Virus record (IMG/VR): IMGVR_UViG_3300036770_008686
Coordinates: 62,001-126,000 of that record
Length of the DNA stretch: 64,000 bases
Reading direction: 5' to 3' (one strand)
Source: a virus
Shown: positions 1 to 64,000 of the stretch, in pieces
Numbering within the stretch: position 1 is the stretch's first letter
Layout: the number at the start of each line of letters is the position of its first letter
Made by a program: the position numbers and the translations under genes
Notes under the pieces: generated by a model
What the model saw: only the letters and a program-made list of their open reading frames with translations
Database searches by the model: none
Told to the model about the DNA's origin: nothing

Positions 1-57
1 TTGACTGTCATCCTCTTCATCTTGTTGAGGATTTTCTTCCAAACTTATTTTATTCAT
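1..57 (-). CDS. N-terminus of unidentified gene, cut by left edge
   Basis: Only the first 19 codons lie in the window. The protein begins MNKISLEENP and turns acidic (DEEDD). The ATG is at 57-55. An AT-rich TATATAAT (72-79, minus strand) lies about 15-20 bases upstream and could be a T4-late-like promoter. No function can be assigned from this fragment. Confidence 0.5.
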   Translation of the reverse strand, partial: MNKISLEENPQQDEEDDSQ

Positions 58-104
58 AACTAACCTATAGTATTATATATAACTTTTTTTCAAAAACAAA
101 TAAC

Positions 105-131
105 AAAAAAACCCCGCTCTTGCGAGCGGGG
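105..131 (-). terminator. Rho-independent terminator
   Basis: An 8-bp G/C stem (112-119 with 124-131) and a TTGC-type tetraloop are followed on the minus strand by seven T (111-105). It lies 89 bases after the stop codon of the 783-220 gene and before the next minus-strand gene, so it probably ends the arm of small genes to its right. The interval 132-219 holds no other feature that I see. Confidence 0.85.
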
Positions 132-219
132 CTAAAAAAATCAGCGGATAACAAGCGCAATGTTATCTATCTAAGATCTTCAGGGGCTTGTAAAACCTTA
201 GAAAAAACACTAATTTTTA

Positions 220-783
220 TTAGTCGTGTTCATAAGTTTCTGTTTTTATTTGATCTTTAAAGACAGTTACTTTAACGTGATCTCCAAACATATTTTCAAA
301 AGTACTTTTATCCACTACAGACATAATTTCTTCTATGTCTTTTAAAAAATTTAATCTTTTTTCTACTTCTTCAAGATTCAAAGTATTTAACTCTTCAATC
401 AAATCTTTATTTCTTTTTATTTTCCATTCATTATCTTTTTTGTTTGATTCTAATTTTTTAATCTCTTTTTCAAGATCTTTTATAGACTTTTCTTTGTTAA
501 GAAGACTCTTATAGGTATTCTCTAATTCATATACATAAACAGACTCTTCCTCTTCGTTTATGTATATCATATCAGAATATACATGGAACTCTGTTGGATC
601 CCCGTCGTTCCAATACATTGTATATTGTGGCCAAGAAAAGCTTTCAAAGTCTTTATTCTTTTTGAATATTTCTTTGCAACCTTCTTTGAAGAGCTTTTCT
701 CCGTCTTTTTCTAATTGACTTTGTAATTTACTTATTTTTTTTTGTGTATCTTCAATTTTTTGTTTTAAATTTTTTGTTGACAT
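220..783 (-). CDS. Coiled-coil protein with conserved phage QYTxYxNDGD motif
   Basis: 187 aa, unknown function. Residues 1-30 and about 90-150 are Lys/Glu-rich heptad-like segments typical of coiled coils. Between them is SFSWPQYTMYWNDGDPTEF, which resembles a motif (W-x-QYTPYFNDGD) I associate with hypothetical proteins of large phages. ATG start with TTTGGAG upstream. It is the last gene before the terminator at 105-131. No catalytic motif is visible. Confidence 0.85.
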   Translation of the reverse strand: MSTKNLKQKIEDTQKKISKLQSQLEKDGEKLFKEGCKEIFKKNKDFESFSWPQYTMYWNDGDPTEFHVYSDMIYINEEEESVYVYELENTYKSLLNKEKSIKDLEKEIKKLESNKKDNEWKIKRNKDLIEELNTLNLEEVEKRLNFLKDIEEIMSVVDKSTFENMFGDHVKVTVFKDQIKTETYEHD

Positions 784-882
784 TTTTTCTCCAAATGAAG
801 CTGCCCTAGGATTGTATCGACTTTTATTTTTTTAGCAAGATCCAAGACAACTATTAACAATAGATTTGTAGTCAATCTAAAA

Positions 883-953
883 AGGCACCTATCGGAGTCG
901 AACCGATCTCTACGGATTTGCAATCCGCTGCCTAACCGCTTGGCTAAGGTGCC
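883..953 (-). tRNA. trnC: tRNA-Cys (anticodon GCA)
   Basis: A complete 71-nt cloverleaf. The acceptor strands GGCACC and GGTGCC pair. The D-arm contains AGCCAAGCGG..AGGC, the anticodon loop is TTGCAAA (anticodon GCA), and the T-arm is TCGGTTCGACTCCGA. The discriminator is U73, as expected for tRNA-Cys. CCA is not encoded. It sits between coding genes with no other tRNA in the window. It probably supplements host tRNA for the Cys codons that abound in the small zinc-binding proteins nearby. Confidence 0.97.
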
Positions 954-958
954 AGAAA

Positions 959-1363
959 TCAATCTAGATTCAAAACTTTTTTAATTTTCGTTTTTTCTAT
1001 TTTTTTAAAACTGCTGGGTGTGCTGTCTTTGGAATTATTCATCCAACTTTTTATCTCCATTTCCTGCAGATAATCTTGAGGAGTGGGTATGAATCTCATT
1101 CCAAAGTCTTCAAGAATATGTTGTTCGCCTATATCTCTAACAGAAACTTCCTTGTTATCACTATTTTTAATCACAACGCCAAATATAAGCTCTAGCGGTC
1201 CACCAGCAGATACAAACCAACTATTGTGAGTTAAGGCTCTATGGCGGTTGTCTCCAATTGATCCTTTGCTACTATCCATTAGGTTGTGAATAGGCAAATA
1301 ATCTTCTGGTTTACCACCATATATTCTGGCACTGTTTTTTGCGTGAACCCAAGGCTTGCTCAT
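959..1363 (-). CDS. DUF6915 family protein (copy 1)
   Basis: 134 aa. It carries the family hallmarks PEDYLPIHNLMD, NRHRALTHNSW and GEQHILEDFG, and ends in a lysine-rich tail absent from its paralogue at 6451-6813. The His-rich HxxRH / GEQHxxEDFG pattern suggests a metal-binding or structural role, but I know of no established function. Its ATG overlaps the stop of the DUF4314 gene (ATGA). Two diverged copies in one phage suggest duplication. Family assignment is by remembered motif. Confidence 0.88.
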   Translation of the reverse strand: MSKPWVHAKNSARIYGGKPEDYLPIHNLMDSSKGSIGDNRHRALTHNSWFVSAGGPLELIFGVVIKNSDNKEVSVRDIGEQHILEDFGMRFIPTPQDYLQEMEIKSWMNNSKDSTPSSFKKIEKTKIKKVLNLD

Positions 1364-1590
1364 AAAATTTGATAATCGTCTTTGTAGGGCAAAATTCCCA
1401 GGATTCTTCCATTATCCCATTTGACGGAAATTTGGTCAAATTTTTTACTTCCATGTATGCTTACATGGGTAATTGTACCCTCTAACCCTACTGGTAAATC
1501 TTCTTCTGGCATCCAGATAGAGTCATCGTTTGTCATCGTTTTTAGTAACTTGATTCTTTTTCCAACTAAAGCATCTTTATAATTATTCAT
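1360..1590 (-). CDS. DUF4314-like small protein
   Basis: 76 aa starting MNNYKDALVGKRIKLL. The pattern GKRIKLL..M..D....P..L..GLEGTI..V......ISVKWDNGRILGILPYKDDY matches the SH3-like DUF4314 fold (GxRVxL, VKWDNG, D-F/Y near the end). I chose the ATG at 1590 because it overlaps the upstream stop by ATGAATAA, a coupling used repeatedly in this genome; a longer reading frame upstream is just the end of that gene. Function unknown. Confidence 0.85.
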   Translation of the reverse strand: MNNYKDALVGKRIKLLKTMTNDDSIWMPEEDLPVGLEGTITHVSIHGSKKFDQISVKWDNGRILGILPYKDDYQIL

Positions 1591-2371
1591 TTTCTTTGTC
1601 CCATTCATCAGTTTTAAGGCCTGTCCAAATATCTTTTCCGGCCAAATACCTTTCACGCATAATTTTGGCTCGATTTGTCATTATTTCTTCTTCCATTTTT
1701 TTAACACTCGAGTGTTGTTTGTTTTTAATAATTTCTTCTTTTTTTCTTAAATTTTTTATTTTAGAAACTTCACCATAAGATATTTTTATTTTTAAAGCAG
1801 ATAAGTGATATAAAATTTTATTTTTACTTATACTTATTTGATTTTGTTTATTCCATATATCCAACAATTCATCTGGCGTTTTTCCCTGCCAATTTTTGAT
1901 TAAAAAATCTTTAAATTTTTGAAGATTTTTCTTGTCAAACTTTTTTTGTTCTGTTTTCTTTGTTAATCCAAGACTTTGTAATTTTTTTTGTATAGCATTT
2001 TTACTATATGGAAGCAATTGCATTTCAAATATTTTTTTTAAAGACTTGTTTTCACCAACAAGTTTCACCAACAGCCTTTCATCTTTTTTCTTCCAAGGCC
2101 TCCTAGGTTTATTTTTTTCAAGCAAGCCTAACCTTGCCATCATTGTTCTTATAGATTGCCTTGATCTGTTAGGTAAAGGCAGATTATTCTTTAAAGCATG
2201 TATTTCTTCTTCTGACCATTTAAACTTTCTATGAAAAGTTACAGTAAATTTTTTCTTTTTTAGACCTAGTTGTATTTGCTTTCTTCTAATAGATTTTTTA
2301 GATCTTGTAGGAACATTTTTTTTGCTTAGTAATAAATCTACCTCGCTCTTAGTCCAGGGTTTGTTTGGCAT
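1583..2371 (-). CDS. Myb/SANT-like DNA-binding protein with three HTH repeats
   Basis: 262 aa, very basic. Residues 1-135 hold three repeats of one pattern: W[T/S/K]xxE..LL...., then RS..[S/A]I..K...LGL (PWTKSEVDLL..LGL; FKWSEEEIHAL..LGL; RPWKKKDERLL..LGL). This is the shape of Myb/SANT or Trihelix DNA-binding repeats. The C-terminal half is Lys-rich and helical, with no nuclease motif that I can see. A DNA-binding regulator or nucleoid-type protein is the simplest reading. It couples to the DUF4314 gene through ATGAATAA. Confidence 0.85.
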   Translation of the reverse strand: MPNKPWTKSEVDLLLSKKNVPTRSKKSIRRKQIQLGLKKKKFTVTFHRKFKWSEEEIHALKNNLPLPNRSRQSIRTMMARLGLLEKNKPRRPWKKKDERLLVKLVGENKSLKKIFEMQLLPYSKNAIQKKLQSLGLTKKTEQKKFDKKNLQKFKDFLIKNWQGKTPDELLDIWNKQNQISISKNKILYHLSALKIKISYGEVSKIKNLRKKEEIIKNKQHSSVKKMEEEIMTNRAKIMRERYLAGKDIWTGLKTDEWDKENE

Positions 2372-2398
2372 TTCTTCCGTGAAATATATTAAATTTGT

Positions 2399-2539
2399 TT
2401 AGAATATTCTAAAGATTCCCAAAAACCACTCATACCAAGTTCTTGGCCTATCAGCCATCCATATCGTTTCGGCAATAACTTTATTTAACTCTTCTTTTGA
2501 AAGAGTTTGATTTAAGTCATTAAATTCAACTTTTTTCAT
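2399..2539 (-). CDS. Small hypothetical protein (46 aa)
   Basis: 46 aa: starts MKKVEFNDLNQTLSKEELNK and ends in an aromatic stretch (TWYEWFLGIFRIF). It begins 7 bases after the stop of the next upstream gene. LSKEELNK echoes LSKEEIDK in that neighbour (2546-2770), so the two may be diverged copies of one small family. The C-terminal W/F-rich end could associate with membrane. No known function. Confidence 0.65.
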   Translation of the reverse strand: MKKVEFNDLNQTLSKEELNKVIAETIWMADRPRTWYEWFLGIFRIF

Positions 2540-2545
2540 GTCAAG

Positions 2546-2770
2546 CTATTTCTTAAAAAACTCTAGAATTGTTTTTTTATACACTTTAAGCATGTCCTTC
2601 TCAATATGTTGTTTTCGTATTTTACAAACTTCGCCATAAACCCATTGTAAATGACAAACTCTTCTTCTTGGGTTTTCTTTAAACCAAATAGGAATATTTA
2701 CCAAAGTATCTTGGTAATATTTGTCTATTTCCTCTTTTGACAACCTTTTATATAATAACAAACTGGCCAT
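2546..2770 (-). CDS. Small hypothetical protein (74 aa)
   Basis: 74 aa, basic, unrecognised. Contains RLSKEEIDKYYQDTLVNIPIW and HLQWVYGEVCKIRKQHIEKDM. The phrase YGEV[S/C]KI[K/R] also occurs in the Myb-like protein at 1583-2371 (SYGEVSKIKNLRK), hinting at a shared fragment. The start overlaps the ligase stop codon as TAATG. Confidence 0.8.
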   Translation of the reverse strand: MASLLLYKRLSKEEIDKYYQDTLVNIPIWFKENPRRRVCHLQWVYGEVCKIRKQHIEKDMLKVYKKTILEFFKK

Positions 2771-3399
2771 TAGAATTGATATTTTTTACTTGGGTGTCTA
2801 AACTTCATTTGCCAACCTTGATTGTTTCTTTGTGACCTACAATCTTGAAGTTTGGAATCTTTCTTTTTTAGAACAAAACCTTCATCAACATCTTTATCGG
2901 TAATTTCTTTAAATTTTTGATATATCTGCTGGTCGATATTCTTTGAAAGCCAAAATCTATCTTCTATCACATAATGAGAATATGCTTTGGGTTTTTCTTC
3001 GGCTTTGAATAAGTCTAGAAGAATTTTTTGCCTACTCTCAAAAGTTTCTCCGCATAGTTCTTTTCCTTCATTAACCAATATATCAAAAATGTAAATAGTA
3101 TCTTTTATACTAGTCGTTTTAGAGTGAATAACTTCTCCAACAAAGTAATACCAAAAGTCTTTTTTTAAGTACTTAGAAAAACAATCGTGAAAGTACGGAG
3201 AAAAAGTCCATTGCTTATGACTGTCTTTGTGTCTAGTCATGCTTATGAAAGTGTCAGGGCACTTTATTGCGAAAATGCTACAGGTGCCATTTTTTTTATA
3301 TTGACCTACATAGCCATTTTTTTCATAAAAAACAATTCTGTCTGGAGTAAGAGCATTTTCTGGTCGGGGTGGCCAAAGATATTCAAATTCTTCATACAT
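2770..3399 (-). CDS. DNA/RNA ligase-type nucleotidyltransferase
   Basis: 209 aa, the size of a minimal adenylation domain. Visible nucleotidyltransferase motifs in order: motif I YKKNGT (Lys nucleophile, KxNG), motif III FVGEVI with IYIFDIL, motif IV DEGFVLKKKDSK, motif V WQMKFRHPS. Such enzymes take AMP onto the Lys and then seal nicks in RNA or DNA. No OB-fold or zinc finger follows, so it resembles stand-alone phage RNA/DNA ligase domains. I use the ATG at 3399 (TGATG overlap with the preceding stop) over an in-frame TTG one codon earlier. DNA versus RNA substrate cannot be told by eye. Confidence 0.85.
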   Translation of the reverse strand: MYEEFEYLWPPRPENALTPDRIVFYEKNGYVGQYKKNGTCSIFAIKCPDTFISMTRHKDSHKQWTFSPYFHDCFSKYLKKDFWYYFVGEVIHSKTTSIKDTIYIFDILVNEGKELCGETFESRQKILLDLFKAEEKPKAYSHYVIEDRFWLSKNIDQQIYQKFKEITDKDVDEGFVLKKKDSKLQDCRSQRNNQGWQMKFRHPSKKYQF

Positions 3400-3815
3400 C
3401 AATGTGTTCCTTTTGTCAGACTTACGCCGTGCTTTATTCCGTCGATAAAACTATCTAATTCATACCCGATATCATCAGAGGTATACTTTCCTAAAATTAT
3501 ACCTATCTCATTACCCAAGTCGCTAATATCGCCTCTAACAGCAACAGTTCTCAAATGAATCAACAGGTCCTCTATAATATCTTCTAAAGCAGGAGATAGC
3601 TCCTCTTCTGCTTTTTCTTCAATAATAGGCTTCTCAGTTGCTTTGATTATTTGTTCTGCTATCCATTTCAGACCGTCGAGGGTTTCACTTCCAACACTTA
3701 ATTCAGTTGTGCCTATTATTTTGTCTTCATCATCATAATAAACTTCTTTAACAAGAAAATAATCCTCTCCTAAGTTTTGATTTTTTAGATTGCAAACTCT
3801 ATGATTCCAGGTCAT
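3399..3815 (-). CDS. MTWNxRV family conserved hypothetical protein
   Basis: 138 aa from MTWNHRVCNL. The N-terminal 65 residues match a small family I recall from bacteria and phages (MSWNYRV..., EVYYDxDxKIxG, GETLDxLKWxxExxxxAxxKPII). The remainder is acidic and helical (EEKAEEELSPALEDIIEDLL). A diverged, shorter relative is at 12016-12261. ATG at 3815 directly follows the preceding stop (TAA-A-ATG) with GGAAGG upstream. Function unknown. Confidence 0.85.
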   Translation of the reverse strand: MTWNHRVCNLKNQNLGEDYFLVKEVYYDDEDKIIGTTELSVGSETLDGLKWIAEQIIKATEKPIIEEKAEEELSPALEDIIEDLLIHLRTVAVRGDISDLGNEIGIILGKYTSDDIGYELDSFIDGIKHGVSLTKGTH

Positions 3816-3816
3816 T

Positions 3817-4035
3817 TTACCTTCCATTTTTTTGTGCATTGTGAAACTTAATAATAGCATCAGCCGCTTGGGCTGCTTCTTTGTCGTTATAGCCTTCCAT
3901 TTTTATTCTTTGTTTGACGTAGTTATATTCTTTGCTATTGCTATGAGAAGAAGTGGTAGAGGAAGAATTAGAGCCAAACATAGCAGAAATAACAGCCAAA
4001 ATTATAACTACCCAAAATAAAGTTTTACCGTTCAT
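3817..4035 (-). CDS. Small membrane-anchored protein
   Basis: 72 aa. One N-terminal hydrophobic segment (residues 5-20, LFWVVIILAVISAMFG) is followed by a Ser/Thr linker and a helical hydrophilic tail. Probably a single-pass inner-membrane protein. SD AAGGAG precedes ATG 4035, and the ACGTACCG element lies 31 bases upstream, so this is likely the first gene of a minus-strand transcript. Confidence 0.8.
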   Translation of the reverse strand: MNGKTLFWVVIILAVISAMFGSNSSSTTSSHSNSKEYNYVKQRIKMEGYNDKEAAQAADAIIKFHNAQKNGR

Positions 4036-4066
4036 TTTTTCTCCTTATAAGGTGGTTTTCAGAAAA

Positions 4067-4074
4067 ACGTACCG
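4067..4074 (-). promoter_or_regulatory. CGGTACGT element
   Basis: ACGTACCG on the plus strand (CGGTACGT in the direction of the gene at 4035). It lies in the divergent gap between 4035 (minus) and 4115 (plus). One of seven exact copies in the window, all in the same orientation and all intergenic. Role inferred only from position. Confidence 0.55.
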
Positions 4075-4114
4075 AGTTTTCGAGGAAAATTAGTTTTAAA
4101 ACGTATATAATTTT

Positions 4115-4333
4115 ATGATAAGTTTTAAAGAATATGTTAAAAAAGTTTTCGGTGAAGATTTAGTTGGAATTTATCCTCCTTTGTATGGTGGCGTAGGAAA
4201 CTACCCCAAAAGCTACTTTACTACATACACACCTTACATTGATGCATCAAGAAAAGTAAAAACAAATCCTCCAAATAAGAAAAAAAGAAAGAAGAAAAAA
4301 AAGTCAAGAAGATCAAAAAGAAAGTCAACATAA
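4115..4333 (+). CDS. Basic protein with capsid-targeting-like N-terminus
   Basis: 72 aa. Starts MISFKEYVKKVFGED, which resembles the T4 capsid-targeting sequence of internal proteins (MKTYQEFIAE...). It ends in a run of Lys/Arg/Ser (last 25 residues almost entirely K, R, S). A DNA-binding internal head protein is a reasonable inference: a targeting peptide ending in a Glu, then a basic body. The start sits just after TATATAAT (4104-4111), a T4-late-like promoter. Its end overlaps the sigma-factor gene tail to tail by 9 bases. Confidence 0.75.
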   Translation: MISFKEYVKKVFGEDLVGIYPPLYGGVGNYPKSYFTTYTPYIDASRKVKTNPPNKKKRKKKKKSRRSKRKST

Positions 4334-5218
4334 AGGATCATACAAAGGACAATTTTTATTTAAGTATTTTAAAGCTTCGAGTTTTATCTGTCTAACTCTT
4401 TCTCTTGTAATATGCAACTCACTTCCTATCTCTTTTAGAGTTTTGCCGACACCTTCACTATCTATTCCGTAGTAGTCTTTAAGAACTTTTATTTTAACAT
4501 CAGGTCGATGTATTTTTTTATTTTCTTTAAGTTTTTCCAACAAACTATGAAGGAAAGCTTTATTATATTTGTCGTTAATAAATGAGAAATCACTTCCTTT
4601 TTCATCTACTGCGACGATTTTATTCTCAGACAACTTTTCTTGTTGCCGCTTACTATTGATGTAATCTCTATGAAGATTAGATTGCAAAACCCTGGTGCAA
4701 TAAGTTGAGAACTTGTATCCCATCCTATAATCAAAAAGATCAACAGCCTTTAGCACATGACAATAGCCATTGGAAAAAAATTCGTCTCTTTCAAAAGTAT
4801 CGCTAGAGTGGTATCTGTGAACTCTCTTAAATATCAATCTTAAATTAGACTTAATAATGATGTTTCTTGTTTCTTGGGCTGTTCTTATTAGTCTTTCTAT
4901 TTCTTTTAAAGATTTTTCTCCAAGTCTTTCAATATTAACAGGTTTACTATATTTTGGGCCGTCTTTAGACTCTTCAAAACCCAAAGTCAACTTTGTAATT
5001 CTGTATTTTAAATAATTTAATTTTCTAAACAAATGTTCTTCTTGCTCTCTAGTTAATAGAGGAGAGCAGTTAAACAAATTGTTTTCTTTTGTTTTCTTGT
5101 AACAAAGATTTATGTCTTCTAAAATTTTGTTTCTACTTGAAGATTCAAAGACTTTTTCAAAATAAAATCTCTTTGGCAAAGAATCTAATATTTTTTGAAT
5201 TCTAATTTTTTTGTCCAT
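4325..5218 (-). CDS. RNA polymerase sigma-70 family factor
   Basis: 297 aa. The central part matches sigma region 2 (NIIIKSNLRLIFKRVHRY, RDEFFSNGYCHVLKAVDLFDYRMGYKFSTYCTRVLQSNLHRDY: the 2.1-2.4 pattern with KFSTYxxxxLxxxL). The C-terminus matches region 4.2 (GKTLKEIGSELHITRERVRQIKLEALKYL). Region 3 is short. Phage sigma factors redirect host RNA polymerase to phage promoters. I chose ATG 5218 (TAA-A-ATG coupling) over an upstream in-frame TTG. It is the obvious candidate reader of the CGGTACGT or TATA-type elements, but that is inference. Confidence 0.93.
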   Translation of the reverse strand: MDKKIRIQKILDSLPKRFYFEKVFESSSRNKILEDINLCYKKTKENNLFNCSPLLTREQEEHLFRKLNYLKYRITKLTLGFEESKDGPKYSKPVNIERLGEKSLKEIERLIRTAQETRNIIIKSNLRLIFKRVHRYHSSDTFERDEFFSNGYCHVLKAVDLFDYRMGYKFSTYCTRVLQSNLHRDYINSKRQQEKLSENKIVAVDEKGSDFSFINDKYNKAFLHSLLEKLKENKKIHRPDVKIKVLKDYYGIDSEGVGKTLKEIGSELHITRERVRQIKLEALKYLNKNCPLYDPLC

Positions 5219-5219
5219 T

Positions 5220-5585
5220 TTAGTCAAGGTTTTTTGAGTATTCAAACTTTATGATTTCGTAATCTCTTTCTTCTATTTTAAACTTTATAAAACCAAAGCT
5301 TCCAAAATCATCTTTGTAATTTATCGGTATACAACTTTTCAAAAATTTCTCTAAATAAAAGGGCAATCCATTGTGAAGAGAAATTGTTTCTATGTGTTTT
5401 TGATTAGAGACCAACGCATCGTGAATCTCTATATCCTCGTTATCAGAGTTCCAACAAAACGAATTAAATTCTTCAAAGTTATTTTGAGCGGCCCAATCTG
5501 CTTGTATTTCTACTATCCCGATTTCTTTAAATATGTCAAAAAACTCATCTAGGTCACTGCTTTTGAAATCCTTTATTACAAACAT
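5220..5585 (-). CDS. Hypothetical protein (121 aa)
   Basis: 121 aa, acidic, unrecognised. Begins MFVIKDFKSSDLDEFFDIFKEIG, which resembles the start of GNAT-like acetyltransferases, but no acetyl-CoA loop (R/QxxGxG/A) is seen, so I do not call one. ATG 5585 with AAGGGA upstream; an in-frame TTG lies one codon before. One base separates it from the sigma factor, so the two are co-translated. Confidence 0.8.
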   Translation of the reverse strand: MFVIKDFKSSDLDEFFDIFKEIGIVEIQADWAAQNNFEEFNSFCWNSDNEDIEIHDALVSNQKHIETISLHNGLPFYLEKFLKSCIPINYKDDFGSFGFIKFKIEERDYEIIKFEYSKNLD

Positions 5586-5620
5586 CAAAAATCCCTTTCT
5601 GAAGAGTTTGGTTCATTAAC

Positions 5621-6109
5621 TTAGTAAGAATAAACAGTCCAAGTAGTTTTTTCAATTTTTTTTAAGCCCATTGCCTTTGCAACAGCTTCACCTTTTTTTG
5701 ACATTTTAGTCTCAAAAAGATCTGTGTCGTTGAAAACAACACAAACAGTTTCTATGGGCACTTCATATCCGCTGTATCTACTTGATGTGAAGTACTCAAA
5801 ACTTATTTCTGGTAGGTTTTTAAACTTTGTTTTTTCAACAATAACGTTCCAAATATTAATTAGCAAACTTTGTTCAGAAACGTATTCATTATTAACTTGC
5901 TTTTGGCAAAAACTAACAAACCAACTTTTTAATTCATAAATGTCTTCGATATCATTTATGAAATCGTGTTCTTCTTTGTTTTCAATAATAGATTTTAGCT
6001 CAGAAACTAAAAGAGAAATTTTCTTTTTATTGAAACCTTTAAAAAAAAGATCTACGGCATCGTCTATAGAAAACAAAATGCCACTACTAACATATATGTC
6101 TGTTCCCAT
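5621..6109 (-). CDS. Hypothetical protein (162 aa)
   Basis: 162 aa, starts MGTDIYVSSGILFSIDDAVDLF and ends LKKIEKTTWTVYSY. Mixed alpha/beta, no recognised motif. It is separated by 2 bases from the gene upstream at 6112-6309, so the two form an operon with the sigma-factor unit. Confidence 0.8.
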   Translation of the reverse strand: MGTDIYVSSGILFSIDDAVDLFFKGFNKKKISLLVSELKSIIENKEEHDFINDIEDIYELKSWFVSFCQKQVNNEYVSEQSLLINIWNVIVEKTKFKNLPEISFEYFTSSRYSGYEVPIETVCVVFNDTDLFETKMSKKGEAVAKAMGLKKIEKTTWTVYSY

Positions 6110-6111
6110 AA

Positions 6112-6309
6112 CTAAAACATCCTAGGCGAACATTTTTTACAAGGACAACTAATCATATGAATGCACGAACCTAAGCCGTCTTTCCTAACGCCGGTTCCGT
6201 CACAAGAAGAACAATTATCGTGCAAGCAAGAACTATCTTTATTCCAAACTTTATTCCAGTCTTTGGGAAAATCTATTTTATTTATCGATTCTTGTAAAAA
6301 TATGTCCAT
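6112..6309 (-). CDS. Cys-rich zinc-binding protein, DnaJ-type CxxCxGTG
   Basis: 65 aa. The C-terminal half carries CLHDNCSSCDGTG, then CIHMISCPCKKCSPR: about eight Cys plus His, spaced like a two-site zinc module related to the DnaJ CxxCxGxG finger. Such small zinc proteins are common in large phages, with unknown function. A sigma70-like promoter lies upstream (6362-6390), making this the first gene of the 6309-4325 unit. Confidence 0.8.
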   Translation of the reverse strand: MDIFLQESINKIDFPKDWNKVWNKDSSCLHDNCSSCDGTGVRKDGLGSCIHMISCPCKKCSPRMF

Positions 6310-6361
6310 AAAGATTATTTGTAATTATTAGATCAAAAATCAAAATTTGAAACAAGCCAAG

Positions 6362-6390
6362 ATCGTAACAAAAGGAAAAGCTTGAGTCAA
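6362..6390 (-). promoter_or_regulatory. Sigma70-like promoter
   Basis: On the minus strand TTGACT (6390-6385), a 17-base spacer, then TACGAT (6367-6362). It is located in the 141-base gap ahead of the zinc protein at 6309. Host-type early promoter by sequence alone. Confidence 0.6.
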
Positions 6391-6450
6391 TACCTTTTCA
6401 GAACTTTTTTTACAACCCAAATTTCTCATCTTATCCAAATTAACAAGAAC

Positions 6451-6813
6451 TCATTTTTCGCACAACTCTTCTTCTTCTGGATTTTTGAAATTTTTATTGC
6501 CTAGCATCCAGGGTTCTATTTTTATCTTATTGAAAAATTGTGCAATTGTTGGTATGAATCCAAAATCTTCTATCACATGCTGTTCTCCTACCAATCTAAC
6601 GGGAATTTTTCTTCCAGTTGATATAGTGATAGTAGAGCCAAAGATCTTTTCAGATAAAAAAATACCCTCACTGTGATGTCTTAAAGCCCTATGTCTAATG
6701 TCTGCCATATGGGCCTTGCTTTCATCAAACCAATTATGTATAGGCAAATAATCTTCCGGAGTTCCTCCCCACTTTTTAGAACTACTAACCGCATGGTGAT
6801 AGGAATGTGCCAT
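6451..6813 (-). CDS. DUF6915 family protein (copy 2)
   Basis: 120 aa. Closer to the family consensus than copy 1: MAHSYHHAVSSSKKWGGTPEDYLPIHNWFDESK, DIRHRALRHHSEGIF, VRLVGEQHVIEDFGFIPT, IEPWML. The many conserved His residues suggest a metal site. It is adjacent to and coupled with 6814-7083 (TAA directly followed by ATG). Function not established. Confidence 0.9.
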   Translation of the reverse strand: MAHSYHHAVSSSKKWGGTPEDYLPIHNWFDESKAHMADIRHRALRHHSEGIFLSEKIFGSTITISTGRKIPVRLVGEQHVIEDFGFIPTIAQFFNKIKIEPWMLGNKNFKNPEEEELCEK

Positions 6814-7083
6814 TTAGCTTCCTTGAATAATTTTAAGGGAGCCATCAACGACTTTTACAAAATAACTATGAGCTATTTTCCTTTTAGTCAAATTATCCTT
6901 ATCAAATTCACACCAGATATTAACTCTATATGCATTGTCATAGACATTTATGGCTTTAATTTTAAGATACTTTTTTGGCTTTTCAACTTGTTGGAAAAGC
7001 AAATCTAAAACATATTGTTCAGTAATATTTTTTGGCATTTCTTCCACCTGATCCTCAACATTATTTATTACTGCTTCCATCAT
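6814..7083 (-). CDS. Hypothetical protein (89 aa)
   Basis: 89 aa, unrecognised. Residues 30-85 look like a compact beta-rich fold (IKAINVYDNAYRVNIWCEFDKDNL..RKIAHSYFVKVVDGSLKII). Two adjacent ATG codons at the start; either could be used. Its stop abuts the DUF6915 start. Confidence 0.8.
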   Translation of the reverse strand: MMEAVINNVEDQVEEMPKNITEQYVLDLLFQQVEKPKKYLKIKAINVYDNAYRVNIWCEFDKDNLTKRKIAHSYFVKVVDGSLKIIQGS

Positions 7084-7106
7084 TTCTTATATCTCCAAGG
7101 GTTAAA

Positions 7107-7322
7107 TTAACGGGCTCTAACAAACGCTCTTTTGGCTATTCTTTTTACTTCTGGATCGTTAGGCAAAACAACAAGTTGGGGTGCCGTTTTGTGTCCATAG
7201 TCCATAAATCCTTCAAGTTTAGATTCAGAAGAACAATTAACACAAGTAATTTCACGATTAGTTTCTAACAAAAATTCGCATCTTTCAATAGGAATTTCAT
7301 TCAAGCAAAAAATGCAATTCAT
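7107..7322 (-). CDS. Zinc-ribbon protein
   Basis: 71 aa from MNCIFCLNEIPIERCEF. Two CxxC pairs (CIFC and CVNC about 25 residues later) suggest a single zinc ribbon. The tail is basic (VKRIAKRAFVRAR). The ATG at 7322 is preferred to an in-frame TTG four codons upstream. An ACGTACCC variant of the CGGTACGT element lies 54 bases upstream. Possibly a nucleic-acid or protein-binding accessory factor. Confidence 0.75.
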   Translation of the reverse strand: MNCIFCLNEIPIERCEFLLETNREITCVNCSSESKLEGFMDYGHKTAPQLVVLPNDPEVKRIAKRAFVRAR

Positions 7323-7376
7323 ATCATCACTCAAATAATACTACCCAAATAGAAAATACACGAATACAAGGATGGC

Positions 7377-7384
7377 ACGTACCC
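7377..7384 (-). promoter_or_regulatory. Variant of the CGGTACGT element (GGGTACGT)
   Basis: ACGTACCC on the plus strand. Same orientation and intergenic position as the exact copies, between the 8081-7407 gene and the zinc-ribbon gene. Confidence 0.4.
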
Positions 7385-7406
7385 ACCCACTCGCTTGAAA
7401 TACAAT

Positions 7407-8081
7407 TTAGAAATCCACCGGTTTAAAGTTCTCAAAAACGAATCCGAATCCTAAAACTTTAAAAGAAAAAACAACGCTATATTTTGTTTTTCTCAAACAA
7501 ACGCCAGTAGAAATTTCTTCTAAATATAAACCATATCGCTGTTCTTTATAACATGGTTTGTAAAATAAAACAAAATTTGGATAAGTTAGCCTAAACCTTG
7601 CTAGAGGAAGTCCTACAAATTTAAAAATTGGATAAAAAATAAATTTGTGAAAAAACTTGCCAATTTTTCTTGAAAAGCTTTTCTCTTTATTTCTTTGCAA
7701 CTCAAGAAGCCTATCCATCGTTTGCTTTCTTGATGCATGTTCATTTTTTTTGAAATTAATGAGTTTTATGTCTTGAAGAACACCATCTGTAAATTTTGCA
7801 TCAAAGTCTGCACAATAGTCAACTAGATCTGTTGTCTCGTAGGCGTAAAATCTTATTATTCCATGATAAAAAAGTTTTTTCTTTTCTTTTAAATCTTTTT
7901 TATCTTCTTCTTCATAAAAATTTTCTCTAACATATAAATAACCATCATTTTCAATAAAATAACAAGACAAAGTATTATCAAGAGACTTTGTTTGATATTG
8001 AATATTTTTAAAATTAACCATTTCCTCGGGAACTGGCATTGCTACTTGGTCGCCTAAACAAATATAATCAAACATTCCCAT
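7407..8081 (-). CDS. MGMFDYI family conserved phage protein
   Basis: 224 aa. The N-terminus MGMFDYICLG...NIQYQTKSLDNTLSCYFIENDGYLYV matches a pattern (MGMFD.., QTK.LD..L..Y.I..DG.L) recurrent in phage and bacterial hypothetical proteins of unknown role. A hydrophobic stretch around residues 145-170 (FFHKFIFYPIFKFVGLPLARF) may be a membrane-associated helix. ATG with AGGAG upstream. Confidence 0.85.
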   Translation of the reverse strand: MGMFDYICLGDQVAMPVPEEMVNFKNIQYQTKSLDNTLSCYFIENDGYLYVRENFYEEEDKKDLKEKKKLFYHGIIRFYAYETTDLVDYCADFDAKFTDGVLQDIKLINFKKNEHASRKQTMDRLLELQRNKEKSFSRKIGKFFHKFIFYPIFKFVGLPLARFRLTYPNFVLFYKPCYKEQRYGLYLEEISTGVCLRKTKYSVVFSFKVLGFGFVFENFKPVDF

Positions 8082-8092
8082 ATTTTATTCTC

Positions 8093-8635
8093 CTAAATAT
8101 TATATAGTTGTTGAACAATTGCTTTGTTGTGCAAATCGACAATATATTCTGCTGTTTCTTTGTCTAATGTTCCGTCTGGAACGATGTCTTCGATTTCATA
8201 AATCGTTTCTTCGCCGGTATACGGTCCACGAACATACTTTACAGAATACCGTATTTTCTCTGTGGGCAAAATTAATCTACACCAACAATTTTCTCCCACA
8301 TTACAAACATCCGTTTTCCAAGGAATAGATAAGCTATGTTGTTGGGCTTGTTCGTAATTTCTAGGTTCAGATTGCTCTTGAGATACGTGAATAATTGGTA
8401 GTTTTTTATCTAAAAAACTATTATGAAGATTAATAATATATTCTGCTGTTTCTTTGTCTACCGATCCCCAATCAATTACACAATCTAAAACAGCAGTTTC
8501 CCCATTAGATTCGAGAACATATTCTGGTTGTTCTACCGGTCGTATAAGTCTACACCAACAATCTTCGCCGCTATGGCAAAAATCTATTTTCCAAGGAACA
8601 CTTAAAACTTTTTGCTTTGCTTGCTTGTAATTCAT
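8093..8635 (-). CDS. Two-repeat protein with CWCRL motif
   Basis: 180 aa made of two tandem repeats of about 80 residues. Each repeat has NY[K/E]QA[K/Q]Q....S[V/I]PWK.D.C..GE[D/N]CWCRLI.P.E and ends in DKETAEYI[I/V][N/D]LHN. A single ancestral domain was duplicated within the gene. The Cys triad in each repeat could bind metal. The phrase DKETAEYIxxLHN resembles a pattern common in short phage proteins. No function known. Confidence 0.85.
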   Translation of the reverse strand: MNYKQAKQKVLSVPWKIDFCHSGEDCWCRLIRPVEQPEYVLESNGETAVLDCVIDWGSVDKETAEYIINLHNSFLDKKLPIIHVSQEQSEPRNYEQAQQHSLSIPWKTDVCNVGENCWCRLILPTEKIRYSVKYVRGPYTGEETIYEIEDIVPDGTLDKETAEYIVDLHNKAIVQQLYNI

Positions 8636-8638
8636 ATT

Positions 8639-9406
8639 TTATTTTTCACATTTACAAAGCAATTCATCGTTTTCAAATGAACATTCTACCGTTTCTTTTG
8701 TTGCATCTTCTTTAACTATTTGCTTTAAATATGTTCTTGGTTTTAAATAATATCCACATTTTTTACAATATTTTTCATTCAAATAATCAATTAGTTTAAC
8801 CATTTGGCCGCCCATGACTAATTCATCAACCAATTTAATCCACGCTATATTTTCTCTGGTGTCATTGAGTCTGTAGTGCTTTTCCTCTATTATGTTAACC
8901 CAAACATCGATTGGATCTTTTTCGTTATAATCGATAATCTCGACACAATCTTTTAATTCTAAACTTGATGGAAGTTCAACATACCCAAACCGATCTTCTC
9001 TTTTAAAAATTCCTTGTCCAATTTGACTTAAATCTAAAAATTGTAGTTTGTCACTATGATCATCGCCCCAAACGCAACCAGATACAAAACCATACTGGCC
9101 GTTGCTTTCTTTTGGAACATAGAACTCCATTGGACAAAACCCATATCCATCTCTTTCCTCGCCACAAACATCCACGCAATCAGGCAGACTCATAACCCTA
9201 GTTCCAGTATAATCTTTGGAATACAAGGCATATGTCTTGCCATTTTGTTCGAATGGACAAAATGTATTAAAAAAAGTAGAATAGTTTCTTTGATAAGATC
9301 CTATCTGTTTTTCTTTGTAGAATATTTTAACATTTAAATAGTCCCAACAACCAGGTTTGGTGGGCACTTTTTCAACTTCAACGGTATATTGGCTTAATTT
9401 TTTCAT
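8639..9406 (-). CDS. Conserved hypothetical protein with C-terminal zinc module
   Basis: 255 aa. The core YQRNYSTFFNTFCPFEQNGKTYALYSKDYTGTRVM.LPDC.D.CGEE...GFCPMEFYVP matches a hypothetical family I recall from actinobacteria and large phages. The C-terminus has CKKCGYY and two further Cys (CKC), suggesting zinc. The ATG at 9406 is used instead of an in-frame GTG two codons before. Function unknown. Confidence 0.85.
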   Translation of the reverse strand: MKKLSQYTVEVEKVPTKPGCWDYLNVKIFYKEKQIGSYQRNYSTFFNTFCPFEQNGKTYALYSKDYTGTRVMSLPDCVDVCGEERDGYGFCPMEFYVPKESNGQYGFVSGCVWGDDHSDKLQFLDLSQIGQGIFKREDRFGYVELPSSLELKDCVEIIDYNEKDPIDVWVNIIEEKHYRLNDTRENIAWIKLVDELVMGGQMVKLIDYLNEKYCKKCGYYLKPRTYLKQIVKEDATKETVECSFENDELLCKCEK

Positions 9407-9418
9407 TTTCACTTCTAA

Positions 9419-9700
9419 TTAGGAGTAATACTCAGAAGGATCAGGCCATGCATCTTCTTTTCTAAAGGTTAAATATAAAACTTCAAGGAAGCAATCTTTA
9501 CAAAGACACATCTTATGAATTTCACTTCTTTTTATCTCATCAACACCTAGTGGAAAATTATTTCCCACAAGCCCGCCTTCTTTTTGCTCCGCAATATAAA
9601 TATTGCCTTCAATTATAAAACCATTTGGAATAGATCCATCATCGCTTGGCATTATTATTGCTTCACACTTATCACACAAACAAAGTTCAATAGTTCTCAT
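9419..9700 (-). CDS. Zinc-binding small protein
   Basis: 93 aa. CLCDKC near the N-terminus and MCLCKDC near residue 65 form two CxxC pairs, a rubredoxin/zinc-ribbon-like arrangement. It lies two bases from the upstream 9703-9924 gene, in one operon. No further identification. Confidence 0.8.
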   Translation of the reverse strand: MRTIELCLCDKCEAIIMPSDDGSIPNGFIIEGNIYIAEQKEGGLVGNNFPLGVDEIKRSEIHKMCLCKDCFLEVLYLTFRKEDAWPDPSEYYS

Positions 9701-9702
9701 TT

Positions 9703-9924
9703 TTATTGCTCAGATATTATTATTCCATACTCAATAATGCCAAGTTCTTTATTTGCATTATTTGAAGCCTCTTCGAGAGTAACAAAAGGCCCATTTAAAA
9801 AAAGATCAAGGCTCAAAGCTGTTTCAAAATGAAGATTATTTTCAATACAATAAGTGGCAGAGCCTTCGCCCCAACGCCATCCATCTTCAAATTTTCGAAC
9901 AACAACAAAGTTATCTGCGCTCAT
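9703..9924 (-). CDS. MSADN family small protein
   Basis: 73 aa. Starts MSADNFVVVRKFEDGWRWGEG and ends in a VTLEEASNNANKELGIIEYGI segment. This resembles small phage and mycobacterial proteins beginning MSADNYYxVR with a ...EALxxAxxE..EYG tail. Compact alpha/beta, function unknown. Confidence 0.8.
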   Translation of the reverse strand: MSADNFVVVRKFEDGWRWGEGSATYCIENNLHFETALSLDLFLNGPFVTLEEASNNANKELGIIEYGIIISEQ

Positions 9925-9930
9925 TGTGAT

Positions 9931-10572
9931 TTACTCATCATGGTCTTTTTCATTATAATTAAATAATTGTGACGCTACTGCTCCTCCAACTTTTGATCTT
10001 CTATAATTTGAAGTGCAAGCACAAAGAGAAGTCCAAGCCTGATTAGCCCCTGTTGAATCGGCTGTATAATTTAATATCTTTGAGCGATCTACTCCAATGC
10101 CTCCTCCTGCCTTAAAGGCGTCTTGGTTTGCTCCTAAATAAGTAAAAGTCCAATTATATTTTTCTGTCTGGTGTTTGATTAGATCTTGAACTTGATTGCC
10201 GGAAAATTCCTTGCTAGCATTCTCATAACCATCAGTAATTATTACAAACAAAACCCTATCTGGTCTATCTTCTTCTTTCATTTGAGCTAGATTAATACCA
10301 ACGGTATTTATTGTTCTGGCCACAGCGTCAAACATGGCTGTTCCACCTCTAGGCGAAATCTTATATTTTTTAATATCACTAATGTCCATATTTTCATAAA
10401 CCGCATTATACTCGTCATCAAACTCATAAAGAGAAACATCGCACTGACCTAGTTTTTGATCTTTTTGATTTTTAATAAAGTTTTCTAAGCCACCATCCAT
10501 ATCTTTGGCAATATTGCTCATGCTGCCACTTCGATCAATAACAAATACTATTTTTGTATAGTTTTCTTTCAT
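9931..10572 (-). CDS. von Willebrand factor A domain protein
   Basis: 213 aa, one vWA domain. The MIDAS metal site is complete: DRSGSMS at residues 13-19, the Thr of GGTAMFD, and the Asp of ITDGYEN. Such proteins bind partners through Mg2+ and often work with MoxR-type AAA+ ATPases; one is encoded at 16432-17394. No signal peptide or membrane segment, so cytoplasmic. It leads an operon of small zinc proteins downstream. Confidence 0.92.
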   Translation of the reverse strand: MKENYTKIVFVIDRSGSMSNIAKDMDGGLENFIKNQKDQKLGQCDVSLYEFDDEYNAVYENMDISDIKKYKISPRGGTAMFDAVARTINTVGINLAQMKEEDRPDRVLFVIITDGYENASKEFSGNQVQDLIKHQTEKYNWTFTYLGANQDAFKAGGGIGVDRSKILNYTADSTGANQAWTSLCACTSNYRRSKVGGAVASQLFNYNEKDHDE

Positions 10573-10637
10573 ATTTTTACTCCCAATTAAGATAACAATA
10601 GTTTACCAAAAAATAAAAATCCTGCAAATAATCAAAC

Positions 10638-10961
10638 TCATTTATCATTTTTTTCAGGATTTTCATAATGAGGATAGTGGTCACCTAAGTTAAACGAATC
10701 ATATTCTTTTTTGTTTAAGTAAATCTTTTCTAACTTGTCTTGTCTCACAATTGTAATCAAAAATCTATCTGGAATCTGTACAGTTTTTTGAACTATATTC
10801 CAGGTTGTTTTTGGTTTGCCATCCCAGCCAATACCAAAACTAGGCACGATTGTTGATATTTTTTCATTATGTGCGGCTATAAATTCTTTATTTATAACTT
10901 TGCCTTGTATAAATTCGGGTTTGCATCCAATTAAAAGAACAAATAGTAATAATTTTTTCAT
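10638..10961 (-). CDS. Putative lipoprotein
   Basis: 107 aa from MKKLLLFVLLIGCKPEF. A short hydrophobic signal ends in a lipobox (LIGC, Cys at residue 13), so it is probably exported and lipidated by host enzymes. The mature part is mainly beta. The start was chosen because its ATG overlaps the upstream stop (ATGA) and gives a proper signal peptide. Possible role in superinfection exclusion or envelope modification, by analogy only. Confidence 0.78.
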   Translation of the reverse strand: MKKLLLFVLLIGCKPEFIQGKVINKEFIAAHNEKISTIVPSFGIGWDGKPKTTWNIVQKTVQIPDRFLITIVRQDKLEKIYLNKKEYDSFNLGDHYPHYENPEKNDK

Positions 10962-11197
10962 TCTTTCTTCGCAGGAGTTTGAGCATCTAATTTTTGACCA
11001 CAAAAAGGACAATAGTGAACCTCTAACTCAAATATACCAAAATCAGATTCAACAAAATGAACCCAATGAAGTTCGTTCCAATATACAATGTTGTTAACAG
11101 TGCAACAACCCGGCTTATTGTATTTTTTCTTTTCTATGTATTGATCTTTAGATAACAATCTTTTGGGGCGAGTTTTTTCAAATTTAAAATTTTTCAT
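10958..11197 (-). CDS. Zinc-ribbon protein (YCPFCG)
   Basis: 79 aa with a basic N-terminus and a C-terminal YCPFCGQKL half-ribbon; GCC near residue 32 may supply other ligands. Overlaps its neighbours at both ends by ATGA, so it is translated with them. Function unknown. Confidence 0.8.
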   Translation of the reverse strand: MKNFKFEKTRPKRLLSKDQYIEKKKYNKPGCCTVNNIVYWNELHWVHFVESDFGIFELEVHYCPFCGQKLDAQTPAKKE

Positions 11198-11436
11198 TTG
11201 TCCTTATAAATAAATTTCCATTCTGATAAGTCGATATCAACACCCGTAGCATCTTTAACTTTATTTGCTATATCTAGTGCATTAGATGTAATCCTGTTTA
11301 CTGCATCACGACCCGCCTGAGCACATAATCCCATTTCTAATATACTAGCGTCGTTCATAACGTGATGAATAATGTCTTCCCATTGACTTTTTGTGAGGGA
11401 TAGTGTGGCGGTAATGATTTCATTTTTGTCAGTCAT
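11194..11436 (-). CDS. Hypothetical protein (80 aa)
   Basis: 80 aa from MTDKNEIITATLSLTKSQWEDIIHHVMND, probably all helical with LSLTKSQWEDI as a likely first helix. ATG 11436 is preceded by GGAAAAAAG. A TTGACA occurs about 60 bases upstream but without a convincing -10. Unrecognised. Confidence 0.78.
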   Translation of the reverse strand: MTDKNEIITATLSLTKSQWEDIIHHVMNDASILEMGLCAQAGRDAVNRITSNALDIANKVKDATGVDIDLSEWKFIYKDK

Positions 11437-11524
11437 TTCTTTTTTCCTTAGCACCAAAAAAAACCACGAAAAATTTCATGTCAATCTCGCAAGTATGTTG
11501 ATCGGCGTATTGGGGTTTACACAC

Positions 11525-11971
11525 TCAGACATTGTTTAAATGATTGATCACAGCCGCAGCTATTTGAATATTTATTCCAATATTCTCATCAGTTTGAAAA
11601 AAAGACCCTTCAATGTTAGCATCATCAAAATCGTCTATTATTGCAAACTTTTGCACACTAGGATTATTTGCAAGCCACGCCATTATCTCTTCGCTTCTCT
11701 TGACCCAACGGCCATCCCAGCTTGCAGATCTTTCTAAAACAGGAGTGCAGTCATGAATTTCAAGTCTATGTTGGGCAAGTGATTGAACAACAAGATTTTT
11801 ATCTTTTTCTTGTATTCTCCAGGTGCTAGAGAGAACAATCCTTGCATCGGTTTCTTCGACTATTTTTGCAACAAGAGAAACAAGAGATTGATCAATAAAA
11901 TCGAACCCAAATTTTTTAATAAGCTTAGGAGTGTTAAGAACTCCATCGACATCAAGAAAAATAATTTTCAT
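11525..11971 (-). CDS. HAD-superfamily phosphatase-like protein
   Basis: 148 aa. HAD motif I is FLDVDGVLN (Asp nucleophile and Asp general acid), motif II is the Ser/Thr of VLSSTWR, and motif IV is AIIDDFDD. The small cap-less form with LSSTWR resembles HAD domains seen in phage polynucleotide-repair proteins. A phosphatase acting on nucleotides or 5'/3' nucleic-acid ends is plausible. A CGGTACGT element sits 33 bases upstream. Confidence 0.88.
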   Translation of the reverse strand: MKIIFLDVDGVLNTPKLIKKFGFDFIDQSLVSLVAKIVEETDARIVLSSTWRIQEKDKNLVVQSLAQHRLEIHDCTPVLERSASWDGRWVKRSEEIMAWLANNPSVQKFAIIDDFDDANIEGSFFQTDENIGINIQIAAAVINHLNNV

Positions 11972-12004
11972 TTATGCTTCCTCGCTCTGATCCTGTCGAG
12001 AGAT

Positions 12005-12012
12005 ACGTACCG
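12005..12012 (-). promoter_or_regulatory. CGGTACGT element
   Basis: Exact copy in the short gap between the 12261-12016 gene (stop four bases away) and the HAD gene. No terminator separates the two genes, so it may add an internal start. Confidence 0.5.
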
Positions 12013-12015
12013 ACC

Positions 12016-12261
12016 CTAAACCCCATCAGCATCTTCGCCATTAATATAATCTATAACAGGCTGCTCACAACAATCCAACATCTTTTTTAAAGAAGTTTTT
12101 AATCCTGCTATATTTTCTTCAAAGAAAATAGAACTTTCTTCTATGTGAACAACATCATTATTTTCGTCTAAAAAAACTTGATGAATTCCGTAAACTGTAA
12201 TGGGATTATCTAGGTAGTCTGGTCTGTTTGTTTTTTTTATCACCCTAAATTCCCAGCCCAT
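12016..12261 (-). CDS. MGWEFRV protein, relative of the MTWNxRV family
   Basis: 81 aa. MGWEFRVIKK, IHQVFLDENNDVVHI, LKTSLKKMLDCCEQPVIDY parallel the 3399-3815 protein (MTWNHRV, VKEVYYDDEDKIIG, KWIAEQIIKATEKPII), so these are two members of one family. ATG 12261 follows the preceding stop by one base. Function unknown. Confidence 0.82.
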   Translation of the reverse strand: MGWEFRVIKKTNRPDYLDNPITVYGIHQVFLDENNDVVHIEESSIFFEENIAGLKTSLKKMLDCCEQPVIDYINGEDADGV

Positions 12262-12262
12262 T

Positions 12263-12454
12263 TCAAAACATCCTTTCGATAGTTCCTTCGGGAACACTTA
12301 ATATTTCCATAATAGCTCTGGAGCAGCCGTCTATTTCGTAGATGGTTTCAGCATTGTGTTGATTAACTTCCACCTTAACACAATAATCTTTAATTATTGT
12401 AGCAAGCTCATAAAGATCTTTTATATCCTCTTCTTCTAGTTTTTTTCTTAACAT
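12263..12454 (-). CDS. Hypothetical protein (63 aa)
   Basis: 63 aa, acidic and helical (LEEEDIKDLYELATIIKDYC). Overlaps the exonuclease stop by 7 bases and precedes the MGWEFRV gene by one. Unrecognised. Confidence 0.78.
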   Translation of the reverse strand: MLRKKLEEEDIKDLYELATIIKDYCVKVEVNQHNAETIYEIDGCSRAIMEILSVPEGTIERMF

Positions 12455-12969
12455 TTTAAACCTTTCATTCCTTGTTTTTTCATTTTCAAAATAACCTCGG
12501 CATTACCAATAGCGTCGTTCACAGGATTGTGATCATGTATTGTGTCTCTTAAATTTTTCCAAGAAGCTCGTGCATCTCTTACAAAACCACAATAAAGATC
12601 TCCAATTCTTCGACCACTATAACCAAAAGGATTTTCTCCAAGAAAATTGTGAAAATAATAATTTATCCACTGCCAATCATAGCATGGATTGTCGCTGATG
12701 AAAACAGGCCTATCGTTTTTACTGTTTTCTACTATCCAATCTCTAAAAGAAATCATCACCTGCTTAGGTTCGTCAAAAATTAAATGCTTTTCTCTAGAGA
12801 AGCCACTTATCTTTAAAGCCTCATGCAGATAATTTTCAGAAATAGGCTTTGTTTTACCATAAAAAGTTTTGTTCAGATATTCGTCAACAATCACAGCTCC
12901 AAAACAAACCATGCTATAAATCGGAGGAACCGGTCCATCGCTCTCTACATCTACAACTATTAGTGGCAT
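12448..12969 (-). CDS. DEDDh 3'-5' exonuclease (DnaQ-like)
   Basis: 173 aa. Exo I is VVDVESDGP (Asp7, Glu9), Exo II lies in VFISDNPCYDWQW, and Exo III is HDHNPVNDA (His with catalytic Asp). The lone domain without polymerase resembles phage exoribonuclease/exodeoxyribonuclease domains. Probable substrates are single-stranded RNA or DNA ends. ATG 12969 overlaps the upstream stop by ten bases and removes a hydrophobic out-of-family extension. Confidence 0.88.
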   Translation of the reverse strand: MPLIVVDVESDGPVPPIYSMVCFGAVIVDEYLNKTFYGKTKPISENYLHEALKISGFSREKHLIFDEPKQVMISFRDWIVENSKNDRPVFISDNPCYDWQWINYYFHNFLGENPFGYSGRRIGDLYCGFVRDARASWKNLRDTIHDHNPVNDAIGNAEVILKMKKQGMKGLKC

Positions 12970-13508
12970 GAATATTTTTCCCAATATAAAGAAGAGTAAA
13001 ATTTCCAAATAGAATCAATAAAAAATTTGGCAGTGATTAAACTGCTAGACTCAGCCGAAATAACACTTTCGGCATAATCTTCTGGTTCGTTTCTTGTTGC
13101 TGGTATGCTATGTCCAACGACTACCTCCCAAACAGGGATTTCTTTAAAACAAGATATTGTTTCAACTTCTTTTATAGAACATGCTATTGAAATTCCACAG
13201 TCTTCACATTCTATTATTTTTTCTTCATCATTAATTTTAACGTTAACAAAAGAGAAAAAATGCTTCATTGAATCTAGAATAATTTCCTTAAGTTCTTCCC
13301 AATTATTTTTGGCAAATTCCTCTAATTCGGGATATTTACCGTTATTGTGTTCCAACTCTAAAATTGGCTTTACAAATCTTTTTTCAATAGAAATTTTATT
13401 GCCATAGGTTTCAACTACAAAAATATTATCATGCTCTTCTAAAAGAACTCCTTTTATCCACTTTTCGCCTCTCATTATACCGACTTTTGTAAATACTTTT
13501 ATTTTCAT
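12960..13508 (-). CDS. Hypothetical protein with Cys cluster (182 aa)
   Basis: 182 aa. An N-terminal beta region (KWIKGVLLEEHDNIFVVETYGNKISIEKRFVKPI) looks SH3/KOW-like. In the middle CEDCGISIAC suggests a metal site, and EIPVWEVVVGHSIPATRNEPED follows. Coupled to the exonuclease gene downstream. No assigned family. Confidence 0.8.
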   Translation of the reverse strand: MKIKVFTKVGIMRGEKWIKGVLLEEHDNIFVVETYGNKISIEKRFVKPILELEHNNGKYPELEEFAKNNWEELKEIILDSMKHFFSFVNVKINDEEKIIECEDCGISIACSIKEVETISCFKEIPVWEVVVGHSIPATRNEPEDYAESVISAESSSLITAKFFIDSIWKFYSSLYWEKYSCH

Positions 13509-13533
13509 TTTTCTACTCCAAAAAAATTATATT

Positions 13534-13752
13534 TCATAAAATGAAAGAACGAACAGAGTAATTAGGATCAACCACAATAAACAATTCAGAGTTATCAACA
13601 GAACAATAACATTTGATATTCTTATTGTTCTGACAAATAAACTCGAATTCTTTTTTTATTAATTCAAATTTTTTTGAATCTTTTTTTATCCTAATAATAG
13701 GATTTTGTTCTAAAACACAAAGAATATTTTTCGAAAAATTAGAAAGTTTCAT
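13534..13752 (-). CDS. Hypothetical protein (72 aa)
   Basis: 72 aa, starts MKLSNFSKNILCVLEQNPIIRIKKDSKKF. Contains two short beta-like stretches around a Cys-containing center. A perfect-arm hairpin (13761-13782) lies just before its start and may cover the ribosome-binding region. Unrecognised. Confidence 0.75.
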   Translation of the reverse strand: MKLSNFSKNILCVLEQNPIIRIKKDSKKFELIKKEFEFICQNNKNIKCYCSVDNSELFIVVDPNYSVRSFIL

Positions 13753-13760
13753 AATGAATA

Positions 13761-13782
13761 CCCAACCCCTAAAGGGATTGGG
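13761..13782 (-). promoter_or_regulatory. Hairpin overlapping the start region of 13752-13534
   Basis: CCCAA.CCC and GGG.TTGGG arms flank a TTTA loop, ending 8 bases before the ATG. The only SD-like bases (AGGGG, TTGGG) lie in its 3' arm, so it could gate translation. It could instead be the terminator of the 14234-13845 gene, but no T-run follows. Confidence 0.45.
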
Positions 13783-13834
13783 TTTCCTGCTTCCGAGATC
13801 ATTTAAAATTTTAAAAGGACGACCAACTGTGGAT

Positions 13835-13842
13835 TCGTACCC
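13835..13842 (-). promoter_or_regulatory. Variant of the CGGTACGT element (GGGTACGA)
   Basis: TCGTACCC on the plus strand. It lies directly after the stop of 14234-13845, 82 bases before the next start, in the usual orientation. Two bases differ from the exact element. Confidence 0.3.
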
Positions 13843-13844
13843 AA

Positions 13845-14234
13845 TTACTTTTTTATATAATTTTTAAATAAATTAAAAAGAGTTAAAAAATAATTTGCTT
13901 TAATAGACTCTTTTTGCACATCATACTCTTTGAATTCATTTATCAATATATAAATTAACTTTCCACTTTTAAATTCTGCAATATAACTGACATAGATTTG
14001 TTTTTTTGGAGGATCATCAAAAAAATGAGTATAAAAAGTCAAAAAACCATCATATTGAATTTGTTTATATTCACCATTTATATTTTTGTATAATTTTTTT
14101 TTGTATATTTTATATTGATCAAATTTTTTAGATAAACAATTAGTTTTAAAAGGCTCGAGGCTCCAATTAGTTTGTAGAAATCTTAATCCTTCTGGGATTG
14201 GGAAAGGATCAGAACAAACAATAATATCATGCAT
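13845..14234 (-). CDS. Hypothetical protein (129 aa)
   Basis: 129 aa, aromatic- and Lys-rich, starts MHDIIVCSDPFPIPEGLRFLQTNWSLEPF. The pattern IYKKKLYKNINGEYKQIQYDGFLTFYTHF suggests repeated beta hairpins. Overlaps the deaminase stop by eight bases (ATGCATGA). No known family. Confidence 0.8.
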   Translation of the reverse strand: MHDIIVCSDPFPIPEGLRFLQTNWSLEPFKTNCLSKKFDQYKIYKKKLYKNINGEYKQIQYDGFLTFYTHFFDDPPKKQIYVSYIAEFKSGKLIYILINEFKEYDVQKESIKANYFLTLFNLFKNYIKK

Positions 14235-14649
14235 AAACTTTTAAACTTTTTAAGTTTACTTGGCTAAAATCTTGAAGTTTATTGGTATAAAAAACTTTTT
14301 TAAACCCAAGTCTAAGTATCATGTCTAAGCAGCCATTACAAGGTCTGCTATAGTCTATTTCGTTTTTCCTGTTTATTCTTGTATTAACTAGTATTAAACT
14401 CTTGCAGTTCTTCCCATATTTTAAAACAGCATTAACTTCGGAGTGGGTTCCAACAATATCGCTTATTCTGCTTTTTTGTTTGTTTATATAATTAAAGTTT
14501 AAATTATAAGGATGAGTTTTTGGATTGTTTATTCCTATAGACAAAATTCTGTTGCCGTCTAATATGAAGCTAAAATGCCTGCATCTGTGGTGGTGCTTCT
14601 TTTTACCCGCCAGAGCGTGGCTAATTTCTATTATCCTATCAAAATTCAT
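14227..14649 (-). CDS. Deoxycytidylate/cytidine deaminase-like protein
   Basis: 140 aa. The zinc-dependent deaminase signature is complete: HSEVNAV (HxE, zinc His and catalytic Glu) and SRPCNGC (PCxxC, two zinc Cys). The N-terminal strand with ILSIGINNPKTHP fits the fold. Likely deaminates dCMP or a related pyrimidine for phage nucleotide supply; RNA editing is the alternative. Upstream is a separate small gene ending at 14663, so the true start is ATG 14649 or 14655. Confidence 0.88.
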   Translation of the reverse strand: MNFDRIIEISHALAGKKKHHHRCRHFSFILDGNRILSIGINNPKTHPYNLNFNYINKQKSRISDIVGTHSEVNAVLKYGKNCKSLILVNTRINRKNEIDYSRPCNGCLDMILRLGFKKVFYTNKLQDFSQVNLKSLKVYA

Positions 14650-14662
14650 AAACATGATGATA

Positions 14663-14827
14663 TCAAAAATTATCTTCTGCTTCAAATAGTTCTTTTGGAT
14701 AACAGTGCTCTTCTTGATTGTCATCAACTATAAAATAGCAAAATTGATTTTCTTTAATAACAATATAAATAAAACCAATTTTCAAAGACAAAGGATAGCC
14801 ACAATTATCTTTACACAATACTTTCAT
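14663..14827 (-). CDS. Small SH3-like hypothetical protein (54 aa)
   Basis: 54 aa, starts MKVLCKDNCGYPLSLKIGFIYIVI and ends EEHCYPKELFEAEDNF. The sequence K-V-L-C....PLS.K.G..Y.VI......Y.IVDD...E..YP.ELF is the pattern of small SH3-like proteins common in phages. It ends just before the deaminase start and resolves where that gene begins. Four Cys/His may bind metal. Confidence 0.75.
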   Translation of the reverse strand: MKVLCKDNCGYPLSLKIGFIYIVIKENQFCYFIVDDNQEEHCYPKELFEAEDNF

Positions 14828-14867
14828 AAAAAGTATATATGTAATTTTTTTAACTATTTTACTTTTA

Positions 14868-15128
14868 ATGACCTACTTTTTAATAATTTTATGTAGCTTT
14901 ATTTTTATTTTTAATGTTTATTTATTAAACCTTTGTTTGCTAAAATACAAAAAAAATGATTATTGGAAAACAGTTAATCATTTGTTAACTGATTTTGATT
15001 ATTTTCAATTTATAGGAGGTCCATGCGATGGTGAATTTAGGTTTTTACCAAAAGAAAAAACATATTTTATATACAAAAAAATACATCATTATCAAAAAAA
15101 TGAAAAAAAATATGTTTATATAAAATGA
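14868..15128 (+). CDS. Membrane-anchored GGPxDG family protein
   Basis: 86 aa on the plus strand, in a divergent arrangement. An N-terminal transmembrane segment (residues 4-26) precedes a small soluble domain with FIGGPCDGEFRFLPKE, like the GG-x-x-DG short proteins seen in many phages. A TATATA box lies about 35 bases upstream and no SD is clear. Function unknown. Confidence 0.75.
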   Translation: MTYFLIILCSFIFIFNVYLLNLCLLKYKKNDYWKTVNHLLTDFDYFQFIGGPCDGEFRFLPKEKTYFIYKKIHHYQKNEKKYVYIK

Positions 15129-15162
15129 CCCCGGCTCTAAAACAAACTTTAGAGCCGGGGTC
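15127..15162. terminator. Bidirectional terminator between convergent genes
   Basis: A perfect 15-bp stem (15127-15141 with 15148-15162) rich in G/C. It begins inside the stop region of the plus-strand gene and ends nine bases before the stop of the minus-strand secreted-protein gene, so it can serve both. Confidence 0.85.
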
Positions 15163-15170
15163 AAAATTAA

Positions 15171-15506
15171 TCAACGATATCTTCTACAGCAGTACCAACG
15201 ACCACTTGAATCTTGTGCATAACCAACATCTACGGTTGTCATGCCGCTTCGAGCAAAACAACAGTTGTTGTAGGCTTGCTCTCTAGTCATGCCACTTCCA
15301 CAACCCTCATATCCAGTGTTGCCTCCAAAGTGACCAACCCGGCCAGTTCTGGCCATAGTTTCGGCAACTCCTTGGGCAGTAGAGTTGTTTACATATGAAT
15401 AAACTTTATTACTATTGTTAGTGTAACTATAGACCCTCCTAGGCTTTGCTTCTGCCGTTTGGATTAATCCAACAAACAAAAACAAACAAGCAACTAACTT
15501 CTTCAT
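15171..15506 (-). CDS. Secreted Cys-rich small protein, planctomycete-type
   Basis: 111 aa from MKKLVACLFLFVGL. The signal peptide is probably cleaved after TAEA (residue 20). The mature part has AETMARTGRVGHFGG.TGYEGCGSGMTREQAYNNCCFA and a C-terminal GRWYCCRRY. I recall near-identical architecture (M-A-x-x-G-R-x-x-H-x-G-G, YEGVG, NCC) in many small Planctomycetes proteins, suggesting host origin. SD GGAGGG before ATG 15506. Function unknown. Confidence 0.85.
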   Translation of the reverse strand: MKKLVACLFLFVGLIQTAEAKPRRVYSYTNNSNKVYSYVNNSTAQGVAETMARTGRVGHFGGNTGYEGCGSGMTREQAYNNCCFARSGMTTVDVGYAQDSSGRWYCCRRYR

Positions 15507-15538
15507 AAATCCCTCCGTGAAAAAACCAACCAAACAAA

Positions 15539-15565
15539 TTTACACAATCAACGCAATTGTGTAAA
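15539..15565 (-). terminator. Inverted repeat, possible weak terminator
   Basis: A 10-bp perfect inverted repeat (15539-15548 with 15556-15565) shortly after the stop of the 16430-15579 gene. On the minus strand it is followed by T-rich sequence broken by G. It may end the MoxR operon or act as an operator for the secreted-protein gene. Confidence 0.5.
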
Positions 15566-15578
15566 TGTCTCTAAAGTA

Positions 15579-16430
15579 TTAGATTTCTATTCCTTCAATC
15601 CCCTCTTCGGTGCTTCCGTCGTAGTAAATAAACTTTCCACCTACAATGTTTTTTAATTTTTCAAGAGTATATTGTAACAATTCTTTGTTGTTTTTAGTGT
15701 TCACAGATCTACCTAAACCATCATCAATGCCAGCATTATACAAATGGTTTACAATATTTTTAGCCCTAAAAATAGCAGACCTAAAGAAACCGGGAAGAAT
15801 AGCTGTCTGCATTCTATACAAGTCCATAGGTTTGTCAGATTCTTTGATCTTTAGAAGGGTGAACAAATTTTTAAATTGACCAACCCCAGTATCCGTAGAA
15901 GTGCTTGAAGCATAAACCTCTACAAGATAACCTTTTTTTATTAAACCTTCTACTTTTTTTATAGCTTTGCTAATATAGTCAAGAAGTTCTTTTGAAGATG
16001 TACTAGAAAGATATCCAACATTAACCAAAACTCTTACTGCCCTATCTTGACTTTTTACTCTAGAAACTTTTCTATAGGGAAAAGGATCGGAGGATAAGTA
16101 TGAATCAATGCAAATTTCTCCATCATATTCATTTTTAAGCCTTCTTCTTTTAACGCTCGGAAGCTTTGAATTAAAAGAAATTTTACAAGAGTGCTGATTA
16201 TAAGATTTTTGAAGGCTACTATTTAATCTTCCTTTTATAAGCATATCCCAGGTGTCTTTACCTGATATTCCCGAACCAAACGCCCATTCACTATCCGTTA
16301 TTTGATTCAGATTGCCACAATAACTTTCAGGGCTAACTAACTCAATGTTTTCATAACTTCTACTCATAACTTCGGTTGGGTTTTTAAACAAGACCAAAGT
16401 AGAATCGTGGTTTATTTTTTTGACAAGCAT
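15579..16430 (-). CDS. Probable partner protein of the MoxR ATPase (DUF7192-like)
   Basis: 283 aa. The arrangement of an N-terminal region with SEWAFGSGISGKDTWDMLIKG, then RAVRVLVNVGYLSSTSSKELLDYISKAIKKVEGLIKKGYLVEVYASS, and PMDLYRMQTAILPGFFRSAIFR resembles phage proteins I know as DUF7192, often next to MoxR-like ATPases. It looks like a degenerate vWA fold without a MIDAS DxSxS. ATG 16430 follows the MoxR stop by one base, so the pair is coupled. Family call is by memory. Confidence 0.8.
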   Translation of the reverse strand: MLVKKINHDSTLVLFKNPTEVMSRSYENIELVSPESYCGNLNQITDSEWAFGSGISGKDTWDMLIKGRLNSSLQKSYNQHSCKISFNSKLPSVKRRRLKNEYDGEICIDSYLSSDPFPYRKVSRVKSQDRAVRVLVNVGYLSSTSSKELLDYISKAIKKVEGLIKKGYLVEVYASSTSTDTGVGQFKNLFTLLKIKESDKPMDLYRMQTAILPGFFRSAIFRAKNIVNHLYNAGIDDGLGRSVNTKNNKELLQYTLEKLKNIVGGKFIYYDGSTEEGIEGIEI

Positions 16431-16431
16431 A

Positions 16432-17394
16432 TTAAGCGGCTTCTTCAAAATCGTTTAAACACTCTTTAAACTTAAGCTTTTCTTCATCGGTCCAGTCCAA
16501 AGTTAATATATCAAATATTTCTTTTTCGTTAAAAGAACCAGACATTTTATAAGCACTTAAAATCGTTCTAGTACTTATACTTCTTTCAACTTTGCAATTT
16601 TTCCGAATATATTGCAGTTTAGAAGTAAGAGAAATGCTATCAGTAATTTCAAGTTCTAAATTTTCATCATAATCAATAAAAGTTTTACTGAGAGCAAATC
16701 TATCCAAAAATGCTTTGTCTAGAATTTCTCTTCCACTGTACTCGAAACTTCCGTGTCCCCAAGTGTTTGAAGCAACTACAAGATGAAAATTTTCATGTCT
16801 TTTTGCTACAGGGTTTTCTTTCCTATTAGGGATGGACATTTTACCATTAGCTATAGCAGAATTAATAACGAGCAAAACATTAGAATCTGCTGCGTCTATT
16901 TCATCTAAAAGAAAAACGCCACCATTTTCATATAAATCAACAAAGCTGGTAGGAATATAGGTGCCGTCTGCAACCATTCTACCTGTTAAGTGAGATTCAC
17001 TCATTCCAGCAGTACAACTAATATGAGAAAAACTTAAATCTAGTGCCTTGGAAAGTTGTTCGCTAAGATAGGTTTTTCCAGATCCAGTTGGGCCAGACAA
17101 CATTAGTTGTTTATGTATGCTCAAAAGGGTAAGAGCCTTATCAAAATCTCTATGTTGTCTACCTGTGAGGTTTACCTCTTTTTTATTCGGAAGAACAACA
17201 ATATAAGGCTGTAGGACTTTGGCCGCTTCTCTTATTTGCTTTTGAAAGTCTTCTTTGAGTTCAGGGATAAACTCTGGTAGATGTTTTTTTGTAGCCTTTT
17301 TAATCATCCCAACTATGGGAAGTTTAATATTAAGACTTCCTTGAACCACATCTTTGGTAATCTTTTCTTTTTTTCTATCTAAAGTTGTTTGCAT
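16432..17394 (-). CDS. MoxR-type AAA+ ATPase
   Basis: 320 aa. Walker A is LSGPTGSGKTYLSEQL, Walker B is GVFLLDEIDAAD, sensor 1 lies in FHLVVASNTWG, and an arginine finger is likely in FLDRFALS. The N-terminal 70 residues are basic and helical. MoxR-type ATPases remodel partners, usually with vWA proteins; the next gene is the probable partner and a vWA protein is at 9931-10572. A CGGTACGA element sits 43 bases upstream. Confidence 0.93.
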   Translation of the reverse strand: MQTTLDRKKEKITKDVVQGSLNIKLPIVGMIKKATKKHLPEFIPELKEDFQKQIREAAKVLQPYIVVLPNKKEVNLTGRQHRDFDKALTLLSIHKQLMLSGPTGSGKTYLSEQLSKALDLSFSHISCTAGMSESHLTGRMVADGTYIPTSFVDLYENGGVFLLDEIDAADSNVLLVINSAIANGKMSIPNRKENPVAKRHENFHLVVASNTWGHGSFEYSGREILDKAFLDRFALSKTFIDYDENLELEITDSISLTSKLQYIRKNCKVERSISTRTILSAYKMSGSFNEKEIFDILTLDWTDEEKLKFKECLNDFEEAA

Positions 17395-17437
17395 TTTTAT
17401 ATTGATGTTATTAGAAATTATTCGTCACAATAGACTG

Positions 17438-17445
17438 TCGTACCG
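17438..17445 (-). promoter_or_regulatory. Variant of the CGGTACGT element (CGGTACGA)
   Basis: TCGTACCG on the plus strand, in the 89-base gap upstream of the MoxR gene. One base differs from the exact element, in the same orientation. Confidence 0.45.
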
Positions 17446-17483
17446 GTATTAATAATTTAATTACTTTTTTAATAAAATTAGAC

Positions 17484-18572
17484 TTAGTCATCATCGTCAT
17501 CGTCTTCGTCTTCGTCTTCATCTTCATCATCTTCATCATCTTCATCATCTTCATCATCTTCATCATCTTCGTCTTCATCTTCATCATCTTCATCATCTTC
17601 ATAGTCTTCGTCTTCTTCGTCTTCTTCGTCGTCATCGTCATAATCATCTTCATAGTCTTCATCTTCTTCGTCTTCATCGTCATCGTCATCGTCATAATCT
17701 TCATCGTCATAATCATCGTCATCGTCATCATCTTCTTCATCGTCATCATCTTCTTCATCATCGTAAAATACACTTAAATCTTCTTTTGTATTTTTAGATA
17801 AAAAATTGTATAATTTTTCATCTAAATCAAAACTACTAAAAATAGGTCCATTGTCGCAATCTTTGAACTCTCCGTGTGTAAATTGAAAAATTGGTTTTGA
17901 TTGTGAGTCTTGAACTATGTAAATAGGAAGATCGTTATAAGATTCGTGGGCACCGCCTTTAGGGTCGGCTGTGCACCAAGAAGTTCCTTTGCCATATTTA
18001 CATAAAAGTCTATGTCTTGAATTTAGTTTGTCTTTTTCAAAAGGAACAGCCTGAATCATGTACAGGGTATAGTCCTTGTTACTTGCCACAATTTTTAAGA
18101 GGTCTTTATCAGACTCTAATATTTCTCCTTTCTTTTTTAAAGAAATATTTTTTCTATAACTTAGTTTTTCCTCTTTTTTCTTATTTAAGAAAGAATCTAA
18201 AGATTCATATCCAAAAGCAAACCAACCAATCTTGCCTATATGAGACTTGTCAATAGTGTTAGAGCTTAACTTTGATTTTGAATCGTCTATACAATTAGAT
18301 ATAAAGTTTGTTTCAACACCAAAATCAGGATTAATCTTACTACAAATAATAACTCTTGATACAACTCCTAAACAAAAAACAAACCAATTATAACTCTTTA
18401 AATTTTTGCTATCCAATGTAGCAAAAATTAAATTTTCAAAAGAAGATAATTCAGATGAAATTTTATTGCCAGAATATAAAATATCAGTTATTTTTATATT
18501 TAAAATTGATTCGCTAGATTTTAGATCGTGCTTTTTAAAGCACTTCAAATTGTTTTTGAAAGTAAAGTCCAT
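17484..18572 (-). CDS. GKGTxWCTA protein with extreme acidic C-terminal tail
   Basis: 362 aa. Residues 1-270 form a globular part with LLCKYGKGTSWCTADPKGGAHE followed by LPIYIVQDSQSKPIFQFTHGEF, a motif (GKGT.WCTA...) I know from large-phage hypothetical and PcfJ-related proteins. Residues 270-362 are almost only Asp and Glu with occasional Tyr, encoded by GAT/GAA/GAC triplet repeats. The tail could act as a DNA mimic, a chaperone-like tail or a spacer. It is upstream of the MoxR operon. Confidence 0.88.
   Translation of the reverse strand: MDFTFKNNLKCFKKHDLKSSESILNIKITDILYSGNKISSELSSFENLIFATLDSKNLKSYNWFVFCLGVVSRVIICSKINPDFGVETNFISNCIDDSKSKLSSNTIDKSHIGKIGWFAFGYESLDSFLNKKKEEKLSYRKNISLKKKGEILESDKDLLKIVASNKDYTLYMIQAVPFEKDKLNSRHRLLCKYGKGTSWCTADPKGGAHESYNDLPIYIVQDSQSKPIFQFTHGEFKDCDNGPIFSSFDLDEKLYNFLSKNTKEDLSVFYDDEEDDDDEEDDDDDDDYDDEDYDDDDDDEDEEDEDYEDDYDDDDEEDEEDEDYEDDEDDEDEDEDDEDDEDDEDDEDDEDEDEDEDDDDDD
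17487..17763. repeat. Trinucleotide low-complexity tract
   Basis: About 280 bases of (TCA/TCT/TCG/TCC)-type triplets encode the acidic tail of the 18572-17484 gene. A Met-rich frame read on the same strand here is a by-product. Likely unstable in length by slippage. Confidence 0.85.
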
Positions 18573-18614
18573 TTTAAATCAAAAATTATTTAAGAAAAAA
18601 AGCTTAAATTGCCA

Positions 18615-19049
18615 TTATTGTCCTTGAAAAAACCAATAGCCATAAACACAACGGGTTCCTCCCCTAGATGGGTCATGATTATCGTATATAACCCCGTCAA
18701 CTACAGCAACAAGATGCTTGCTTACACTAACCACAAGCCTCCCTGTGGGTAGTTCTTCTTTCTTGAGATGAACTTTACAACCACTTCCCACAGCCATAGT
18801 CGGAACCCAAGTCCAACCTATGCTTTGCATATATTTTTTTATAGTTTGCTTATAAACGCCAGTGTTTGAACTACTTCTTTTTTTACCTTTTCTAGGGCGT
18901 TCGCTTTTAGCTAAATAATTCAAGGAATCATAAACTTCTTGGTAGTCTTTTTGAGTGGCTATGCTTATAGCTCTACAAACACAATCACCAGAATCTTTTG
19001 CTTTATACCCAGCATCAACTCTTCCGCCGTCTGTTATAATGATTTTCAT
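18615..19049 (-). CDS. Papain-like cysteine protease/amidase candidate
   Basis: 144 aa from MKIIITDGGRVDAGYKAKDSGDCVCRAISIATQKDY. A Cys in GDCVCRAI, a His in SKHLVAVVDGVIYD and a following Asp/Asn (DNHDPSRGG) form a plausible Cys-His-Asn triad. I recall this family (DGGR, DC.xRAI.IAT, H..A..DG...D..DPSR.G.R.VYGYW) from bacteria and phages. The start at 19049 removes an extension unlike the family. Activity is inferred from residue pattern only. Confidence 0.8.
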   Translation of the reverse strand: MKIIITDGGRVDAGYKAKDSGDCVCRAISIATQKDYQEVYDSLNYLAKSERPRKGKKRSSSNTGVYKQTIKKYMQSIGWTWVPTMAVGSGCKVHLKKEELPTGRLVVSVSKHLVAVVDGVIYDNHDPSRGGTRCVYGYWFFQGQ

Positions 19050-19081
19050 AATTAAAAGTCTAATTGCAGAAGTTTTCAACC

Positions 19082-19124
19082 CTGCCACATTGGCATTAAA
19101 CTTTTCCTTGTGCCAATATGGCAG
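19082..19124. other. Strong inverted repeat in gene gap
   Basis: Two 14-base arms (19082-19095 and 19111-19124) match except for one G-T wobble, with a 15-base loop. It starts six bases after the stop of the rIIB-like gene and ends 33 bases before the protease start. There is no T-run, so it is more likely an RNA-processing or stability hairpin than an intrinsic terminator. Confidence 0.55.
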
Positions 19125-19129
19125 AAAAA

Positions 19130-20464
19130 TCACTCTTTAAACAATATTTCTTTTTCTCTTAATATCTGAACAACAGAGTTGTAGTGTTGTTTGTTCTTTA
19201 CTGGGTGATTTTGTTTTTCAACAAACTGGATGATTCTGCCCCTAGAGACTTCTACGTTATAAAGCATTTGATTTGTGGCACAATCCATAACAGCAAACAC
19301 AGCAGTCTCTCCTTTCTTGACTTTTTGAGCATAGGTTGCAATGCAATTGCTCATTATGCTAGACCATTCTTTGAGGTCGTGACTACTGGTAGGTATTAAG
19401 AACCTAAGGTTACCAACCTCTAAATCATGCAATGCAAAAAGCTTTTCAAAATTAGTTTCTATAGAAAGAGAAATAGCAGGATCTTGCAATCTCATGTATT
19501 CTCTTCTAACATAGTCGTAAATTTCTCTGCACGAAGTTGCTATCTCTATATTTTGAATATTGAAATTAAGACCAATCTTAATTTGACTATAATATTCAGC
19601 GATGTCGATTAAAACATGATCATTTTCTGCACTTCTTAATAGATTTATTATCTTCTTTTGACTATATTTGCCATTCTTTTCGATACTAAAATCTTTTAGA
19701 AATTGGTTGATCTTAACATAGGCGTCCAAGCCAACGTTGTTTGTTGGAACTTTAAATGTTCCTTCCTCAATAAGACCGTATATATTGTCGGGTTGAAGAA
19801 TATCTCTTAGTGCTTCGCCAACCAACAAAAAATTGTAATCGAAAAAGTTATTTTCTGGATTAAAAATATTTTTAATAGCAAACTTTTTAAGCTTTTTGGC
19901 AGTAAAACCAAAAGATTCAACAAGTATATCGTCGAGAGATTTTCTACTTCTAAAAAGCTCCAAATACTTGTTTGGACAATTGGCCACATTGTAAAAATGA
20001 ATATTACTCTGGCCAATATTTTTCTTGTTTAATATACTAATGCTTTGATCTATAGAAGAGTCAAAATAAACAAGATAAAAGCCATCCTCAGTAATTGGAT
20101 ACGCATTTTTTTGAATAAGAGCATGAAGCATTTCACCAGCAGAATCATTATCCATTCTGGTCTTCATGTTGAACCAGAAATTAAAGAGACTTTTGAATAC
20201 CCAGTTATCCTCTTTAATAGCTAGGAACTGGTTTCCTAAGATAGAAGGAATAGGTTCGTCTTTGTAACAAACAAGGCCGTCTCTTACCACAAAGCCATCT
20301 TTGTTAAGATTTTTTGAAGGATCTATTTCTGACTCTATAGAGTCATACTTTTTTTCGCTGATTAGCTTTTTAATTTTTTCGTATCTATAGTCATCTTTGC
20401 TTATAGTGTAAGTCTTACCAGAAAAATTTACTATAATAGAATTTTTTAATATATAGTACTTCAT
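19130..20464 (-). CDS. rIIB: rIIB-like protein fused to a PcfJ-like domain
   Basis: 444 aa. Residues 55-130 (NKDGFVVRDGLVCYKDEPIPSIL..QFL......LFNFWFNM......AGEMLHALIQKNAYPITEDGFYLVYF) match the rIIB-like domain of T4-group and jumbo phages. The C-terminal 110 residues (DLKEWSSIMSNCIATYAQKVKKGETAVFAVMD...LYNVEVSRGRIIQFVEKQNHPV) match the PcfJ-like pattern (hCVg.Ya..v..G...I..v, Q..G..N). T4 rII proteins protect against host exclusion. It is third in the rIIA operon and coupled by ATGA. Confidence 0.82.
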   Translation of the reverse strand: MKYYILKNSIIVNFSGKTYTISKDDYRYEKIKKLISEKKYDSIESEIDPSKNLNKDGFVVRDGLVCYKDEPIPSILGNQFLAIKEDNWVFKSLFNFWFNMKTRMDNDSAGEMLHALIQKNAYPITEDGFYLVYFDSSIDQSISILNKKNIGQSNIHFYNVANCPNKYLELFRSRKSLDDILVESFGFTAKKLKKFAIKNIFNPENNFFDYNFLLVGEALRDILQPDNIYGLIEEGTFKVPTNNVGLDAYVKINQFLKDFSIEKNGKYSQKKIINLLRSAENDHVLIDIAEYYSQIKIGLNFNIQNIEIATSCREIYDYVRREYMRLQDPAISLSIETNFEKLFALHDLEVGNLRFLIPTSSHDLKEWSSIMSNCIATYAQKVKKGETAVFAVMDCATNQMLYNVEVSRGRIIQFVEKQNHPVKNKQHYNSVVQILREKEILFKE

Positions 20465-20754
20465 TTATCTAAGCCTTTGTACTTAATATACAATAGTATT
20501 TCGTTTTTGAAATCCTCTTCTTTAAAGAGTCTTGCAAAATCTCTCAATCCAAAAAGTAATTTATACTTTTCTTGTATTTTATTAAAATCTTTATTTATTT
20601 GTTCAACAAGCTTTTCGACTATATCTAATTGCTCAAAAATATCTTCAAAATCTTGATTGCCCGAAACCTCTTTTCTAAGACTAGATTTCAAGTACTGGAC
20701 GAGTTCTGCTTTATAGGCGTTTGAGTAATCAGAGTTAGAATTTAAAGCATACAT
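20461..20754 (-). CDS. Small helical protein between rIIA and rIIB
   Basis: 97 aa, almost entirely helical with coiled-coil character (FEDIFEQLDIVEKLVEQINKDFNKIQEKYKLL). It overlaps rIIA (TAATG) and rIIB (ATGA), so the three are co-translated. It is not known in T4, where rIIA and rIIB are adjacent; it could bridge the two. Confidence 0.8.
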   Translation of the reverse strand: MYALNSNSDYSNAYKAELVQYLKSSLRKEVSGNQDFEDIFEQLDIVEKLVEQINKDFNKIQEKYKLLFGLRDFARLFKEEDFKNEILLYIKYKGLDK

Positions 20755-22961
20755 TATCGGTTCGACCTACTCTTACTGTTTATGTAGAAAATAATTTCTT
20801 TGATCATGGTATCATCTCTTCTATTGCCATAATTAAATGAATAGCTATAGCTGTGAAATTGGGAAAGATGCTTAATTAAAGGATACTTTTCCAGTATGCT
20901 TTGCTTAAGTTGCTCTATTTTATCTTTCTGCAATTTAGCTTTGCTAAAAGCTTCATACAAGTCTAATATTCTTTCGGGAATATCAACATGGTTATTTGCG
21001 TTATTTTGTTTCTGAGGAATTGCTGAGAAATATTTTTTAATATTTTCGCAAACAATTTCTCCAACATATTTTCTTAAAACCTCTAAGGAGCCATCTTCAG
21101 TATTGTTGAAGTGATTTCTGATTACATCGTCCGAAATCTGTATATGCTGAGGAAAGTTCTCGATTAGGGTGCAATATTCTATGGTGTTGTCCAGCAAACA
21201 AAGAACTTCATATTCTTTTTTACTACACTTCACAACCTCCATATTTTTGCCCTGACTGTATATGAACTTAAGATTTTGATAAAAATCAGAGTTATCAAGT
21301 TCATACATGGGATCGCTACTAAAGGGAACTATTACATAGGTCTTTTCTGATTCAACAAGTTCTTCTAAACTAATATCAACCTTAGAATCAACTTCTACTT
21401 TGTTAGAGTATCTTTGACCATTAGGAATAAGCTTCCTCAAAGTAACACTGCCGGCTTCTTTTTTGGGTTTAGCCGGAGTTTTTGCAACCTCTACTTCAGA
21501 TATATACCTTGCTTTAACAAAGTTAACAAAAGGAACGGGATTTGCAATCCTATTAATATAGTAAACGGTTCCAGGATATGACCCATTTACACTATCGGGT
21601 TGTCTTGCAAGAAGAATGCTTCTAATTTTTTCTTTAAAAGCAAGCTCTGAAATAAAATTGGCTGGCAAATCGTTAATTACAAAGAATATGTCATTTATGT
21701 CTCTATTGCTAATGTTGATAATTGCATTGTCTGTTCTTTTCAGAACATGCCTAGACTTTTGCTTGTCAAGAAAAAATTGACTAACTTCATTTATGGAGGG
21801 AGAAGTAAGTTGTCCGTTCTTAACACTATACTTTATACCATCTTTAGTGAAAGTACATTCTTCATTGTTTCTTGCAAAATTTTCATCTTTGAAACCGGGC
21901 ACTTGATTAAGATGAAAAATTTGTTTGCACTTATTGATCTTTTCAACATATTCAGTTATAGAAGTAGGCTCTGCTTTGAAAAAGTTGTTTACGTGATCTG
22001 CCAAAAGAGAATTTACATCTTTACAAAGCTGATTTACTTTGGCTTTGCTACTATCCTTATCAGATATACTCTCTCTAGTAGCACTAACTTCCAGAACACC
22101 ATTATCTACTTCAATAAAATTGATAGAATTAGGAGCAGAAGTAGAGTTTCTAAGTTTCTCAACTTCTGGGCATTCTCTTAAAAATTTGTTGATACTATAA
22201 GGAATTTTGTCAATTAAAACAAAAATTTCTGCATTGTGTGCATCGAACAGTCTCTTAACAAGATCTGTTTTGTTCAGCAAAAGCCAATTCTTTTCTTTTG
22301 CTATAATATTTGTTTCTAAGTTAGTGTAGTCCTTTGGAATCTCAATTTCGGTAATACCCTTGAGGTCGGGCTTTACATCCCAAAAGAATGTACAACGATA
22401 AACTGCATTTACAAAGAATTCAATATCGGACTCTTTAACTGGTATTTGTATTTCTACGCCATTTTTCTCAGACGTATTTTCCTCGTTTATAAGCTCAAGA
22501 GTGCCATTGCTATTCTTACCTGTATGGGCGGCATAGGTTCGAGCGACACCATCATGGTAGCTAACAACAACAAAGCTGTCTGTGTATGCCCAAGCACTTT
22601 TTGCACCAATACCAAACCCACCAGTTTGGATGTTATCTTTTCTTTTTGTGCTACTTCCATAGTTCACAAAAACATCTTTTACCCTATCAGGGCTTAATCC
22701 AACCCCATAGTCTCTAATCTTAAGTGTGCTTTCCAACTTAGTAGGCAATGTGACACAAAGAGGGGTGTTTTCTCTTCCAGCCTCTCTGTGACTATCTCTG
22801 CCGTTGCACAAGTATTCTTGTGTAAGGGTCCTAATTGGATTAGAGTAAAGCCTATTTCTTAGAATGTCAATAATGGTGCTAACATCACCAATTCCGAAAT
22901 CCATGCTTTGCATGTCAGAGTTGTTTGTATCAACATTACTATGTTCGGTATTTATTTTCAC
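20754..22961 (-). CDS. rIIA: rIIA-like GHKL ATPase
   Basis: 735 aa, about the length of T4 rIIA (725). The N-terminal GHKL ATPase motifs are present: N-box EYLCNGRDSHREAG, G1 IRDYGVGLSPD, G2 GGFGIGAKSAWAYTDSF. The start is GTG at 22961 with AAAGGA upstream. rIIA-type proteins act at the membrane with rIIB against exclusion systems such as Rex. A CGGTACGT element lies 41 bases upstream, and this gene leads the operon. Confidence 0.93.
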   Translation of the reverse strand: MKINTEHSNVDTNNSDMQSMDFGIGDVSTIIDILRNRLYSNPIRTLTQEYLCNGRDSHREAGRENTPLCVTLPTKLESTLKIRDYGVGLSPDRVKDVFVNYGSSTKRKDNIQTGGFGIGAKSAWAYTDSFVVVSYHDGVARTYAAHTGKNSNGTLELINEENTSEKNGVEIQIPVKESDIEFFVNAVYRCTFFWDVKPDLKGITEIEIPKDYTNLETNIIAKEKNWLLLNKTDLVKRLFDAHNAEIFVLIDKIPYSINKFLRECPEVEKLRNSTSAPNSINFIEVDNGVLEVSATRESISDKDSSKAKVNQLCKDVNSLLADHVNNFFKAEPTSITEYVEKINKCKQIFHLNQVPGFKDENFARNNEECTFTKDGIKYSVKNGQLTSPSINEVSQFFLDKQKSRHVLKRTDNAIINISNRDINDIFFVINDLPANFISELAFKEKIRSILLARQPDSVNGSYPGTVYYINRIANPVPFVNFVKARYISEVEVAKTPAKPKKEAGSVTLRKLIPNGQRYSNKVEVDSKVDISLEELVESEKTYVIVPFSSDPMYELDNSDFYQNLKFIYSQGKNMEVVKCSKKEYEVLCLLDNTIEYCTLIENFPQHIQISDDVIRNHFNNTEDGSLEVLRKYVGEIVCENIKKYFSAIPQKQNNANNHVDIPERILDLYEAFSKAKLQKDKIEQLKQSILEKYPLIKHLSQFHSYSYSFNYGNRRDDTMIKEIIFYINSKSRSNR

Positions 22962-23002
22962 TTTTATATCCTTTGTTTTATTGTTTGCGAATCAAATCTT
23001 TC

Positions 23003-23010
23003 ACGTACCG
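23003..23010 (-). promoter_or_regulatory. CGGTACGT element upstream of rIIA
   Basis: Exact copy in the 188-base divergent gap between rIIA and the plus-strand gene at 23150. The rest of the gap (22962-23149) is AT-rich. It includes TATAATGG about 45 bases further upstream on the minus strand, with no clear -35. Confidence 0.55.
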
Positions 23011-23149
23011 AGTGAGAGGATTTTATTTTTTTTAAATTTCCTCAAACACCATTATAGCGAATCCTCGAGTTTTTTGTTTTCAAATAAAAACTTGATTTTA
23101 TTTTTTTGTAAATTATAATAAGAAGGGGCTAAGAAATAAAAAAACAAAA

Positions 23150-23575
23150 ATGAAAAAACTAAACAACAAAGAACTAGAGAGCTTTGCAAAAGAAATAAGA
23201 AAAGTAATATTCAAAAACTTAAAAGAAGAAGAAGATGAAAAACAAATCAAAAATTTAGAATTAAAAAGAGTTCACAATATAATACTTGAAAAATTGAAAA
23301 AAGTAAAATTATTTAATAAAAACATGGAAGAAATATTAACAGTAAATGAGTCTGTGCTTATAATCAAAAATTATGCCGAACGTGCAGATGAAAACACTTG
23401 GTTGATAAACGACTCAGAAAAAACTTGTGCCAAAATTGCACAAGATATTTTCTCAAGAATTATCAATAACACTTTATCTAAATTAAGCAGCGAAGGACTA
23501 TTAGAATGTCACTATGATTCAGAAGAAAATGACTTTATATTTAATGTTAAAGAAACCAAAGAAACTACTGACTAA
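23150..23575 (+). CDS. Hypothetical helical protein (141 aa)
   Basis: 141 aa, Lys/Glu-rich, mainly helical: LNNKELESFAKEIRKVIFKNLKEEEDEKQ. Middle SVLIIKNYAERADENTWLINDSEKTCAKIAQDIFSRI. Divergent from rIIA, and its end overlaps the minus-strand gene at 23565 by 11 bases. A TATAATAAG box lies about 30 bases before the ATG. Unrecognised. Confidence 0.75.
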   Translation: MKKLNNKELESFAKEIRKVIFKNLKEEEDEKQIKNLELKRVHNIILEKLKKVKLFNKNMEEILTVNESVLIIKNYAERADENTWLINDSEKTCAKIAQDIFSRIINNTLSKLSSEGLLECHYDSEENDFIFNVKETKETTD

Positions 23576-24575
23576 TAATTTCCATACATTCTTCTGTCTC
23601 GTTTTCAAATAACTTTTCAAAAAAGTTTTCAATAGAATCCGGGTCTAACAAACTAATTTTCATAACATACTCTGGTATGGTTTCTTTGGTTTCTTCTTTA
23701 TAATGCTTGTAAAAAGAAAGAAGTCTTCTCCAAACTTCTGAACTAATTTGTATGTATCTTGGTTCATCCACTCTTTTATCACTAAACTGATAAACTAATT
23801 CGAGAGTCTCGGCTGGAATGTTCTGCAGCCCATGCAAGCAAATGCACTCCATTCCACCTTTAACCATTTCTTGGCATAAAACAACAAAAGTTTTGGCGTT
23901 GCATACGACTTTTGGGTTTTCGCTTCCCTCTTCATATTCTACTTTGGAGCTACCAATGGCAATGTTTCCAGAAAAATCTTCATCAGAGACAAATCTTGAA
24001 TAATCTATCTTCCAGTAAGAACTAACAGTTCCCACGCTAAGAGAATCATAAAGAGGAATAATGTCGGGAATTATCTTTTGTAGTTCGTCCTTGACCAAAT
24101 GATGCAAGGTATAAAAAGCATGTATGCTAGCACCCTGTATAATGCAGTTTAGCAATATTCTCTTGTTAATTAACTTTTGAGTCTCTTTGTCTAGATTGCT
24201 ATAGGCAACCTTTTCCTTGTTTTCGGTTTTGTTAAGATCTACATCATCTCCATTTAGATCAACATCTAAAATGTCTTCTGGTATTCCAAAAGACTCATAG
24301 ACTGCTTTTTTGGCCAGTTTCTCAAGTTCTTCTTTGTGGCCGAACTCTTTTTCAATTATATTGTGAAAAACTTGGCTTTGATAAGAAATATCAGTATTAA
24401 TTCCAAGCTTTTCAGATCTTTCTTTTACGAAATCGTATGAATTTTTACTTAAATTGTTTCCAAAATAAACAAGATTACGATTTTTCTTAAACACATGAAA
24501 GGGAGAATCGCCTTTACGGAGATTCAACCAAAAGTTTCTAATACCAGGATTAACATGCAGACTATTTTCGTACAT
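23565..24575 (-). CDS. Conserved large-phage hypothetical protein (336 aa)
   Basis: 336 aa. The N-terminal pattern FHVFKKNRNLVYFGNNLSKNSYDFVKERSEKLGINTDISYQSQVFHNIIE resembles jumbo-phage proteins of unknown function with the same (F..FGNNLS..SYE....R) core. Acidic middle (DVDLNGDDVDLNKTE). No catalytic motif. It starts inside the 40-aa Pro-rich gene's last codons (14-base overlap). Confidence 0.8.
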   Translation of the reverse strand: MYENSLHVNPGIRNFWLNLRKGDSPFHVFKKNRNLVYFGNNLSKNSYDFVKERSEKLGINTDISYQSQVFHNIIEKEFGHKEELEKLAKKAVYESFGIPEDILDVDLNGDDVDLNKTENKEKVAYSNLDKETQKLINKRILLNCIIQGASIHAFYTLHHLVKDELQKIIPDIIPLYDSLSVGTVSSYWKIDYSRFVSDEDFSGNIAIGSSKVEYEEGSENPKVVCNAKTFVVLCQEMVKGGMECICLHGLQNIPAETLELVYQFSDKRVDEPRYIQISSEVWRRLLSFYKHYKEETKETIPEYVMKISLLDPDSIENFFEKLFENETEECMEIISQ

Positions 24576-24684
24576 TTTTAGGCTCAGGCATCACAGAAGG
24601 TTTTGGACTCTTAAATGGATCTTGTTTAGGAGGACTCTTTTCAGGAGTTTTTACAGGCGTTTTTACTGGCATTGTTGTGGGCAT
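24562..24684 (-). CDS. Proline/lysine-rich small peptide (40 aa)
   Basis: 40 aa of Pro, Lys and Thr repeats (PVKTPVKTPEKSPPK), probably disordered. ATG 24684 with CGGAG six bases upstream, and an exact CGGTACGT element 24 bases upstream. It reads into the start of the next gene, so it may serve as a translational leader for it or act as a small linker protein. Confidence 0.65.
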   Translation of the reverse strand: MPTTMPVKTPVKTPEKSPPKQDPFKSPKPSVMPEPKNVRK

Positions 24685-24708
24685 TTTATTTTCTCCGATG
24701 GACCAAAA

Positions 24709-24716
24709 ACGTACCG
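24709..24716 (-). promoter_or_regulatory. CGGTACGT element
   Basis: Exact copy 24 bases upstream of the Pro-rich gene and just after the terminator at 24747-24790. It is therefore at the very start of a transcription unit, which fits a promoter or an element near the transcript start. Confidence 0.6.
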
Positions 24717-24746
24717 AGTTTATTTTTTTATTTTTAGTCAAATAAG

Positions 24747-24790
24747 CCACAACCCTCTTTAGGTGTTAACTTCTCTAAAGAGGGTTGTGG
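24747..24790 (-). terminator. Terminator after the HTH regulator
   Basis: Long perfect arms (24747-24760 and 24777-24790, C/A-rich to G/T-rich) with a 16-base loop, beginning 13 bases after the stop of the 25054-24803 gene. The following T content is modest. Confidence 0.75.
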
Positions 24791-24802
24791 CAAAAGAACA
24801 AA

Positions 24803-25054
24803 CTATTTATTTTTCTTTAGGGTCTCTAATATTTTTTTTGCTTTTTCTACAATATTAGATTCTCTTCCCTTAGAAAAACTTCTTAGTTCAACTCCGCCTT
24901 TTTTAAGTTTATTAGCACGTATACTCACCGCACTGGGTTTAATTCCAAGAAAATTCGCAACGTCAGACACTTTCGCAAAGCTCTCATTTTGATATGCCTC
25001 GAGAAATTTTTCAAGAGAAACATTCTTCTTACCAGACTTTTTTGTAGTAGCCAT
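24803..25054 (-). CDS. Small HTH DNA-binding regulator
   Basis: 83 aa, basic. Residues 25-60 (ESFAKVSDVANFLGIKPSAVSIRANKLKKGG) form a helix-turn-helix with the usual V.D.A..LGI...AVS.R...L pattern. It is preceded by a sigma70-like promoter and a perfect palindrome downstream of the -10 box, as expected for an autoregulated repressor. It is encoded alone and followed by a terminator. Confidence 0.85.
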   Translation of the reverse strand: MATTKKSGKKNVSLEKFLEAYQNESFAKVSDVANFLGIKPSAVSIRANKLKKGGVELRSFSKGRESNIVEKAKKILETLKKNK

Positions 25055-25083
25055 TTCAACGCTTTCCTTTTTCTAGGGAACTT

Positions 25084-25100
25084 GTTCACAACGTGTGAAC
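25084..25100. promoter_or_regulatory. Palindromic operator candidate GTTCACA-N3-TGTGAAC
   Basis: A perfect 7-bp inverted repeat with a 3-base center, located 8-24 bases downstream of the -10 box and 30 bases before the HTH gene's ATG. The position would let a bound dimer block transcription. The HTH protein itself is the natural candidate to bind. Confidence 0.6.
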
Positions 25101-25107
25101 TCAAAAA

Positions 25108-25135
25108 ATACTATGCTTGGGTCCCGTAATGTCAA
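25108..25135 (-). promoter_or_regulatory. Sigma70-like promoter of the HTH gene
   Basis: Minus strand TTGACA (25135-25130), a 16-base spacer, TAGTAT (25113-25108). The -35 is a perfect consensus. Faces the HTH gene and lies back-to-back with the TATA-type start of the plus-strand kinase-like gene. Confidence 0.65.
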
Positions 25136-25172
25136 GCGATAAAAATATTTTATTTTTTATATATAAAATTGT

Positions 25173-25910
25173 ATGTTTAAATCTTTTGTTCTTAAGAAAA
25201 AAATTAAAAAAATTAAAAATGCAATAAAAAACTTAAGCTTAGAAACAATAAGTGAAAAAGTAGACATCAATATAGTAAAAGATATATGGAAAGACAACAA
25301 AGTAATATATTGGTTAAAATCTAATGGAATAGAAATAGTTACGCCACCTCCATATTCACTTGGAGGAAGTGGAATTGCCTATTTTTTACCAAATAACATG
25401 GTTGTAAAAATAACAGATGATATAGTAGAAGCAAATGTAGCAAAGATGCTTATAAAATCTAAAATAAAACATACAATGATAGATGTTGTTAAAATTAATA
25501 ACTTATATTTAATACTTCAACAAAAGTTAGACTTAAAAAAAACTTCAGAAGATATGAAAACAGCAGCCGATCTAGTTACCGTTATGATAGACGACAACTC
25601 CTTAGAAGAGTTTCCTGATAACAAAGAACTACTAAAAAATATGTGTATAAAAACAATAAAAGAAAACAACTTTCCAATTTCTATTCTAGATAAAATGCTT
25701 TTAATAATTGATACTCTAAAAGAGATAGAAAAAACAACAGGATATTTTCATGACGATGCAGGTCCTACAAACATAGGAACAAAAGATGGCAAAACATATG
25801 TTTTTGACTTAGGTCCAAATAAAACAAAAAGCTACAACCCTATGGAAAGGATTAAAAAAATAAAAACAAAAAGAGAAAAGTTAGGATTAAGCGATCACGA
25901 ATTTGAGTAA
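25173..25910 (+). CDS. Protein-kinase-fold phosphotransferase
   Basis: 245 aa. Kinase landmarks in order: Gly loop SLGGSGIAYF (residues 62-71), catalytic Lys79 in VVKI, Glu86 in DDIVEAN, catalytic loop YFHDDAGPTN (Asp194/195, Asn200), and metal site FDLGPN (Asp212). All key residues are present, so it is probably active. It could phosphorylate a host protein or a small molecule. A TATATAAA box ends six bases before the ATG. Its end overlaps the GT2 gene by 24 bases tail to tail. Confidence 0.82.
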   Translation: MFKSFVLKKKIKKIKNAIKNLSLETISEKVDINIVKDIWKDNKVIYWLKSNGIEIVTPPPYSLGGSGIAYFLPNNMVVKITDDIVEANVAKMLIKSKIKHTMIDVVKINNLYLILQQKLDLKKTSEDMKTAADLVTVMIDDNSLEEFPDNKELLKNMCIKTIKENNFPISILDKMLLIIDTLKEIEKTTGYFHDDAGPTNIGTKDGKTYVFDLGPNKTKSYNPMERIKKIKTKREKLGLSDHEFE

Positions 25911-26873
25911 TTTTTCAAATAAATAATTCAAGTAGTTTTCTACTTTGGAATTCTCTTCTGCACGTATAATAAATTTTATAATCTGCTCTGAGCTAAAGTA
26001 GCTATTAGCAGTAGTATTAAAATCAAAAAAATAAAATAAATTCGATATTTTTTCAAAGTTATTGCTTGGTTTAATATTCAATTTTGTTTTAGGCAAAATA
26101 CTAGATTTTAAAGAGTTTATCTTCTGCTCGGGGCATAAGAATTTTTCAAAATATTTTAAGCATGCACATCTTTCAAGATATCTTATATGAAAACTATTAC
26201 CTAAACTTTTTTTTGACGAATTTTTTTCATGATAATAAACTCTATTTTTTATCATTCCTCCTTTTCCAAGTTCATTGTCACAAATTGTAATACCAACAAT
26301 ATTATCTTCACAACCCCAACCTTCTTTATCGAATGGAGTAAACTCTGGAAAAGGGGATTCTAATAAGACATTCTTTTTGAAAATTCCATATTGGGTTAAT
26401 GCTATTTTGTTTTGACTAATTTTATTTTTTTTTAAACAAAGGTTACGATTATCTTTTGAATATAAAAGGCAAACGTCTTTTAAAGATATCTCTTTTTCAA
26501 GAGTAGTAGAAAAAGAATAATTTTTTGTATAATTTTTATAATCATATCCTAAATATGCGAAATCATTATTATTAGCCATAAATTTATACATACACTCAAT
26601 AGAATTTATTATAGGAACTATATCGGCATCCAACAACAAAACGTAATCATGCAAAGAGTGTCTAACCATATAGTTTCTTGCAAAAGATATACCTGTATTT
26701 GTTTTGCTTAGTGTTTTTTGAATGTCTAGTTTATCCAGATACTCAGTCGAACCATCGTTAGAATTTTGGTCGTAAACAATAATTTCATTTTCAATTTTTA
26801 GTTTTGATAATATCTCTATTGTTTTTTTTAATGTATTTAAACAATTCCAACTCAGTATACATATACTTACCAT
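25887..26873 (-). CDS. Family 2 glycosyltransferase
   Basis: 328 aa. GT-A fold of family GT2: SICILSWNCLNTLKKTIEIL, IVYDQNSNDGSTEYL, NTGISFARNYMV, DXD motif LLLDADIVP. The N-terminal 120 residues are the nucleotide-sugar domain, and the C-terminal half is Lys/Asn-rich. Encoded opposite to the rest of the island, sharing an 18-bp divergent promoter with the sulfotransferase. Confidence 0.92.
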   Translation of the reverse strand: MVSICILSWNCLNTLKKTIEILSKLKIENEIIVYDQNSNDGSTEYLDKLDIQKTLSKTNTGISFARNYMVRHSLHDYVLLLDADIVPIINSIECMYKFMANNNDFAYLGYDYKNYTKNYSFSTTLEKEISLKDVCLLYSKDNRNLCLKKNKISQNKIALTQYGIFKKNVLLESPFPEFTPFDKEGWGCEDNIVGITICDNELGKGGMIKNRVYYHEKNSSKKSLGNSFHIRYLERCACLKYFEKFLCPEQKINSLKSSILPKTKLNIKPSNNFEKISNLFYFFDFNTTANSYFSSEQIIKFIIRAEENSKVENYLNYLFEKLLKFVIA

Positions 26874-26891
26874 TTACGTTATAATATAGTC
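26874..26891. promoter_or_regulatory. 18-bp divergent promoter
   Basis: The whole gap between two divergent ATG codons. TATAAT ends six bases before the sulfotransferase ATG, and on the other strand TATTAT ends seven bases before the GT2 ATG. There is no room for an SD, so both mRNAs would be leaderless if these boxes are used. Confidence 0.5.
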
Positions 26892-27491
26892 ATGATTATT
26901 CATAAAAACAAAATTATTTTTATTCACATACCAAAAACAGCAGGCTTCTCGATAGAAAAATTTCTATATGGAAGAGAACTAGATTCATCTTTTTTTTATG
27001 AAGATATAGTGTATGGCTTAAAAGATGGAAAATACACACAGCACCTAGAATATAGTAGTATCAAAAATTACTACAAAGGCAAAGAAAATATAGAAAAGTA
27101 TTTTAAATTCACATTTGTTAGGAACACATGGGACAGGCTGTTAAGTGCTTATTCCTATTTAAATCCAAATCCAAATAAAGAAAGTTTTTGTAATTATTTA
27201 AAGAAAAAATGTAAAAATTTATATAGAATGAGCGAATGTGATCACTATAATAATCAAATAAGATATATTTTTAATAATAATCAAAAATTTTTAGATTTTA
27301 TAGGATTATTTGAAAACATACAAGAAGATTTTAAAAATCTATGTAATAAAATTAATATTGAGTATAAACCATTACCAATAATTAACAGCTCTAAAAGAAA
27401 AGATTATAAAGAATATTATGACGAAGAAACGATAAATATTGTTAAGGAAACTTACAAAGAAGAAATAGAATACTTTGATTTTAAATTTTAA
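26892..27491 (+). CDS. Sulfotransferase
   Basis: 199 aa. The PAPS-binding 5'-phosphosulfate loop is FIHIPKTAGFSIE and the 3'-phosphate site is FVRNTWDRLLSAYSYL, both hallmarks of the carbohydrate/tyrosine sulfotransferase superfamily. Probably transfers sulfate from PAPS to a glycan made by the neighbouring glycosyltransferases. First gene of a dense plus-strand operon. Confidence 0.93.
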   Translation: MIIHKNKIIFIHIPKTAGFSIEKFLYGRELDSSFFYEDIVYGLKDGKYTQHLEYSSIKNYYKGKENIEKYFKFTFVRNTWDRLLSAYSYLNPNPNKESFCNYLKKKCKNLYRMSECDHYNNQIRYIFNNNQKFLDFIGLFENIQEDFKNLCNKINIEYKPLPIINSSKRKDYKEYYDEETINIVKETYKEEIEYFDFKF

Positions 27492-27519
27492 AAAAGAAAA
27501 ACAAGGAGGTTTTAAAAAA

Positions 27520-28260
27520 ATGAAAATACTAGCTTACTATACTCATGGGTTTTCAAATGAATTTTTACCCATACTAAGACTATCAATAAGAAGCTTGAGA
27601 AAGTACAACAAGATAGACACCTTAGTATTATGTGATGAGCAATTTGAAAAAGATTGTAAGGCAATGGGAGGAATAGAAACTTTAAGCTTAAAAAATTCAA
27701 AAAAACCCGAGGATGCTTCAATGCACAAACTATCTGTTTTTTCTTTTGAAGAAATAAAAAATTACGATAAAGTAATTTTTATAGATAGCGACATAATAAT
27801 AGATGTTAAATTAAATAAAATAATAGAAAAATGTTTAGATGAACAAAAACTATACGCTTGCTCAGAATCAAATGATATCTCTTTACACAGAAATTTATAT
27901 TGGTCGCTAGAAAACTACACAGAAAAAGAAATGGAATTTTTTAAAAAAAATAAAATTTATGTATTTAATGCAGGGTGTTTTGTATTTACTCCAAATCAAG
28001 AATTTAAAACACACTTTCAAGAAATAAAAAATATTATAAAAGAACATAAAGGAAGCTACTTTTATGAACAATCATTTATGAATTTTTATTTTAATAAAAA
28101 AAATCTAGTAGACTACTCTGTTTTAAATGAAAAAAACTATATATTGCATGCGAATGGAGATAAAAAATATAGAAATTCAATAGTGCACTTTTGTGGAAAT
28201 CCTGGGGTTGCGGCAAACAAATTAGAAAGAATGAAAAAATATTTATCTACAATAAAATGA
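27520..28260 (+). CDS. Glycosyltransferase, GT8/glycogenin-like
   Basis: 246 aa from MKILAYYTHGFSNEF; perfect SD AAGGAGG eight bases upstream. DXD motif is VIFIDSDIIID, and a later YEQSFMNFYF and HFCGNPG carry typical GT8 C-terminal metal/substrate residues. Transfers a sugar from a nucleotide donor to an unknown acceptor. Confidence 0.85.
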   Translation: MKILAYYTHGFSNEFLPILRLSIRSLRKYNKIDTLVLCDEQFEKDCKAMGGIETLSLKNSKKPEDASMHKLSVFSFEEIKNYDKVIFIDSDIIIDVKLNKIIEKCLDEQKLYACSESNDISLHRNLYWSLENYTEKEMEFFKKNKIYVFNAGCFVFTPNQEFKTHFQEIKNIIKEHKGSYFYEQSFMNFYFNKKNLVDYSVLNEKNYILHANGDKKYRNSIVHFCGNPGVAANKLERMKKYLSTIK

Positions 28261-28889
28261 AAACAAAAATAATAAGTTTTTACGCAGACATAGAGAATAG
28301 AAATTACTATAGCCTTTGCGGGCAAAAGTTAAAAGAGTCTCTTGAAAAATTCAACATAGAACACGAGATAGAAGAAATAAACTCATCTAACGACTATATG
28401 TTGAATTGCTTAAAAAAGCCTGGCTTTATACTCAAAAAAATACTTGATTGTAAAAAACCTTTAATATGGGTTGACGTGGATACAGATTTTAGATCTCCAT
28501 TTGAAGATTTTGATAAAAATGATTGTGATATAGGGTTTTGTAGTGATACAGGGGATGTAGAGGGTGTAAAGGCCTCTCCAATATATTTTAATTATAACGA
28601 GAACGCTTTGCTTTTTTTAAATAAATGGAAAGAAGAATGCGAAAAAGCCGTAATAGAAAAAAAAACAGAATTAGATCACGATGTAATAAAATACATACTA
28701 TTGCCAGAATTTAATAACAAAATAAAAATAAAAATATTATCAGAAAACTTTATAGATTTTTATAACGGAAAACACATAAAGAGTAGATTATCAAAAAATT
28801 TTGTAACAAAAAACTTAGCACACAAAAAAATAAAAGAAATAAATAGATACAGAAAAGGCTTGAGTAAAAAAGAATATAAAAGCTTATAA
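28257..28889 (+). CDS. Glycosyltransferase with DXD motif
   Basis: 210 aa from MKTKIISFYADIEN (ATGA overlap with the GT8 stop). LIWVDVDTDFRSPF provides a DXD; ELDHDVIKYILLPEF resembles the acceptor-side segment of nucleotide-diphospho-sugar transferases. No signal or membrane segment. Confidence 0.8.
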   Translation: MKTKIISFYADIENRNYYSLCGQKLKESLEKFNIEHEIEEINSSNDYMLNCLKKPGFILKKILDCKKPLIWVDVDTDFRSPFEDFDKNDCDIGFCSDTGDVEGVKASPIYFNYNENALLFLNKWKEECEKAVIEKKTELDHDVIKYILLPEFNNKIKIKILSENFIDFYNGKHIKSRLSKNFVTKNLAHKKIKEINRYRKGLSKKEYKSL

Positions 28890-28899
28890 AGAGGAAAAA

Positions 28900-29595
28900 T
28901 TGTTTTACGAAAAAGAAAAACAAAAAGAAATATTAACCAAAAAACTACTCAATAAGGAGTTTTTTGCTTTAAATAGATTTGGAGAAGGGGAAGTAAGAGT
29001 AATAATGAGCGGAGGAACAGGAGTATACTTGAGATGTATAGCAAAGTCATCTATAAGGGAATGGGAATACAATCCAAAAGAAGACAAGTACTTATACGAA
29101 CAATTATGTGAAAGCTTTTATTATAAAGAAGAAAACTACATAAAAGCATCGGTTGGTGGTGGCAAAAAAAATCAAGAAGAGTTTGTAAAAAAAAGCCTGC
29201 CAAACGAAGAGTTATTTACCACGACATACTTTTATGGAGATGACTATTACAATGATTTTTTCGAAACATACCTTCCTTTAATGCAGAAATATGAGTCCAT
29301 AAACTTTGTGTGTTCTAAACTGGCAAATTATAAAAATGTTAATATAAATTTTAAAAATGTCTACAATAGTTTTGAAATATCGAACGCATGGAAACAAAAA
29401 GAAGAAACTAAAAAAGTAATAGAAGAAATAAGCAAAACAAAAAATTCTGTATATATTTTTTCTGTAGGTTTTAATTCCAAAATAATGATTAAAAAGCTTT
29501 TCCAAGAAAACAAAAACAATGTGTATTATGACTTTGGTGCAAATTTAGACATAAAGCTATATGGAAGAAAAACAAGAGGGAAACACATGCCATGA
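28900..29595 (+). CDS. GT-D fold (DUF1792-like) glycosyltransferase
   Basis: 231 aa, TTG start at 28900 with GAGG upstream. FALNRFGEGEVRVI near the N-terminus and VYIFSVGFNSKIMIKKLFQEN...YDFGANLD near the C-terminus match the DUF1792/GT-D pattern (R-x-G-D/E-G-E; G...K.L......D.G). It overlaps the next gene by ATGA. Confidence 0.78.
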   Translation: MFYEKEKQKEILTKKLLNKEFFALNRFGEGEVRVIMSGGTGVYLRCIAKSSIREWEYNPKEDKYLYEQLCESFYYKEENYIKASVGGGKKNQEEFVKKSLPNEELFTTTYFYGDDYYNDFFETYLPLMQKYESINFVCSKLANYKNVNINFKNVYNSFEISNAWKQKEETKKVIEEISKTKNSVYIFSVGFNSKIMIKKLFQENKNNVYYDFGANLDIKLYGRKTRGKHMP

Positions 29596-30215
29596 ATATT
29601 TTTGTAGAGTATTTTAACCATAAAAATGAAAGAAGAAAAAGTGAAATAGATAAAACTCTTATTACAAATATTAATTTTAATTATATAAATAAATTTTATG
29701 TATTCTCTAATAAAGAAGATTCAGAAGAAGTTAAAAAATTAAATTTTAATAAAAAAATAACAAACGTCATAACAGAAGAAAGATGTACCTTTCAATATAT
29801 TTTTGACTTTGCAAACTCGGTTTGTGGAGAAGAAGAAATTAACATAACAATGAATAACGATATAATATTAAGCAAATCATTTAGCAATGTTAAAATTCCC
29901 AAAGAATGCTTTTTTGCAATAAGTAGATGGGAAAGAAACAACAACAATCATCCTTTTTGCTACAGAACTTGTGATTCCCAAGATTTGTGGATTTGGAGAG
30001 GAAAAAACAAAATGAAAGAATGTAACTTTTATTTCGGAATACTTGGATGCGACAACAGAATAGTACACATAGCAGAAGAATGCGGATATATAACAAGAAA
30101 CCCAGCATACACATATAGATGTCACCACAACCACGAATCCAAAGTAAGAATAGGTTCTAATGATGCAAGCCTAAGATTAAAAGGCCCATATAAAAAGGTT
30201 TGTCCATGTCATTAA
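29592..30215 (+). CDS. Glycan-processing protein with SQDLWIW/CDNRI motif
   Basis: 207 aa. NITMNNDIIL followed by FFAISRWE...CDSQDLWIW...FYFGILGCDNRIVHIAEECGYITRNPAYTYRCHHNHES resembles a domain repeated in glycosyltransferase clusters of viruses and bacteria (SQDvW.., GcDn.., NPs...HH.H). Metal-binding His cluster at the end. A glycosyltransferase role is inferred from motif and context. Confidence 0.8.
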   Translation: MNIFVEYFNHKNERRKSEIDKTLITNINFNYINKFYVFSNKEDSEEVKKLNFNKKITNVITEERCTFQYIFDFANSVCGEEEINITMNNDIILSKSFSNVKIPKECFFAISRWERNNNNHPFCYRTCDSQDLWIWRGKNKMKECNFYFGILGCDNRIVHIAEECGYITRNPAYTYRCHHNHESKVRIGSNDASLRLKGPYKKVCPCH

Positions 30216-30877
30216 AAGTATACACATTTTACACAGACAGTCACAAAAAGCTACTAGAAGAATACTTTATACCCACCTTTAATGAAACAAATAGCGATTT
30301 AAGTTTAGAAGTAAAAAAATTTGAACAAAAATGCAGTTCTGGAAACTATATGTCAAGTGGTTGGTATCAAATAATGATGAACAAGGTGGATTATATTCTA
30401 TCTAGCATAGATGAATCATGGGGAAAAGTTTTTATACACGCAGATTGTGACATTGTTTTTTTTGGATCTATAAAAGAAGATATCTTACAACAAATGGAAG
30501 AAAAAGACATAGCAGCTCAAAATGATGGAAATGAAATTTGTTGTGGATTTTTTGCCTGTAAGGCAAACGAAAAAACAAAAAGTTTATTCGAGCAAGTAAA
30601 AAAAGAGATGAATGAAAAATTCAATGATCAACAAGCAACAAATAAATTAGTCAAAAAATATGTATCGTATAAATATTTAAACGAAAGATACTATAGCATA
30701 TACAGAAATACAAATAAAAAAGTCTGGGAAAAGGGTGTGAATATAAATGAAAAAGAAATTCCAAAAGAAATGCTTGTATATCATGCAAACTGGACCGTTG
30801 GTGTTGAGAACAAAATAGAACTTATGAATAAGGTTAAAAAAATTATCTATGATAATAGAAAAAAACACAATTTATAG
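30206..30877 (+). CDS. Nucleotide-diphospho-sugar transferase
   Basis: 223 aa from MSLKVYTFYTD. FIHADCDIVFFG is a DXD-type site and EICCGFFACKANEKT plus NDQQATN match the PF03407-like family (DXD, then DQ). The start overlaps the preceding gene by ten bases. Member of the same operon. Confidence 0.82.
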   Translation: MSLKVYTFYTDSHKKLLEEYFIPTFNETNSDLSLEVKKFEQKCSSGNYMSSGWYQIMMNKVDYILSSIDESWGKVFIHADCDIVFFGSIKEDILQQMEEKDIAAQNDGNEICCGFFACKANEKTKSLFEQVKKEMNEKFNDQQATNKLVKKYVSYKYLNERYYSIYRNTNKKVWEKGVNINEKEIPKEMLVYHANWTVGVENKIELMNKVKKIIYDNRKKHNL

Positions 30878-31784
30878 CAAGATAAGCGATTTGAGATCCT
30901 ACATATGTAGCGACATTTGTGAAAATCCAAAAAAAATATATGAAGAAATAAAAAAATTAGAAAATAATTTAATGGAAGGAGAGGTAAAAGTTCCCGAGGA
31001 GTTTAAACCCAAGATTAAAGTAACATATCCTCCGGAAAATTACTCTATATTTGAAGATTGGGTATCGGACAACTATACATCTAATTTTAGTAGAAAATAC
31101 CTACCTATTCACTGGACGAGCTATCATGTTAATAATAAATATGGAACAATAAAATCAGTAGTAAAAAGACTGCAGGATTATGTCGATAGCTTGCCCAGAA
31201 ATGAAAAATATTGGACAATTTGCCAATATGACGACGGAGTTTTAATAGACTTCAAAGACTTAGATATTTTAGTTTTTAGTATGAGTAAAAAGCTAGGGGT
31301 GGAGATTCCTTTGGTCTGTATGCCACATTCCTACAATCAAGAGAATAAAAAAAACATATTTGCTTCATTTATAGGAAAAGAAACACATCCAATAAGAAAG
31401 CATGTGCTAAATATTAAAAATTCAAATTATTATATATCAAGAGAAAATCACAATATACAAAAATATTGTGAAATAATGAGCAGATCAATATTTGGTTTGT
31501 GCCCCAGAGGTTATGGATTAAATAGTTTTAGAACATCAGAGTGTATGCAATATGAAACAATACCAGTTTACATAAGCGATGAATTTATAAGTGTTTTTGA
31601 TGCTGATTTTGAAGATTATGGAATAAAAATAAATCAAAAAGAAGCAGACAAAATTGAGCAAATACTAAATAATGTTACAGAAGAAGAAATAGAAAAAAAA
31701 AGAAAAAAAATAAAAGAATATTACAGTAAATATTATACTTATGAAGGCATGATTAAAAATATAGAAAAAAAATTATATGAATAA
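30849..31784 (+). CDS. Exostosin-like (GT47) glycosyltransferase
   Basis: 311 aa. SRSIFGLCPRGYGLNSFRTSECMQYETIPVYISDE is the exostosin/GT47 signature (F.LCPRG.G..S.R..E......PV). N-terminal part contains MPHSYNQENKKNIFASFIG. GT47 enzymes build heparan-sulfate-like and plant glycans, and such genes are uncommon in phages. Overlaps the preceding gene by 29 bases and the duplicated start region of the next. Confidence 0.88.
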   Translation: MIIEKNTIYSKISDLRSYICSDICENPKKIYEEIKKLENNLMEGEVKVPEEFKPKIKVTYPPENYSIFEDWVSDNYTSNFSRKYLPIHWTSYHVNNKYGTIKSVVKRLQDYVDSLPRNEKYWTICQYDDGVLIDFKDLDILVFSMSKKLGVEIPLVCMPHSYNQENKKNIFASFIGKETHPIRKHVLNIKNSNYYISRENHNIQKYCEIMSRSIFGLCPRGYGLNSFRTSECMQYETIPVYISDEFISVFDADFEDYGIKINQKEADKIEQILNNVTEEEIEKKRKKIKEYYSKYYTYEGMIKNIEKKLYE

Positions 31785-31869
31785 AATAGAATTAAACACA
31801 GAAAGAATGCTGGGGTATGGTTTATATGAATAAAATAGAATTAAACACAGAAAGAATGCTAGGGTATGG
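31773..31869 (+). repeat. Tandem duplication of a gene-start region
   Basis: Two 48-bp copies (31773-31820 and 31822-31869) with one mismatch. Each covers TTATATGAATAA, the ATG and the first 13 codons of the methyltransferase. The upstream copy encodes an 18-aa peptide whose stop again overlaps the true start as ATGAATAA. Confidence 0.92.
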
Positions 31870-32332
31870 CTCCTATAACAATGTAAACTACTTACATGGA
31901 TTAGATGATTTATGTAAAAAATATATTAAAAAAACAGATACAATATTAGAATTGGGAACAAACGATGGCATTAGTTCTGCTCTTTTTTCTTTTTATGCTA
32001 AACAAGTTTATACAATAGATTTAAAAGAACCAAGCGAAAGACTAAAAAAAGTTTTAAATGAACATAAAAATATAAAATTTATAAATGGATCTTTTTACGA
32101 AGAAATAAATAAATTAAAAATGAATTTTGAATTTATTTATATAGATGGAAATCATGACTACGACTCTGTCTTATCTGATATTAAATTTTGTATCCCGTTT
32201 TTAAAAAACAATATAATAGGTGGCCATGATTTTTTCGACAACAATTGCGACGTAGCAAAAGCCGTAAAATCATTTTTTTTTAACAAAAAAGTAAATTTAT
32301 TTAAAGATAGTTCTTGGGTGATAGAAATTTAA
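31826..32332 (+). CDS. Class I SAM-dependent methyltransferase
   Basis: 168 aa. Motif I ILELGTNDGISSALF, acidic motif II VYTIDLKEP, motif IV FEFIYIDGNHDYDSVLSDI, a Methyltransf_24-like pattern. The ATG at 31826 is the second copy of a duplicated start region. In a glycan cluster it probably O-methylates a sugar. Confidence 0.88.
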   Translation: MNKIELNTERMLGYGSYNNVNYLHGLDDLCKKYIKKTDTILELGTNDGISSALFSFYAKQVYTIDLKEPSERLKKVLNEHKNIKFINGSFYEEINKLKMNFEFIYIDGNHDYDSVLSDIKFCIPFLKNNIIGGHDFFDNNCDVAKAVKSFFFNKKVNLFKDSSWVIEI

Positions 32333-32347
32333 AAATTGAGGATAAAA

Positions 32348-32956
32348 ATGAAAACAGAGCTATGCAACTTAATGGACAAATTCGGCAGCGACAAAGCTTC
32401 ATACCATAATTATACATTATTTTATTATGATTTATTGAAAGAAAAAAAATATCAAGAAGTAAAAATATTTGAAGTAGGGTTGGGGACAAACAACACTAGC
32501 ATACCATCTAACATGGGGGCAAATGGAAGACCCGGGGCCTCGTTGAGAGCGTGGAAAGAATTTTTTCCAAATGCAAAAATTTACGGAGCAGACATAGACA
32601 AAAATATATTGTTTCACGAAGAAAGAATTAAAACTTTTTTTTGCGACCAAACAGATGAAGTAAGTATAAAAAAAATGTGGGAAAACGATGAATTAAAAAA
32701 TGAAAGTTTTGATCTAATAATAGATGATGGTTTGCATGAAATTAATGCAAACATAAATTTTTTAAAAAATTCATTTAAAAAATTAAAAAATGACTCCGCT
32801 TTTATAATAGAAGATATAATAGCAGATAAAATAGATAGATATAAAGAAAAAATTCAAAATTTATCAAAAACAATGAACTTTGAGTTTGAAATTAAAAACT
32901 TTGATCATACAAACAAATATGATAATTGTATTTGTTTTATTAAAAAATTAAAATAA
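32348..32956 (+). CDS. Class I SAM-dependent methyltransferase
   Basis: 202 aa from MKTELCNLMDKFGSDKASY; SD GAGGA. IFEVGLGTNN (SAM loop), IYGADIDKNIL, FDLIIDDGLHEINANI. The MDKFGSDK...H.Y..LY N-terminus matches CmcI-like or glycan methyltransferases. Likely acts with its neighbours on the same glycan. Confidence 0.88.
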   Translation: MKTELCNLMDKFGSDKASYHNYTLFYYDLLKEKKYQEVKIFEVGLGTNNTSIPSNMGANGRPGASLRAWKEFFPNAKIYGADIDKNILFHEERIKTFFCDQTDEVSIKKMWENDELKNESFDLIIDDGLHEINANINFLKNSFKKLKNDSAFIIEDIIADKIDRYKEKIQNLSKTMNFEFEIKNFDHTNKYDNCICFIKKLK

Positions 32957-32957
32957 A

Positions 32958-33581
32958 ATGATAATACAAAAAATTGATAAAAATAAAAAAATAAGCCCAA
33001 GATATAAAACAATATTAGAAATATTAAAAAACATTCCAGACAAATCAAGTGGAATAGAGGTAGGAGTTTTACATGCAGATCTATCTATTTTTTTACTTGA
33101 AAATTGCTTAAAAATTAAAAAGCTATATTTAATAGATCCTTGGAAAAAATACAACAAAGAAGAATACGTTGACTCTGTTAATGAGAAATCGCAAAAAGAA
33201 TATGACGAAATATATTTGAGTGTAAAGCAAAGAATAAAAAGCCATGAAGAAAGAGTTGAATTGTTAAGAGGCGAGTCAAAGGAATTTGAAAATAAATTTT
33301 CAGAAAATAGTTTAGATTTTATATACTTGGATGCGAATCACATGTACGAAAACGTTTTTAATGATATTTCAACATGGTATCCAAAAATTAAAAAAGGTGG
33401 AATTTTATTTGGAAATGACTTTATGGAAGATGGCTACAAAATTTGGCAAAAAGATGTGTATGGAAAGCCAATTTGTTATGGAGAGTATGGAGTAAGAAGT
33501 GCAGTAAGAGTTTATTGCAAACAAAACCAAATCAATTACAGAAGCCCAGGCGAAAATCAATGGTATATCATAAAAAGATGA
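32958..33581 (+). CDS. Class I SAM-dependent methyltransferase
   Basis: 207 aa. GIEVGVLHADLSIFLLENC (SAM loop), LYLIDPWKKY, LDFIYLDANHMYENVFNDI, FGNDFMEDGY. Methyltransf_24-like. One base after the preceding stop. Its stop touches the minus-strand gene at 33582 with no space for a terminator. Confidence 0.88.
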   Translation: MIIQKIDKNKKISPRYKTILEILKNIPDKSSGIEVGVLHADLSIFLLENCLKIKKLYLIDPWKKYNKEEYVDSVNEKSQKEYDEIYLSVKQRIKSHEERVELLRGESKEFENKFSENSLDFIYLDANHMYENVFNDISTWYPKIKKGGILFGNDFMEDGYKIWQKDVYGKPICYGEYGVRSAVRVYCKQNQINYRSPGENQWYIIKR

Positions 33582-33842
33582 TTATAAATCTTTTCTCCAG
33601 TCAGTTTTACTGCCTTTCTTTCCTTTGCTTCTTTTCAATTTTTCCTTAGCATGAACCATTTTGCTGGCCCTAGGTCCAGTGTAATGTCCTATTGAGGCTG
33701 GTTTGGAGTATATTGGCATTTCTCCCTTTCCATCAATATAAAGTCTCCATTTTTTACAAAAATCTTTATCCTCGGGATGAGGACATTTTGTTTCATCTTT
33801 TTGAGATTCAACCAATTTTATATAGTCCACAAATCTTATCAT
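33582..33842 (-). CDS. Probable internal head protein, capsid-targeting N-terminus
   Basis: 86 aa. MIRFVDYIKLVES parallels MKTFKEYCLNES in the next gene: F at 4, Y at 7, then L-x-E followed by Ser, which fits the T4 head-protease site (L/I-x-E). After that, a Cys/His pair region (CPHPEDKDFC) and a strongly basic C-terminus (KEKLKRSKGKKGSK). Inferred to be packaged in the head and cleaved. Confidence 0.75.
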   Translation of the reverse strand: MIRFVDYIKLVESQKDETKCPHPEDKDFCKKWRLYIDGKGEMPIYSKPASIGHYTGPRASKMVHAKEKLKRSKGKKGSKTDWRKDL

Positions 33843-33845
33843 AAT

Positions 33846-34079
33846 TTAATCATCCAAACTTTTAAAAGAATTCAAACTTTTATTGGGATTAACAAGTAAT
33901 TGCTCGAAAAGAACTTTTGCTTTTGCTGAATTGAGTTTTTTCCAAGCTTTTTTTCTTGTACTAAGAGTGTAGTCTTTGAATACATCTCTTATGCCTTCAA
34001 CCAAGTCCATAAAACAGTTAATTTTATTAGTGTTGTCTTTTTTGGATTCGTTTAAACAATACTCTTTAAAAGTTTTCAT
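33846..34079 (-). CDS. Probable internal head protein, capsid-targeting N-terminus
   Basis: 77 aa. Starts MKTFKEYCLNES, close to the T4 capsid-targeting peptide MKTYQEFIAE, and has an L-N-E site before Ser. The rest is helical and basic (KKAWKKLNSAKAKVLFEQLL). The 26 bases around its ATG are duplicated upstream (34097-34122). Confidence 0.75.
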   Translation of the reverse strand: MKTFKEYCLNESKKDNTNKINCFMDLVEGIRDVFKDYTLSTRKKAWKKLNSAKAKVLFEQLLVNPNKSLNSFKSLDD

Positions 34080-34122
34080 AAAATATATATGGTTTATCTT
34101 TAAAAGTTTTCATAAAATATAT
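34063..34122. repeat. Duplicated gene-start segment
   Basis: Two identical 26-bp copies (34063-34088 and 34097-34122) spaced 34 bases apart. Each includes a TATATTTT box, an ATG and the codons for MKTFK. The upstream copy opens a 15-codon frame only. Same kind of event as at 31773-31869. Confidence 0.9.
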
Positions 34123-34159
34123 TTGAACTACCCACCCGTTACCGCCATTCATCCCAGCC

Positions 34160-34285
34160 CTAAAGGGGACTAGATTTTATGTCGGGAATCTCTATGGTTT
34201 TGTTGCATCTCTTGTGTGCTTGAGCGATAAGAGTGCCATCAAGATTATCTCTTCCCGTTATTTGTTGAATCATGTTATTGCTCAT
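34160..34285 (-). CDS. Small hypothetical protein after the LamG gene (41 aa)
   Basis: 41 aa: MSNNMIQQITGRDNLDGTLI and AQAHKRCNKTIEIPDIKSSPL. Its ATG overlaps the LamG stop codon as ATGA, so translation is probably coupled. Hydrophilic, no family. The downstream gap (34123-34159) is G-rich and resembles the variant CGGTACGT sites only loosely. Confidence 0.6.
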   Translation of the reverse strand: MSNNMIQQITGRDNLDGTLIAQAHKRCNKTIEIPDIKSSPL

Positions 34286-35319
34286 AGTCCGTATCTTCCT
34301 TTTGTTGCTAAATAATTTTGTAAAATTTGCTCATTGCTCAATACAATATTGTACATCAAGACTTGTCCAATATCGCCCTTATATTGATAATAACCATATC
34401 CAATGCCAAAACTTAAAGGTAGACTTTGAATACTTTTAATGTTATCATTTAATGTGGTGGTTGCACTTAAGGTTCCATTACAATATGTTTTCACTATATT
34501 ATTATCCACAGTAACTGTTAGATAGAGCCACTTATCATTTATGGCCCCGGAAGCAAATTGTGGCAAATATCTAGCATCAGTATTACTGAATACATCCAAA
34601 AAAAGATTCGTTGCATTTGTTTTTATAGATAATGTACCTTGAGACAATCCAAAAACACCTTGAAGTGCTTGGTTGTATATAGACGATCTATTAATATAAC
34701 AACAAATTGAAAATGAAGTATCCGAAACATTCATTTGAGACATTGTTTTTATTGTTGTCATGGAATCGCCGCCATCAAAAATAAACATTCCTTTATTATT
34801 AGTACTAAATTTAGGACATTGAGTAGTACTTGCAAACACACAATTATTAGAGTTTCCTGTTAAATCGTTAATGGTTGTTGGTAATTCTTTAACACTAAGA
34901 TAATCTAAATCGAAATCTACCCCGGCAGTATTATCTCCATAAATATTCATATCCCCATCAGAAAGATTATTTGTAAATGTTGACGTGTAAAAATTTGGGA
35001 CTAATGCCAAATTTGGCGAGCCAGACATAAAATTTGAACCACGCCTAATTTGAACACCGGTATTAGATTCTCTTAAATTTAACACATTCCAGCTAACTTG
35101 ATATGTTTTACCAAACACAACAGATCCTAAATTATTTGTAATTGATATGTTAGTAGTAGAATTCCTTGTTACTGTTTCGTAATTACCATCATCTGCTACC
35201 AATAAATTACTATTGGTAACAAGCTCTGGTCCCAACCCAGCATAGCTCAAAGGATTCCCGGCATCTAAGCATGTTACCAATCCACCTGTTATTATTTTAG
35301 GGAAGTGATGAAGCGACAT
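34282..35319 (-). CDS. LamG/concanavalin-A-like virion protein
   Basis: 345 aa. N-terminal anchor HFPKIITGGLVTCLDAGNPLSY, a carbohydrate-binding-module-like middle (residues 30-130), DLTGNSNNCVF, then the jelly-roll core (FDGGDSM...FSICCYINRS...WLYLTVTVDNNIVKTYCNGT) and the terminal GDIGQVLMYNIVLSNEQILQNYLATKGRYGL. This is the layout of phage LamG-type surface or fibre proteins that bind glycans. Third of three related genes. Confidence 0.88.
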   Translation of the reverse strand: MSLHHFPKIITGGLVTCLDAGNPLSYAGLGPELVTNSNLLVADDGNYETVTRNSTTNISITNNLGSVVFGKTYQVSWNVLNLRESNTGVQIRRGSNFMSGSPNLALVPNFYTSTFTNNLSDGDMNIYGDNTAGVDFDLDYLSVKELPTTINDLTGNSNNCVFASTTQCPKFSTNNKGMFIFDGGDSMTTIKTMSQMNVSDTSFSICCYINRSSIYNQALQGVFGLSQGTLSIKTNATNLFLDVFSNTDARYLPQFASGAINDKWLYLTVTVDNNIVKTYCNGTLSATTTLNDNIKSIQSLPLSFGIGYGYYQYKGDIGQVLMYNIVLSNEQILQNYLATKGRYGL

Positions 35320-35576
35320 TATAGTCCGTACCTTTCTTTTAGAGCATTGTAATTATCCAATATTTGTTTTAGACTCAAAGTTGCTTGAAAATCATTAACA
35401 CCATCAAAACCCAAATTATCTCCAGAATACCCAACACCATTTACAAGAGTTCCATTATTCCCATTGCCACTCAAATCCTTCCATATATTTTCACCCGGCG
35501 TATAGCTCACAGGATTGGCGGCGGCCAAACAAAGAACCAAGCCATCGGTAATAATTCTTGGGAAATGAACTAACAT
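35319..35576 (-). CDS. Internally deleted LamG protein
   Basis: 85 aa. Keeps the anchor HFPRIITDGLVLCLAAANPVSY, DLSGNGNNGTLVNG and the terminal LSLKQILDNYNALKERYGL but lacks the jelly-roll between FDGVNDFQ and ATLSLKQ. It therefore looks like an in-frame deletion derivative of a full LamG gene. It retains SD AAGGAG and TAATG coupling to the next gene, so it is still expressed. Confidence 0.82.
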   Translation of the reverse strand: MLVHFPRIITDGLVLCLAAANPVSYTPGENIWKDLSGNGNNGTLVNGVGYSGDNLGFDGVNDFQATLSLKQILDNYNALKERYGL

Positions 35577-35593
35577 AAAACTCCTTGTGTTTA

Positions 35594-36787
35594 CTAAATA
35601 TATCTTCCTTTGAGATTGTTATAATTTTGTTTAATTTCTTGAGCAGTCAAAGCTTTGTTGTAAATACAATAATTAGACATAGATCCATTCAAAAAATTGT
35701 CATAAGTAGATCCATCAATTTGAGAAGCACCTATTGTGGCTATGGAGGAAGAGATATCAACTATAGAAGAGTTAAAAGAAGTTGTAGAATAAAATTCTCC
35801 GTTTACAAACAAGGTTTTATTGGTATTGCTTACCAACAAAGTTATATTGACCCATGTATCAAGAGGAATATTATAGCCAGTAGACCACTGGTTTAATCCT
35901 GTGTCAAATCTTATCTGGTTTTGCTGAGTGCCTAAACCAAAAATACTAATTCCCCTTCCAATAACTGTCCTGGAACAATAAAAGCACTGGTTCTTAGTAG
36001 AGCTAATTTTGGCCCAAAAACTTATTGTAAAAGGTTTGTTTTGCAATAAGCTACTAGTAGACAGGTAATCATTGCTTCCATCAAAAACCATAACACCTTT
36101 ATTACTGCTGGTATAAAAGTTGCTCAAAGGACTGGCCGATCTTATGATCTGCGAGTGGTTACTATTGTTGCTTAAATCAAACAGTCCACCTTCAGTCGCT
36201 ACAGTGTTTCCTCTTGTGCCATCAACAAAAAAAGTAGAATAAGGCTTTTGTTCTACCTGCACTTCTCTAATCCAAACAAAATCGGTACTTGAATTAAATG
36301 TAGTATTGTTTATTGGGTTTGTCCACAAATACCCTGTCTGAACAGTGGTTGTTGTATATGCAAAGCCCTCTCTAACCAATGTTATGCTACCGTCGTCGGG
36401 ATTAGAGATAATTGTTGAAACGCCCTGAGAAGAGAGTGTTCCATTTACATAAGCTATGGCATTATTGGTTCCAAAATAATTAAACTTATTTAATACATTA
36501 GTTTTAATTATGCACCTACTAGAATAGAGTATATTAGCTGTAAATGAGACAGCTGTTATTCTCATAATAAAAGGATAGGTGCCGCCTGTGAATGTTCCAG
36601 ACATAGAGTACTTTTTCCAAGGTCCATCAAGACCTAAAAAAGTCAAAGTAATATTGCTAAGCCCTAAAAGACCACCTCCAGCAGCTAAATTTACCGTAGG
36701 TTCTCCTTTAAAACAATTATTATTGGCAGAATCAAAGCAAAATATTAAACCGTCCGAAACAACATCTGGACTAACAAAAATACCCAT
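35594..36787 (-). CDS. LamG/concanavalin-A-like virion protein
   Basis: 397 aa. Anchor SPDVVSDGLIFCFDSANNNCF, a beta-rich middle domain (residues 40-200), then LamG core: GVMVFDGSNDYLSTSS, KPFTISFWAKISS, DTWVNITLLVSNTNKTLFVNGE, and tail LNGSMSNYCIYNKALTAQEIKQNYNNLKGRYI. Probably a fibre or head-decoration protein. Member of the tandem LamG family at 34282-36787. Confidence 0.88.
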   Translation of the reverse strand: MGIFVSPDVVSDGLIFCFDSANNNCFKGEPTVNLAAGGGLLGLSNITLTFLGLDGPWKKYSMSGTFTGGTYPFIMRITAVSFTANILYSSRCIIKTNVLNKFNYFGTNNAIAYVNGTLSSQGVSTIISNPDDGSITLVREGFAYTTTTVQTGYLWTNPINNTTFNSSTDFVWIREVQVEQKPYSTFFVDGTRGNTVATEGGLFDLSNNSNHSQIIRSASPLSNFYTSSNKGVMVFDGSNDYLSTSSLLQNKPFTISFWAKISSTKNQCFYCSRTVIGRGISIFGLGTQQNQIRFDTGLNQWSTGYNIPLDTWVNITLLVSNTNKTLFVNGEFYSTTSFNSSIVDISSSIATIGASQIDGSTYDNFLNGSMSNYCIYNKALTAQEIKQNYNNLKGRYI

Positions 36788-36832
36788 AAGAAAATCTCCA
36801 AGATATATATAATTTTCAAGGGCATTTAAATG

Positions 36833-37327
36833 CTAAAGATTACTTGCCACTAAAAAAGCATTATCTATCTGCTCGCTAGTCAAACCAAGAACTTCTCCCA
36901 AAGTGTTTAGCAAGGGATGGTTTCTTTCTATATATGGAGCATACTCCCATTCAACAAGAGTTTTTTCCCTTAGTTTTTCGTCAACTATTCCGTTAATTGC
37001 GACTTCCACACTTGATAGGCTAATGTTGTTGTCTATGAGCCACAACCTTATTTGTCTGGCGCTTATAGTTTCAGGGACGGTAGGGGTTACAGGCTGCCAA
37101 GTTCTAACAATATCAACATAAGGACCATCTATGGTGACCACACGTGCGGAATAATTCTCTACAGAATTTTCTGGTTTAGTTGGTTCATCACTTCTAACTG
37201 TGTAGTATCCCGCATCTGCTAAAACATTTATATCCCTGACAATCCCTGTAATTATAGTTCCATTACTAAGCTTAATTAAGCTAGGGGCATTGTTAACAAA
37301 AGTTTTATCTTTTAAGTAATAAAGCAT
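36833..37327 (-). CDS. Tail-fibre-associated protein
   Basis: 164 aa. The first 90 residues (LADAGYYTVRSDEPTKPENSVENYSARVVTIDGPYVDIVRTW) match the gene upstream (37336-37593). The last 70 (ISARQIRLWLIDNNISLSSVEVAINGI...REKTLVEWEYAPYIERNHPLL..LG..LGLTSEQIDNAF) are a motif I know from many phage tail-associated proteins. SD AAGGGA. Confidence 0.82.
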   Translation of the reverse strand: MLYYLKDKTFVNNAPSLIKLSNGTIITGIVRDINVLADAGYYTVRSDEPTKPENSVENYSARVVTIDGPYVDIVRTWQPVTPTVPETISARQIRLWLIDNNISLSSVEVAINGIVDEKLREKTLVEWEYAPYIERNHPLLNTLGEVLGLTSEQIDNAFLVASNL

Positions 37328-37335
37328 ATTTTCCC

Positions 37336-37593
37336 TTATTGGTTATTTTTAGTTATCCACCTTCTTGAAACATCAGCGTATGGTTTGTCCAAGGTTACTT
37401 TTCTATTTGTTACATCTTCAACAGAGTTGACACTTGGTGGTTGGTTGTTGTCACTTCTAACTGTGTAGTATCCGTAGTCGGCCAAAGTGTTGATGTCTGA
37501 ATTATTAAAATTAATAAATATAGAATTATCTGGTTTCAATAAGGTTTTTGGGACTCTTGGAACCAATATTTCATCATTAACATTGTAATACAT
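37336..37593 (-). CDS. Short paralogue of the tail-associated protein
   Basis: 85 aa, NTLADYGYYTVRSDNNQPPSVNSVEDVTNRKVTLDKPYADVSRRW, homologous to the first half of 36833-37327 but without its C-terminal domain. Tandem duplication is likely. Probably a virion component. Confidence 0.82.
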   Translation of the reverse strand: MYYNVNDEILVPRVPKTLLKPDNSIFINFNNSDINTLADYGYYTVRSDNNQPPSVNSVEDVTNRKVTLDKPYADVSRRWITKNNQ

Positions 37594-37605
37594 AATATTT
37601 TCTTT

Positions 37606-38265
37606 CTAATTAGTTTTCTGACCTATGTAGTGTCCTTGGATAACAGGTAAGATTACTATGGTAGGCATGACTCCAGGCTCAGATTGATAAGATAAAAATT
37701 GCGTACCAAAACTTCTTAATAAAACAAGGTGTTTTGTACCTTGGGTAAAAGTAGGAGGAGGTTGACTATACCATTCGTCAACAATATCCCATATTACTGT
37801 ACAGTTAGTAGCTATTTCTAGTTCTAGCAAAACATCAACGCTAACGCCACTATAAAAAAAGCTAAATTGTGCCACAGGAGCATTCTCTGTGGGCCAGCCC
37901 CCGCCTAGAACAAAGTTTACATTACCTTCTTCTAACTGTCCGTCATTATTAAAAGAAAAAGCTCCTATTCTGAGCTTTTGAATTTGTTTGTGTATACTAT
38001 AACTAATACTAATGTTACCACCTAAATAACCAGGACTGAGGGGGGGCATTGGTTTATATATGACAGTAGGGGCAGACAAACCGTTATATATATCCAAGCT
38101 TCCGACTAGTATATTTTGTCCAGGATCTTCTTGAATTATTCCAAATGCTTGACCATTTCCATCAAATATGTTTCCTATGCCGATTGAAGAATTAGTAAAA
38201 ACGGCAGAGGAAGCTGTTAAATTTCCTGTTGTGCTTAAGTCGTTAGAGCTATAATTAGCTGGCAT
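37606..38265 (-). CDS. Fibre/virion protein (219 aa)
   Basis: 219 aa, rich in Gly, Ser, Pro and beta-strand residues. The N-terminal LSTTGNLTASSAVFTNSSIGIGNIF is a pattern seen in tail-fibre N-termini. SD AAAAGGA before ATG 38265. It follows directly on the spliced gene at 38292-39151. Confidence 0.75.
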   Translation of the reverse strand: MPANYSSNDLSTTGNLTASSAVFTNSSIGIGNIFDGNGQAFGIIQEDPGQNILVGSLDIYNGLSAPTVIYKPMPPLSPGYLGGNISISYSIHKQIQKLRIGAFSFNNDGQLEEGNVNFVLGGGWPTENAPVAQFSFFYSGVSVDVLLELEIATNCTVIWDIVDEWYSQPPPTFTQGTKHLVLLRSFGTQFLSYQSEPGVMPTIVILPVIQGHYIGQKTN

Positions 38266-38291
38266 TTGTGTCCTTTTGTATTATTTAGTGT

Positions 38292-38339
38292 TTAAATTAT
38301 ATTTTTTGATGACCTTGACCCATGCTTGTTGACAGCAAT
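38292..38339 (-). CDS. Predicted second exon of the 39151 gene
   Basis: If the group I intron splices after 38564 and after 38340, the frame of exon 1 continues through ATT GCT GTC and adds 15 codons (IAVNKHGSRSSKNII) before TAA. The phase match supports the predicted splice sites, but they are not proved. Confidence 0.5.
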   Translation of the reverse strand: MAVNKHGSRSSKNII

Positions 38340-38563
38340 CATTTTATCCTAAAGTTTCCTATGGGAACGGACTATATCTTCCACGATTTGTGGTAGGGGC
38401 GCTCTTGCCTGTTATTAAGACAAACCATTTTGTCTCAGGTAGTCTCTACACCTTCACTAGAATGGTCTAGTGCTTGGCTCGGTATTGCCATCACCATTAC
38501 GTGTTAAGGTTTCACCGAATTCACCCCTAATGGGCCTTTTATTTAATTGAAAATCACATATTA
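38340..38563 (-). ncRNA. Group I self-splicing intron (subgroup IA-like, no ORF)
   Basis: All four core elements are readable on the minus strand: P AATTCGGTGAAA (38521-38510), Q AATACCGAGCCAAG (38486-38473), R GTAGAGACTACC (38449-38438), S AAGATATAGTCC (38380-38369). P3 pairs AGGGGTG (38528-38522) with CGCCCCT (38401-38395). P7.1 (CCTG/CAGG) and P7.2 (AGACAAA/TTTGTCT) lie between P7 and P3, which is typical of phage IA introns. P8 is CCAC/GTGG. The 5' boundary (GGT/TAA) resembles the T4 td boundary. The P1 guide pairing is not clean, so boundaries are tentative. Confidence 0.88.
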
Positions 38564-39151
38564 ACCTCCCATTGAAGTTTTTACGCTACTACACTCTTTA
38601 CAAACAACTATTAAACTATTTTTAATTATTCCATACCTATATATTTCACACCAACTTTTTTTTCCCAGACATAGCCTGCCTTCGCAATCACCAGGATCTC
38701 CGCAACCATTATCCTCTACTGCTCCGCTATACCTTGGACGAGACAAAGAAACTTCAACGAAAAAATAATCGTTACTCGGAGAGTCAAACAAACTATTTAA
38801 TAAGCTCTGACTAATATATTCAGGTGCAGCTTCTTGAGTTTCTATGGCGTGTATCATGCTACGAGCATTTAAGTCATCTAAATCCACAACACTAGATATT
38901 GTTCCGTTTGGAATTTTTTTTCTTACTCCTTTATAAGTCTTAAAAAATACAAAATTTTTATTTAAATATTGATAGACATGTCTTCTTAAAGCTAACCGTC
39001 TATACCTCGTGCTTGACAAAATAGAACATCCATACTCTATAGCGGTAATTGGCGGGCGGGAATCGGCATTATCTGATACAATGCTACCTATTTTTGCAAA
39101 ATCCGGTGTGGATATGTCGAAATATGGTGGTTGGCCGTATTTTATGCCCAT
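38561..39151 (-). CDS. Virion-region protein, exon 1 of intron-split gene
   Basis: 196 codons before the intron-borne TAA. Starts MGIKYGQPPYFDISTPDFAKIG; contains YRRLALRRHVYQYLNKNFVFF and a Cys-rich end (CGDPGDCEGRLCLGKKSWCEIY, VVCKECSS). The ORF stops exactly at the first codon of the predicted intron, so the real product is probably extended by 15 residues. Weak ribosome site. Function unknown; placed among structural genes. Confidence 0.75.
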   Translation of the reverse strand: MGIKYGQPPYFDISTPDFAKIGSIVSDNADSRPPITAIEYGCSILSSTRYRRLALRRHVYQYLNKNFVFFKTYKGVRKKIPNGTISSVVDLDDLNARSMIHAIETQEAAPEYISQSLLNSLFDSPSNDYFFVEVSLSRPRYSGAVEDNGCGDPGDCEGRLCLGKKSWCEIYRYGIIKNSLIVVCKECSSVKTSMGG

Positions 39152-39160
39152 TAATAAATA

Positions 39161-39202
39161 AACCCTTTTTTACACTACAATTATATAGTGTAAAAAAGGG
39201 TT
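39161..39202 (-). terminator. Terminator between 39231 and 39151
   Basis: Perfect 17-bp arms (39161-39177 with 39186-39202) and an 8-base loop, followed on the minus strand by TTTATTTATT. It separates the GroES-region genes from the virion genes. Confidence 0.8.
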
Positions 39203-39230
39203 TTCTAAAGCAAAAGATATAAATTAAATA

Positions 39231-39494
39231 CTAACCTTCAATAAAAGGAAGAGATTCATAAAGATCCAAATCACAATCAATTTGAACTACCGTGTGGGGG
39301 CTTATAGATACAACACACCTCATGTGCGGATCCACCTTAACCCCAGCAGCATGTTCGTGAATCATATTAAAAATAATAGGAAAGTTCAAATCATCAAGAT
39401 CAGAAATTTTATCTATTAATTGACGGTTATATCCTCTTTTCTTAGCTATTTTATTTGCTAAAATCAGATCGGACTTGTTGAAGTACTTAATCAT
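39231..39494 (-). CDS. Conserved hypothetical protein (87 aa)
   Basis: 87 aa. HEHAAGVKVDPHMRCVVSI is a motif I associate with small marine-phage proteins. Alpha/beta, no catalytic residue apparent. Lies between GroES and a terminator. Confidence 0.75.
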   Translation of the reverse strand: MIKYFNKSDLILANKIAKKRGYNRQLIDKISDLDDLNFPIIFNMIHEHAAGVKVDPHMRCVVSISPHTVVQIDCDLDLYESLPFIEG

Positions 39495-39508
39495 TCAATC
39501 TCCATAAA

Positions 39509-39796
39509 TTACAAAAGAACGGCTTTTATACAATGAGGCTCCATTAATATCTTTTCACGCTCACTATTATCATAATTTGGAACAGGAACTCCGCTACCAG
39601 ACAAAAGAACTCTATCGCCAACTTTAAAGCCATGCTCTTCTTTTACACATGGCCCTATAGCAAGAACAATAGCATGAAACTCTTTTTTATTCTTAACTTG
39701 TTCATTAACAATAATTTTAGTATTATACATTTCTTGATCTGTTAAAAGTTCTAACAGGATTTGGTGTCCACATGGATTGCATGCATTTATTTTCAT
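39509..39796 (-). CDS. groES: GroES-type co-chaperonin
   Basis: 95 aa, GroES length. HQILLELLTDQE near the start, IVLAIGPCVKEEHGFKVGDRVLLSGSG (barrel strands and the G-D-x-V-L signature), then KILMEPHCIKAVLL. The roof and mobile loop region is short (MYNTKIIVNEQVKNKKEF). Phage co-chaperonins such as T4 gp31 replace or modify host GroES to fold the capsid protein. Confidence 0.88.
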   Translation of the reverse strand: MKINACNPCGHQILLELLTDQEMYNTKIIVNEQVKNKKEFHAIVLAIGPCVKEEHGFKVGDRVLLSGSGVPVPNYDNSEREKILMEPHCIKAVLL

Positions 39797-39833
39797 TTTT
39801 ACTCCTTATTTTCAATTAATATAGCGTAAAATT

Positions 39834-40244
39834 TTAAATTAAGAAACCAGTTTCACTACTCAACATCCATTTTTTTTCACCATAATGGAAATTTCCATTA
39901 TTCCTAAAAAGAAGAACAGTTACAGTATCTGGTATGTGTTTTAGAACTTCGGGCTGATCGTCTATGAAAACAGATATTCCATTTTCTATTATCACTCTCG
40001 CCTTGTCTTCAAATTTTTTAACTAAAAATATTTTGTCATACTTGATATTATTTTCATTTAAGAAGTTTTTTAATTTATCTAAATCAGACCTCATAGAAAC
40101 TATGAATATGTTGCCAGACCAATTATTTGTTAAAATATTAAAAAAAGAAGGAGATTCGTCTATGCACCCATCTACATCTATTCCTAGACTTGGACTATGA
40201 ATTTCAAATAAATTTTTGATAGACTTAATATTTTCTTTCAACAT
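39834..40244 (-). CDS. HAD-superfamily hydrolase
   Basis: 136 aa from MLKENIKSI. Motif I is LGIDVDGCIDE, the Ser of IFIVSMRSD fits motif II, KKFEDKARVI gives motif III Lys, FIDDQPEVL gives motif IV. Cap-less HAD phosphatase, distinct from the one at 11525. ATG 40244 overlaps the preceding stop by ATGTTGA. Confidence 0.85.
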   Translation of the reverse strand: MLKENIKSIKNLFEIHSPSLGIDVDGCIDESPSFFNILTNNWSGNIFIVSMRSDLDKLKNFLNENNIKYDKIFLVKKFEDKARVIIENGISVFIDDQPEVLKHIPDTVTVLLFRNNGNFHYGEKKWMLSSETGFLI

Positions 40245-40426
40245 TGTTGTTTTTCTATTTTCTGTCTTGCTTTGTTCCAATAGTATTCGCTATCGCCCTC
40301 ATTAGGATTTTTTTCCCAAAGAAGGTAGGCCTCTAATTTTATTGCTTCCTCGTCTAAGGAAGTAGGTAGAAGATCCTTGTTTTTCGGTTCATCAAATAAC
40401 TTTTTAAATATATCAATAATTTTCAT
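40238..40426 (-). CDS. DUF2934-like small protein
   Basis: 62 aa. EEAIKLEAYLLWEKNPNEGDSEYYWNKARQKI fits the DUF2934 pattern (A..I...AY.lWe..G.p.G....dW..A...l). Basic C-terminus. Function unknown. Confidence 0.78.
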   Translation of the reverse strand: MKIIDIFKKLFDEPKNKDLLPTSLDEEAIKLEAYLLWEKNPNEGDSEYYWNKARQKIEKQQC

Positions 40427-40443
40427 TTTTTAACTTTCATAAA

Positions 40444-40486
40444 TAAAAAAGATGGAGGGGTCTTAATTAGTTAAGACCCCTCCATC
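40444..40486 (-). terminator. Strong rho-independent terminator
   Basis: A perfect 16-bp stem (40451-40466 with 40471-40486), TTAG loop, then six T on the minus strand. It ends the secreted Cys-rich gene at 40498. Confidence 0.9.
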
Positions 40487-40497
40487 TAAAAAATCAA

Positions 40498-40770
40498 TCA
40501 ACGAACGGGACGGTAAACTTTTCTAACAGTGGTTCTCTTGACATAACCACCAAAGAGCCGTTGCCGGCAAGAACTGTCACAAGACTCTGTGACGTTGTAA
40601 ACCTTGGGGCAAACAACACAGTTAGTGCAGTTAGAGCCAACACAATCATTGCAGCAAGCTGCTGCCGCTGGTTTAGTCTCAGGCTTATTAACAAGAACTG
40701 ATTGATCGCCTGTATCACCTGCCATGCAGGCAGCAGACATCAAAAATAAAACACTAAGCATCCTAATCAT
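40498..40770 (-). CDS. Secreted Cys-rich planctomycete-type protein
   Basis: 90 aa from MIRMLSVLFLMSAACMAGD, a signal peptide. The mature part has CCNDCVGSNCTNCVVC and ends RLFGGYVKRTTVRKVYRPVR. This Cys-rich plus VRRT..R..YRPVR tail resembles Planctomycetes secreted proteins as I recall. Base composition is much richer in G+C than its neighbours, suggesting recent acquisition. The leader carries a promoter and a pseudoknot-like structure. Confidence 0.85.
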   Translation of the reverse strand: MIRMLSVLFLMSAACMAGDTGDQSVLVNKPETKPAAAACCNDCVGSNCTNCVVCPKVYNVTESCDSSCRQRLFGGYVKRTTVRKVYRPVR

Positions 40771-40784
40771 ATCTAACACTCCTT

Positions 40785-40829
40785 TTTGCGGCGTAAAGGT
40801 AGGCGTTGGGGTGCCGCAAACCCAACACC
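40785..40829 (-). promoter_or_regulatory. Possible pseudoknot in the mRNA leader
   Basis: Stem 1 pairs GGTGTTGGG (40829-40821) with CCCAACGCC (40810-40802). Its loop sequence TTTGCGGC (40820-40813) is an exact complement of GCCGCAAA (40792-40785), which ends one base before AGGAG of the SD (40783-40779). An H-type pseudoknot next to the SD, or two exclusive hairpins, would control translation. Confidence 0.55.
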
Positions 40830-40832
40830 CGA

Positions 40833-40861
40833 AGCTTAACAAAAATTCCTTTTTTTGTCAA
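40833..40861 (-). promoter_or_regulatory. Sigma70-like promoter, extended -10
   Basis: TTGACA (40861-40856), 17 bases, TAAGCT (40838-40833) preceded by TGT. Points at the secreted-protein gene at 40770. The G/C-rich leader begins right after it. Confidence 0.62.
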
Positions 40862-40888
40862 GAAATTTTTCTTGTAACCAGAAATCAA

Positions 40889-40896
40889 ACGTACCG
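40889..40896 (-). promoter_or_regulatory. CGGTACGT element
   Basis: Exact copy about 28 bases upstream of the sigma70-like promoter, in the gap after the FkbM-type gene. Distance to the ATG is 118 bases. Confidence 0.5.
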
Positions 40897-40929
40897 AACG
40901 AAATTTTTTATTTACTTTTGAATTTAGTT

Positions 40930-41511
40930 TTAAAACCATCTATGCACATTTGTGCCAAAACTTTCAATTTTGTTAATTAGAGATTCATTTGTCTCAGGTG
41001 ATTCAGAAGGCATAAATCTATCATGAAATTCTATATATAAATCTTTAATTTTAGAAATAGTTTTCTCTTCAATCATGTGTCTTAAAACAGAATATTCACT
41101 TCCCTCTATATCCATTTTACAAATTAAATGCGAGGTAGGTAACTCAAAAACAAATTTAGAAAAATTTATAGAAGGAACCAACAATTTTGTTTCATAGCCG
41201 GGATGAATAAACCCTATTCCGTCTATTGAAGATCCCCATCCATCAAAATCAGATTTGCCATCTGTTGGAGAGCCTGTTCTACTTTTTTTATGATTTTCTT
41301 GATTAAACTCAACTAAGCCATCCTCTATCCAAACAGCTTTAGCGTGTGGAATTATATTTAAATCTATTTTTTTAATCCTTTCTTCCACCCTACAGGCAGG
41401 ATTTGCCTCAAAGGTATGAATTTCAAAAGTTTCGTCTATTATTTTGTTTTTATAAAAATGTATTATGCCTTCACACAAATGCGTTCCGCAATCTAAAAAT
41501 ATTTTTTTCAT
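40930..41511 (-). CDS. FkbM-family methyltransferase
   Basis: 193 aa. FLDCGTHLCEGIIHF (SAM loop), TFEANPACR (motif II), HLICKMDIEGSEYSVLRHMIEE (FkbM MDIEG.E motif), LYIEFHDRF. These enzymes O-methylate sugars or small molecules. Coupled by ATGA to 41508-41804 and to the GT25 gene, a second small glycan-modification unit. Confidence 0.9.
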   Translation of the reverse strand: MKKIFLDCGTHLCEGIIHFYKNKIIDETFEIHTFEANPACRVEERIKKIDLNIIPHAKAVWIEDGLVEFNQENHKKSRTGSPTDGKSDFDGWGSSIDGIGFIHPGYETKLLVPSINFSKFVFELPTSHLICKMDIEGSEYSVLRHMIEEKTISKIKDLYIEFHDRFMPSESPETNESLINKIESFGTNVHRWF

Positions 41512-41804
41512 AAAATGAATATAGTGTCATTTTTTATTAAATACTCAGTTTCTTCATCTTTTTTCAAGGAAAAGACGAAGAACTTAATATTAATATTTTC
41601 AAAAATATAACTTTCACAAAAATCTTTTGTTCCGCCTACTATTTCCTGTTTTCCATTAATTGGGTATATAGCATAATCCTTATTGCAAACTAAATAGTAA
41701 TAAAAAATAGCCTTTTTTGCATTATAAATAGTTTTTCTATACAAAGACATATCTTTTTTACAACAATTCTTATACCAATTTAAAAAGCTATTAGTAGGCT
41801 TCAT
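41508..41804 (-). CDS. Hypothetical protein (98 aa)
   Basis: 98 aa, aromatic-rich, starts MKPTNSFLNWYKNCCKKDMSLYRKTIYNAKKAIFYYYLVCNKDYAIY. Between a glycosyltransferase and a methyltransferase with overlaps on both sides, so part of that pathway by position. No family. Confidence 0.78.
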   Translation of the reverse strand: MKPTNSFLNWYKNCCKKDMSLYRKTIYNAKKAIFYYYLVCNKDYAIYPINGKQEIVGGTKDFCESYIFENINIKFFVFSLKKDEETEYLIKNDTIFIL

Positions 41805-42429
41805 TGTTGTGTTTTCTTAAAGATTGCTCGTCAAAGTGTTTTGTTAAAAAATTAGACTCGGCTATTGTAAAAAAATTATAGCTACTTGATAAGTCAGTTA
41901 AAACACTACTTACAACTTTATCCGATGCTATTTTTTTAAAAACATACTTAAATAGTTTATGTTCCTTAACAGCATTCAATAAAATACTTGCAAATTTAGG
42001 TGTTATTATGTAGTTACAATTCCAAACATTGCAACACTTAGCATAATTACATTTATTTTTTGATATTTTTAAAAAATTTTTTGAATATTTTTCTCCACAG
42101 GGCCTAAGAACATTCAAAAAAATAAAATCATAATCATGCTTAATTTCTTTTAAAAGCTCACTTCTTTTTAATGCATATTCTTCTGGTATAAGTTCATCAT
42201 CTTCTATAATATTACAAGGTTCGTCTTTTGATGAAACCCACTCCCAAGCAAAAAACTTAGAAAGCATGCAACCCACGTTACCAGCTTTTTTAACAATATT
42301 ATCAAATATTACATCTTCATTTTTAACCAAAACTCCATTTAAAAAATGAAATTCCAAATTGGTTTTTTTAAGCTGTTCGTTTATTTTTATTTTTCTTTCA
42401 AAATCTACACCCACAACAACATTAATCAT
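41791..42429 (-). CDS. Glycosyltransferase family 25-like
   Basis: 212 aa. GCMLSKFFAWEWV followed by NIIEDDELIPEEY is the GT25 (LPS glycosyltransferase) pattern (G..lSH...W, hhEDD). NVWNCNYIITPKFASIL continues the fold. Transfers a sugar to a glycan. An AATAAATATTTT box precedes the ATG. Confidence 0.85.
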   Translation of the reverse strand: MINVVVGVDFERKIKINEQLKKTNLEFHFLNGVLVKNEDVIFDNIVKKAGNVGCMLSKFFAWEWVSSKDEPCNIIEDDELIPEEYALKRSELLKEIKHDYDFIFLNVLRPCGEKYSKNFLKISKNKCNYAKCCNVWNCNYIITPKFASILLNAVKEHKLFKYVFKKIASDKVVSSVLTDLSSSYNFFTIAESNFLTKHFDEQSLRKHNNEAY

Positions 42430-42508
42430 AACTAAAAATATTTATTAAAAATAAAATTTAATTTCAGAATAATAAATAATATGGTTCATTAAACAAGGAG
42501 GAATGGAC

Positions 42509-42751
42509 ATGGATAATCTAAGGATAACAGAAGAGTATAAAGAAGGCGAAAGAATGGAATTCTACGTTGAAAGAATAAATGAAAAGAAGCCTTGGCCAGC
42601 AAATTCAATGATTGTTTTCTTTGTTTGTGCAATAAAAAATATTGACACAAAAAAAGCTTTAAAATCTTACAAAATATTGAATTTAGGCACAGATAAGATT
42701 AAAATAGTTTCTTTGTTAGATTATAATAATATAATCTATAAAAGCAAATAA
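42509..42751 (+). CDS. Hypothetical protein (80 aa)
   Basis: 80 aa from MDNLRITEEYKEGERMEFYVER. SD AAGGAGGA fits ATG 42509 better than the ATG six bases earlier. A TAATAAATAATA box 25 bases upstream resembles a T4 late promoter. Encoded alone on the plus strand between two minus-strand groups, its end two bases from the next stop. Unrecognised. Confidence 0.75.
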   Translation: MDNLRITEEYKEGERMEFYVERINEKKPWPANSMIVFFVCAIKNIDTKKALKSYKILNLGTDKIKIVSLLDYNNIIYKSK

Positions 42752-42753
42752 TT

Positions 42754-42966
42754 TTAATCATTAGCTATATAATTCATTATAGTTAGAACATCAAATGTAC
42801 TTTGTGCATTTGATGTTCTAAAGCCTCTTTCGTCAACGTAAATGTAATCCCCAGACGATACGTACAACGTTCTAAGTAAGTTTATTAACGTTGCTGCGGC
42901 ATCTTCTGGGGATTTTTTACTTGTTATTAACATCTTATTTCTATATTTAACATAATACTTTGCCAT
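42754..42966 (-). CDS. VDERGFR family small protein, planctomycete-type
   Basis: 70 aa. YYVKYRNKMLITSKKSPEDAAATLINLL....YIYVDERGFR is a pattern (..sP.eAA...L......I.V.ErGFR) I know from small planctomycete and phage proteins. Probably a beta-alpha-beta fold of unknown role. Confidence 0.78.
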   Translation of the reverse strand: MAKYYVKYRNKMLITSKKSPEDAAATLINLLRTLYVSSGDYIYVDERGFRTSNAQSTFDVLTIMNYIAND

Positions 42967-43003
42967 AATCTAAAATTATAGCAAAACATTATATTAAATC
43001 AAG

Positions 43004-43561
43004 CTATTGAGGTGAACTTGAAATTAAATCTACATCATTTAAATCTTCAATTTTACAAACACCATCATTACAATTAAGTCTTGGTTGCTGTTTTCTTTTG
43101 GGGCCTTTTTTATTATCAACAATAGGTTTGTCGTTTATCCTCTTTGCAGTCCACTTACCAGGACAGACCCCGCAACTTTTCCAAATACCATCTTCTAGCA
43201 AACTATTGTCTTTTTCATTCATAACAGAAGCATAAATAGTTGCTTTTATATTCGGGTCTGCCTCTTGTAATTCGGTACCTTTCATCTTTAAAACACTGGT
43301 ATCATAATCAAATATTGCAACAATAAATTCTCTTCCTCCTGTATTGTTGCTACCACGCCAATCAAAATAACCCTCAAAATTTTTGGGAGGATATTCTTCT
43401 GGATCTTTGGGCATCAATACAAGTTTTGCTTTCCAGTAGGTTCTAGATTCATCCAACCCTTCTACATTCCAAGTGCCCGCTGGACTTCTAGCTCCATTAT
43501 GAACTTGAGCTAATGCAATATTAGAAAAACAAAAAACAAAACTAAGTAATAAAATTTTCAT
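43004..43561 (-). CDS. Secreted protein (185 aa)
   Basis: 185 aa. Signal peptide MKILLLSFVFCFSNIALA, probable cleavage after LALA-type site around residue 18. GTWNVEGLDESRTYWKAKLVLMP...YFDWRGSNNTGGREFIVAIFDYDTSVLKMKGTEL looks like a beta-barrel/jelly-roll. Cys pairs CGVC and CNDGVC. Perhaps an exported envelope-modifying protein. No precise family. Confidence 0.8.
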   Translation of the reverse strand: MKILLLSFVFCFSNIALAQVHNGARSPAGTWNVEGLDESRTYWKAKLVLMPKDPEEYPPKNFEGYFDWRGSNNTGGREFIVAIFDYDTSVLKMKGTELQEADPNIKATIYASVMNEKDNSLLEDGIWKSCGVCPGKWTAKRINDKPIVDNKKGPKRKQQPRLNCNDGVCKIEDLNDVDLISSSPQ

Positions 43562-43570
43562 AAAAACCTT

Positions 43571-44761
43571 TCATAATCTAAAGTAATTTTTAATACTATC
43601 CGCAACACAAATTTCAGGTCTTTCAAAAACCAACTTTTCTTTTATGTCAAACAAATGAGATAGGTTACATCTTTTAAAGATTTGACGAATCTCAGAACTT
43701 TCAAATATATCAGAATTTAAAAAATCTATTGTGTCTAGATTAAAATATTCAAGATCATCTCTGCATGCTTTAAAAGCATGCTTTAAAGCTTTGTGCTCAG
43801 GAGTGCCAGTCATAGTTAAAAATTTAAAACTTTTAATCAAAGCTATATCTTCAACAAAACCAACAATTAAATATCCAAGTTTTTTTCTAGTCCCATTAAT
43901 ATCTGCATAAAAAGAAATTAAATAAGAATCTCCGTCTTTGCCGACTACTTCTGGGGAAATCAAAGAAAGACCTAAGTTGTAAAACAAATATCCTTTTTGG
44001 TTTTTATCAAATTTCAGTCTTTCATAAAGTCTATTTATTGCATGATCTTGTATATAAACCTTTGCAGGCAGTATATTGTTTATAGTATTTTCTTTCAATA
44101 CCACGGGAAAATCATTTATATTCCCCAGTCCAAAAAAGAAACAAAGATGTGCGTTTCTAGGTTTTTTATCAACATTAAAACATCTAGTAACAGGAGTATA
44201 TTGATTAATTCTTAATACTTGGTAAGCTTTTTTCCCAGGCGTTCTATCAACTGTTAATGTGAAACAAAGACCTTTTGTGCTAAAATCATAATAATTAGAA
44301 ACTTCATTCCAGGCACAAAAAATTAATTTTTTTGCACATTCTGTCCAGAAAAATTGTGCGGCGGTTGATGTTTTCTTTTCTATTTCTTTTAGATTAAACA
44401 ATAAATCATCAGAACAACTGGATTGTCTACTTGATAAGAAAGATAAAACCGAATGTACAGCAGAATCTAAAGACAAAAAGTCTCCAATATCAAAAACACT
44501 AAATTTAGTTGAATTAAAATCAATATTAGATAACTTAAGATCTGATTCTATATTGATACAAACTTTTTCGATATCAACCCAAGAATAATCTTTTGATCGA
44601 TCCACTATGATTGCGGGCTTAGGCCAAGTATATTCCAGTATTGATACTTTAAGTTTAGAGGGAAGCTTTTCAAAAAAATTACTTATATTTAATAGTGATA
44701 TAGCTTGAAGTTTTTTTTCTCTTATTTTGCTGTTTCTTTTTTTGAGTTTATTGGCAGCCAT
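43571..44761 (-). CDS. Hypothetical protein (396 aa)
   Basis: 396 aa, basic N-terminus (MAANKLKKRNSKIREKKLQ), soluble, mixed alpha/beta. VYIQDHAINRLYERLKFDK resembles the H-A-x-x-R-x-x-E-R motif of some RelE/HigB-type or phage proteins, but the protein is far longer. Start with AGGAG upstream. I cannot assign a function. Confidence 0.8.
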   Translation of the reverse strand: MAANKLKKRNSKIREKKLQAISLLNISNFFEKLPSKLKVSILEYTWPKPAIIVDRSKDYSWVDIEKVCINIESDLKLSNIDFNSTKFSVFDIGDFLSLDSAVHSVLSFLSSRQSSCSDDLLFNLKEIEKKTSTAAQFFWTECAKKLIFCAWNEVSNYYDFSTKGLCFTLTVDRTPGKKAYQVLRINQYTPVTRCFNVDKKPRNAHLCFFFGLGNINDFPVVLKENTINNILPAKVYIQDHAINRLYERLKFDKNQKGYLFYNLGLSLISPEVVGKDGDSYLISFYADINGTRKKLGYLIVGFVEDIALIKSFKFLTMTGTPEHKALKHAFKACRDDLEYFNLDTIDFLNSDIFESSEIRQIFKRCNLSHLFDIKEKLVFERPEICVADSIKNYFRL

Positions 44762-44773
44762 GCCGACACTCCT

Positions 44774-45688
44774 TTATAGTTTTAAAAACTCTTCTATTGC
44801 TTTTTCTTTCATTTTAAATTCAAAATCTATGTCAATTTCGCAATCACCATAAATCTTATATTTGCTTTTAGGATAATCAGCGTGAGCCCTAGGGTTTTTG
44901 CCTTCTCTACTTTCACTATAGTGGAACAAAGGTTTGTATTTACCCCAAGTCTCTTTGCAAGTCAAGAAGGCCTCTTCTTCAACCATTCCATCAGGATAGC
45001 AATTGAAGTGCAAATAATCAAAAGTTATAGGCTTCTTTGTTAAAGAATGAAAATGGTTGTATAACTTATTAACACTCCAACCGGCTGCCTTGTCATCATT
45101 TTCGATAACTATTCTTGACCAACAATTATCGTCCAATTTTTCTGCATTTTTTAAAAATCTATTTACAATAGAAGTTCTATCGCCAACATTATTGTTGATA
45201 TGAAAATTTATAGGAGAATCATAATTTGCAGGACAACCTATTTGATCCATAAACCTAGAATAGAAATTCAATTCTTTTATCGTTCTATTCACAGCATCTT
45301 GGTTTTCGCTTGCCAAGACGTTAAATTCGCTGGGGTGGCAACTTATTCGGACAGGATGAGATATTAAATAATCTTTAATTAAAGAAAAGATTTTCTGTAT
45401 CTCTTCGTAATCAGGAAGTTGCTCCAGCGATAAATCGGCTTTTTCATAAGTTATAAGAGGAAATAAATCACTTGATATTCTATAGCAATAGTTATTTTCA
45501 AAACAATATTTTATTGAATGATAAGTAACATCTATATTGTTTAATATTCTTTTGCTTAGAATTTTTAATGCTTCATCTCTTGGTGTCTCGCTAAATTTTT
45601 TATATGTCATCCTCTGAAACTTTTTGGGAGGATTTTTTTCTCCCAAAGAAAGTATTATGCAACAAACACCATGTCTTATGTTATTCAT
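44774..45688 (-). CDS. uvsE: UV-damage endonuclease (UvdE/UvsE family)
   Basis: 304 aa, the size of bacterial UvsE. TIM-barrel metal ligands are visible: RISCHPSEFNVLAS, NFHINNNVGDR, RIVIENDDK, FDYLHFNCYPDG, LFHYSESREGKNPRAHADY. It nicks DNA 5' to UV photoproducts, starting an alternative excision repair. Unusual in a phage and consistent with a sunlit aquatic host. Overlaps the 42-aa gene upstream by ATGAATAA. Confidence 0.93.
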   Translation of the reverse strand: MNNIRHGVCCIILSLGEKNPPKKFQRMTYKKFSETPRDEALKILSKRILNNIDVTYHSIKYCFENNYCYRISSDLFPLITYEKADLSLEQLPDYEEIQKIFSLIKDYLISHPVRISCHPSEFNVLASENQDAVNRTIKELNFYSRFMDQIGCPANYDSPINFHINNNVGDRTSIVNRFLKNAEKLDDNCWSRIVIENDDKAAGWSVNKLYNHFHSLTKKPITFDYLHFNCYPDGMVEEEAFLTCKETWGKYKPLFHYSESREGKNPRAHADYPKSKYKIYGDCEIDIDFEFKMKEKAIEEFLKL

Positions 45689-45809
45689 TAGAGTCTATAC
45701 ATTCATAGAAACACTCTAAGAGCTTTTTATTGATTTCATCAATATTGTTGAGATCACGAAAGTGCTCTTCCATCTCAAATAAGCTTAAATCTTCATGATA
45801 ATTATTCAT
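45681..45809 (-). CDS. Small acidic protein (42 aa)
   Basis: 42 aa: MNNYHEDLSLFEMEEHFRDL then a helical NNIDEINKKLLECFYECIDSNE. Both its start and its end overlap the flanking genes by the same 8 bases, ATGAATAA, so the three genes are translated in series. No known function. Confidence 0.7.
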   Translation of the reverse strand: MNNYHEDLSLFEMEEHFRDLNNIDEINKKLLECFYECIDSNE

Positions 45810-46797
45810 TTTTTAAACTCTCTATTAATTTAAGAAACTTTATTGCATTTTGCATACCAACCATTTTATACAACGAATTCGCTATTTCAAGGGCCCTACC
45901 TGTATTATCAGTGTCAACTCTAGGGGAACTCATAGTTTTAGGCATTAGCGAATGTTCGCTATTCACCAAAACATACTTTCCGCTACCATGAGATTGTATT
46001 AAATGATCATGAATAAGCTTCTCAGAGTAAGACCAGTTTTGTATGGCTTTTTTGATCTTCTTAGAATCAACATCCGGGTATTCTTTGGAAACATCATTTA
46101 AAGAAAACTTTAGCTTTTTAGAATTAATTCTTTTCAATATAAAGTTACTTGCACAAGCTGACACAACCTTTTTATTGCCATTGGTGTGTGCAGAGTATAA
46201 TTTTTCTGTTTTTGAAACACTATTATTCTTCATCATCTTTTTAAGACAATCATTAAATTGGTTTATAGTAAATTCTGTACTATGCGTTGTGTTGTAGGAT
46301 AGTGCTAATTGCTCTACACTAAAATCTTTATTAGAAAAATTCTTATTTATGTGTTCACCAAGATTCTTGAGTGACAACCTGGATTCTCTTTTCTTTTTAG
46401 TAAATTTAAGGCTGCTAATAGCTCTGGATACAACTGCGTTGTGACACCCAACTTGCTGAGCAATTTCTTTGTTCGTTAAGTTTTTGTTCTTTAAATAAAG
46501 ATCTCTACACATCTCAGTCTTTGTCTTTGTTTTAGCTTTTGTTTTAATAGATTTCACGAGAGTCTCCTTCTTTGAAGTAAGTTTTTCTAGTTTAGAACTA
46601 TCGACAATTTTAGCTTTGTTTTCAACTAAGTAATCATATACAAATTTGGGATCATTTTTCATTTGTTTGATAAGATCACCGGCATCTTTTATAGATAAAG
46701 ATGGCTCGCAATCTCTTATATCCAAACCAAGATAATGGTATATGTATCTGTTTTGTTTAAAAGTAGAAGGTCTTTCTTCAACAACATTATGTAACAT
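45802..46797 (-). CDS. HTH-domain protein (331 aa)
   Basis: 331 aa from MLHNVVEERPSTF (SD AAGGAGA). A clear helix-turn-helix occurs near residue 110 (LTNKEIAQQVGCHNAVVSRAISSL). The remainder is Lys-rich with more predicted HTH-like helices (DFSVEQLALSYNTTHSTEFTINQF). Probably a DNA-binding regulator or chromatin-like factor. An unusually perfect hairpin lies just upstream. Confidence 0.8.
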   Translation of the reverse strand: MLHNVVEERPSTFKQNRYIYHYLGLDIRDCEPSLSIKDAGDLIKQMKNDPKFVYDYLVENKAKIVDSSKLEKLTSKKETLVKSIKTKAKTKTKTEMCRDLYLKNKNLTNKEIAQQVGCHNAVVSRAISSLKFTKKKRESRLSLKNLGEHINKNFSNKDFSVEQLALSYNTTHSTEFTINQFNDCLKKMMKNNSVSKTEKLYSAHTNGNKKVVSACASNFILKRINSKKLKFSLNDVSKEYPDVDSKKIKKAIQNWSYSEKLIHDHLIQSHGSGKYVLVNSEHSLMPKTMSSPRVDTDNTGRALEIANSLYKMVGMQNAIKFLKLIESLKNE

Positions 46798-46816
46798 AAA
46801 GTATCTCCTTATAAGT

Positions 46817-46857
46817 AAGAACTGCCAATGGCTCAAAGCGAGCCATTGGCAGTTCTT
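46817..46857 (-). terminator. Perfect long hairpin between two DNA-binding genes
   Basis: Perfect 18-bp arms (46817-46834 and 46840-46857) with a 5-base loop, beginning four bases after the stop of the 47185 gene. The T content after it is low (ACTTATAAGG), so it may also act as an RNA-processing site or gate the SD that follows. Confidence 0.75.
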
Positions 46858-46861
46858 GAAA

Positions 46862-47185
46862 TCAAGAAAGTTTTTCTAGAGTAGAAATGGCATCCAATAT
46901 TTCATCTTTTCCATACTTGTCGCAAATCTTCTTTACTTCTAAAAGAATAGATATATCAAAGCCTTTAGAAGAAGAAGACTTTATCCTTTTTTTCTTAGCA
47001 GAAAAAGAAACCTCTGCTTTGGTTGATCTATTTTTTTTGTTAAAATTACTTTTAACAACACTTGCGAAGCCTTTAGTAACATCTATACCTTTTTCTTTGA
47101 GAATGGTAGAAATTTCTAAAGGCATCAAGTTAGGATTATCCTTAAGAAGATCTTTAATAGCCTGCGTCTTGTTCAATTCAGCCAT
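46862..47185 (-). CDS. Basic planctomycete-type NKxQAIRD protein
   Basis: 107 aa, strongly basic. LNKTQAIKDLLKDNPNLMPLEISTILKEKGIDVTKGFASVVKSNF is the pattern (N.sQAIRd.L...P...p.eI...L...G..V....vs.vK) of small basic proteins that I recall as frequent in Planctomycetes. The C-terminal LLEVKKICDKYGKDEILDAISTLEKL also fits. Likely DNA binding. Confidence 0.82.
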   Translation of the reverse strand: MAELNKTQAIKDLLKDNPNLMPLEISTILKEKGIDVTKGFASVVKSNFNKKNRSTKAEVSFSAKKKRIKSSSSKGFDISILLEVKKICDKYGKDEILDAISTLEKLS

Positions 47186-47211
47186 TTTTCACCTTTCTAA
47201 TAAAGTAAGAA

Positions 47212-48009
47212 CTAAACCAACTCAGTATGTTTTTCAAAAACATACTTATTTTCACCCAAAGCTTGAATAAAGTCAGAGCCAAGATTTACACATTCATTAG
47301 TGTGCTCTTCAACCACAAACTCATCAGAACAATGCTGATTGTAGTAGCCTGCGGGTAGTACAGCACAACAAAAATTAAAGTTTTTTCTTATTTGAACCAC
47401 ATCTGTAAATGGGTCTAAAGAAATGTTGTCTATATCGTAGCTACGAAGAACATTCTTTATTTTTTGAAAAAACTCTTTACTCCAAAGCTCCACTCCAGAA
47501 CACGAATAACTAAACCAGTTGTTAGTTGGAGCATCAAACTGAAGAACGTATCCTACATCTTCAAAAAAACTTTTTAGTAAATTCTTTGAACCAACCATCC
47601 CGCATTCTTCTTCAACAAAAAAAGCAACCTTAATATTATCGAACTTCTCAAGCAGTTTTAAGCAAATATAAACACCACACTTATCGTCACCGCCGATGCC
47701 TGTTTTTAATTTACTGACTGGGTCTATAGCAGTTAGGTGAGTTAAACCGTCGCCATCTAATCTTTCAACTATAGATAGGTTTAAATTTAAATCTACTAAA
47801 TAATCCTGATCCTTGTGGACGGTATCCATGTGTGCAACAACACATGGATAATGCTCAGCTTTGCCTTTCGTTATATAAATATTATTTTTAAAGTCTTTTC
47901 TATAGGTATATGAATTTTCTACACAAAAATTTTGTATAAATTCAACCATCAAGTCTTCTCTAGAAGAGAAACTTGGTATCGAAAGAATTTTTCTTAATAA
48001 GTTATACAA
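47212..48009 (-). CDS. M20/M28-type zinc peptidase
   Basis: 265 aa, TTG start at 48009 with GGAATAAAAG upstream. Metal and catalytic residues: VVAHMDTVH (His, Asp), GIGGDDKCG (bridging Asp), EEECGMVGS (Glu base and ligand), LQFDAP, HCSDEFVVEEH (last His). Peptidase T/M20-like aminopeptidase fold but short, without a long dimer lobe. Substrate unknown. Confidence 0.85.
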   Translation of the reverse strand: MYNLLRKILSIPSFSSREDLMVEFIQNFCVENSYTYRKDFKNNIYITKGKAEHYPCVVAHMDTVHKDQDYLVDLNLNLSIVERLDGDGLTHLTAIDPVSKLKTGIGGDDKCGVYICLKLLEKFDNIKVAFFVEEECGMVGSKNLLKSFFEDVGYVLQFDAPTNNWFSYSCSGVELWSKEFFQKIKNVLRSYDIDNISLDPFTDVVQIRKNFNFCCAVLPAGYYNQHCSDEFVVEEHTNECVNLGSDFIQALGENKYVFEKHTELV

Positions 48010-48012
48010 CTT

Positions 48013-48183
48013 TTATTCCAGACATATATCTTTTATACTTATCTCTTGAACAAACAAATCACCTTCGTGAACAACTTTTCTGCTTTTCTTTTTACTTTCA
48101 CTCCATGTAGACCTTATAAGGCTGCATTGGCTTTCAATTTCTTCTAATGAAGGCAAATAGGCATCTTCTTCTTTGTCATCCAT
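48013..48183 (-). CDS. Small WSExxxxxR protein (56 aa)
   Basis: 56 aa: MDDKEEDAYLPSLEEIESQC, then SLIRSTWSESKKKSRKVVHE. The pattern (P....I...C..I...WSE.E...R) occurs in small planctomycete proteins as I recall. It starts 18 bases after the acidic-tail gene and ends three bases before the peptidase start. Confidence 0.68.
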   Translation of the reverse strand: MDDKEEDAYLPSLEEIESQCSLIRSTWSESKKKSRKVVHEGDLFVQEISIKDICLE

Positions 48184-48201
48184 GACATGAACTCCTTTGT
48201 T

Positions 48202-48927
48202 TTAAAAATCGGAAACTTCATCATCATAATCTTCTTCATCATCTTCGTCTTCGTCTTCGTCTTCGTCTTCGTCTTCTTCGTAATCATCTTCCTCATCATC
48301 TAAAAACTCATCATTTTCGTCATCTTCATCTTCATCTTCATCTTCATCTTCATCGTCTTCTAAGTCCTCATCCTCATCCTCGTCCTCATCCTCGTCCTCA
48401 TCTTCATCTTCATCTTCATCGTCTAAGTCGTATTCTTCATCAATTGATTTTGCTGCTAATGGAGTAGCTTCCTCTTTTGTCTCGAGTTTACTTTTGGTGC
48501 TCTTGCCCAAAACCTTTGAAAGTGTAGCAACGCTCAAAGTATTGTCGCCCTTAAAAGTAATTTTAGTAGTACCAAAACAAATTCCCTCTCTATTGAGATG
48601 CTCCACAGCAGCATCTATTCCTACAGAATCAACAAGGGATTCAATTGCAGACACAGCTTGAGGCATGCTAATCCAAATAGGTTTTGAATCGGTTTTAGGT
48701 CTACCTTTGGATATTTGAAATCCTATATCCTTCAATATTGATGTCAAGGTTGGTATGCTAATTTTGTCAATTTTAGCCACTTTTTCACCAACTTTAAGAC
48801 CCTCAGTCTGGAGTTTTTCGGAAATTAAACCAACCTTTTTAAGGTCGGCGGCCATTTCCAGCAGACTCTTTCTAGCATCGGAGTTCTCTTTGGCCAATAG
48901 CTTCAACATGTGAGTTTTACGACCCAT
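48202..48927 (-). CDS. Protein with acidic C-terminal tail (241 aa)
   Basis: 241 aa. Residues 1-160 are helical: MGRKTHMLKLLAKENSDARKSLLEMAADL, with a possible wing (SIPTLTSILKDIGFQISKGRP). From about residue 165 to the end is a D/E tract (DEDEDED...), encoded by GAT/GAA repeats, resembling but independent of the tail at 17484-18572. Preceded by a CGGTACGT element and a sigma70-like promoter. Confidence 0.85.
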   Translation of the reverse strand: MGRKTHMLKLLAKENSDARKSLLEMAADLKKVGLISEKLQTEGLKVGEKVAKIDKISIPTLTSILKDIGFQISKGRPKTDSKPIWISMPQAVSAIESLVDSVGIDAAVEHLNREGICFGTTKITFKGDNTLSVATLSKVLGKSTKSKLETKEEATPLAAKSIDEEYDLDDEDEDEDEDEDEDEDEDEDLEDDEDEDEDEDEDDENDEFLDDEEDDYEEDEDEDEDEDEDDEEDYDDEVSDF

Positions 48928-48972
48928 TTGTAAATTCCTTTCAAATTAAAAGTCAAAAGATCAGATTCCAAG

Positions 48973-49000
48973 AATATATCCAAAAAAAAAGTATTGTCAA
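48973..49000 (-). promoter_or_regulatory. Sigma70-like promoter
   Basis: TTGACA (49000-48995), 16 bases, TATATT (48978-48973), ahead of the 48927 gene. Confidence 0.65.
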
Positions 49001-49013
49001 GAAAAAATTTTTT

Positions 49014-49049
49014 CTCTTTAGTTCGTGCAAAAACAATAAAGAGACGAAC
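49014..49049. other. Interleaved inverted repeats
   Basis: On the minus strand the order is GTTCGT, CTCTTTA, ten bases, ACGAAC, TAAAGAG. Each pair is complementary but interleaved, so only one of two hairpins can form in RNA. Located between the CGGTACGT element and the sigma70-like promoter. Confidence 0.5.
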
Positions 49050-49058
49050 GATCCAGAA

Positions 49059-49066
49059 ACGTACCG
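49059..49066 (-). promoter_or_regulatory. CGGTACGT element
   Basis: Exact copy 131 bases upstream of the 48927 gene, following the stop of the 49353-49096 gene. Rest of the 168-base gap holds the interleaved repeats and the promoter. Confidence 0.5.
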
Positions 49067-49095
49067 CAGATTTTTTTGTATTTTTTATTAAATTT

Positions 49096-49353
49096 TTAGA
49101 AAATTATTTCAACTACTAATTCAGTGGTTCCCTTTATAACTCTGTGCCATTCGCCCGCCTTAATAAAAAATTTTTTATTTATTTTTTCAGGCAACTGGTT
49201 GTCTCTCTGGATCATCCAATCATTAGTTCCAATTGGTATTATCGTTCTATCTTCTAGGTCATAATGCCACTTAAGGTCATCATCTTCTAAACTTGGATTA
49301 AATTTTCTTACTAACTTACTTCCATAATTTATTTGTTTAAAAGGCAAATTCAT
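49096..49353 (-). CDS. Cupin-like conserved phage protein
   Basis: 85 aa from MNLPFKQINYG. DDLKWHYDLEDRTIIPIGTNDWMIQRDNQLPEKINKKFFIKAGEWHRVIKGTTELVVEI fits a cupin-like pattern (WH.D.edR......W..Q.D..LP.......I..g..HR...G...L...I) frequent in marine T4-like phages. ATG follows the preceding stop by five bases. Likely metal-binding; function unknown. Confidence 0.82.
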   Translation of the reverse strand: MNLPFKQINYGSKLVRKFNPSLEDDDLKWHYDLEDRTIIPIGTNDWMIQRDNQLPEKINKKFFIKAGEWHRVIKGTTELVVEIIF

Positions 49354-49358
49354 TTGGA

Positions 49359-49916
49359 TTACCAAGGTCTAGAAGATGTTAAACCGAGTTTTTTGGCATA
49401 TCTAGATACATTACAACTCCAGTATCCCGGAGTTGTTCTATCTTTTTTCTCCGAACATTTATGTCTAGCTCTAAAACTTTTTGCTCTTTTTTTATCATTA
49501 TTTTTAATTTTTAAATTAGGATCACCAAATCTAACTTTTTTTATTCTACCACTCGGAGTCTTAACATAAACAGCAAACTTTTTATTTTCTCCAGGCGTTC
49601 TAAACGGAGAGTTTAGTCTTTTTGACTTCTTTGACTCAGTTAGATTGTCTTCCAAAATAGGAGAGTCTAAAGGAACAAGCTTGCCCTTGTAGATTGCCAG
49701 TTCACCGATATCAGTTTGTAAAAATTCTTCATCTTCTTTACAAAGAGTCAACTTGCCTTCTAAATATAGCTTTTTGGCTTCACGTATAAGATCATAGTAA
49801 GCCTTACTATGAACCCTAAAAACATTATCGTATATTGGTATTTTATTTTCTATGTGAAATTTTAAATTTTTGCTAATTTTTTTTTCTATTTTAGTGTTTA
49901 AATCATAAAAATTCAT
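49359..49916 (-). CDS. DUF5872 family phage protein
   Basis: 185 aa. N-terminal ENKIPIYDNVFRVHSKAYYDLIREAKKL, middle LQTDIGELAIYKGKLVPLDSPI, C-terminal FAVYVKTPSGRIKKVRFGDPNLKIK...KSFRARHKCSEKKDRTTPGYWSCNVSRYAKKLGL. This is the marine-phage pattern I know as DUF5872 (FGD.n..i......RRkSFRARH.C.......YWSC). Suspected virion or assembly protein because of its distribution. Divergent from 49966 across a TATATATA-rich gap. Confidence 0.85.
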   Translation of the reverse strand: MNFYDLNTKIEKKISKNLKFHIENKIPIYDNVFRVHSKAYYDLIREAKKLYLEGKLTLCKEDEEFLQTDIGELAIYKGKLVPLDSPILEDNLTESKKSKRLNSPFRTPGENKKFAVYVKTPSGRIKKVRFGDPNLKIKNNDKKRAKSFRARHKCSEKKDRTTPGYWSCNVSRYAKKLGLTSSRPW

Positions 49917-49965
49917 AACAAAAGTATATATATTGTGTATTGTTTTTTTTAAAAAGGAAAAAATT

Positions 49966-50187
49966 ATGGCAGACTATTCATTAAAATTAACACCATCGAT
50001 TAGAAATATGGACTCAGAAGGAAGTCTTGATACAAGCATATTGAATGGAGAAAGCATTCAAAGAACTGTAAATCTACTAGAAGTTGTTGACGATTCAGGA
50101 AATAAAAAAGTAATAGGAGTTGTTAAAGACGGACAACCATTCGATGATGTTGTAGAAGTAGTCGAAGATCAAGATAGCGATAATTAA
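49966..50187 (+). CDS. KLTP/SIQR family protein (copy on plus strand)
   Basis: 73 aa from MADYSLKLTPSIRNMDSEGSLDTSILNGESIQRTVNL. Closely related to 55493-55723, and the SIQR...DG..F.D frame recurs in 54939-55493. SD AAAGGAA. Preceded by TATATATA about 40 bases upstream. Probably a small virion or carbohydrate-associated component. Confidence 0.82.
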   Translation: MADYSLKLTPSIRNMDSEGSLDTSILNGESIQRTVNLLEVVDDSGNKKVIGVVKDGQPFDDVVEVVEDQDSDN

Positions 50188-50204
50188 TCTAATTATATAA
50201 AATT

Positions 50205-50243
50205 AAAAAAGGGACGGGGAGTAATCCCCGTCCCTTTTTATTT
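50205..50243. terminator. Bidirectional terminator
   Basis: A perfect 10-bp G/C stem (50211-50220 with 50225-50234), GTAA loop, flanked by A-run and T-run, so it can end both the plus gene at 50187 and the minus gene at 50259. Confidence 0.92.
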
Positions 50244-50258
50244 CAAAAAACAACAAAA

Positions 50259-50609
50259 TTACTTTGTGTACTCTTCTTCAAATTTAGAATAATATTCTTC
50301 ATCTTTGAAGCTTTTGTTTTTATACTCACTCTCCAGCTTATTAAAGTCTCTGGACTTGGAGTAATCTTTGTAGAACTTTGGTTTTTGCAAATCTTCCAAT
50401 CTAGATAAAAGAGCAAAGAGTGGAGGAGGTATGTTTTTACCACTCCTTTCAAGGTAATCCTCAGAGTTTTGAAGAGCATAGGCTATAATTTTAGCCATCT
50501 CTTGGTTAAAACTGAGGTTAAACTCACTTTGAAACTTATTCAGCTGAAAGGCTGGCGTCCTTTCTCTGTTATGGGTCGAATAAGCAGCGTCATCATTCTC
50601 TCTAATCAT
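50259..50609 (-). CDS. Hypothetical protein (116 aa)
   Basis: 116 aa, helical, acidic C-terminus (DEEYYSKFEEEYTK). SEFNLSFNQEMAKIIAYALQNSEDYLERSGKNIPPPLFALLSRL is its most patterned part. Expressed from its own promoter (50715-50743) with a 105-base leader. Unknown. Confidence 0.8.
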   Translation of the reverse strand: MIRENDDAAYSTHNRERTPAFQLNKFQSEFNLSFNQEMAKIIAYALQNSEDYLERSGKNIPPPLFALLSRLEDLQKPKFYKDYSKSRDFNKLESEYKNKSFKDEEYYSKFEEEYTK

Positions 50610-50714
50610 ATAAAAAACCTTTCATTAAAACAATAATCCATAAAAATTTATTGCTAACCTCCCTAAAAGCAAAAACCAAAAAAATCAACCAAAATCAAAA
50701 ACAAACACCAACAA

Positions 50715-50743
50715 AGTATAGAGTGAAAAACAAAAATTGTCAA
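50715..50743 (-). promoter_or_regulatory. Consensus sigma70-like promoter
   Basis: TTGACA (50743-50738), 17 bases, TATACT (50720-50715). The best such promoter in the window. The -35 overlaps the last codons of the 50991 gene. Confidence 0.75.
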
Positions 50744-50991
50744 ATTTTTGCCTCTTGCTCCATCCAAATTTCAACTATTTCCCCTACGTAACCAAGATTT
50801 TTTGCAAATCTTGTGAGATTAGAATAGGTTATTTTTCCATTGTCACCTGTCCACCTTTCGCAATAGTCAAATATCTCCTGGTCGTCATCGTGCCTCAGTC
50901 CATGAAAAAGAAGAGCCATAGTAGCCAAAGCAACCTTTGGTGATAAGTTGTCTCTTTTACAAGTGTTAATTGTTTCTAAAATTTTTGACAT
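50740..50991 (-). CDS. Hypothetical protein (83 aa)
   Basis: 83 aa from MSKILETINTCKRDNLSPKVALATMALL. Helical with a DGDNGKITYSNLTRFAKNLGY-like segment that resembles a winged or EF-like helix pair (TGDNGKITYSNL), though a full EF-hand loop is not present. Follows the RuvB-like gene by 40 bases. Confidence 0.78.
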   Translation of the reverse strand: MSKILETINTCKRDNLSPKVALATMALLFHGLRHDDDQEIFDYCERWTGDNGKITYSNLTRFAKNLGYVGEIVEIWMEQEAKI

Positions 50992-51031
50992 TCGCAATCC
51001 TCCTAGCCAAGAGGATAACGAATTACCAATC

Positions 51032-52105
51032 CTAGGTCAAAGATGACTCTAAAATTTTTCTTTTCAAAAGTTCTTCTTTTCCGTAATCTGTAATTTTTAA
51101 CCCACCCCTAGTAACTGCTATAAGCGGAGGATGATGTTCGCTTCCGCAAATAAGAGGAGGCAAAACATACTTTTCTATTTCTTCCATTTTTTTACCCAGC
51201 AAATGTTCTAATCTTTTTGAAGCAACTTTGCCATTGTCAAATAAAAACTTCAAAACTTTAACGCTAATCTCTGTCATTCCATACTCATCTATACCTTCAC
51301 TCTCTGCCACTTCTTGTGCAACTTGTTCCCACGATTTATCCTGATACATGTTCTTGTATAAAATCATATATCTTGAAAACTCTAATGCTTTTCTTGGAAT
51401 CATAGGATTATATTTGGCAACCAAATCACAAACATGATCCGGCAGTTCGGGGTGGTTGATTTTGACCACTTTACTTATTTCTTTTTTTGTTAAATAGCCC
51501 AATTCTATATTGCTAAATCTACTTTTAAATGCATCAAAAACTTTTCCTATATCAGTTGTAGCAATTATCCAACAAACTTTTTTACAATTAACCTTGTAGC
51601 CAGATTCCGTGACGAGCATAGCGTCATTTTTTTCTGTGGCCTTGAGTAAGCCTTGAATTATGTTGTTTTTAAGAGCGTGAACCTCGTCTATAAAAATAAT
51701 TGATGCAGGTAGTTTATAAAGCATATTACCTACAGGCTTTAAAGGAATATCTTGTTCTCTGAGGGAAGTATAGACCTTATAAAAGAAGTCATCTATGTTT
51801 TTAATGCTTCTCGGACTTATTTCTACAAGAGGAAGGCTCAAAGTTTTAGCAAACAGTTTAACTAAAGTAGTTTTACCAGCACTAGGTGGGCCGACAAGAG
51901 AAAAATATATTTCATTGCAAATATGATTGTCTTTTTGAAGGGCGTTATACGCCACAACACAAAGTTTTTTTATGGCTTTTCTATTTCCAACAAACTTGTT
52001 GAAAGGAGAAATTACATTATCAGGATCTACTAGATCTGAAAACCTTTTCAAATCTTGATCATTCAACTCTCGATTAAAAAATATTCTTTCTAATTGACTT
52101 TCCAA
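51032..52105 (-). CDS. RuvB-like AAA+ ATPase
   Basis: 357 aa, TTG start at 52105 with AAGGGA upstream. F.GNRKAIK..., Walker A LVGPPSAGKTTL, Walker B SIIFIDEVHAL, sensor 1 IIATTD, Arg finger FKSRF, then the lid and a winged-helix C-terminus (EKYVLPPLI...PPLIAVTRGGLKIT) as in RuvB. Drives branch migration or clamp-loading-type remodelling in phage recombination. Operon with the RNA ligase. Confidence 0.88.
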   Translation of the reverse strand: MESQLERIFFNRELNDQDLKRFSDLVDPDNVISPFNKFVGNRKAIKKLCVVAYNALQKDNHICNEIYFSLVGPPSAGKTTLVKLFAKTLSLPLVEISPRSIKNIDDFFYKVYTSLREQDIPLKPVGNMLYKLPASIIFIDEVHALKNNIIQGLLKATEKNDAMLVTESGYKVNCKKVCWIIATTDIGKVFDAFKSRFSNIELGYLTKKEISKVVKINHPELPDHVCDLVAKYNPMIPRKALEFSRYMILYKNMYQDKSWEQVAQEVAESEGIDEYGMTEISVKVLKFLFDNGKVASKRLEHLLGKKMEEIEKYVLPPLICGSEHHPPLIAVTRGGLKITDYGKEELLKRKILESSLT

Positions 52106-52137
52106 TTTATTTCCCTTTATAAGAAAAAAGAAAAAAC

Positions 52138-53145
52138 TTATTCATCTTTATATGTAAAATAATCAGGCCTAACCAAATCCCATATAATATCTTCATAAGG
52201 CTTATCATCATATAACTTGAAAAGAACGCTTGAAAATTTATATTTTTTAGCTTTTATTGCAAATTCTTTTCTGTCCTTGGACAGAATATTTTTATAAACT
52301 TTTTTACAATCTTGATCTATTTCTGAGTAATTTTTAAGTATGGATAATTTTGTTTTTTTAATCCAAGAAAAAATTTCATCCGGAACTCCTTCCAATACTA
52401 GGTCAGAACCGGACTTGAGGCAAGCCCAAATATCTCTGGAGCTGAGGCCGAACAAGACCTTGTGGATTCTAACATACTCTTCAAGCTTTATTTTAAACCT
52501 GTAGCCATCGTCAAACTTAACCACATATCCTTCAAAATTTTTAATATCTGTTTTTAATTCATCTATAGAGTTACAGTCTATTTTTTTACAAGTTTCAAAT
52601 CCAAAATAATTATCGTGTATGTCTATTTCTTTTCCAGTTGCAGTCTCTATGGCCGATAAAAGAATAAGATCCTCTTTTTTGCCGTAGTTAACAACTATTG
52701 TATTTTCTGGGTATATTATTTCAAATAAATAGGTCAAACTTTGATCTAAATTTAGATTTTTACTTTCTAATATTTTATTAGCTCTAATAGATTGTTCGCT
52801 TTCAAAACTACCCCGAGTTGCTATAAAAGGCTTATTTCTTATAAAATAAGATATACCTAAACTTCCATCTATTTTTTCATATACTGTGTATTTTTGTTTA
52901 AGCAGCAAAGAGTCAACTTGACTTTTTACTTCTGAATAATTAAAAAATTTTTTAAAACACCGACCGACGATTTGATAATCTTTGTTGACTATTAATCCTC
53001 TGCAATTGGTAGTAATTTCATTCCAAAAGCATTCATATTGAGTTTTTGGTGTATAGTTTAAAATGTAAAGATCTTCTTGTGGGTGTTTATTTTTTTTAAT
53101 AAACCCATTTTTTAACATTTCTTCTACTAAACAAGAATCAATCAT
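52138..53145 (-). CDS. T4 Rnl1-type RNA ligase
   Basis: 335 aa. NCRGLIVNKDYQIVGRCFKKFFNYSE precedes motif I YEKIDGSLG (Lys nucleophile). Motif III is LFEIIYP, motif IV is EGYVVKF, motif V is RFKIKLEEYV. This order and the N-terminal RG...KFFN are those of T4 Rnl1. Seals broken RNAs such as tRNAs cut by host defence. Adjacent to a metallophosphatase. Confidence 0.9.
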   Translation of the reverse strand: MIDSCLVEEMLKNGFIKKNKHPQEDLYILNYTPKTQYECFWNEITTNCRGLIVNKDYQIVGRCFKKFFNYSEVKSQVDSLLLKQKYTVYEKIDGSLGISYFIRNKPFIATRGSFESEQSIRANKILESKNLNLDQSLTYLFEIIYPENTIVVNYGKKEDLILLSAIETATGKEIDIHDNYFGFETCKKIDCNSIDELKTDIKNFEGYVVKFDDGYRFKIKLEEYVRIHKVLFGLSSRDIWACLKSGSDLVLEGVPDEIFSWIKKTKLSILKNYSEIDQDCKKVYKNILSKDRKEFAIKAKKYKFSSVLFKLYDDKPYEDIIWDLVRPDYFTYKDE

Positions 53146-53158
53146 GCTCTAATACTTA

Positions 53159-53851
53159 CTAAAAAGAATTTAGAGTTTCTTTATTGTGATGATCAAAAGA
53201 GATAACCTCTCCCTTTGAATGCATAATCATTTTTAATTCTGTAAAATTGATAGGGCAAGGATTTTTCTCAACACTAACTTCATAGATCCTAGCGTTGCTT
53301 TCCAAGTATCTTCTACCCAAATCAGAAAAATCAAGGTTTCCGTGAACATGGCTAAAAACATGCCACGCACCCTTACCTTGTCCATTGAAACTAAGAACCG
53401 GGTAATGGCTAAGAACAATACTTTGGTCATTTATCTTAGCTTCAAATAAGTTAGGACAAAAAATTATCTTTTTGTTCCAATCTAAATAGTAATTTCCATC
53501 ACAATCGGTATAGTTTTCAAGAAAAAAATTAAAACCAGCAAAATGGTTGCCACTACAAACATACATTTCTTTAAATGTATGTCTTTTCATTAAGGATAAA
53601 AACTCTTCTGCTCCGCCTCTTCCAAACATTATATCGCCAAGCAAAAAACCTATAGTGTTTTCATTTGCACGTTTATTCCAGTTTCCAATAAGACCTTCTT
53701 TAGCATCCACCGCAGAAGAGTAACCTCTTTTCTTCCAAATGGGCTCATCCCAAGAAGGATCATGGTTGTAATGAGTGCAACCCCAAAAAAGAATATCCTC
53801 AGGTTTTGCTTTTATTTCAAATGGTCTAAAAAGTTTGCTTTTCAAGTTCAT
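53159..53851 (-). CDS. Calcineurin-like metallophosphoesterase
   Basis: 230 aa. Metal-site motifs: FWGCTHYNHD, GFLLGDIMFG, VCSGNHFAG, IVLSHYPV, FSHVHGNLD. The first Asp is replaced by Cys-Thr-His order, still typical. It may remove phosphates from nucleic-acid ends before ligation, given the RNA ligase 13 bases downstream. Confidence 0.9.
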   Translation of the reverse strand: MNLKSKLFRPFEIKAKPEDILFWGCTHYNHDPSWDEPIWKKRGYSSAVDAKEGLIGNWNKRANENTIGFLLGDIMFGRGGAEEFLSLMKRHTFKEMYVCSGNHFAGFNFFLENYTDCDGNYYLDWNKKIIFCPNLFEAKINDQSIVLSHYPVLSFNGQGKGAWHVFSHVHGNLDFSDLGRRYLESNARIYEVSVEKNPCPINFTELKMIMHSKGEVISFDHHNKETLNSF

Positions 53852-53883
53852 AATATGTTATAGAAAAAAATAAAAAATAGTAT

Positions 53884-53954
53884 AAAAAAGAATCGGCGGG
53901 CGGACCTCACTATAGTAGATCCAAGATTCCTTGAGAAGGGTGGATGGCCGATCC
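53884..53954 (-). ncRNA. Structured RNA element ending in T-run
   Basis: On the minus strand a closing stem ATCGGC (53952-53947) / GCCGAT (53897-53892) encloses two smaller possible stems, including GGATCT with AGGTCC. It is followed by TTCTTTTTTATA. Could be a leader attenuator or a small RNA made from the CGGTACGT element at 54015. No known family was recognised. Confidence 0.4.
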
Positions 53955-54014
53955 TTTTAAAAATAGAGTTAATCTAGTAAAACTTTGTATTTTTGGACAC
54001 ACAACTAGCGTCTC

Positions 54015-54022
54015 ACGTACCG
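54015..54022 (-). promoter_or_regulatory. CGGTACGT element
   Basis: Exact copy 12 bases after the stop of the caspase gene and 163 bases before the phosphoesterase ATG. The gap 53852-54033 otherwise holds the structured element at 53884-53954. Confidence 0.55.
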
Positions 54023-54033
54023 AAAAAATTTTT

Positions 54034-54942
54034 TTATTTAATTTTAAAATCGGGTAAGAGTATTAAATTATTTTTTTTTCCATCAATAAGCAATTCTCTT
54101 GAAATTGGATTTTCAAAAACAGGTTCATTGAAAATTGAATTATTAGGTAAGCACTTAAAATAAGGTTGTTGGCCTCGTTCAATTGCGTTTTTGGAAAAAG
54201 ATTTAAGAAACTCCACAACAGTCAATTGTTCTCCGGACTGCTCAGCTTCTTTCTTTGTTTTGTTCCAAGTTGAAGCAAAAATCCCTCTAACAGTTAGTTT
54301 TTCGGCACTGCTAGACGCCAATATAAGAGCATCTTCAAAAGCATTTTGACTTAAACAATAATCTATTTCATCATTTTTTAAATCAAAAAAATTTCTAAAA
54401 AAAGTATTTTTATTAATTTCAGGCATTCTTACTTCTAAATTATAAACTCTTAATGGCTCTCCTTTTTTATCAAACCCCTCCTCTATGCCCCCAGCAGCAT
54501 GACAAGTATCTATTAAGAGTATTAACCTTTTAACTTTTCCAGCCTTAGAAATAGCTTCAACAGCTTTGCTGAATTTAAAATTACCATTCCTAGCGGTCAT
54601 GCTAAAAGACTTTCCAGATCCTCCACCGTGACTATTTACATATATTAAAAGCGTGCCATTTTCACCAACCAAAGATGTGTAATCTCTAATTTTGCTATAA
54701 ATTTCACTAGAAGTTACATTGTGAAATTTATTACAAACAAATCCTAGCTTTTTATCAACAAAAGACTCTTCCATTAATTGAAGGTTTCTTGTTCTGCCCT
54801 GCTCGTCTGTCATTGTGAAAAGAAGAGCATGATTGCTCGACTTAATATCATAAGGAAAACCGGTAAGGTCAACATCATCAGAAAAAACAAGAGAAGAAAT
54901 TAAAAAAAAAGTGATTGTAAATAAAAATTTGTGATTCTTCAT
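54034..54942 (-). CDS. Secreted caspase-like (C14) cysteine protease
   Basis: 302 aa. Signal peptide (FLFTITFFLISSLVFS, residues 5-21). Caspase fold: NHALLFTM strand, then TLLIYVNSHGGG with catalytic His105 and LILLIDTCHAAGG with catalytic Cys147, the p20 signature. C-terminal part longer than a minimal p20 domain. Such orthocaspase/metacaspase genes are common in Planctomycetes but rare in phages. ATGA overlap with the upstream paralogous gene. Confidence 0.85.
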   Translation of the reverse strand: MKNHKFLFTITFFLISSLVFSDDVDLTGFPYDIKSSNHALLFTMTDEQGRTRNLQLMEESFVDKKLGFVCNKFHNVTSSEIYSKIRDYTSLVGENGTLLIYVNSHGGGSGKSFSMTARNGNFKFSKAVEAISKAGKVKRLILLIDTCHAAGGIEEGFDKKGEPLRVYNLEVRMPEINKNTFFRNFFDLKNDEIDYCLSQNAFEDALILASSSAEKLTVRGIFASTWNKTKKEAEQSGEQLTVVEFLKSFSKNAIERGQQPYFKCLPNNSIFNEPVFENPISRELLIDGKKNNLILLPDFKIK

Positions 54943-55493
54943 GTTTTGTAATTAACCTTTACAGAAGTAATAACTTGTACTTCGACAATATAATCATTTT
55001 CATTTTTAAATTCAATCTTATTTAAGTTTAATTCTCCTTGAGAAAATATTTGAGTTTCATTCGCTTTCAAAGTAAAAATAGCAGTATCCGAAGAATTAAG
55101 TCTAACTTTTATGTTGCCATTTCCATTGGAAATTTGAACAAAAGTAGCAAAACCATTTTCTTGTGATTCTATATCCAAAACATTATCTTCAAAAGAAGAG
55201 TCTTGATTTAAAGAAAAAAGATAAGCTTTGGGGGCATTGTTGCTATCAGTATAGTCGCTCCAAACGGAGCCATCATCTTCTATAATTTCTAAAAATGCAA
55301 CATCTAGGCTGCATTGAGGAAAGGCATACCTTTTCCAGTAATTCGAATCTTCAAAAATCTCACCATCCTTCAATTGTCTATAAATACGGTTAGGCCCTGC
55401 GACATAGATACTTCTTTGAATACTATTCTCTGAAGGATTTATGTCCAGGAGCCCTTGAGTACCGTTATTTAATCTAACCCTAAATTTGCTCAT
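54939..55493 (-). CDS. SIQR-family beta-rich protein (184 aa)
   Basis: 184 aa. The N-terminus FRVRLNNGTQGLLDINPSENSIQRSIYV...LKDGEIFED is a diverged version of the 49966 and 55493-55723 proteins. The C-terminal 100 residues form a beta sandwich (FATFVQISNGNGNIKVRL...IFTLKANETQIFSQGELN). Possibly a virion protein. Sits directly between the caspase and its shorter paralogue. Confidence 0.8.
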   Translation of the reverse strand: MSKFRVRLNNGTQGLLDINPSENSIQRSIYVAGPNRIYRQLKDGEIFEDSNYWKRYAFPQCSLDVAFLEIIEDDGSVWSDYTDSNNAPKAYLFSLNQDSSFEDNVLDIESQENGFATFVQISNGNGNIKVRLNSSDTAIFTLKANETQIFSQGELNLNKIEFKNENDYIVEVQVITSVKVNYKT

Positions 55494-55723
55494 CAGTTTT
55501 CTATTATAAATTTGTGTCCGCTATTTTCTAAGTCAGCCAAAGTTTGCATAACATCATCAAAAGTAGCTCCGTCTCTAGCTTGAACTATTTTTCTATCTAC
55601 TCCGTTGTAGACATCTAGATAAACAGTTCTTTGGATAGAAACTCCATTAACTACCGAAGTATCTAAAGATCCTTCTGTTCCCAAATTCCTCAAATCAGGT
55701 GTCAATTTTACTGTGTAACTCAT
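55493..55723 (-). CDS. KLTP/SIQR family protein
   Basis: 76 aa: MSYTVKLTPDLRNLGTEGSLDTSVVNGVSIQRTVYL, DGATFDDV. Over half of the positions match 49966-50187. SD AAGGAGGT. It is first in the three-gene unit that ends with the caspase. Confidence 0.82.
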   Translation of the reverse strand: MSYTVKLTPDLRNLGTEGSLDTSVVNGVSIQRTVYLDVYNGVDRKIVQARDGATFDDVMQTLADLENSGHKFIIEN

Positions 55724-55802
55724 CTTTACCTCCTTGTGGGTTTTCTTTACCCATAATTATCTATGCATTTAATTTTAAAAATTAATTAACTAATATAGTG
55801 TG

Positions 55803-55958
55803 GTGGACGAAAAACAAAAAACAGATCAAGCAATAAGTGGAATAAATGAGTTCTTGAAAAACTTTAAAGAAAAAGATAGCTTTACAAAAATATTTTTAGA
55901 AATAATATTAGAACAATTAAGCAAAAATAAAAAAAAAGAAAATGAAAAAAAATCTTAA
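55803..55958 (+). CDS. Small hypothetical protein, GTG start (51 aa)
   Basis: 51 aa, DEKQKTDQAISGINEFLKNF then a Lys-rich tail. TAATAT ends six bases before the GTG, so a leaderless start is possible. Overlaps the next ATG by 17 bases. Unrecognised. Confidence 0.6.
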   Translation: MDEKQKTDQAISGINEFLKNFKEKDSFTKIFLEIILEQLSKNKKKENEKKS

Positions 55959-56304
55959 GACATTGTGGCTTTATTTAGCAAAAAGAGATAAAAAAGGAAT
56001 TCAAATATTAGCAAATTTTTTATGCAGGGATTTAAGTCCAATAAGACTTGATGATATAAAAAGATTGGCTTTGCCATTGAGCTGGGAATCTAAAATATCA
56101 GAATACATACAGCAAAACAAAATAGATTGGGAGCCTTGGATTCAAACAGAAGAAGAATTTGATAATCTAAAAAGGAATTTAAAACTAAGAGGTTATAGTG
56201 ACATTCCATCAAATGGACAACCAATGATATCAGTTTATCCTCAATTAGTAATTAATGTAAATAACTTCCCAAAAGAAAAAAGTATGATTAACAAAAACAA
56301 ATAA
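55942..56304 (+). CDS. Conserved marine-phage-type hypothetical protein (120 aa)
   Basis: 120 aa. LWLYLAKRDKKGIQILANF...LPLSWESKISEYIQQNKIDWEPWIQTEEEFDNLKRNLKLRGYSDIP resembles conserved cyanophage/pelagiphage proteins (R.KKG......, WEPW, L...L..RGY..iP). Basic N-terminus, no membrane segment. Function unknown. Confidence 0.8.
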   Translation: MKKNLKTLWLYLAKRDKKGIQILANFLCRDLSPIRLDDIKRLALPLSWESKISEYIQQNKIDWEPWIQTEEEFDNLKRNLKLRGYSDIPSNGQPMISVYPQLVINVNNFPKEKSMINKNK

Positions 56305-56305
56305 A

Positions 56306-56572
56306 CTAATAAATATATTTTTTGTTTATATAAAAAGTACCAGAGTTAACTTCAACTAATACCATATTTCCATCTTCTTTGAGAATCTTACCTCCACGTT
56401 TTAAAAAATCACGGGAGACTTCTTCTAAGCTACCAAAATCCAAAGAAATTTTTTTACTAATTTTAGAGGTATTAGGAAAAACTTTTTGGTTAACTTTTTT
56501 ATTAAAACCACCAAAGTCTTCTTTGGTTTTTATCCAACTACTAAACTCGTTTAAAAAATTATCAATTTCCAT
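56306..56572 (-). CDS. Hypothetical protein (88 aa)
   Basis: 88 aa from MEIDNFLNEFSSW. Beta-strand end (KEDGNMVLVEVNSGTFYINKKY) and a helical start. ATG overlaps the upstream stop by eleven bases. Its stop is one base from the converging plus-strand gene. Unrecognised. Confidence 0.75.
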   Translation of the reverse strand: MEIDNFLNEFSSWIKTKEDFGGFNKKVNQKVFPNTSKISKKISLDFGSLEEVSRDFLKRGGKILKEDGNMVLVEVNSGTFYINKKYIY

Positions 56573-57395
56573 ATTTAATATAATTAAGAATGCTTTCAAA
56601 ATCTATATATTCAGCATTTTTAATTTTTTTCCACCTACAATGATATTTGACGCTTATTTTATTGCGTAGCCAATATAGATATGCATCTATTATGTCTATG
56701 GCTATGTTTTGTTGTTCGTAACAAAATAAACCGGGCTCAACAGGAACAGAACCAAGTTTATTTTCTTCAAAAACATCATCGCAACAAAGAAGTAAAACTC
56801 TGTTTGCTTTAAATCTGTATGCCAATCCTATACTAGCACAAATTGGATTTCTATAATCATCTATCTGATATAAGTTTTCACTACTCTTAGTAAAGACAAA
56901 CTTCTCCTCGCAAACAGGAAAATATCTATAAACAATGCCTCTATAATTTTGTAAAAAAACATAATTAGTCCTATTTGAAGCAATACACCTAGGGAGGCTT
57001 GAGCCACTGGGTAAAAAAGAAATGCATTGATCATATGGGTTATTCACAACATAATAATTTAAAGACTTTTTGCACCTCCACTTTTTTAAAACACCATTAA
57101 CCCCTAAAAAGCAAATGTTTTTAGAAGAAACATCTTCGATTAAAGGATAAATTTTTTCTAAATCATAACCGTCTGAAACTATTACAACACAATCATATGT
57201 AGGGCTTTCAAAGTCTATCCATGGGTATCTTTTTTTATTATTCCAAAATTCATTTTGCATCAATAAAAAATAATCATTTTGTGAAAGCTTATTATTTATA
57301 TCCAAATAATAAGAAGAGTTAGTATAATTTCTTATCCAATAATCGCTGCTTTCGGACTTGATGTATTGATTATTTTTTATTTTTTTAATTCTCAT
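56562..57395 (-). CDS. MptE/DUF115-like Rossmann protein (277 aa)
   Basis: 277 aa from MRIKKIKNNQYIK. DCVVIVSDGYDLEKIYPLIEDV...KNICFLGVNGVLK, NYYVVNNPYDQCISFLP, and AASIGLAYRFKANRVLLLCCDD-like end suggest a Rossmann-type fold as in DUF115/MptE glycan or pterin enzymes, which occur in surface-glycan loci. Family call is weak. An in-frame TTG lies four codons upstream. Confidence 0.7.
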   Translation of the reverse strand: MRIKKIKNNQYIKSESSDYWIRNYTNSSYYLDINNKLSQNDYFLLMQNEFWNNKKRYPWIDFESPTYDCVVIVSDGYDLEKIYPLIEDVSSKNICFLGVNGVLKKWRCKKSLNYYVVNNPYDQCISFLPSGSSLPRCIASNRTNYVFLQNYRGIVYRYFPVCEEKFVFTKSSENLYQIDDYRNPICASIGLAYRFKANRVLLLCCDDVFEENKLGSVPVEPGLFCYEQQNIAIDIIDAYLYWLRNKISVKYHCRWKKIKNAEYIDFESILNYIKYGN

Positions 57396-57416
57396 AGATT
57401 TGACCAAAAGTTTTAT

Positions 57417-59633
57417 TTATTGACAAGGCACTATACTAACACAATTTGTTTTATTGCCGTCACCATTTAACTTAGTTAAATCTAATTCAACTTTAACATC
57501 AATAGGAGAGCCTTTATAAACAAGCTCAATTTCCGGATTTTCGGGCATGAGTAATTGAATTACAGATGGAATATATCCTTGAAGTTGTATAACAGATGGT
57601 ACTCCAACAACTTGTATTTCTTTTGGAACGCCCGAAGCATTAAGTAGTATTTCTCTAGGAAAATCTTCTTGAACTTTGAGTGGAATAAACTCAGGTATAT
57701 CATAATTTTTGAGTTGAATAACCTCTGGTATTTTTGATTCAACAAATATTGAACTTGGAATAAAAGAATCATTAACAATTTTAATCTCTGATGGTAAGCT
57801 AAAATCTTTTGTAATCTTTATTTCTGATATACCTTCTATTTTATCTATTTTTATAGAAGAAGGTATATTATCAACATTGATTTTCAATTTAGGAAAAACG
57901 GGTGTATCCACTTTAATAACAGAAGGAATTCCCAAACTAGCTACATCGACTTCAACATAGTCCTGATTGTATAGACTTGCCTGAGAAGAATTTGACCTAG
58001 CACCAGATGGAGAACTACCGCACTCAACCGTTACTATACAGGATAGCTGCGGTGGGCCGCCATTAGCTTGCCAATCTACGGTTATTACAGAAGTAATATC
58101 TCCCTCTATTCTTATGATTGAAGGAATTGCAGGTGTAAGCTGTATTACAGGGGGGATGGACCCAGTCAAATTAACATTAACATCAACAGGTCCTATAGTA
58201 GGAGTATTCCATTGTATTGGACTTATATTTATAAAACTAGGTATATTGCTATTAATAAAACTTGGTATAACAATACTAGGTATGTCTATCCTAGATGGTA
58301 TATTGATGAGCGGAGAGTCAACTTTTATGTAAGTAGGAAGATTAAATGGTTGATCTATTTTAACATAAGTTGGTATGTTGACCGGGTCAATACTAATTCT
58401 AGTAGGAACATTAATAAATGTAGGAATTCCAGTTAAATCAGGAGCTAAAATTTCTATCCTACTGGGTATATTAATTGGTGATATGCTAATAAAAGTCGGA
58501 ATAGGAGGATTAGGTTGTAATATTTGAATAACAGAAGGCAGTTCTATTCTACTAGGTATATTAATAGGAGTAATTGTTATAAACGTAGGTATGCTAACAG
58601 CACTTGGTGATATTGTTATTCTAGTAGGTATGGTGATCGGACTAATAGATATTAAAGTTGGTATATTTAAAGGAGGAACTATTTCTATTATTGAAGGTAT
58701 AGAAACATTTCCTATTGGGCTTGCATCTAAGCAAGGAAATACTATAGGAGGTATATTATACCTATTTTCCAATTGAACAAATGGAGTTATCACAATAGGA
58801 GGTATAACAGGAGGAGGAGGAAGAGGTATTTCTATTACACCATCTCCTGTATCTTGTCTCGTTGGTTGTAAAGAATTGTCTCTAGCAGTAGGCGTGACAA
58901 CAATTGAGCAAAAAGAATTCGATACGGTCAGGACTGGATCTATATTTGCATTTACAGAATAAGTATGAGTTCCTTCTAAGAGAAAATTGTTTGTAACACC
59001 ATCTCCGAAATCCAAAACAAAATTAGTATCTAAAGATGAATTTTCAATACTTATACTGTATTCTGCGACTATGCCGGTTGCATTATTTTGAGAAACAATA
59101 TTGAAAATAAAACTAACATCAGGACAGGAATGATCGTCAAATATAATAGGAGTTTCGGCTAAGTTTCTTATTTTCCAATCTAATGTTTTTTGATCTTCGG
59201 TAAAATTACTGCCTATAAATTTTTCAGTTTTTATAATAGCATCCACAAGTTGATTGTGGTGCTCGGCAACAACAAAGCCTCTTACTTTAGTGCCACGTGT
59301 ATTGAACTTGGTTTTAGATCCACCCAAATTTCTAATACAGCCTTTAAACTTAGTTACAAGATACACACCATCAGATAGTTCAGCATCTGGGGTTAAATCT
59401 AGGGTGAAGTAAGACCTTTCCACAGAATTATAATAAAAAAGTTCTCCATCTATACTAGCGTAGCCGCTATCCGACCAGACTTCATGATTAAATAAAGGTT
59501 TTACACTTATCTCTTCAGACCAAGCAGGACAATCTTCAGAAAGTATTGATTCTGAAGTGTTGTAGACCAAAAACAAAGTTTCATCATTATCATATCTTTT
59601 AGGATATAGAGGTGTCGGTGGTGGCTTGCTCAT
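57417..59633 (-). CDS. Large fibre-like protein with PKD domain and IPSxI repeats
   Basis: 738 aa. N-terminal domain with VAEHHNQLVDAIIKTEKFIGS, shared with the two genes upstream. A PKD-like beta domain follows (FVLDFGDGVTNNFLLEGTHTYSV). From about residue 270 to 690, a run of short beta units of form [I]P[S/T]xI.I..... (IPTFISISPI, IPSRIEL...) is interrupted by a Cys-containing segment. Such repeats suggest a rigid beta fibre. SD AAAGGAA. Confidence 0.83.
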   Translation of the reverse strand: MSKPPPTPLYPKRYDNDETLFLVYNTSESILSEDCPAWSEEISVKPLFNHEVWSDSGYASIDGELFYYNSVERSYFTLDLTPDAELSDGVYLVTKFKGCIRNLGGSKTKFNTRGTKVRGFVVAEHHNQLVDAIIKTEKFIGSNFTEDQKTLDWKIRNLAETPIIFDDHSCPDVSFIFNIVSQNNATGIVAEYSISIENSSLDTNFVLDFGDGVTNNFLLEGTHTYSVNANIDPVLTVSNSFCSIVVTPTARDNSLQPTRQDTGDGVIEIPLPPPPVIPPIVITPFVQLENRYNIPPIVFPCLDASPIGNVSIPSIIEIVPPLNIPTLISISPITIPTRITISPSAVSIPTFITITPINIPSRIELPSVIQILQPNPPIPTFISISPINIPSRIEILAPDLTGIPTFINVPTRISIDPVNIPTYVKIDQPFNLPTYIKVDSPLINIPSRIDIPSIVIPSFINSNIPSFINISPIQWNTPTIGPVDVNVNLTGSIPPVIQLTPAIPSIIRIEGDITSVITVDWQANGGPPQLSCIVTVECGSSPSGARSNSSQASLYNQDYVEVDVASLGIPSVIKVDTPVFPKLKINVDNIPSSIKIDKIEGISEIKITKDFSLPSEIKIVNDSFIPSSIFVESKIPEVIQLKNYDIPEFIPLKVQEDFPREILLNASGVPKEIQVVGVPSVIQLQGYIPSVIQLLMPENPEIELVYKGSPIDVKVELDLTKLNGDGNKTNCVSIVPCQ

Positions 59634-59642
59634 TTTTTTCCT

Positions 59643-61958
59643 TTAATAAAATCTTAATTGCCATTGGTTGCCCTGCGGCCTGTTTCCTATGTATTTAAAC
59701 GTTAGATCAACATTACTAAATTTTATAAAACTTTTATCGCTATAATCATAACTCAAGTAAACAATTTGATCATTATCACTTGAAGCCAATAAAGATTGAT
59801 TATAATTATCAAAATAATCTTTGTTCACATCTTGAAGAAATCTAAACTCACTAGAGTTTGTTCCTGGGCCGCCTGAGGCCCACGTATTGGACGAGGTGTT
59901 ATAAACAGATATAGAACCTGTATTATTGAACATAAATATTCCATCTGAGAGACTAACTAACTCGCCTTCAGATTTTATTGGTCCGCTCAAATCAGAAAGT
60001 TTTCTAAGGGATAGTAGTTCATTAGCATTTGTCCCTGCTGTTTTATAAAAGGGTCTGAACCTAAAGTAGAGGCCCTGGCCTTCATTTCTAACTAAATAGC
60101 CAGTTCCGTCCTTCCAAACACTTCTTTGGCTAGAATAGTAGTCTCTATTGTTAATCAAATCACCAAAAATATCTGTAGCGTTCCAGTCAACCGATTGATC
60201 ATCGCAACTCAATGATATTAGATCTTCAGTTTTCCAACCTTCGCATATCGTATTTACTTTTAGCTCCTCAGCACCGCCAAAATATTGACTATCAGCCAAT
60301 TGGTAATCATTTCTAGTAAGACTTCTAAGAGATAATCTATTAATTGCCAAATTTGTTGAAAATCCATAATTAATATCTTTGCCAAAGCAAAAATACAAAT
60401 TGTAGTCAGTTCCAAAATCTATCCAATTCCAAGGTCTATTTATATAAGAATTGCCGTTAATAGAAGTGCTAGAATATACCTGGGTAAATCCTACAAAATT
60501 TTTGATATGAATCTTTTCATTCAATATATCGCTAGAGTGACTTCCAGATCTGCCGCTAGCCCAATAGATCAAAGATTCTCCCAAATCCCCAGAAGAAACA
60601 TTATTTCTTTTTGCTAAACCATTATTTCTATTAAACTCTCTAAGCTGTCTACAGTTTTCTTCAAAAAAGTATTGATTTAAATTACAATTATTTCTAATAA
60701 AGACATCATTAATTTTTTCTATGCTTTGAGAAGAAAGAGTTTTAAATGTTTCGCTAATAAGACCAAATTCATAATTTGTTATAGAATTTTTATCATTATT
60801 AATTGTCCAAAACCATAAATTAGTTTTTTCAACTATATCCAATAAATTTTCAAAAACAGTTATCCTAAAGCTATCAAACTTCGTATCAATTCGCAAACCG
60901 ACATCATAAATTCCACCAACACTAAAGCTACATTTTGTAGAATTATTATTAAAATGATTCAAGTCATCAACTATACTCCATGTATAATTTGTAACAAAAT
61001 CATTTTCTTCGAAAACACCGTCATTAAAAACTTCAACTTCTATTACGTTTCCTACTGGACGTCTAACAGAACCATTTAAGGTAAATTGATATATGGGATC
61101 TTCTACAACAATTATTTCCGCCTCTCCAGGTGCTTTACCCTTAATACTAATCATATTTTCAAAAACAAGAAAATCACTTCCAAACTCGTTTTCTAAACTT
61201 AGACCAACAGTGTAATTTCCAGGTTGTTGGTATGTGTATTTGATCTCTCTTGTCTCCGAATCAAGTTTTTCATAAGACAATACACTATCCGAGCTTTTCG
61301 GAGTATAATCGCTACCATTTTTCTGCAGATCAAAATACCAAATATATTTTGTTTTTTTGTCTAAATTATCGGTTCCAAAACTAAAACTTAAATCATTGAA
61401 AATTATTTCAGAAGGATAGTGTGCCAGTGTTTTGTTTGCTGAAAACCAGGCTCTTGGGCCCAAAACAACTTTTCTTAAATAATTTATTCTCTCTTCAACT
61501 GTTCCTTTATAAGGAACAGTTCCTACTTGGCCCTCTATTCCTGCAAATTTTTGAATATTAATAACTGCATCTTTTATGCTATTGTGGTGTTGAGCTATTA
61601 CATTTTGACAAACACTAGTTACGTTTTTATACTTTTTAACGTCATTGAAATTATCTAAAATCTCCACATCATCAAAATACCAAGGGTTTGTAATATCTAG
61701 TAAATCATTGGTTGTTCTAGATGAGTATCTAAAACTTATAGATCTATTAAAAATATCATCGCATTGGTCTGTGAGAGTTATGACGCCGCCGCCTTCAGCG
61801 GCACTAGGAAAAGAACTCATAACACTCTTGTTGCCCGTAACATATATTCTGGTGTCGCCGGGACTATAGTCCTCGGCTAGTTTTAGTCGCAAGTAATCAT
61901 GGACTAAATACAAATTTTGATTGTCATCGAATTTATTTGGATAATTGCTTAAACTCAT
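59643..61958 (-). CDS. Large virion protein with PKD-like domains (771 aa)
   Basis: 771 aa. The N-terminal 130 residues end in QHHNSIKDAVINIQKFAGI, shared by its neighbours. PKD-like repeats occur at about 190-280 (YIWYFDLQ...YTYQQPGNYTVGLSLENEFGS) and 290-370 (YTWSIVDDLNHFNN). The rest (from residue 380) is beta-rich with many aromatic residues. Likely a baseplate or fibre protein. Confidence 0.83.
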   Translation of the reverse strand: MSLSNYPNKFDDNQNLYLVHDYLRLKLAEDYSPGDTRIYVTGNKSVMSSFPSAAEGGGVITLTDQCDDIFNRSISFRYSSRTTNDLLDITNPWYFDDVEILDNFNDVKKYKNVTSVCQNVIAQHHNSIKDAVINIQKFAGIEGQVGTVPYKGTVEERINYLRKVVLGPRAWFSANKTLAHYPSEIIFNDLSFSFGTDNLDKKTKYIWYFDLQKNGSDYTPKSSDSVLSYEKLDSETREIKYTYQQPGNYTVGLSLENEFGSDFLVFENMISIKGKAPGEAEIIVVEDPIYQFTLNGSVRRPVGNVIEVEVFNDGVFEENDFVTNYTWSIVDDLNHFNNNSTKCSFSVGGIYDVGLRIDTKFDSFRITVFENLLDIVEKTNLWFWTINNDKNSITNYEFGLISETFKTLSSQSIEKINDVFIRNNCNLNQYFFEENCRQLREFNRNNGLAKRNNVSSGDLGESLIYWASGRSGSHSSDILNEKIHIKNFVGFTQVYSSTSINGNSYINRPWNWIDFGTDYNLYFCFGKDINYGFSTNLAINRLSLRSLTRNDYQLADSQYFGGAEELKVNTICEGWKTEDLISLSCDDQSVDWNATDIFGDLINNRDYYSSQRSVWKDGTGYLVRNEGQGLYFRFRPFYKTAGTNANELLSLRKLSDLSGPIKSEGELVSLSDGIFMFNNTGSISVYNTSSNTWASGGPGTNSSEFRFLQDVNKDYFDNYNQSLLASSDNDQIVYLSYDYSDKSFIKFSNVDLTFKYIGNRPQGNQWQLRFY

Positions 61959-63205
61959 TTAATATTAATAGATTCTCTTAAAAAGTACTTTTTTAATAAC
62001 TGGCTTTTAAACAAAATAAATATACTAGGAGAAAAAGATTGCTCTCTGGTATATATGAAGTGCAATACATGATTATTAGGGTTTAATTCAGTATATTGTG
62101 TTATCTCATCTTCAACAAAAAAACCAACTTTAGGAGAAACAAAAAGATCATTGACTTTTTCTATTTTAATTTCTAAATTATTATCGACCCGTCTAATCTC
62201 TTTAATTTCCTTAACTATGTTCTTTTGGCTTCCTGTAAGGATGCATTTATGTTCACTGGTAATTTCCTCTAAAACTTTTCTGCTTATAACCAAAACAGAG
62301 TACTCAGAGTTTTCATTATTTATTGAAAAATCATAAAGTTTTTTAACCAAAAAACCTTCTGAACCGAAATTCCAAATCCTTTCTTTAACATCTCCATCAG
62401 TTTGATCTACAAACTCAAAGAGAGTAGTATCCGGGCCGTACTTGTTGCCAGCCATCGGATTGACATAAAAAAAAGAAGGTTTTTCATCATCGGAAACTGT
62501 TATGTAGTTGCTCTTAGTGGCTATTCCTTGGCCTCCCAAAGAGCCTACAACATTAAGTTCGACTGTGTACGAGCCTTCTTGATAATAAGTATGTATTGGA
62601 TTCTTTTCGGAAGAAGTGTTTCCGTCTCCAAAGTCCCAAAAATACTTAACTATAGGACCAGTACTAAAGCTTTGAAATTTAACAGTCAGAGGAGTGCTGC
62701 CCTTTAAGGGATATGCTCTAAATATTGGTCTAGTTATTAAGAATCTATTTTCCTGACTTTTAAGAATTCCGTTTAAAGAATTATCGTCGGGGTTATCCTT
62801 CAATCCTAAGTTGACTTCAAGCTTTATAACAGCATCTTTAATGCTATTGTGATGTTCTGCACTTACCGCATTGCTAACTGTGCTGTTTATGTTCCAAGGA
62901 GATCTCAAAGAACCAGCAAAGCCTCTTATCAAACCTTTAAAAGTATTAGAAGTTTTACTTGTATAATAAATTAGTTCTCCGTTTTTTGAATCAAATTTAT
63001 TGGAAACCTTAATAACGCCCTTTTCTGGAAAACCTTCGGTAGATTCAACTACCATGTTCAAGGCAATATAAGACAAGCTCTGTTTTAAGCTTGTAACAGA
63101 ATTATTAGAAGCTTCATACAAAGTTTCTTTGTTATCTATAGCTTCGGGATAAATTGATAGATCACCTGTTTGATATCCATCTTGTAGGGTGTGAATTTTA
63201 GCCAT
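61955..63205 (-). CDS. Virion protein with canonical PKD domain (416 aa)
   Basis: 416 aa. The N-terminal domain with SAEHHNSIKDAVIKLEVNLGLK is the same as in the two following genes. A canonical PKD domain spans about 165-245 (PLTVKFQSFSTGPIVKYFWDFGDGNTSSEKNPIHTYYQEGSYTVELNV). A second PKD-like repeat may follow. The stop overlaps the next gene by four bases. Confidence 0.85.
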   Translation of the reverse strand: MAKIHTLQDGYQTGDLSIYPEAIDNKETLYEASNNSVTSLKQSLSYIALNMVVESTEGFPEKGVIKVSNKFDSKNGELIYYTSKTSNTFKGLIRGFAGSLRSPWNINSTVSNAVSAEHHNSIKDAVIKLEVNLGLKDNPDDNSLNGILKSQENRFLITRPIFRAYPLKGSTPLTVKFQSFSTGPIVKYFWDFGDGNTSSEKNPIHTYYQEGSYTVELNVVGSLGGQGIATKSNYITVSDDEKPSFFYVNPMAGNKYGPDTTLFEFVDQTDGDVKERIWNFGSEGFLVKKLYDFSINNENSEYSVLVISRKVLEEITSEHKCILTGSQKNIVKEIKEIRRVDNNLEIKIEKVNDLFVSPKVGFFVEDEITQYTELNPNNHVLHFIYTREQSFSPSIFILFKSQLLKKYFLRESINIK

Positions 63206-63845
63206 TTTGTTTTATTTTTTTCATATTTTCAGTCATTGAATTTATTTTTTTAAGCATAAAGTTTTTAATAGGCACATCATCCGGTAGTGCCAAGATAGTT
63301 TCGACCAACTCTGCGTCGATGTTATTATTTAGTATCAATTTTAAGTTTATTTTTTCTAAAAGTTTAGTACCCCAATAATTCTTTTGAGCATCTATATCAT
63401 CAAAGTGTTTTAATGGCTCTAAAGAGCTTATGTTTGTAAAAGTTCTTATAAAAAATTCACACTCTTCTTCTATATCCTTCTTTTTTCTTGTTAAATCTTT
63501 CAAAGATTTTTCTATAGAAAAAATTTTTCTTTTAACTTTATTTTTAGCAATTGAAAGTCTTTTGCTTTCAATTTCGCACAAAGACCCATCATTTTCTTTG
63601 TTCTCTATTTCTAGTATTCTTAATTTTTCTAGCTCTATATCATCATTAAATTCTTGCATTTGAATATCTATATTTTCTAAATTATCTTTTCTAGATTGAA
63701 GCTCTCTTAAACATTGCCACATTTTGGCTTGGTTTGTGGGCTCCTTTCCTATTAAAAAATATTGTAATTGAAAATAACTATGCCTATTAACAACTTCCAA
63801 ATTTAATGGCAATGTTTCATCTATTTTTTTTATTAGTTCTGACAT
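63198..63845 (-). CDS. Coiled-coil structural protein (215 aa)
   Basis: 215 aa. Residues 50-140 form a long coiled coil (QSRKDNLENIDIQMQEFNDDIELEKLRILEIENKEN...KRKIFSIEKSLKDLTRKKKDIEEE). Ahead of the PKD genes and overlapping the first by eight bases. Possibly an assembly or stem protein. SD AAAAGGA. Confidence 0.8.
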   Translation of the reverse strand: MSELIKKIDETLPLNLEVVNRHSYFQLQYFLIGKEPTNQAKMWQCLRELQSRKDNLENIDIQMQEFNDDIELEKLRILEIENKENDGSLCEIESKRLSIAKNKVKRKIFSIEKSLKDLTRKKKDIEEECEFFIRTFTNISSLEPLKHFDDIDAQKNYWGTKLLEKINLKLILNNNIDAELVETILALPDDVPIKNFMLKKINSMTENMKKIKQNG

Positions 63846-63857
63846 TTTTTTCCTTTT

Positions 63858-64000
63858 TTAATAGAGAACAACATCGTAATCAACTAAAACCTGGTCGGTG
63901 GGGTTTAAAAAATCAGAAAAAGAGAAAGATGCATTTTGGCTGTCTTCTACAAAGTAGATAGTACGCCATAAAACATTGCCGCCTTGAAATGTGGGATAAG
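63858..64000 (-). CDS. C-terminus of unidentified gene, cut by right edge
   Basis: The last 46 codons only: YPTFQGGNVLWRTIYFVEDS... ending NPTDQVLVDYDVVLY. Beta-rich and soluble, consistent with another virion component of this block. The next gene starts 12 bases after its stop. Confidence 0.55.
   Translation of the reverse strand, partial: YPTFQGGNVLWRTIYFVEDSQNASFSFSDFLNPTDQVLVDYDVVLY

What the first reader, a model, noticed from the sequence alone, without database searches (positions are those of the whole stretch)
38292..39151. ORF-less group IA intron at the 3' end of a phage virion-region gene
The P, Q, R and S core elements, P3, P7.1, P7.2 and P8 can all be read by eye. The upstream frame stops at the first intron codon, and splicing at the proposed sites would add 15 in-frame codons. 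Group I introns usually sit in conserved active-site codons of essential genes; here it is close to the end of an unknown virion-region gene, with a guide pairing (P1) that is not clean.
Basis: partly seen in the sequence, partly recalled or inferred. Interest (0 to 1): 0.75.

Follow-up and report, generated by a model that had tools for sequence, protein, structure and literature searches.

The report
Phage ribozyme with swapped splice sites
A real catalytic-RNA (group I intron) core sits between two phage particle genes, but its guide sequence matches a site just after the intron instead of before it, so it probably cuts the messenger RNA between the genes and may release a roughly 20-letter RNA circle, an arrangement I found described in nature only once, in coral mitochondria.

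Summary
The group IA core is real: Rfam RF00028, 56.0 bits (cut-off 50), window 38584-38348, minus strand. The upstream gene ends with its own stop, and the guide sequence (IGS, GGCCCAUU, 38536-38529) has no U.G-type partner upstream. Its partner is AUGGGU|C at 38323-38317, downstream of P9 and 22 nt past the terminal G (38340). So the 3' splice site precedes the 5' splice site: a circularly permuted group I intron with a 22-nt exon. I found the same plan in 12 other phage contigs or records, in four IGS classes, with compensating changes in P1 and in an outer stem around the exon. Pairing downstream is significant and pairing upstream is not; canonical controls show the reverse. On a core-only tree of 105 phage group I cores, all 13 fall in one 15-tip clade (support 0.97). 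A further tip, L073, turned out to have a 26/27 match downstream, with C.A at the wobble position. Most likely it cuts late mRNA between two virion genes, gives the downstream mRNA a 5' G, and circularises the tiny exon. Catalysis is untested.

The parts
38561..39151 (-). upstream virion-region gene, 196 aa, with its own stop codon (TAA 38563-38561)
   Evidence: ORF list; homologues at the same position in L092, L142, L017, L026, L009, L010, L014, 21-46% identity, shared RRYVYQY / IYRYG motifs
38348..38584 (-). group I catalytic core, RF00028 match (its P1 part, above about 38540, is not supported)
   Evidence: 56.0 bits, gathering 50
38529..38536 (-). internal guide sequence GGCCCAUU, directly 5' of P3
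   Evidence: position relative to P3; covaries with the downstream partner
38524..38528 (-). P3 5' strand AGGGG (pairs 38399-38395)
   Evidence: sequence and Rfam alignment
38440..38444 (-). P7 5' strand GACUA (pairs UAGUC 38374-38370)
   Evidence: Rfam alignment
38381..38393 (-). P8 hairpin CCAC-AAAUC-GUGG
   Evidence: sequence
38348..38364 (-). P9 hairpin with GAAA loop
   Evidence: Rfam alignment
38340..38340 (-). predicted terminal G (omega-G), 3' splice site between 38340 and 38339
   Evidence: same place after P9 as the psbA intron of S-SRM01, where the reading frame fixes the site; P9.0 GU/AU
38318..38339 (-). predicted 22-nt exon AUUGCUGUCAACAAGCAUGGGU (small hairpin plus P1 strand)
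   Evidence: lies between the two predicted splice sites; 18-22 nt in most relatives
38317..38323 (-). P1 partner of the IGS: AUGGGU|C, cut predicted between 38318 and 38317 (U38318.G38535 wobble)
   Evidence: 7 bp with the IGS, -11.3 kcal/mol; same geometry in relatives
38338..38342 (-). outer stem 5' strand AUGAU
   Evidence: pairs GUCAU 38313-38309; stem kept with changed sequence in relatives, all except L026
38309..38313 (-). outer stem 3' strand GUCAU
   Evidence: as above
37606..38265 (-). downstream virion-region gene, 219 aa
   Evidence: ORF list; 42% identical stretch in a 649-aa open frame of L003

Best explanation
A group IA ribozyme with circularly permuted splice sites in the untranslated stretch between two co-directional virion genes. 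Shown by sequence: core, IGS next to P3, IGS partner downstream of P9 with a conserved U.G wobble, an omega-G-like G upstream of that partner, and a covarying stem that brings the two together. Inferred mechanism: (1) the IGS pairs with AUGGGU|C downstream; (2) GTP attacks after U38318, cutting the mRNA between the genes and leaving a 5' G (pppG if GTP is used) on the downstream mRNA; (3) the freed U 3'-OH attacks after G38340, closing the 22-nt exon into a circle and leaving the ribozyme as the 3' end of the upstream mRNA. Nothing is spliced into the upstream protein. The likely benefit, least certain, is setting stability or translation of two late mRNAs separately.
For: Core: RF00028 56 bits. 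Downstream P1 with U.G in all 13 members, changed on both sides between IGS classes: +1 pair C-G, G-C or A-U; -1 G-C or A-U; -4 U-A, A-U, U-G. Compensatory case: L005 AGGUCCU/AGGAU|C against L015 GGUCCA/UGGAU|C. Outer stem: 9 distinct versions, 45/45 cells paired. Shuffle tests: members downstream p=2e-9 (seven representatives 1.5e-6), upstream p=0.997; canonical controls upstream 9e-10, downstream 0.65. Fully automatic version: 7/13 clade members p<=0.05 against 5/90 others, Fisher 5e-5. Core-only tree puts all in one clade, support 0.97; clade member L073, not recognised before the tree, has a 26/27-nt downstream partner with C.A at the wobble position; longest run 19 nt, maximum in 300 shuffles 12. 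Upstream genes end before or at the IGS. In L169 and L026 the next start codon lies 2 nt after the predicted cut. The engineered self-targeting construct with the same order (ribozyme, exon, target) makes circles in vitro with P1 alone (PMC11394858).
Against: No biochemistry or RNA reads. P1 is short (4-7 bp) and single members are only weakly significant. In four of the 14 sequences position -4 is mismatched, and L008/L010 have a mismatch at -3. The stem alignment was made by hand, so its covariation counts are optimistic. The omega-G assignment is firm only where P9.0 fits (window, L092, L116, L169, L008-L014) and not in L167, L017, L005, L015. L026 lacks the outer stem in the usual place. 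L073 lies on the strand opposite to its neighbouring genes. The exon hairpin of the window is not unusually stable on its own (z 0.12). Canonical controls were chosen partly for a clear upstream P1.
Confidence: 0.7

Rival explanations
1. Same permuted architecture, but only the first step matters: a GTP-dependent cut between the genes (3'-end maker or 5'-G adder), with no functional circle.
For: Cut site is 2 nt before the AUG in L169 and L026; exon length varies from 18 to about 80 nt, so its content seems unimportant; omega-G pairing is imperfect in some members.
Against: A G suitable as omega-G, at the usual distance after P9, is found in every member; the small exon keeps its own hairpin in L008-L010 with changed sequence.
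Confidence: 0.3
2. Canonical intron: 5' splice site next to the stop codon, splicing adds 15 codons to the upstream protein.
For: Frame arithmetic holds; the 5' strand AAUGGG could pair with CCCAUU, -7.7 kcal/mol, or GGAGGUU with UGAUUUUC.
Against: AAUGGG has no U.G at a splice site; the GGAGGUU register uses a different IGS, shifts the frame and has no counterpart in relatives; no significant upstream partner in any member; upstream ORFs end by their own stops with no shared downstream extension.
Confidence: 0.08
3. A canonical intron's target site: the downstream match is an integration (reverse-splicing) or trans-splicing target that happens to lie beside the intron.
For: The downstream strand looks like an IGS-matched target.
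Against: The match is kept at a fixed place and by compensating changes across unrelated upstream genes, which fits a cis interaction.
Confidence: 0.07
4. Inactive relic of a group I intron.
For: Lowest Rfam score of the matches in the set (56 bits); one member (L092) gives no Rfam match in its genome search.
Against: Core helices and P1/outer stem are maintained by compensating changes across diverse phages.
Confidence: 0.05

Closest known systems
Group IA introns of phages (e.g. psbA introns of Synechococcus phage S-SRM01, terminase intron of Vibrio phage 11895-B1)
   Same: Same core, P7.1/P7.2, P9 and 3' end; IGS next to P3
   Different: There P1 forms with the upstream exon and splicing restores an interrupted gene
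ND5-717 of mushroom-coral mitochondria (PMC6545197), described there as the first natural group I intron removed by back-splicing
   Same: Permuted order of splice sites
   Different: There the permutation goes with a giant intron in a circular mitochondrial genome and the exons are coding; here the whole unit is about 230 nt with a tiny non-coding exon and is shared by many phages
[quoted passage not shown]
   Same: Stand-alone permuted ribozymes that do not interrupt an ORF and make RNA circles
   Different: Unrelated ribozyme class; here it is group I, in phages, directly beside a stop codon
Engineered self-targeting-and-splicing (STS) and permuted intron-exon constructs (PMC11394858, PMC10415121)
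   Same: Ribozyme first, then exon, then IGS-matched cut site; optional antisense arms, like L073's 27-nt arm
   Different: Man-made, from Tetrahymena; meant to circularise a chosen RNA
Lariat-capping (GIR1) ribozyme
   Same: A group I descendant that processes an mRNA end instead of splicing
   Different: No match here (best RF01807 12.2 bits elsewhere, cut-off 100); its reaction uses an internal 2'-OH (own knowledge and PMC8637638)

Membership tests
Group I catalytic intron (RF00028, subgroup IA) | Conserved core P3-P9 with P, Q, R, S elements | tested here: met
   56.0 bits, gathering 50
Group I catalytic intron (RF00028, subgroup IA) | P7.1/P7.2 between P7 and P3' | tested here: met
   read from sequence 38439-38400; aligned as an insertion by cmscan
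Group I catalytic intron (RF00028, subgroup IA) | P1 with a U.G at the end of the upstream exon | tested here: not met
   no significant upstream partner in the window (p 0.64) or in the other 12 members
Group I catalytic intron (RF00028, subgroup IA) | Exon ligation restores the interrupted gene | tested here: not met
   comparative only: upstream gene complete, own stop
Group I catalytic intron (RF00028, subgroup IA) | Self-splicing activity | not testable with these tools
   needs in vitro transcription
Circularly permuted (back-splicing) group I intron | 3' splice site lies upstream of the 5' splice site in the transcript | tested here: met
   predicted sites 38340/38339 and 38318/38317; same order in relatives
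Circularly permuted (back-splicing) group I intron | U.G (or equivalent) wobble at the 5' splice site | tested here: met
   14 of 14 sequences; C.A in L073
Circularly permuted (back-splicing) group I intron | Circular exon product | not testable with these tools
   no RNA data
IStron (group I intron with IS605-type transposon) | TnpA/TnpB gene inside the element | tested here: not met
   no ORF inside 38536-38309; neighbours are virion-region genes
Lariat-capping ribozyme (RF01807) | Match to the GIR1 model | tested here: not met
   12.2 bits against 100, and at another place

The most novel reading that the evidence does not exclude
A phage-wide family of naturally permuted, self-circularising group I ribozymes that split late polycistronic mRNAs between virion genes, put a 5' G on the downstream mRNA (in L169 and L026 two bases before its start codon), and release RNA circles of about 20 nt.
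Probability: 0.4. Interest if true: 0.9.

Novelty: new variant of a known kind. Interest (0 to 1): 0.8.

Why it matters
Permuted group I introns are made in the laboratory to produce circular RNA. In the open library I found only one natural case, in coral mitochondria (PMC6545197), and no phage or bacterial family. A compact natural version, about 230 nt with a 20-nt exon, present in a cultured Flavobacterium phage (immuto), could be tested quickly. It would show group I introns recruited to process mRNA instead of splicing genes, would give new parts for circular-RNA production, and would mean that 'intron at the end of a gene' calls need checking for a downstream P1.

Tried and rejected
Canonical splicing at GGT|TAA or GGTT|AA: no counterpart in relatives. 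C-terminal coding motif GSxS shared with L017 and immuto: first looked like a conserved C-terminus, but it follows from the P1 strand GGGUCAAR, and frames and lengths differ. Homologues of the upstream protein by single-sequence search: none in viral contigs or phage records; found only through the ribozyme and then with A2. No homologue without the ribozyme was found, so the intron-free end of the gene could not be compared. PHROGs and Pfam gave no identity for the upstream gene. The AlphaFold model of the upstream protein is poor (mean pLDDT 48), so no fold search was run. immuto's upstream gene shows no detectable homology to the others. Search of bacterial genomes with a GGCCC-type pattern: none. 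crAss-like, Klebsiella and Pelagibacter phage introns looked at: not recognised as this type. Five cores outside the clade reach p<=0.05 in the automatic test (L061, L085, L136, L031, L097), about the number expected by chance; not followed.

Full report
OBSERVATION. The minus strand of 38584-38348 matches the Rfam group I intron model at 56.0 bits, above its gathering score of 50; the quick gathering scan of the whole window missed it. P3 (AGGGG 38528-38524 with CCCCU 38399-38395), P7 (GACUA/UAGUC), P8, P9 with a GAAA loop, and the P7.1/P7.2 pair typical of subgroup IA read directly from the sequence. The upstream ORF ends at TAA 38563-38561, and the 15-codon frame from 38339 to 38292 exists.

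WHAT IS WRONG WITH THE SPLICING MODEL. A group I intron finds its 5' splice site by pairing the guide (IGS), which lies just 5' of P3, with the end of the upstream exon, leaving a U.G wobble. Here the IGS is GGCCCAUU (38536-38529). Upstream, AAUGGG can pair with part of it but leaves no U.G; the register GGAGGUU/UGAUUUUC uses a different guide, breaks the reading frame and is not seen in relatives. Downstream of P9 lies AUGGGU|C (38323-38317), which pairs with GGCCCAU over 7 bp including U38318.G38535 (-11.3 kcal/mol against -7.7 for the best upstream match).

RELATIVES. A blastn search with the intron found related cores in cultured phages, among them Flavobacterium phage immuto and the psbA introns of Synechococcus phage S-SRM01. 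A scan of viral contigs with a core pattern, blind to flanks, gave ten loci. Apart from L011 (5' side cut off by the contig end) and the canonical pair L012/L016, each has the same plan as the window: the upstream ORF ends by its own stop, the IGS sits next to P3, and the IGS partner lies downstream of P9. Further scans added L092, L142, L116, L026, L167/L171 and L169/L170 (sequences). The stop codon lies 5-35 nt before the IGS in those measured and overlaps it in L167/L171. The upstream genes of window, L092, L142, L017, L026, L009, L010 and L014 belong to one protein family (RRYVYQY and IYRYG motifs; window to L092 45% identity, to the more distant ones 21-28%). The immuto pair (L005, L015) has an upstream gene with no detectable homology.

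ARCHITECTURE. After P9 comes, in order: a G in the position of the psbA terminal G, a short exon (18-22 nt in most; about 60-80 nt in L017, L116 and L169), a P1 strand ending in U, then 1-4 nt (such as CAAR or AAA) and a strand that pairs with the sequence around the terminal G. That outer stem has nine distinct versions, for example AUGAU/GUCAU, AUGUU/AACAU, AAGCU/AGCUU, AAGUC/GGCUU, AGUUG/CAACU, AAUGA/UCAUU, with all 45 cells paired. In P1 the U.G is invariant in 14 of 14 sequences while its neighbours change together: +1 is C-G, G-C or A-U; -1 is G-C or A-U; -4 is U-A, A-U, U-G or C-G where paired. L005 and L015 differ by a compensating change in the same position. The stem alignment was made by hand; the counts lean towards the model.

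TESTS. Shuffling each flank: for the 13 permuted candidates the downstream P1 plus outer stem is significant (Fisher 2e-9; 1.5e-6 for seven representatives) and the upstream P1 is not (0.997). Nine canonical introns show the opposite (9e-10 upstream, 0.65 downstream); these controls were picked partly for a clear upstream P1. An automatic version without hand-set guides finds p<=0.05 in 7 of 13 clade members and 5 of 90 others (Fisher 5e-5). A tree of 105 phage group I cores, built from P3 to P7' only and so blind to guide and partner, puts all 13 in one clade of 15 tips, support 0.97. The other two tips are L124, which I read as a canonical intron in a ribonucleotide-reductase-like gene (from its flanking translation, not searched), and L073. 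L073 had not been recognised: its guide region matches a stretch downstream over 26 of 27 nt, and the only mismatch is C.A at the wobble position. That C.A can replace U.G at a group I splice site is from my own knowledge (a search found no open paper).

MECHANISM. Shown: the order of the two splice sites is swapped, with 22 nt between them in the window. Inferred: GTP attacks after U38318, the downstream mRNA starts with an added G, U38318 then attacks after G38340, and the 22 nt close into a circle; the ribozyme stays as the 3' end of the upstream mRNA. An engineered construct with this order makes circles in vitro with the P1 pairing alone (PMC11394858). Biological use is least certain. In L169 and L026 the next gene's AUG begins 2 nt after the cut, and in L169 the outer stem covers the start codon region, so cutting could expose it. 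I favour separation of two late mRNAs with different ends.

KNOWN AND NEW. Natural circularly permuted introns are known for group II (PMC8637638). For group I the open library gave one natural case, ND5-717 of coral mitochondria, called the first by its authors (PMC6545197). Searches for permuted group I introns in phages or bacteria returned only engineered systems. Most subscription papers and bioRxiv preprints are not covered, so novelty is provisional. I file it as a new variant of a known kind: a group IA ribozyme by its core, not a canonical intron by its tested P1.

OPEN POINTS. No RNA evidence. The terminal G is less sure in L167, L017, L005 and L015. In L008-L010 the exon contains a second copy of the guide (GCCUGUG) that can pair with the P1 strand (folds), possibly an internal switch; other classes lack it. 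No version of the upstream gene without the ribozyme was found.

Noticed in passing
G000:C1:31063-31249 (L002 1442-1712, minus strand), outside the window: A second group I intron (50.7 bits) in the same phage genome, inside a tRNA gene that ARAGORN calls Leu(UAA) with a 196-nt intron, although a long variable arm is not obvious.
   Followed up: partly
L002 854-1339 (+): HNH endonuclease ORF (PF13391, E 1.1e-06) about 100 bases from that tRNA, opposite strand.
   Followed up: no
window 39157-39204: Long near-perfect hairpin (-27 kcal/mol, z -7.7) directly before the upstream gene's ATG (39151); its 3' arm holds the only Shine-Dalgarno-like AAGGG.
   Followed up: partly
L073 5924-6239 (minus strand): 27-nt inverted repeat around a group I core; the stretch between terminal G and cut site holds a 16-codon basic mini-ORF (MTIMRKHVQMNKLRKN); the element lies opposite to the neighbouring genes.
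   Followed up: partly
L008, L009, L010 exon region: The exon carries a copy of the guide (GCCUGUG) that can pair with the P1 strand, as if to hold the cut site back.
   Followed up: no
window 54034-54942 (-): Caspase-like peptidase (PF00656, E 6.2e-06) with a signal-like N-terminus, in a phage.
   Followed up: no
window 44774-45688 (-): UV-damage endonuclease UvdE (PF03851, E 2.2e-37) in a phage.
   Followed up: no
window 52138-53145 (-) and 39834-40280 (-): T4-type RNA ligase/tail fibre attachment protein (E 8.9e-70) and a weak polynucleotide-kinase-like match: possible RNA repair pair.
   Followed up: no
window 25887-33581: Run of glycosyltransferase- and methyltransferase-like ORFs, mostly on the plus strand, opposite to most of the window (by eye).
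   Followed up: no

Follow-up and report, generated by a model that had tools for sequence, protein, structure and literature searches.

Caspase-type proteases of bacteria have been linked with cell death and defence. The closest described systems are the bacterial caspase homologues or orthocaspases such as GSU0716 (PDB 3bij), some of which possess a single N-terminal hydrophobic helix (PMC3501461). The open-access papers searched contained one link to phages, where phage-related operons of Clostridium that include metacaspases are mentioned (PMC3501461); the fuller literature may hold more. The choice of the P1 residue in clan CD is set by helix alpha-1 and loops L4 and L5 (PMC4357240). MALT1 (Asp365, Asp462 and Glu500) and TbMCA2 (Asp95 and Asp211) have acidic S1 residues and are both Arg/Lys-specific, and caspase-7 has Arg, Gln and Arg at the S1 positions (PMC4357240). 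Among exported phage proteins, Spackle of T4 reaches the periplasm and stops superinfection (PMC7677548), and phage T5 gives a further precedent for an exported exclusion protein (PMC9586334).

The DNA analysed here, referred to as the window, comprises 64,000 nucleotides and spans positions 62001-126000 in a virus record whose total length is 135,789 bp. The record has a GC content of 31% and contains homologues of the phage genes rIIA, baseplate wedge, clamp-loader and RNA ligase. Three open reading frames of 76, 184 and 302 aa follow each other on the minus strand (Table 1). As the original prediction had stated, they overlap: by 1 nt between the first two and by 4 nt (ATGA) between the second and third, so that the 76-aa, 184-aa and 302-aa genes are probably translationally coupled. 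Most of the window is read in the direction opposite to a plus-strand gene block at 25173-33581, which includes sugar-transferase-like proteins. Two further proteins, at 17484-18572 and 48202-48927, end in very long C-terminal tails of Asp and Glu only.

The 302-aa protein contains the motifs SHGGG (His105) and DTCHAAG (Cys147), that is, the His/Cys pair that had been noticed before together with a signal peptide. It matched Pfam family PF00656 (Peptidase_C14) with 26.5 bits (E 6.2e-6, cut-off 21.4), and this profile matched 14 of the 17 aligned family members, the best with an E value of 3.7e-12. The legumain family C13 was considered and rejected; its score of 18.9 bits was under the cut-off of 22.8 and lower than that of C14, and a PDB sequence match to GPI transamidase was weak (E 0.011). 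An AlphaFold2 model built with 17 sequences reached a pLDDT of 73.7 and a pTM of 0.76, with values mostly between 70 and 97 in the core and weak parts at the N-terminus, residues 149-171, residues 214-217 and the C-terminus. VIA-align gave a Z score of 16.7 and an rmsd of 3.0 over 186 residues against procaspase-3 (4jqz), and among the 50 matches listed every chain was a caspase and none a member of C13. Structure prediction had been proposed as a check of the caspase assignment, and the fold was present. The top matches in Foldseek were GSU0716, MALT1, caspase-1 and a metacaspase; the global TM-scores were modest (0.4-0.5), as expected from the poorly modelled linker. In a viral structure library the matches were giant-virus caspases and metacaspases, the best being caspases of Clandestinovirus and Heterosigma akashiwo virus. 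These are likewise virus-encoded, but they belong to the eukaryotic virus world and show 10-14% identity, so that the fold is the only link. By the fold of the model, the His/Cys dyad and the profile match, the 302-aa protein is a member of the caspase superfamily (clan CD, C14-like).

Table 1. Features of the caspase locus and of the related small genes in the window
Feature	Position	Strand	Basis
Caspase-fold peptidase (clan CD, C14-like), 302 aa, with predicted N-terminal export signal	54034..54942	-	Pfam C14, AlphaFold2 model, VIA, relatives
Signal-peptide-like N-terminus, residues 1-21, MKNHKFLFTITFFLISSLVFS	54880..54942	-	Sequence and hydropathy
His105 codon, predicted catalytic, in NSHGGG	54628..54630	-	Invariant in alignments of 17 and 15 members
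Cys147 codon, predicted catalytic, in DTCHAAG	54502..54504	-	Invariant in alignments of 17 and 15 members
Asp145, predicted S1-pocket acid, loop L4 (D-x-C)	54508..54510	-	Invariant; position of MALT1 Asp462 and TbMCA2 Asp211 (PMC4357240)
Glu47, predicted S1-pocket acid, start of alpha-1	54802..54804	-	Invariant; alpha-1 of the model begins at residue 48
Glu214, possible S1-pocket acid, loop L5	54301..54303	-	Glu/Asp in 11 of 15 non-redundant members; loop of low confidence
Linker from Cys strand to beta-5, residues 149-171, low confidence	54430..54498	-	pLDDT <50; candidate autocleavage region
184-aa protein, N-terminal SIQR-type domain	54939..55493	-	Relatives in L001/L002, L003, L034/L035
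76-aa SIQR-family protein	55493..55723	-	Family present in 7 of the 12 phage records covered
73-aa paralogue of the 76-aa protein	49966..50187	+	48% identity

No relatives emerged when viral and genome contigs were scanned with a single sequence or phages were searched by tblastn. The family was opened solely by a three-sequence profile, consisting of the window protein and two plasmid-borne bacterial caspases, which led to seven loci. A scan with a phage-only profile then gave 21 loci with 39-49% identity in large viral contigs of up to 458,813 bp, and one further member was found later on a 381-kb contig (L128). L031-L033 represent one sequence, and L034 and L035 are likewise identical to each other. 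Full-length relatives with a conserved dyad in other viral contigs exclude a chance resemblance. In an alignment of 17 sequences His105, Cys147, Asp145, Glu47 and about 50 other positions were invariant. The order His then Cys and the glycine following the histidine (Gly106) were likewise kept, and the loss of the cysteine in relatives, which had been named as a point against the assignment, was not seen in the family alignments. The dN/dS ratios between pairs of close relatives were 0.02-0.09, with some dS values near saturation, indicating that the gene is kept by selection on the protein.

The phage proteins have the C14 profile, the fold, the His/Cys dyad and the D-x-C-H motif in common with the bacterial homologues. 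They nevertheless formed a cluster separate from the two plasmid-borne bacterial caspases, with 21-24% identity, and have invariant motifs of their own (LFTMT, HN, NSHGGG and QxP). Bacterial and phage reference collections held no clear family member. In the genome contigs, which cover 84,980 species, the phage profile found one partial match of 27%; 398 genomes from the phylum of this weak match yielded no member in a scan run without a positive control. There was no match in 50,697 phage records with three family members as queries, and none in PHROGs v4 for the window caspase, one other member reaching an E value of 0.082. From these sequence comparisons the family looks like a phage-specific branch, a term that holds for these searches, as a pattern scan may miss diverged members. 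The sources searched apparently contain no description of it as a phage family; the caspase superfamily itself is known.

A single large T4-like group takes in the carriers that have a gp23-type capsid gene (PF07068) or a related TerL, with an identity of about 50% or above; these genes were not visible in every caspase-carrying contig, many contigs being fragments. Among contigs of at least 200 kb with a related terminase, G003, G004, G008 and G036 carry the caspase, and it was not detected in four others (G029, G050, G051 and LR756511.1). As a PF00656 scan of whole records missed even the caspase of the window, these absences rest on a repeat with alignment A3. The gene is accessory, having been gained and lost among related phages. 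The family tree did not resolve the deep branching of the phage copies.

Residues 1-21 of the window protein are signal-peptide-like, as judged by eye and from the hydropathy, and this part of the earlier reading held as well. The N-terminus is hydrophobic in all 17 aligned members and ends in signal-peptidase-like sites, except that L021 has a lipobox (LILGC) instead. The occurrence of differing export signals within one family suggests that export itself has been kept, and the members are predicted to be exported. The hydrophobic N-terminus could instead be a membrane anchor. In a Gram-negative host, which is assumed here, the enzyme's place of work would be the periplasm or the outer membrane. 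The carriers are large uncultured (jumbo) phages with a conserved caspase family of their own that is predicted to be exported.

Glu47 and Asp145 are present in all 15 non-redundant members, and 11 of them have an acid, Glu or Asp, at position 214; the S1 residues were matched through the alignment and their position, without atomic superposition. With these predicted S1 acids, located on alpha-1 and L4 and in many members on L5 as well, the phage family resembles the metacaspase TbMCA2 and the paracaspase MALT1. Compared with this group, the phage protein has no extra C-terminal Ig domain, and the sequence identity is about 10%. The acidic Glu47, Asp145 and, usually, Glu214 predict cutting after Arg or Lys. 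Asp specificity of the animal type (C14A) was rejected, since Asp145 stands two residues before the cysteine in all members, where Gln would be expected. The acid at position 214 is missing in 4 of the 15 members, and the cleavage specificity may vary within the family. A subgroup (L024, L025, L028/L036 and L034/L035) has Asp, Asn or Ala in place of Glu214 and an S1 loop with STR(T) where others have S-R-G; its substrate choice may differ. Residue 165 of the linker is basic in 11 of 15 members by column count, and autocleavage in this linker is a guess.

No neighbour was common to all of 22 caspase loci when the surrounding open reading frames were clustered. The 184-aa family adjoins the caspase only in the window, L034 and L035. 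Elsewhere the neighbours are an MscL-like channel (L016 and L022), a patatin-like phospholipase (L023), a secreted thioredoxin (L026), a DNA ligase-like gene with rIIA, or an FkbM methyltransferase. As these contexts are several and unrelated, adjacency says little and the neighbours are poor candidates for substrates.

Some genes of these regions deserve mention in their own right. The MscL-like mechanosensitive channel (L016:5427-5897 (-), Pfam 3.8e-18; L022:8640-9098 (-)) has a C-terminal zinc-ribbon-like tail in the phages and is itself of interest. A protein of about 210 aa with a HELxHA-type motif and without a Pfam match (L016:6910-7560 (-), L029:6888-7571 (+), L031:6928-7572 (+)) adjoins the caspase in two phage sublineages, in differing orientations. 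Of 16 caspase-carrying records, 7 contained it (one a weak match, and two of the seven not adjacent), against none of the 7 large relatives in which no caspase was detected (Fisher p 0.057); it is possibly a partner metalloprotease. Large repetitive proteins lie beside the baseplate genes at a conserved place (window 57417-59633, L001:2512-4983 and L003:6359-8383), and the repeat unit differs from phage to phage, being of the IPS[FV]I type or, in LR756511.1, CISFCxPPSFD; the repetitive protein of the window had no Pfam or PHROG match. A G+C-rich imperfect hairpin lies 3' of the caspase gene (53880-53960), folding not clearly better than shuffled sequences (z -1.39), and L034 has a CCGCCG hairpin immediately 5' of the caspase start. 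Scans for sigma-70 promoters and terminators gave chance levels.

Fold and family were established computationally; activity, specificity and targets are what we infer. The reading to which we give nearly even weight is that the protein is a catalytically competent, exported endopeptidase of caspase fold, belonging to a phage-specific family and cutting extracytoplasmic proteins after Arg or Lys. It would be exported via Sec and mature in the periplasm, perhaps being activated when the loop joining the Cys strand to beta-5 is cleaved. The targets would most likely be outside the cytoplasm of the infected cell, for example receptors at the surface, host factors in the periplasm or the tail proteins that incoming phages bring, and the outcome would be superinfection exclusion or an envelope adjusted for phage growth (host takeover). 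No neighbour of the caspase points to a target. Exclusion or envelope takeover is most likely among the roles considered and is our first choice, ahead of counter-defence, lysis and action outside the cell. The narrower proposal, that jumbo phages exclude rivals through an exported family of basic-P1 caspases which cuts envelope or incoming-phage proteins, is possible but doubtful. T4 Spackle, a small exported protein that acts in the periplasm (PMC7677548), is an analogy of working only; it is not a protease and its fold is unrelated.

The exported caspase might instead counter envelope defence or cell death of the host, for example by cutting a periplasmic sensor or the substrate of a host caspase. 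Its accessory and patchy distribution in related phages would suit this role, as would the link of the bacterial homologues to defence and cell death. However, there was no PADLOC match and no anti-defence gene was found beside the caspase, and export would place it away from the cytoplasm, the site of most known defence effectors. We regard counter-defence as unlikely. An aid to lysis or release, in which envelope-anchoring proteins would be cut late in infection, appears still less probable. Export, the envelope-related neighbours in L016, L022, L023 and L026 and the coupling of the window gene to a gene within a virion-gene block are in its favour; but these neighbours are not kept from phage to phage, neither an endolysin nor a holin or spanin was recognised next to the caspase, and the T4-type late promoter motif TATAAATA occurred 14 times in the window against 12 expected by chance, with no exact match upstream of the inspected caspase genes. 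It is very unlikely that the enzyme, released at lysis or carried outside, degrades competing virions or surface proteins of neighbouring cells. Such an action is feasible, a secreted bacterial protease having been reported to lower phage titres (PMC13175485), but release is an assumption and the phage's own virions would have to be spared.

According to the original prediction, the neighbouring proteins were candidate substrates and virion proteins might be processed. Its statement on their relationship was borne out: the N-terminal part of the 184-aa protein matched the small SIQR family in hhalign (probability 94%, E 1.2e-7), so that this part and the 76-aa and 73-aa proteins are one family, which also forms the end of frames of 560-720 aa. 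The proposed cleavage fared badly. Its support is that the genes are adjacent and coupled in the window, that the 184-aa homologue and the caspase follow in the same order in L034/L035, and that the conserved Arg of SIQR would suit a basic-P1 enzyme. However, the small SIQR genes are often far from the caspase (29,935 versus 97,608 in G015), and most caspase loci lack the 184-aa gene. Relatives of the latter occupy the same gene block in three other phage lineages (L001/L002, L003 and L034/L035), and in L001-L003, where no caspase was detected, the gene is present; its products in L001 and L003 have kept the QR motif. In L001/L002 and LR756511.1 a glycosyltransferase-like gene adjoins it. The neighbours also have no export signal, whereas the caspase has one, so that they would not share a compartment, and the processing of virion proteins in the cytoplasm is hard to reconcile with an exported enzyme. 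Cleavage of the SIQR proteins or other virion proteins is therefore extremely improbable. A gene copy that is catalytically dead or in decay, or whose product uses the caspase scaffold for binding, would agree with the long branch of the window caspase in the family tree, but is scarcely credible with the dyad, Asp145 and Glu47 intact, the frame open and the family under strong purifying selection.

Bacterial caspase-like proteins have been discussed mainly as cell-death and defence enzymes of the host. The phage family turns this question round and raises the question of what phages use caspases for, and where. Its constant dyad, acidic S1 residues and export signal make the phage caspase directly testable. 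If the narrower proposal of rival exclusion by an exported protease is true, viruses would be using caspase-type proteolysis against bacteria, in place of its role in defending the host.
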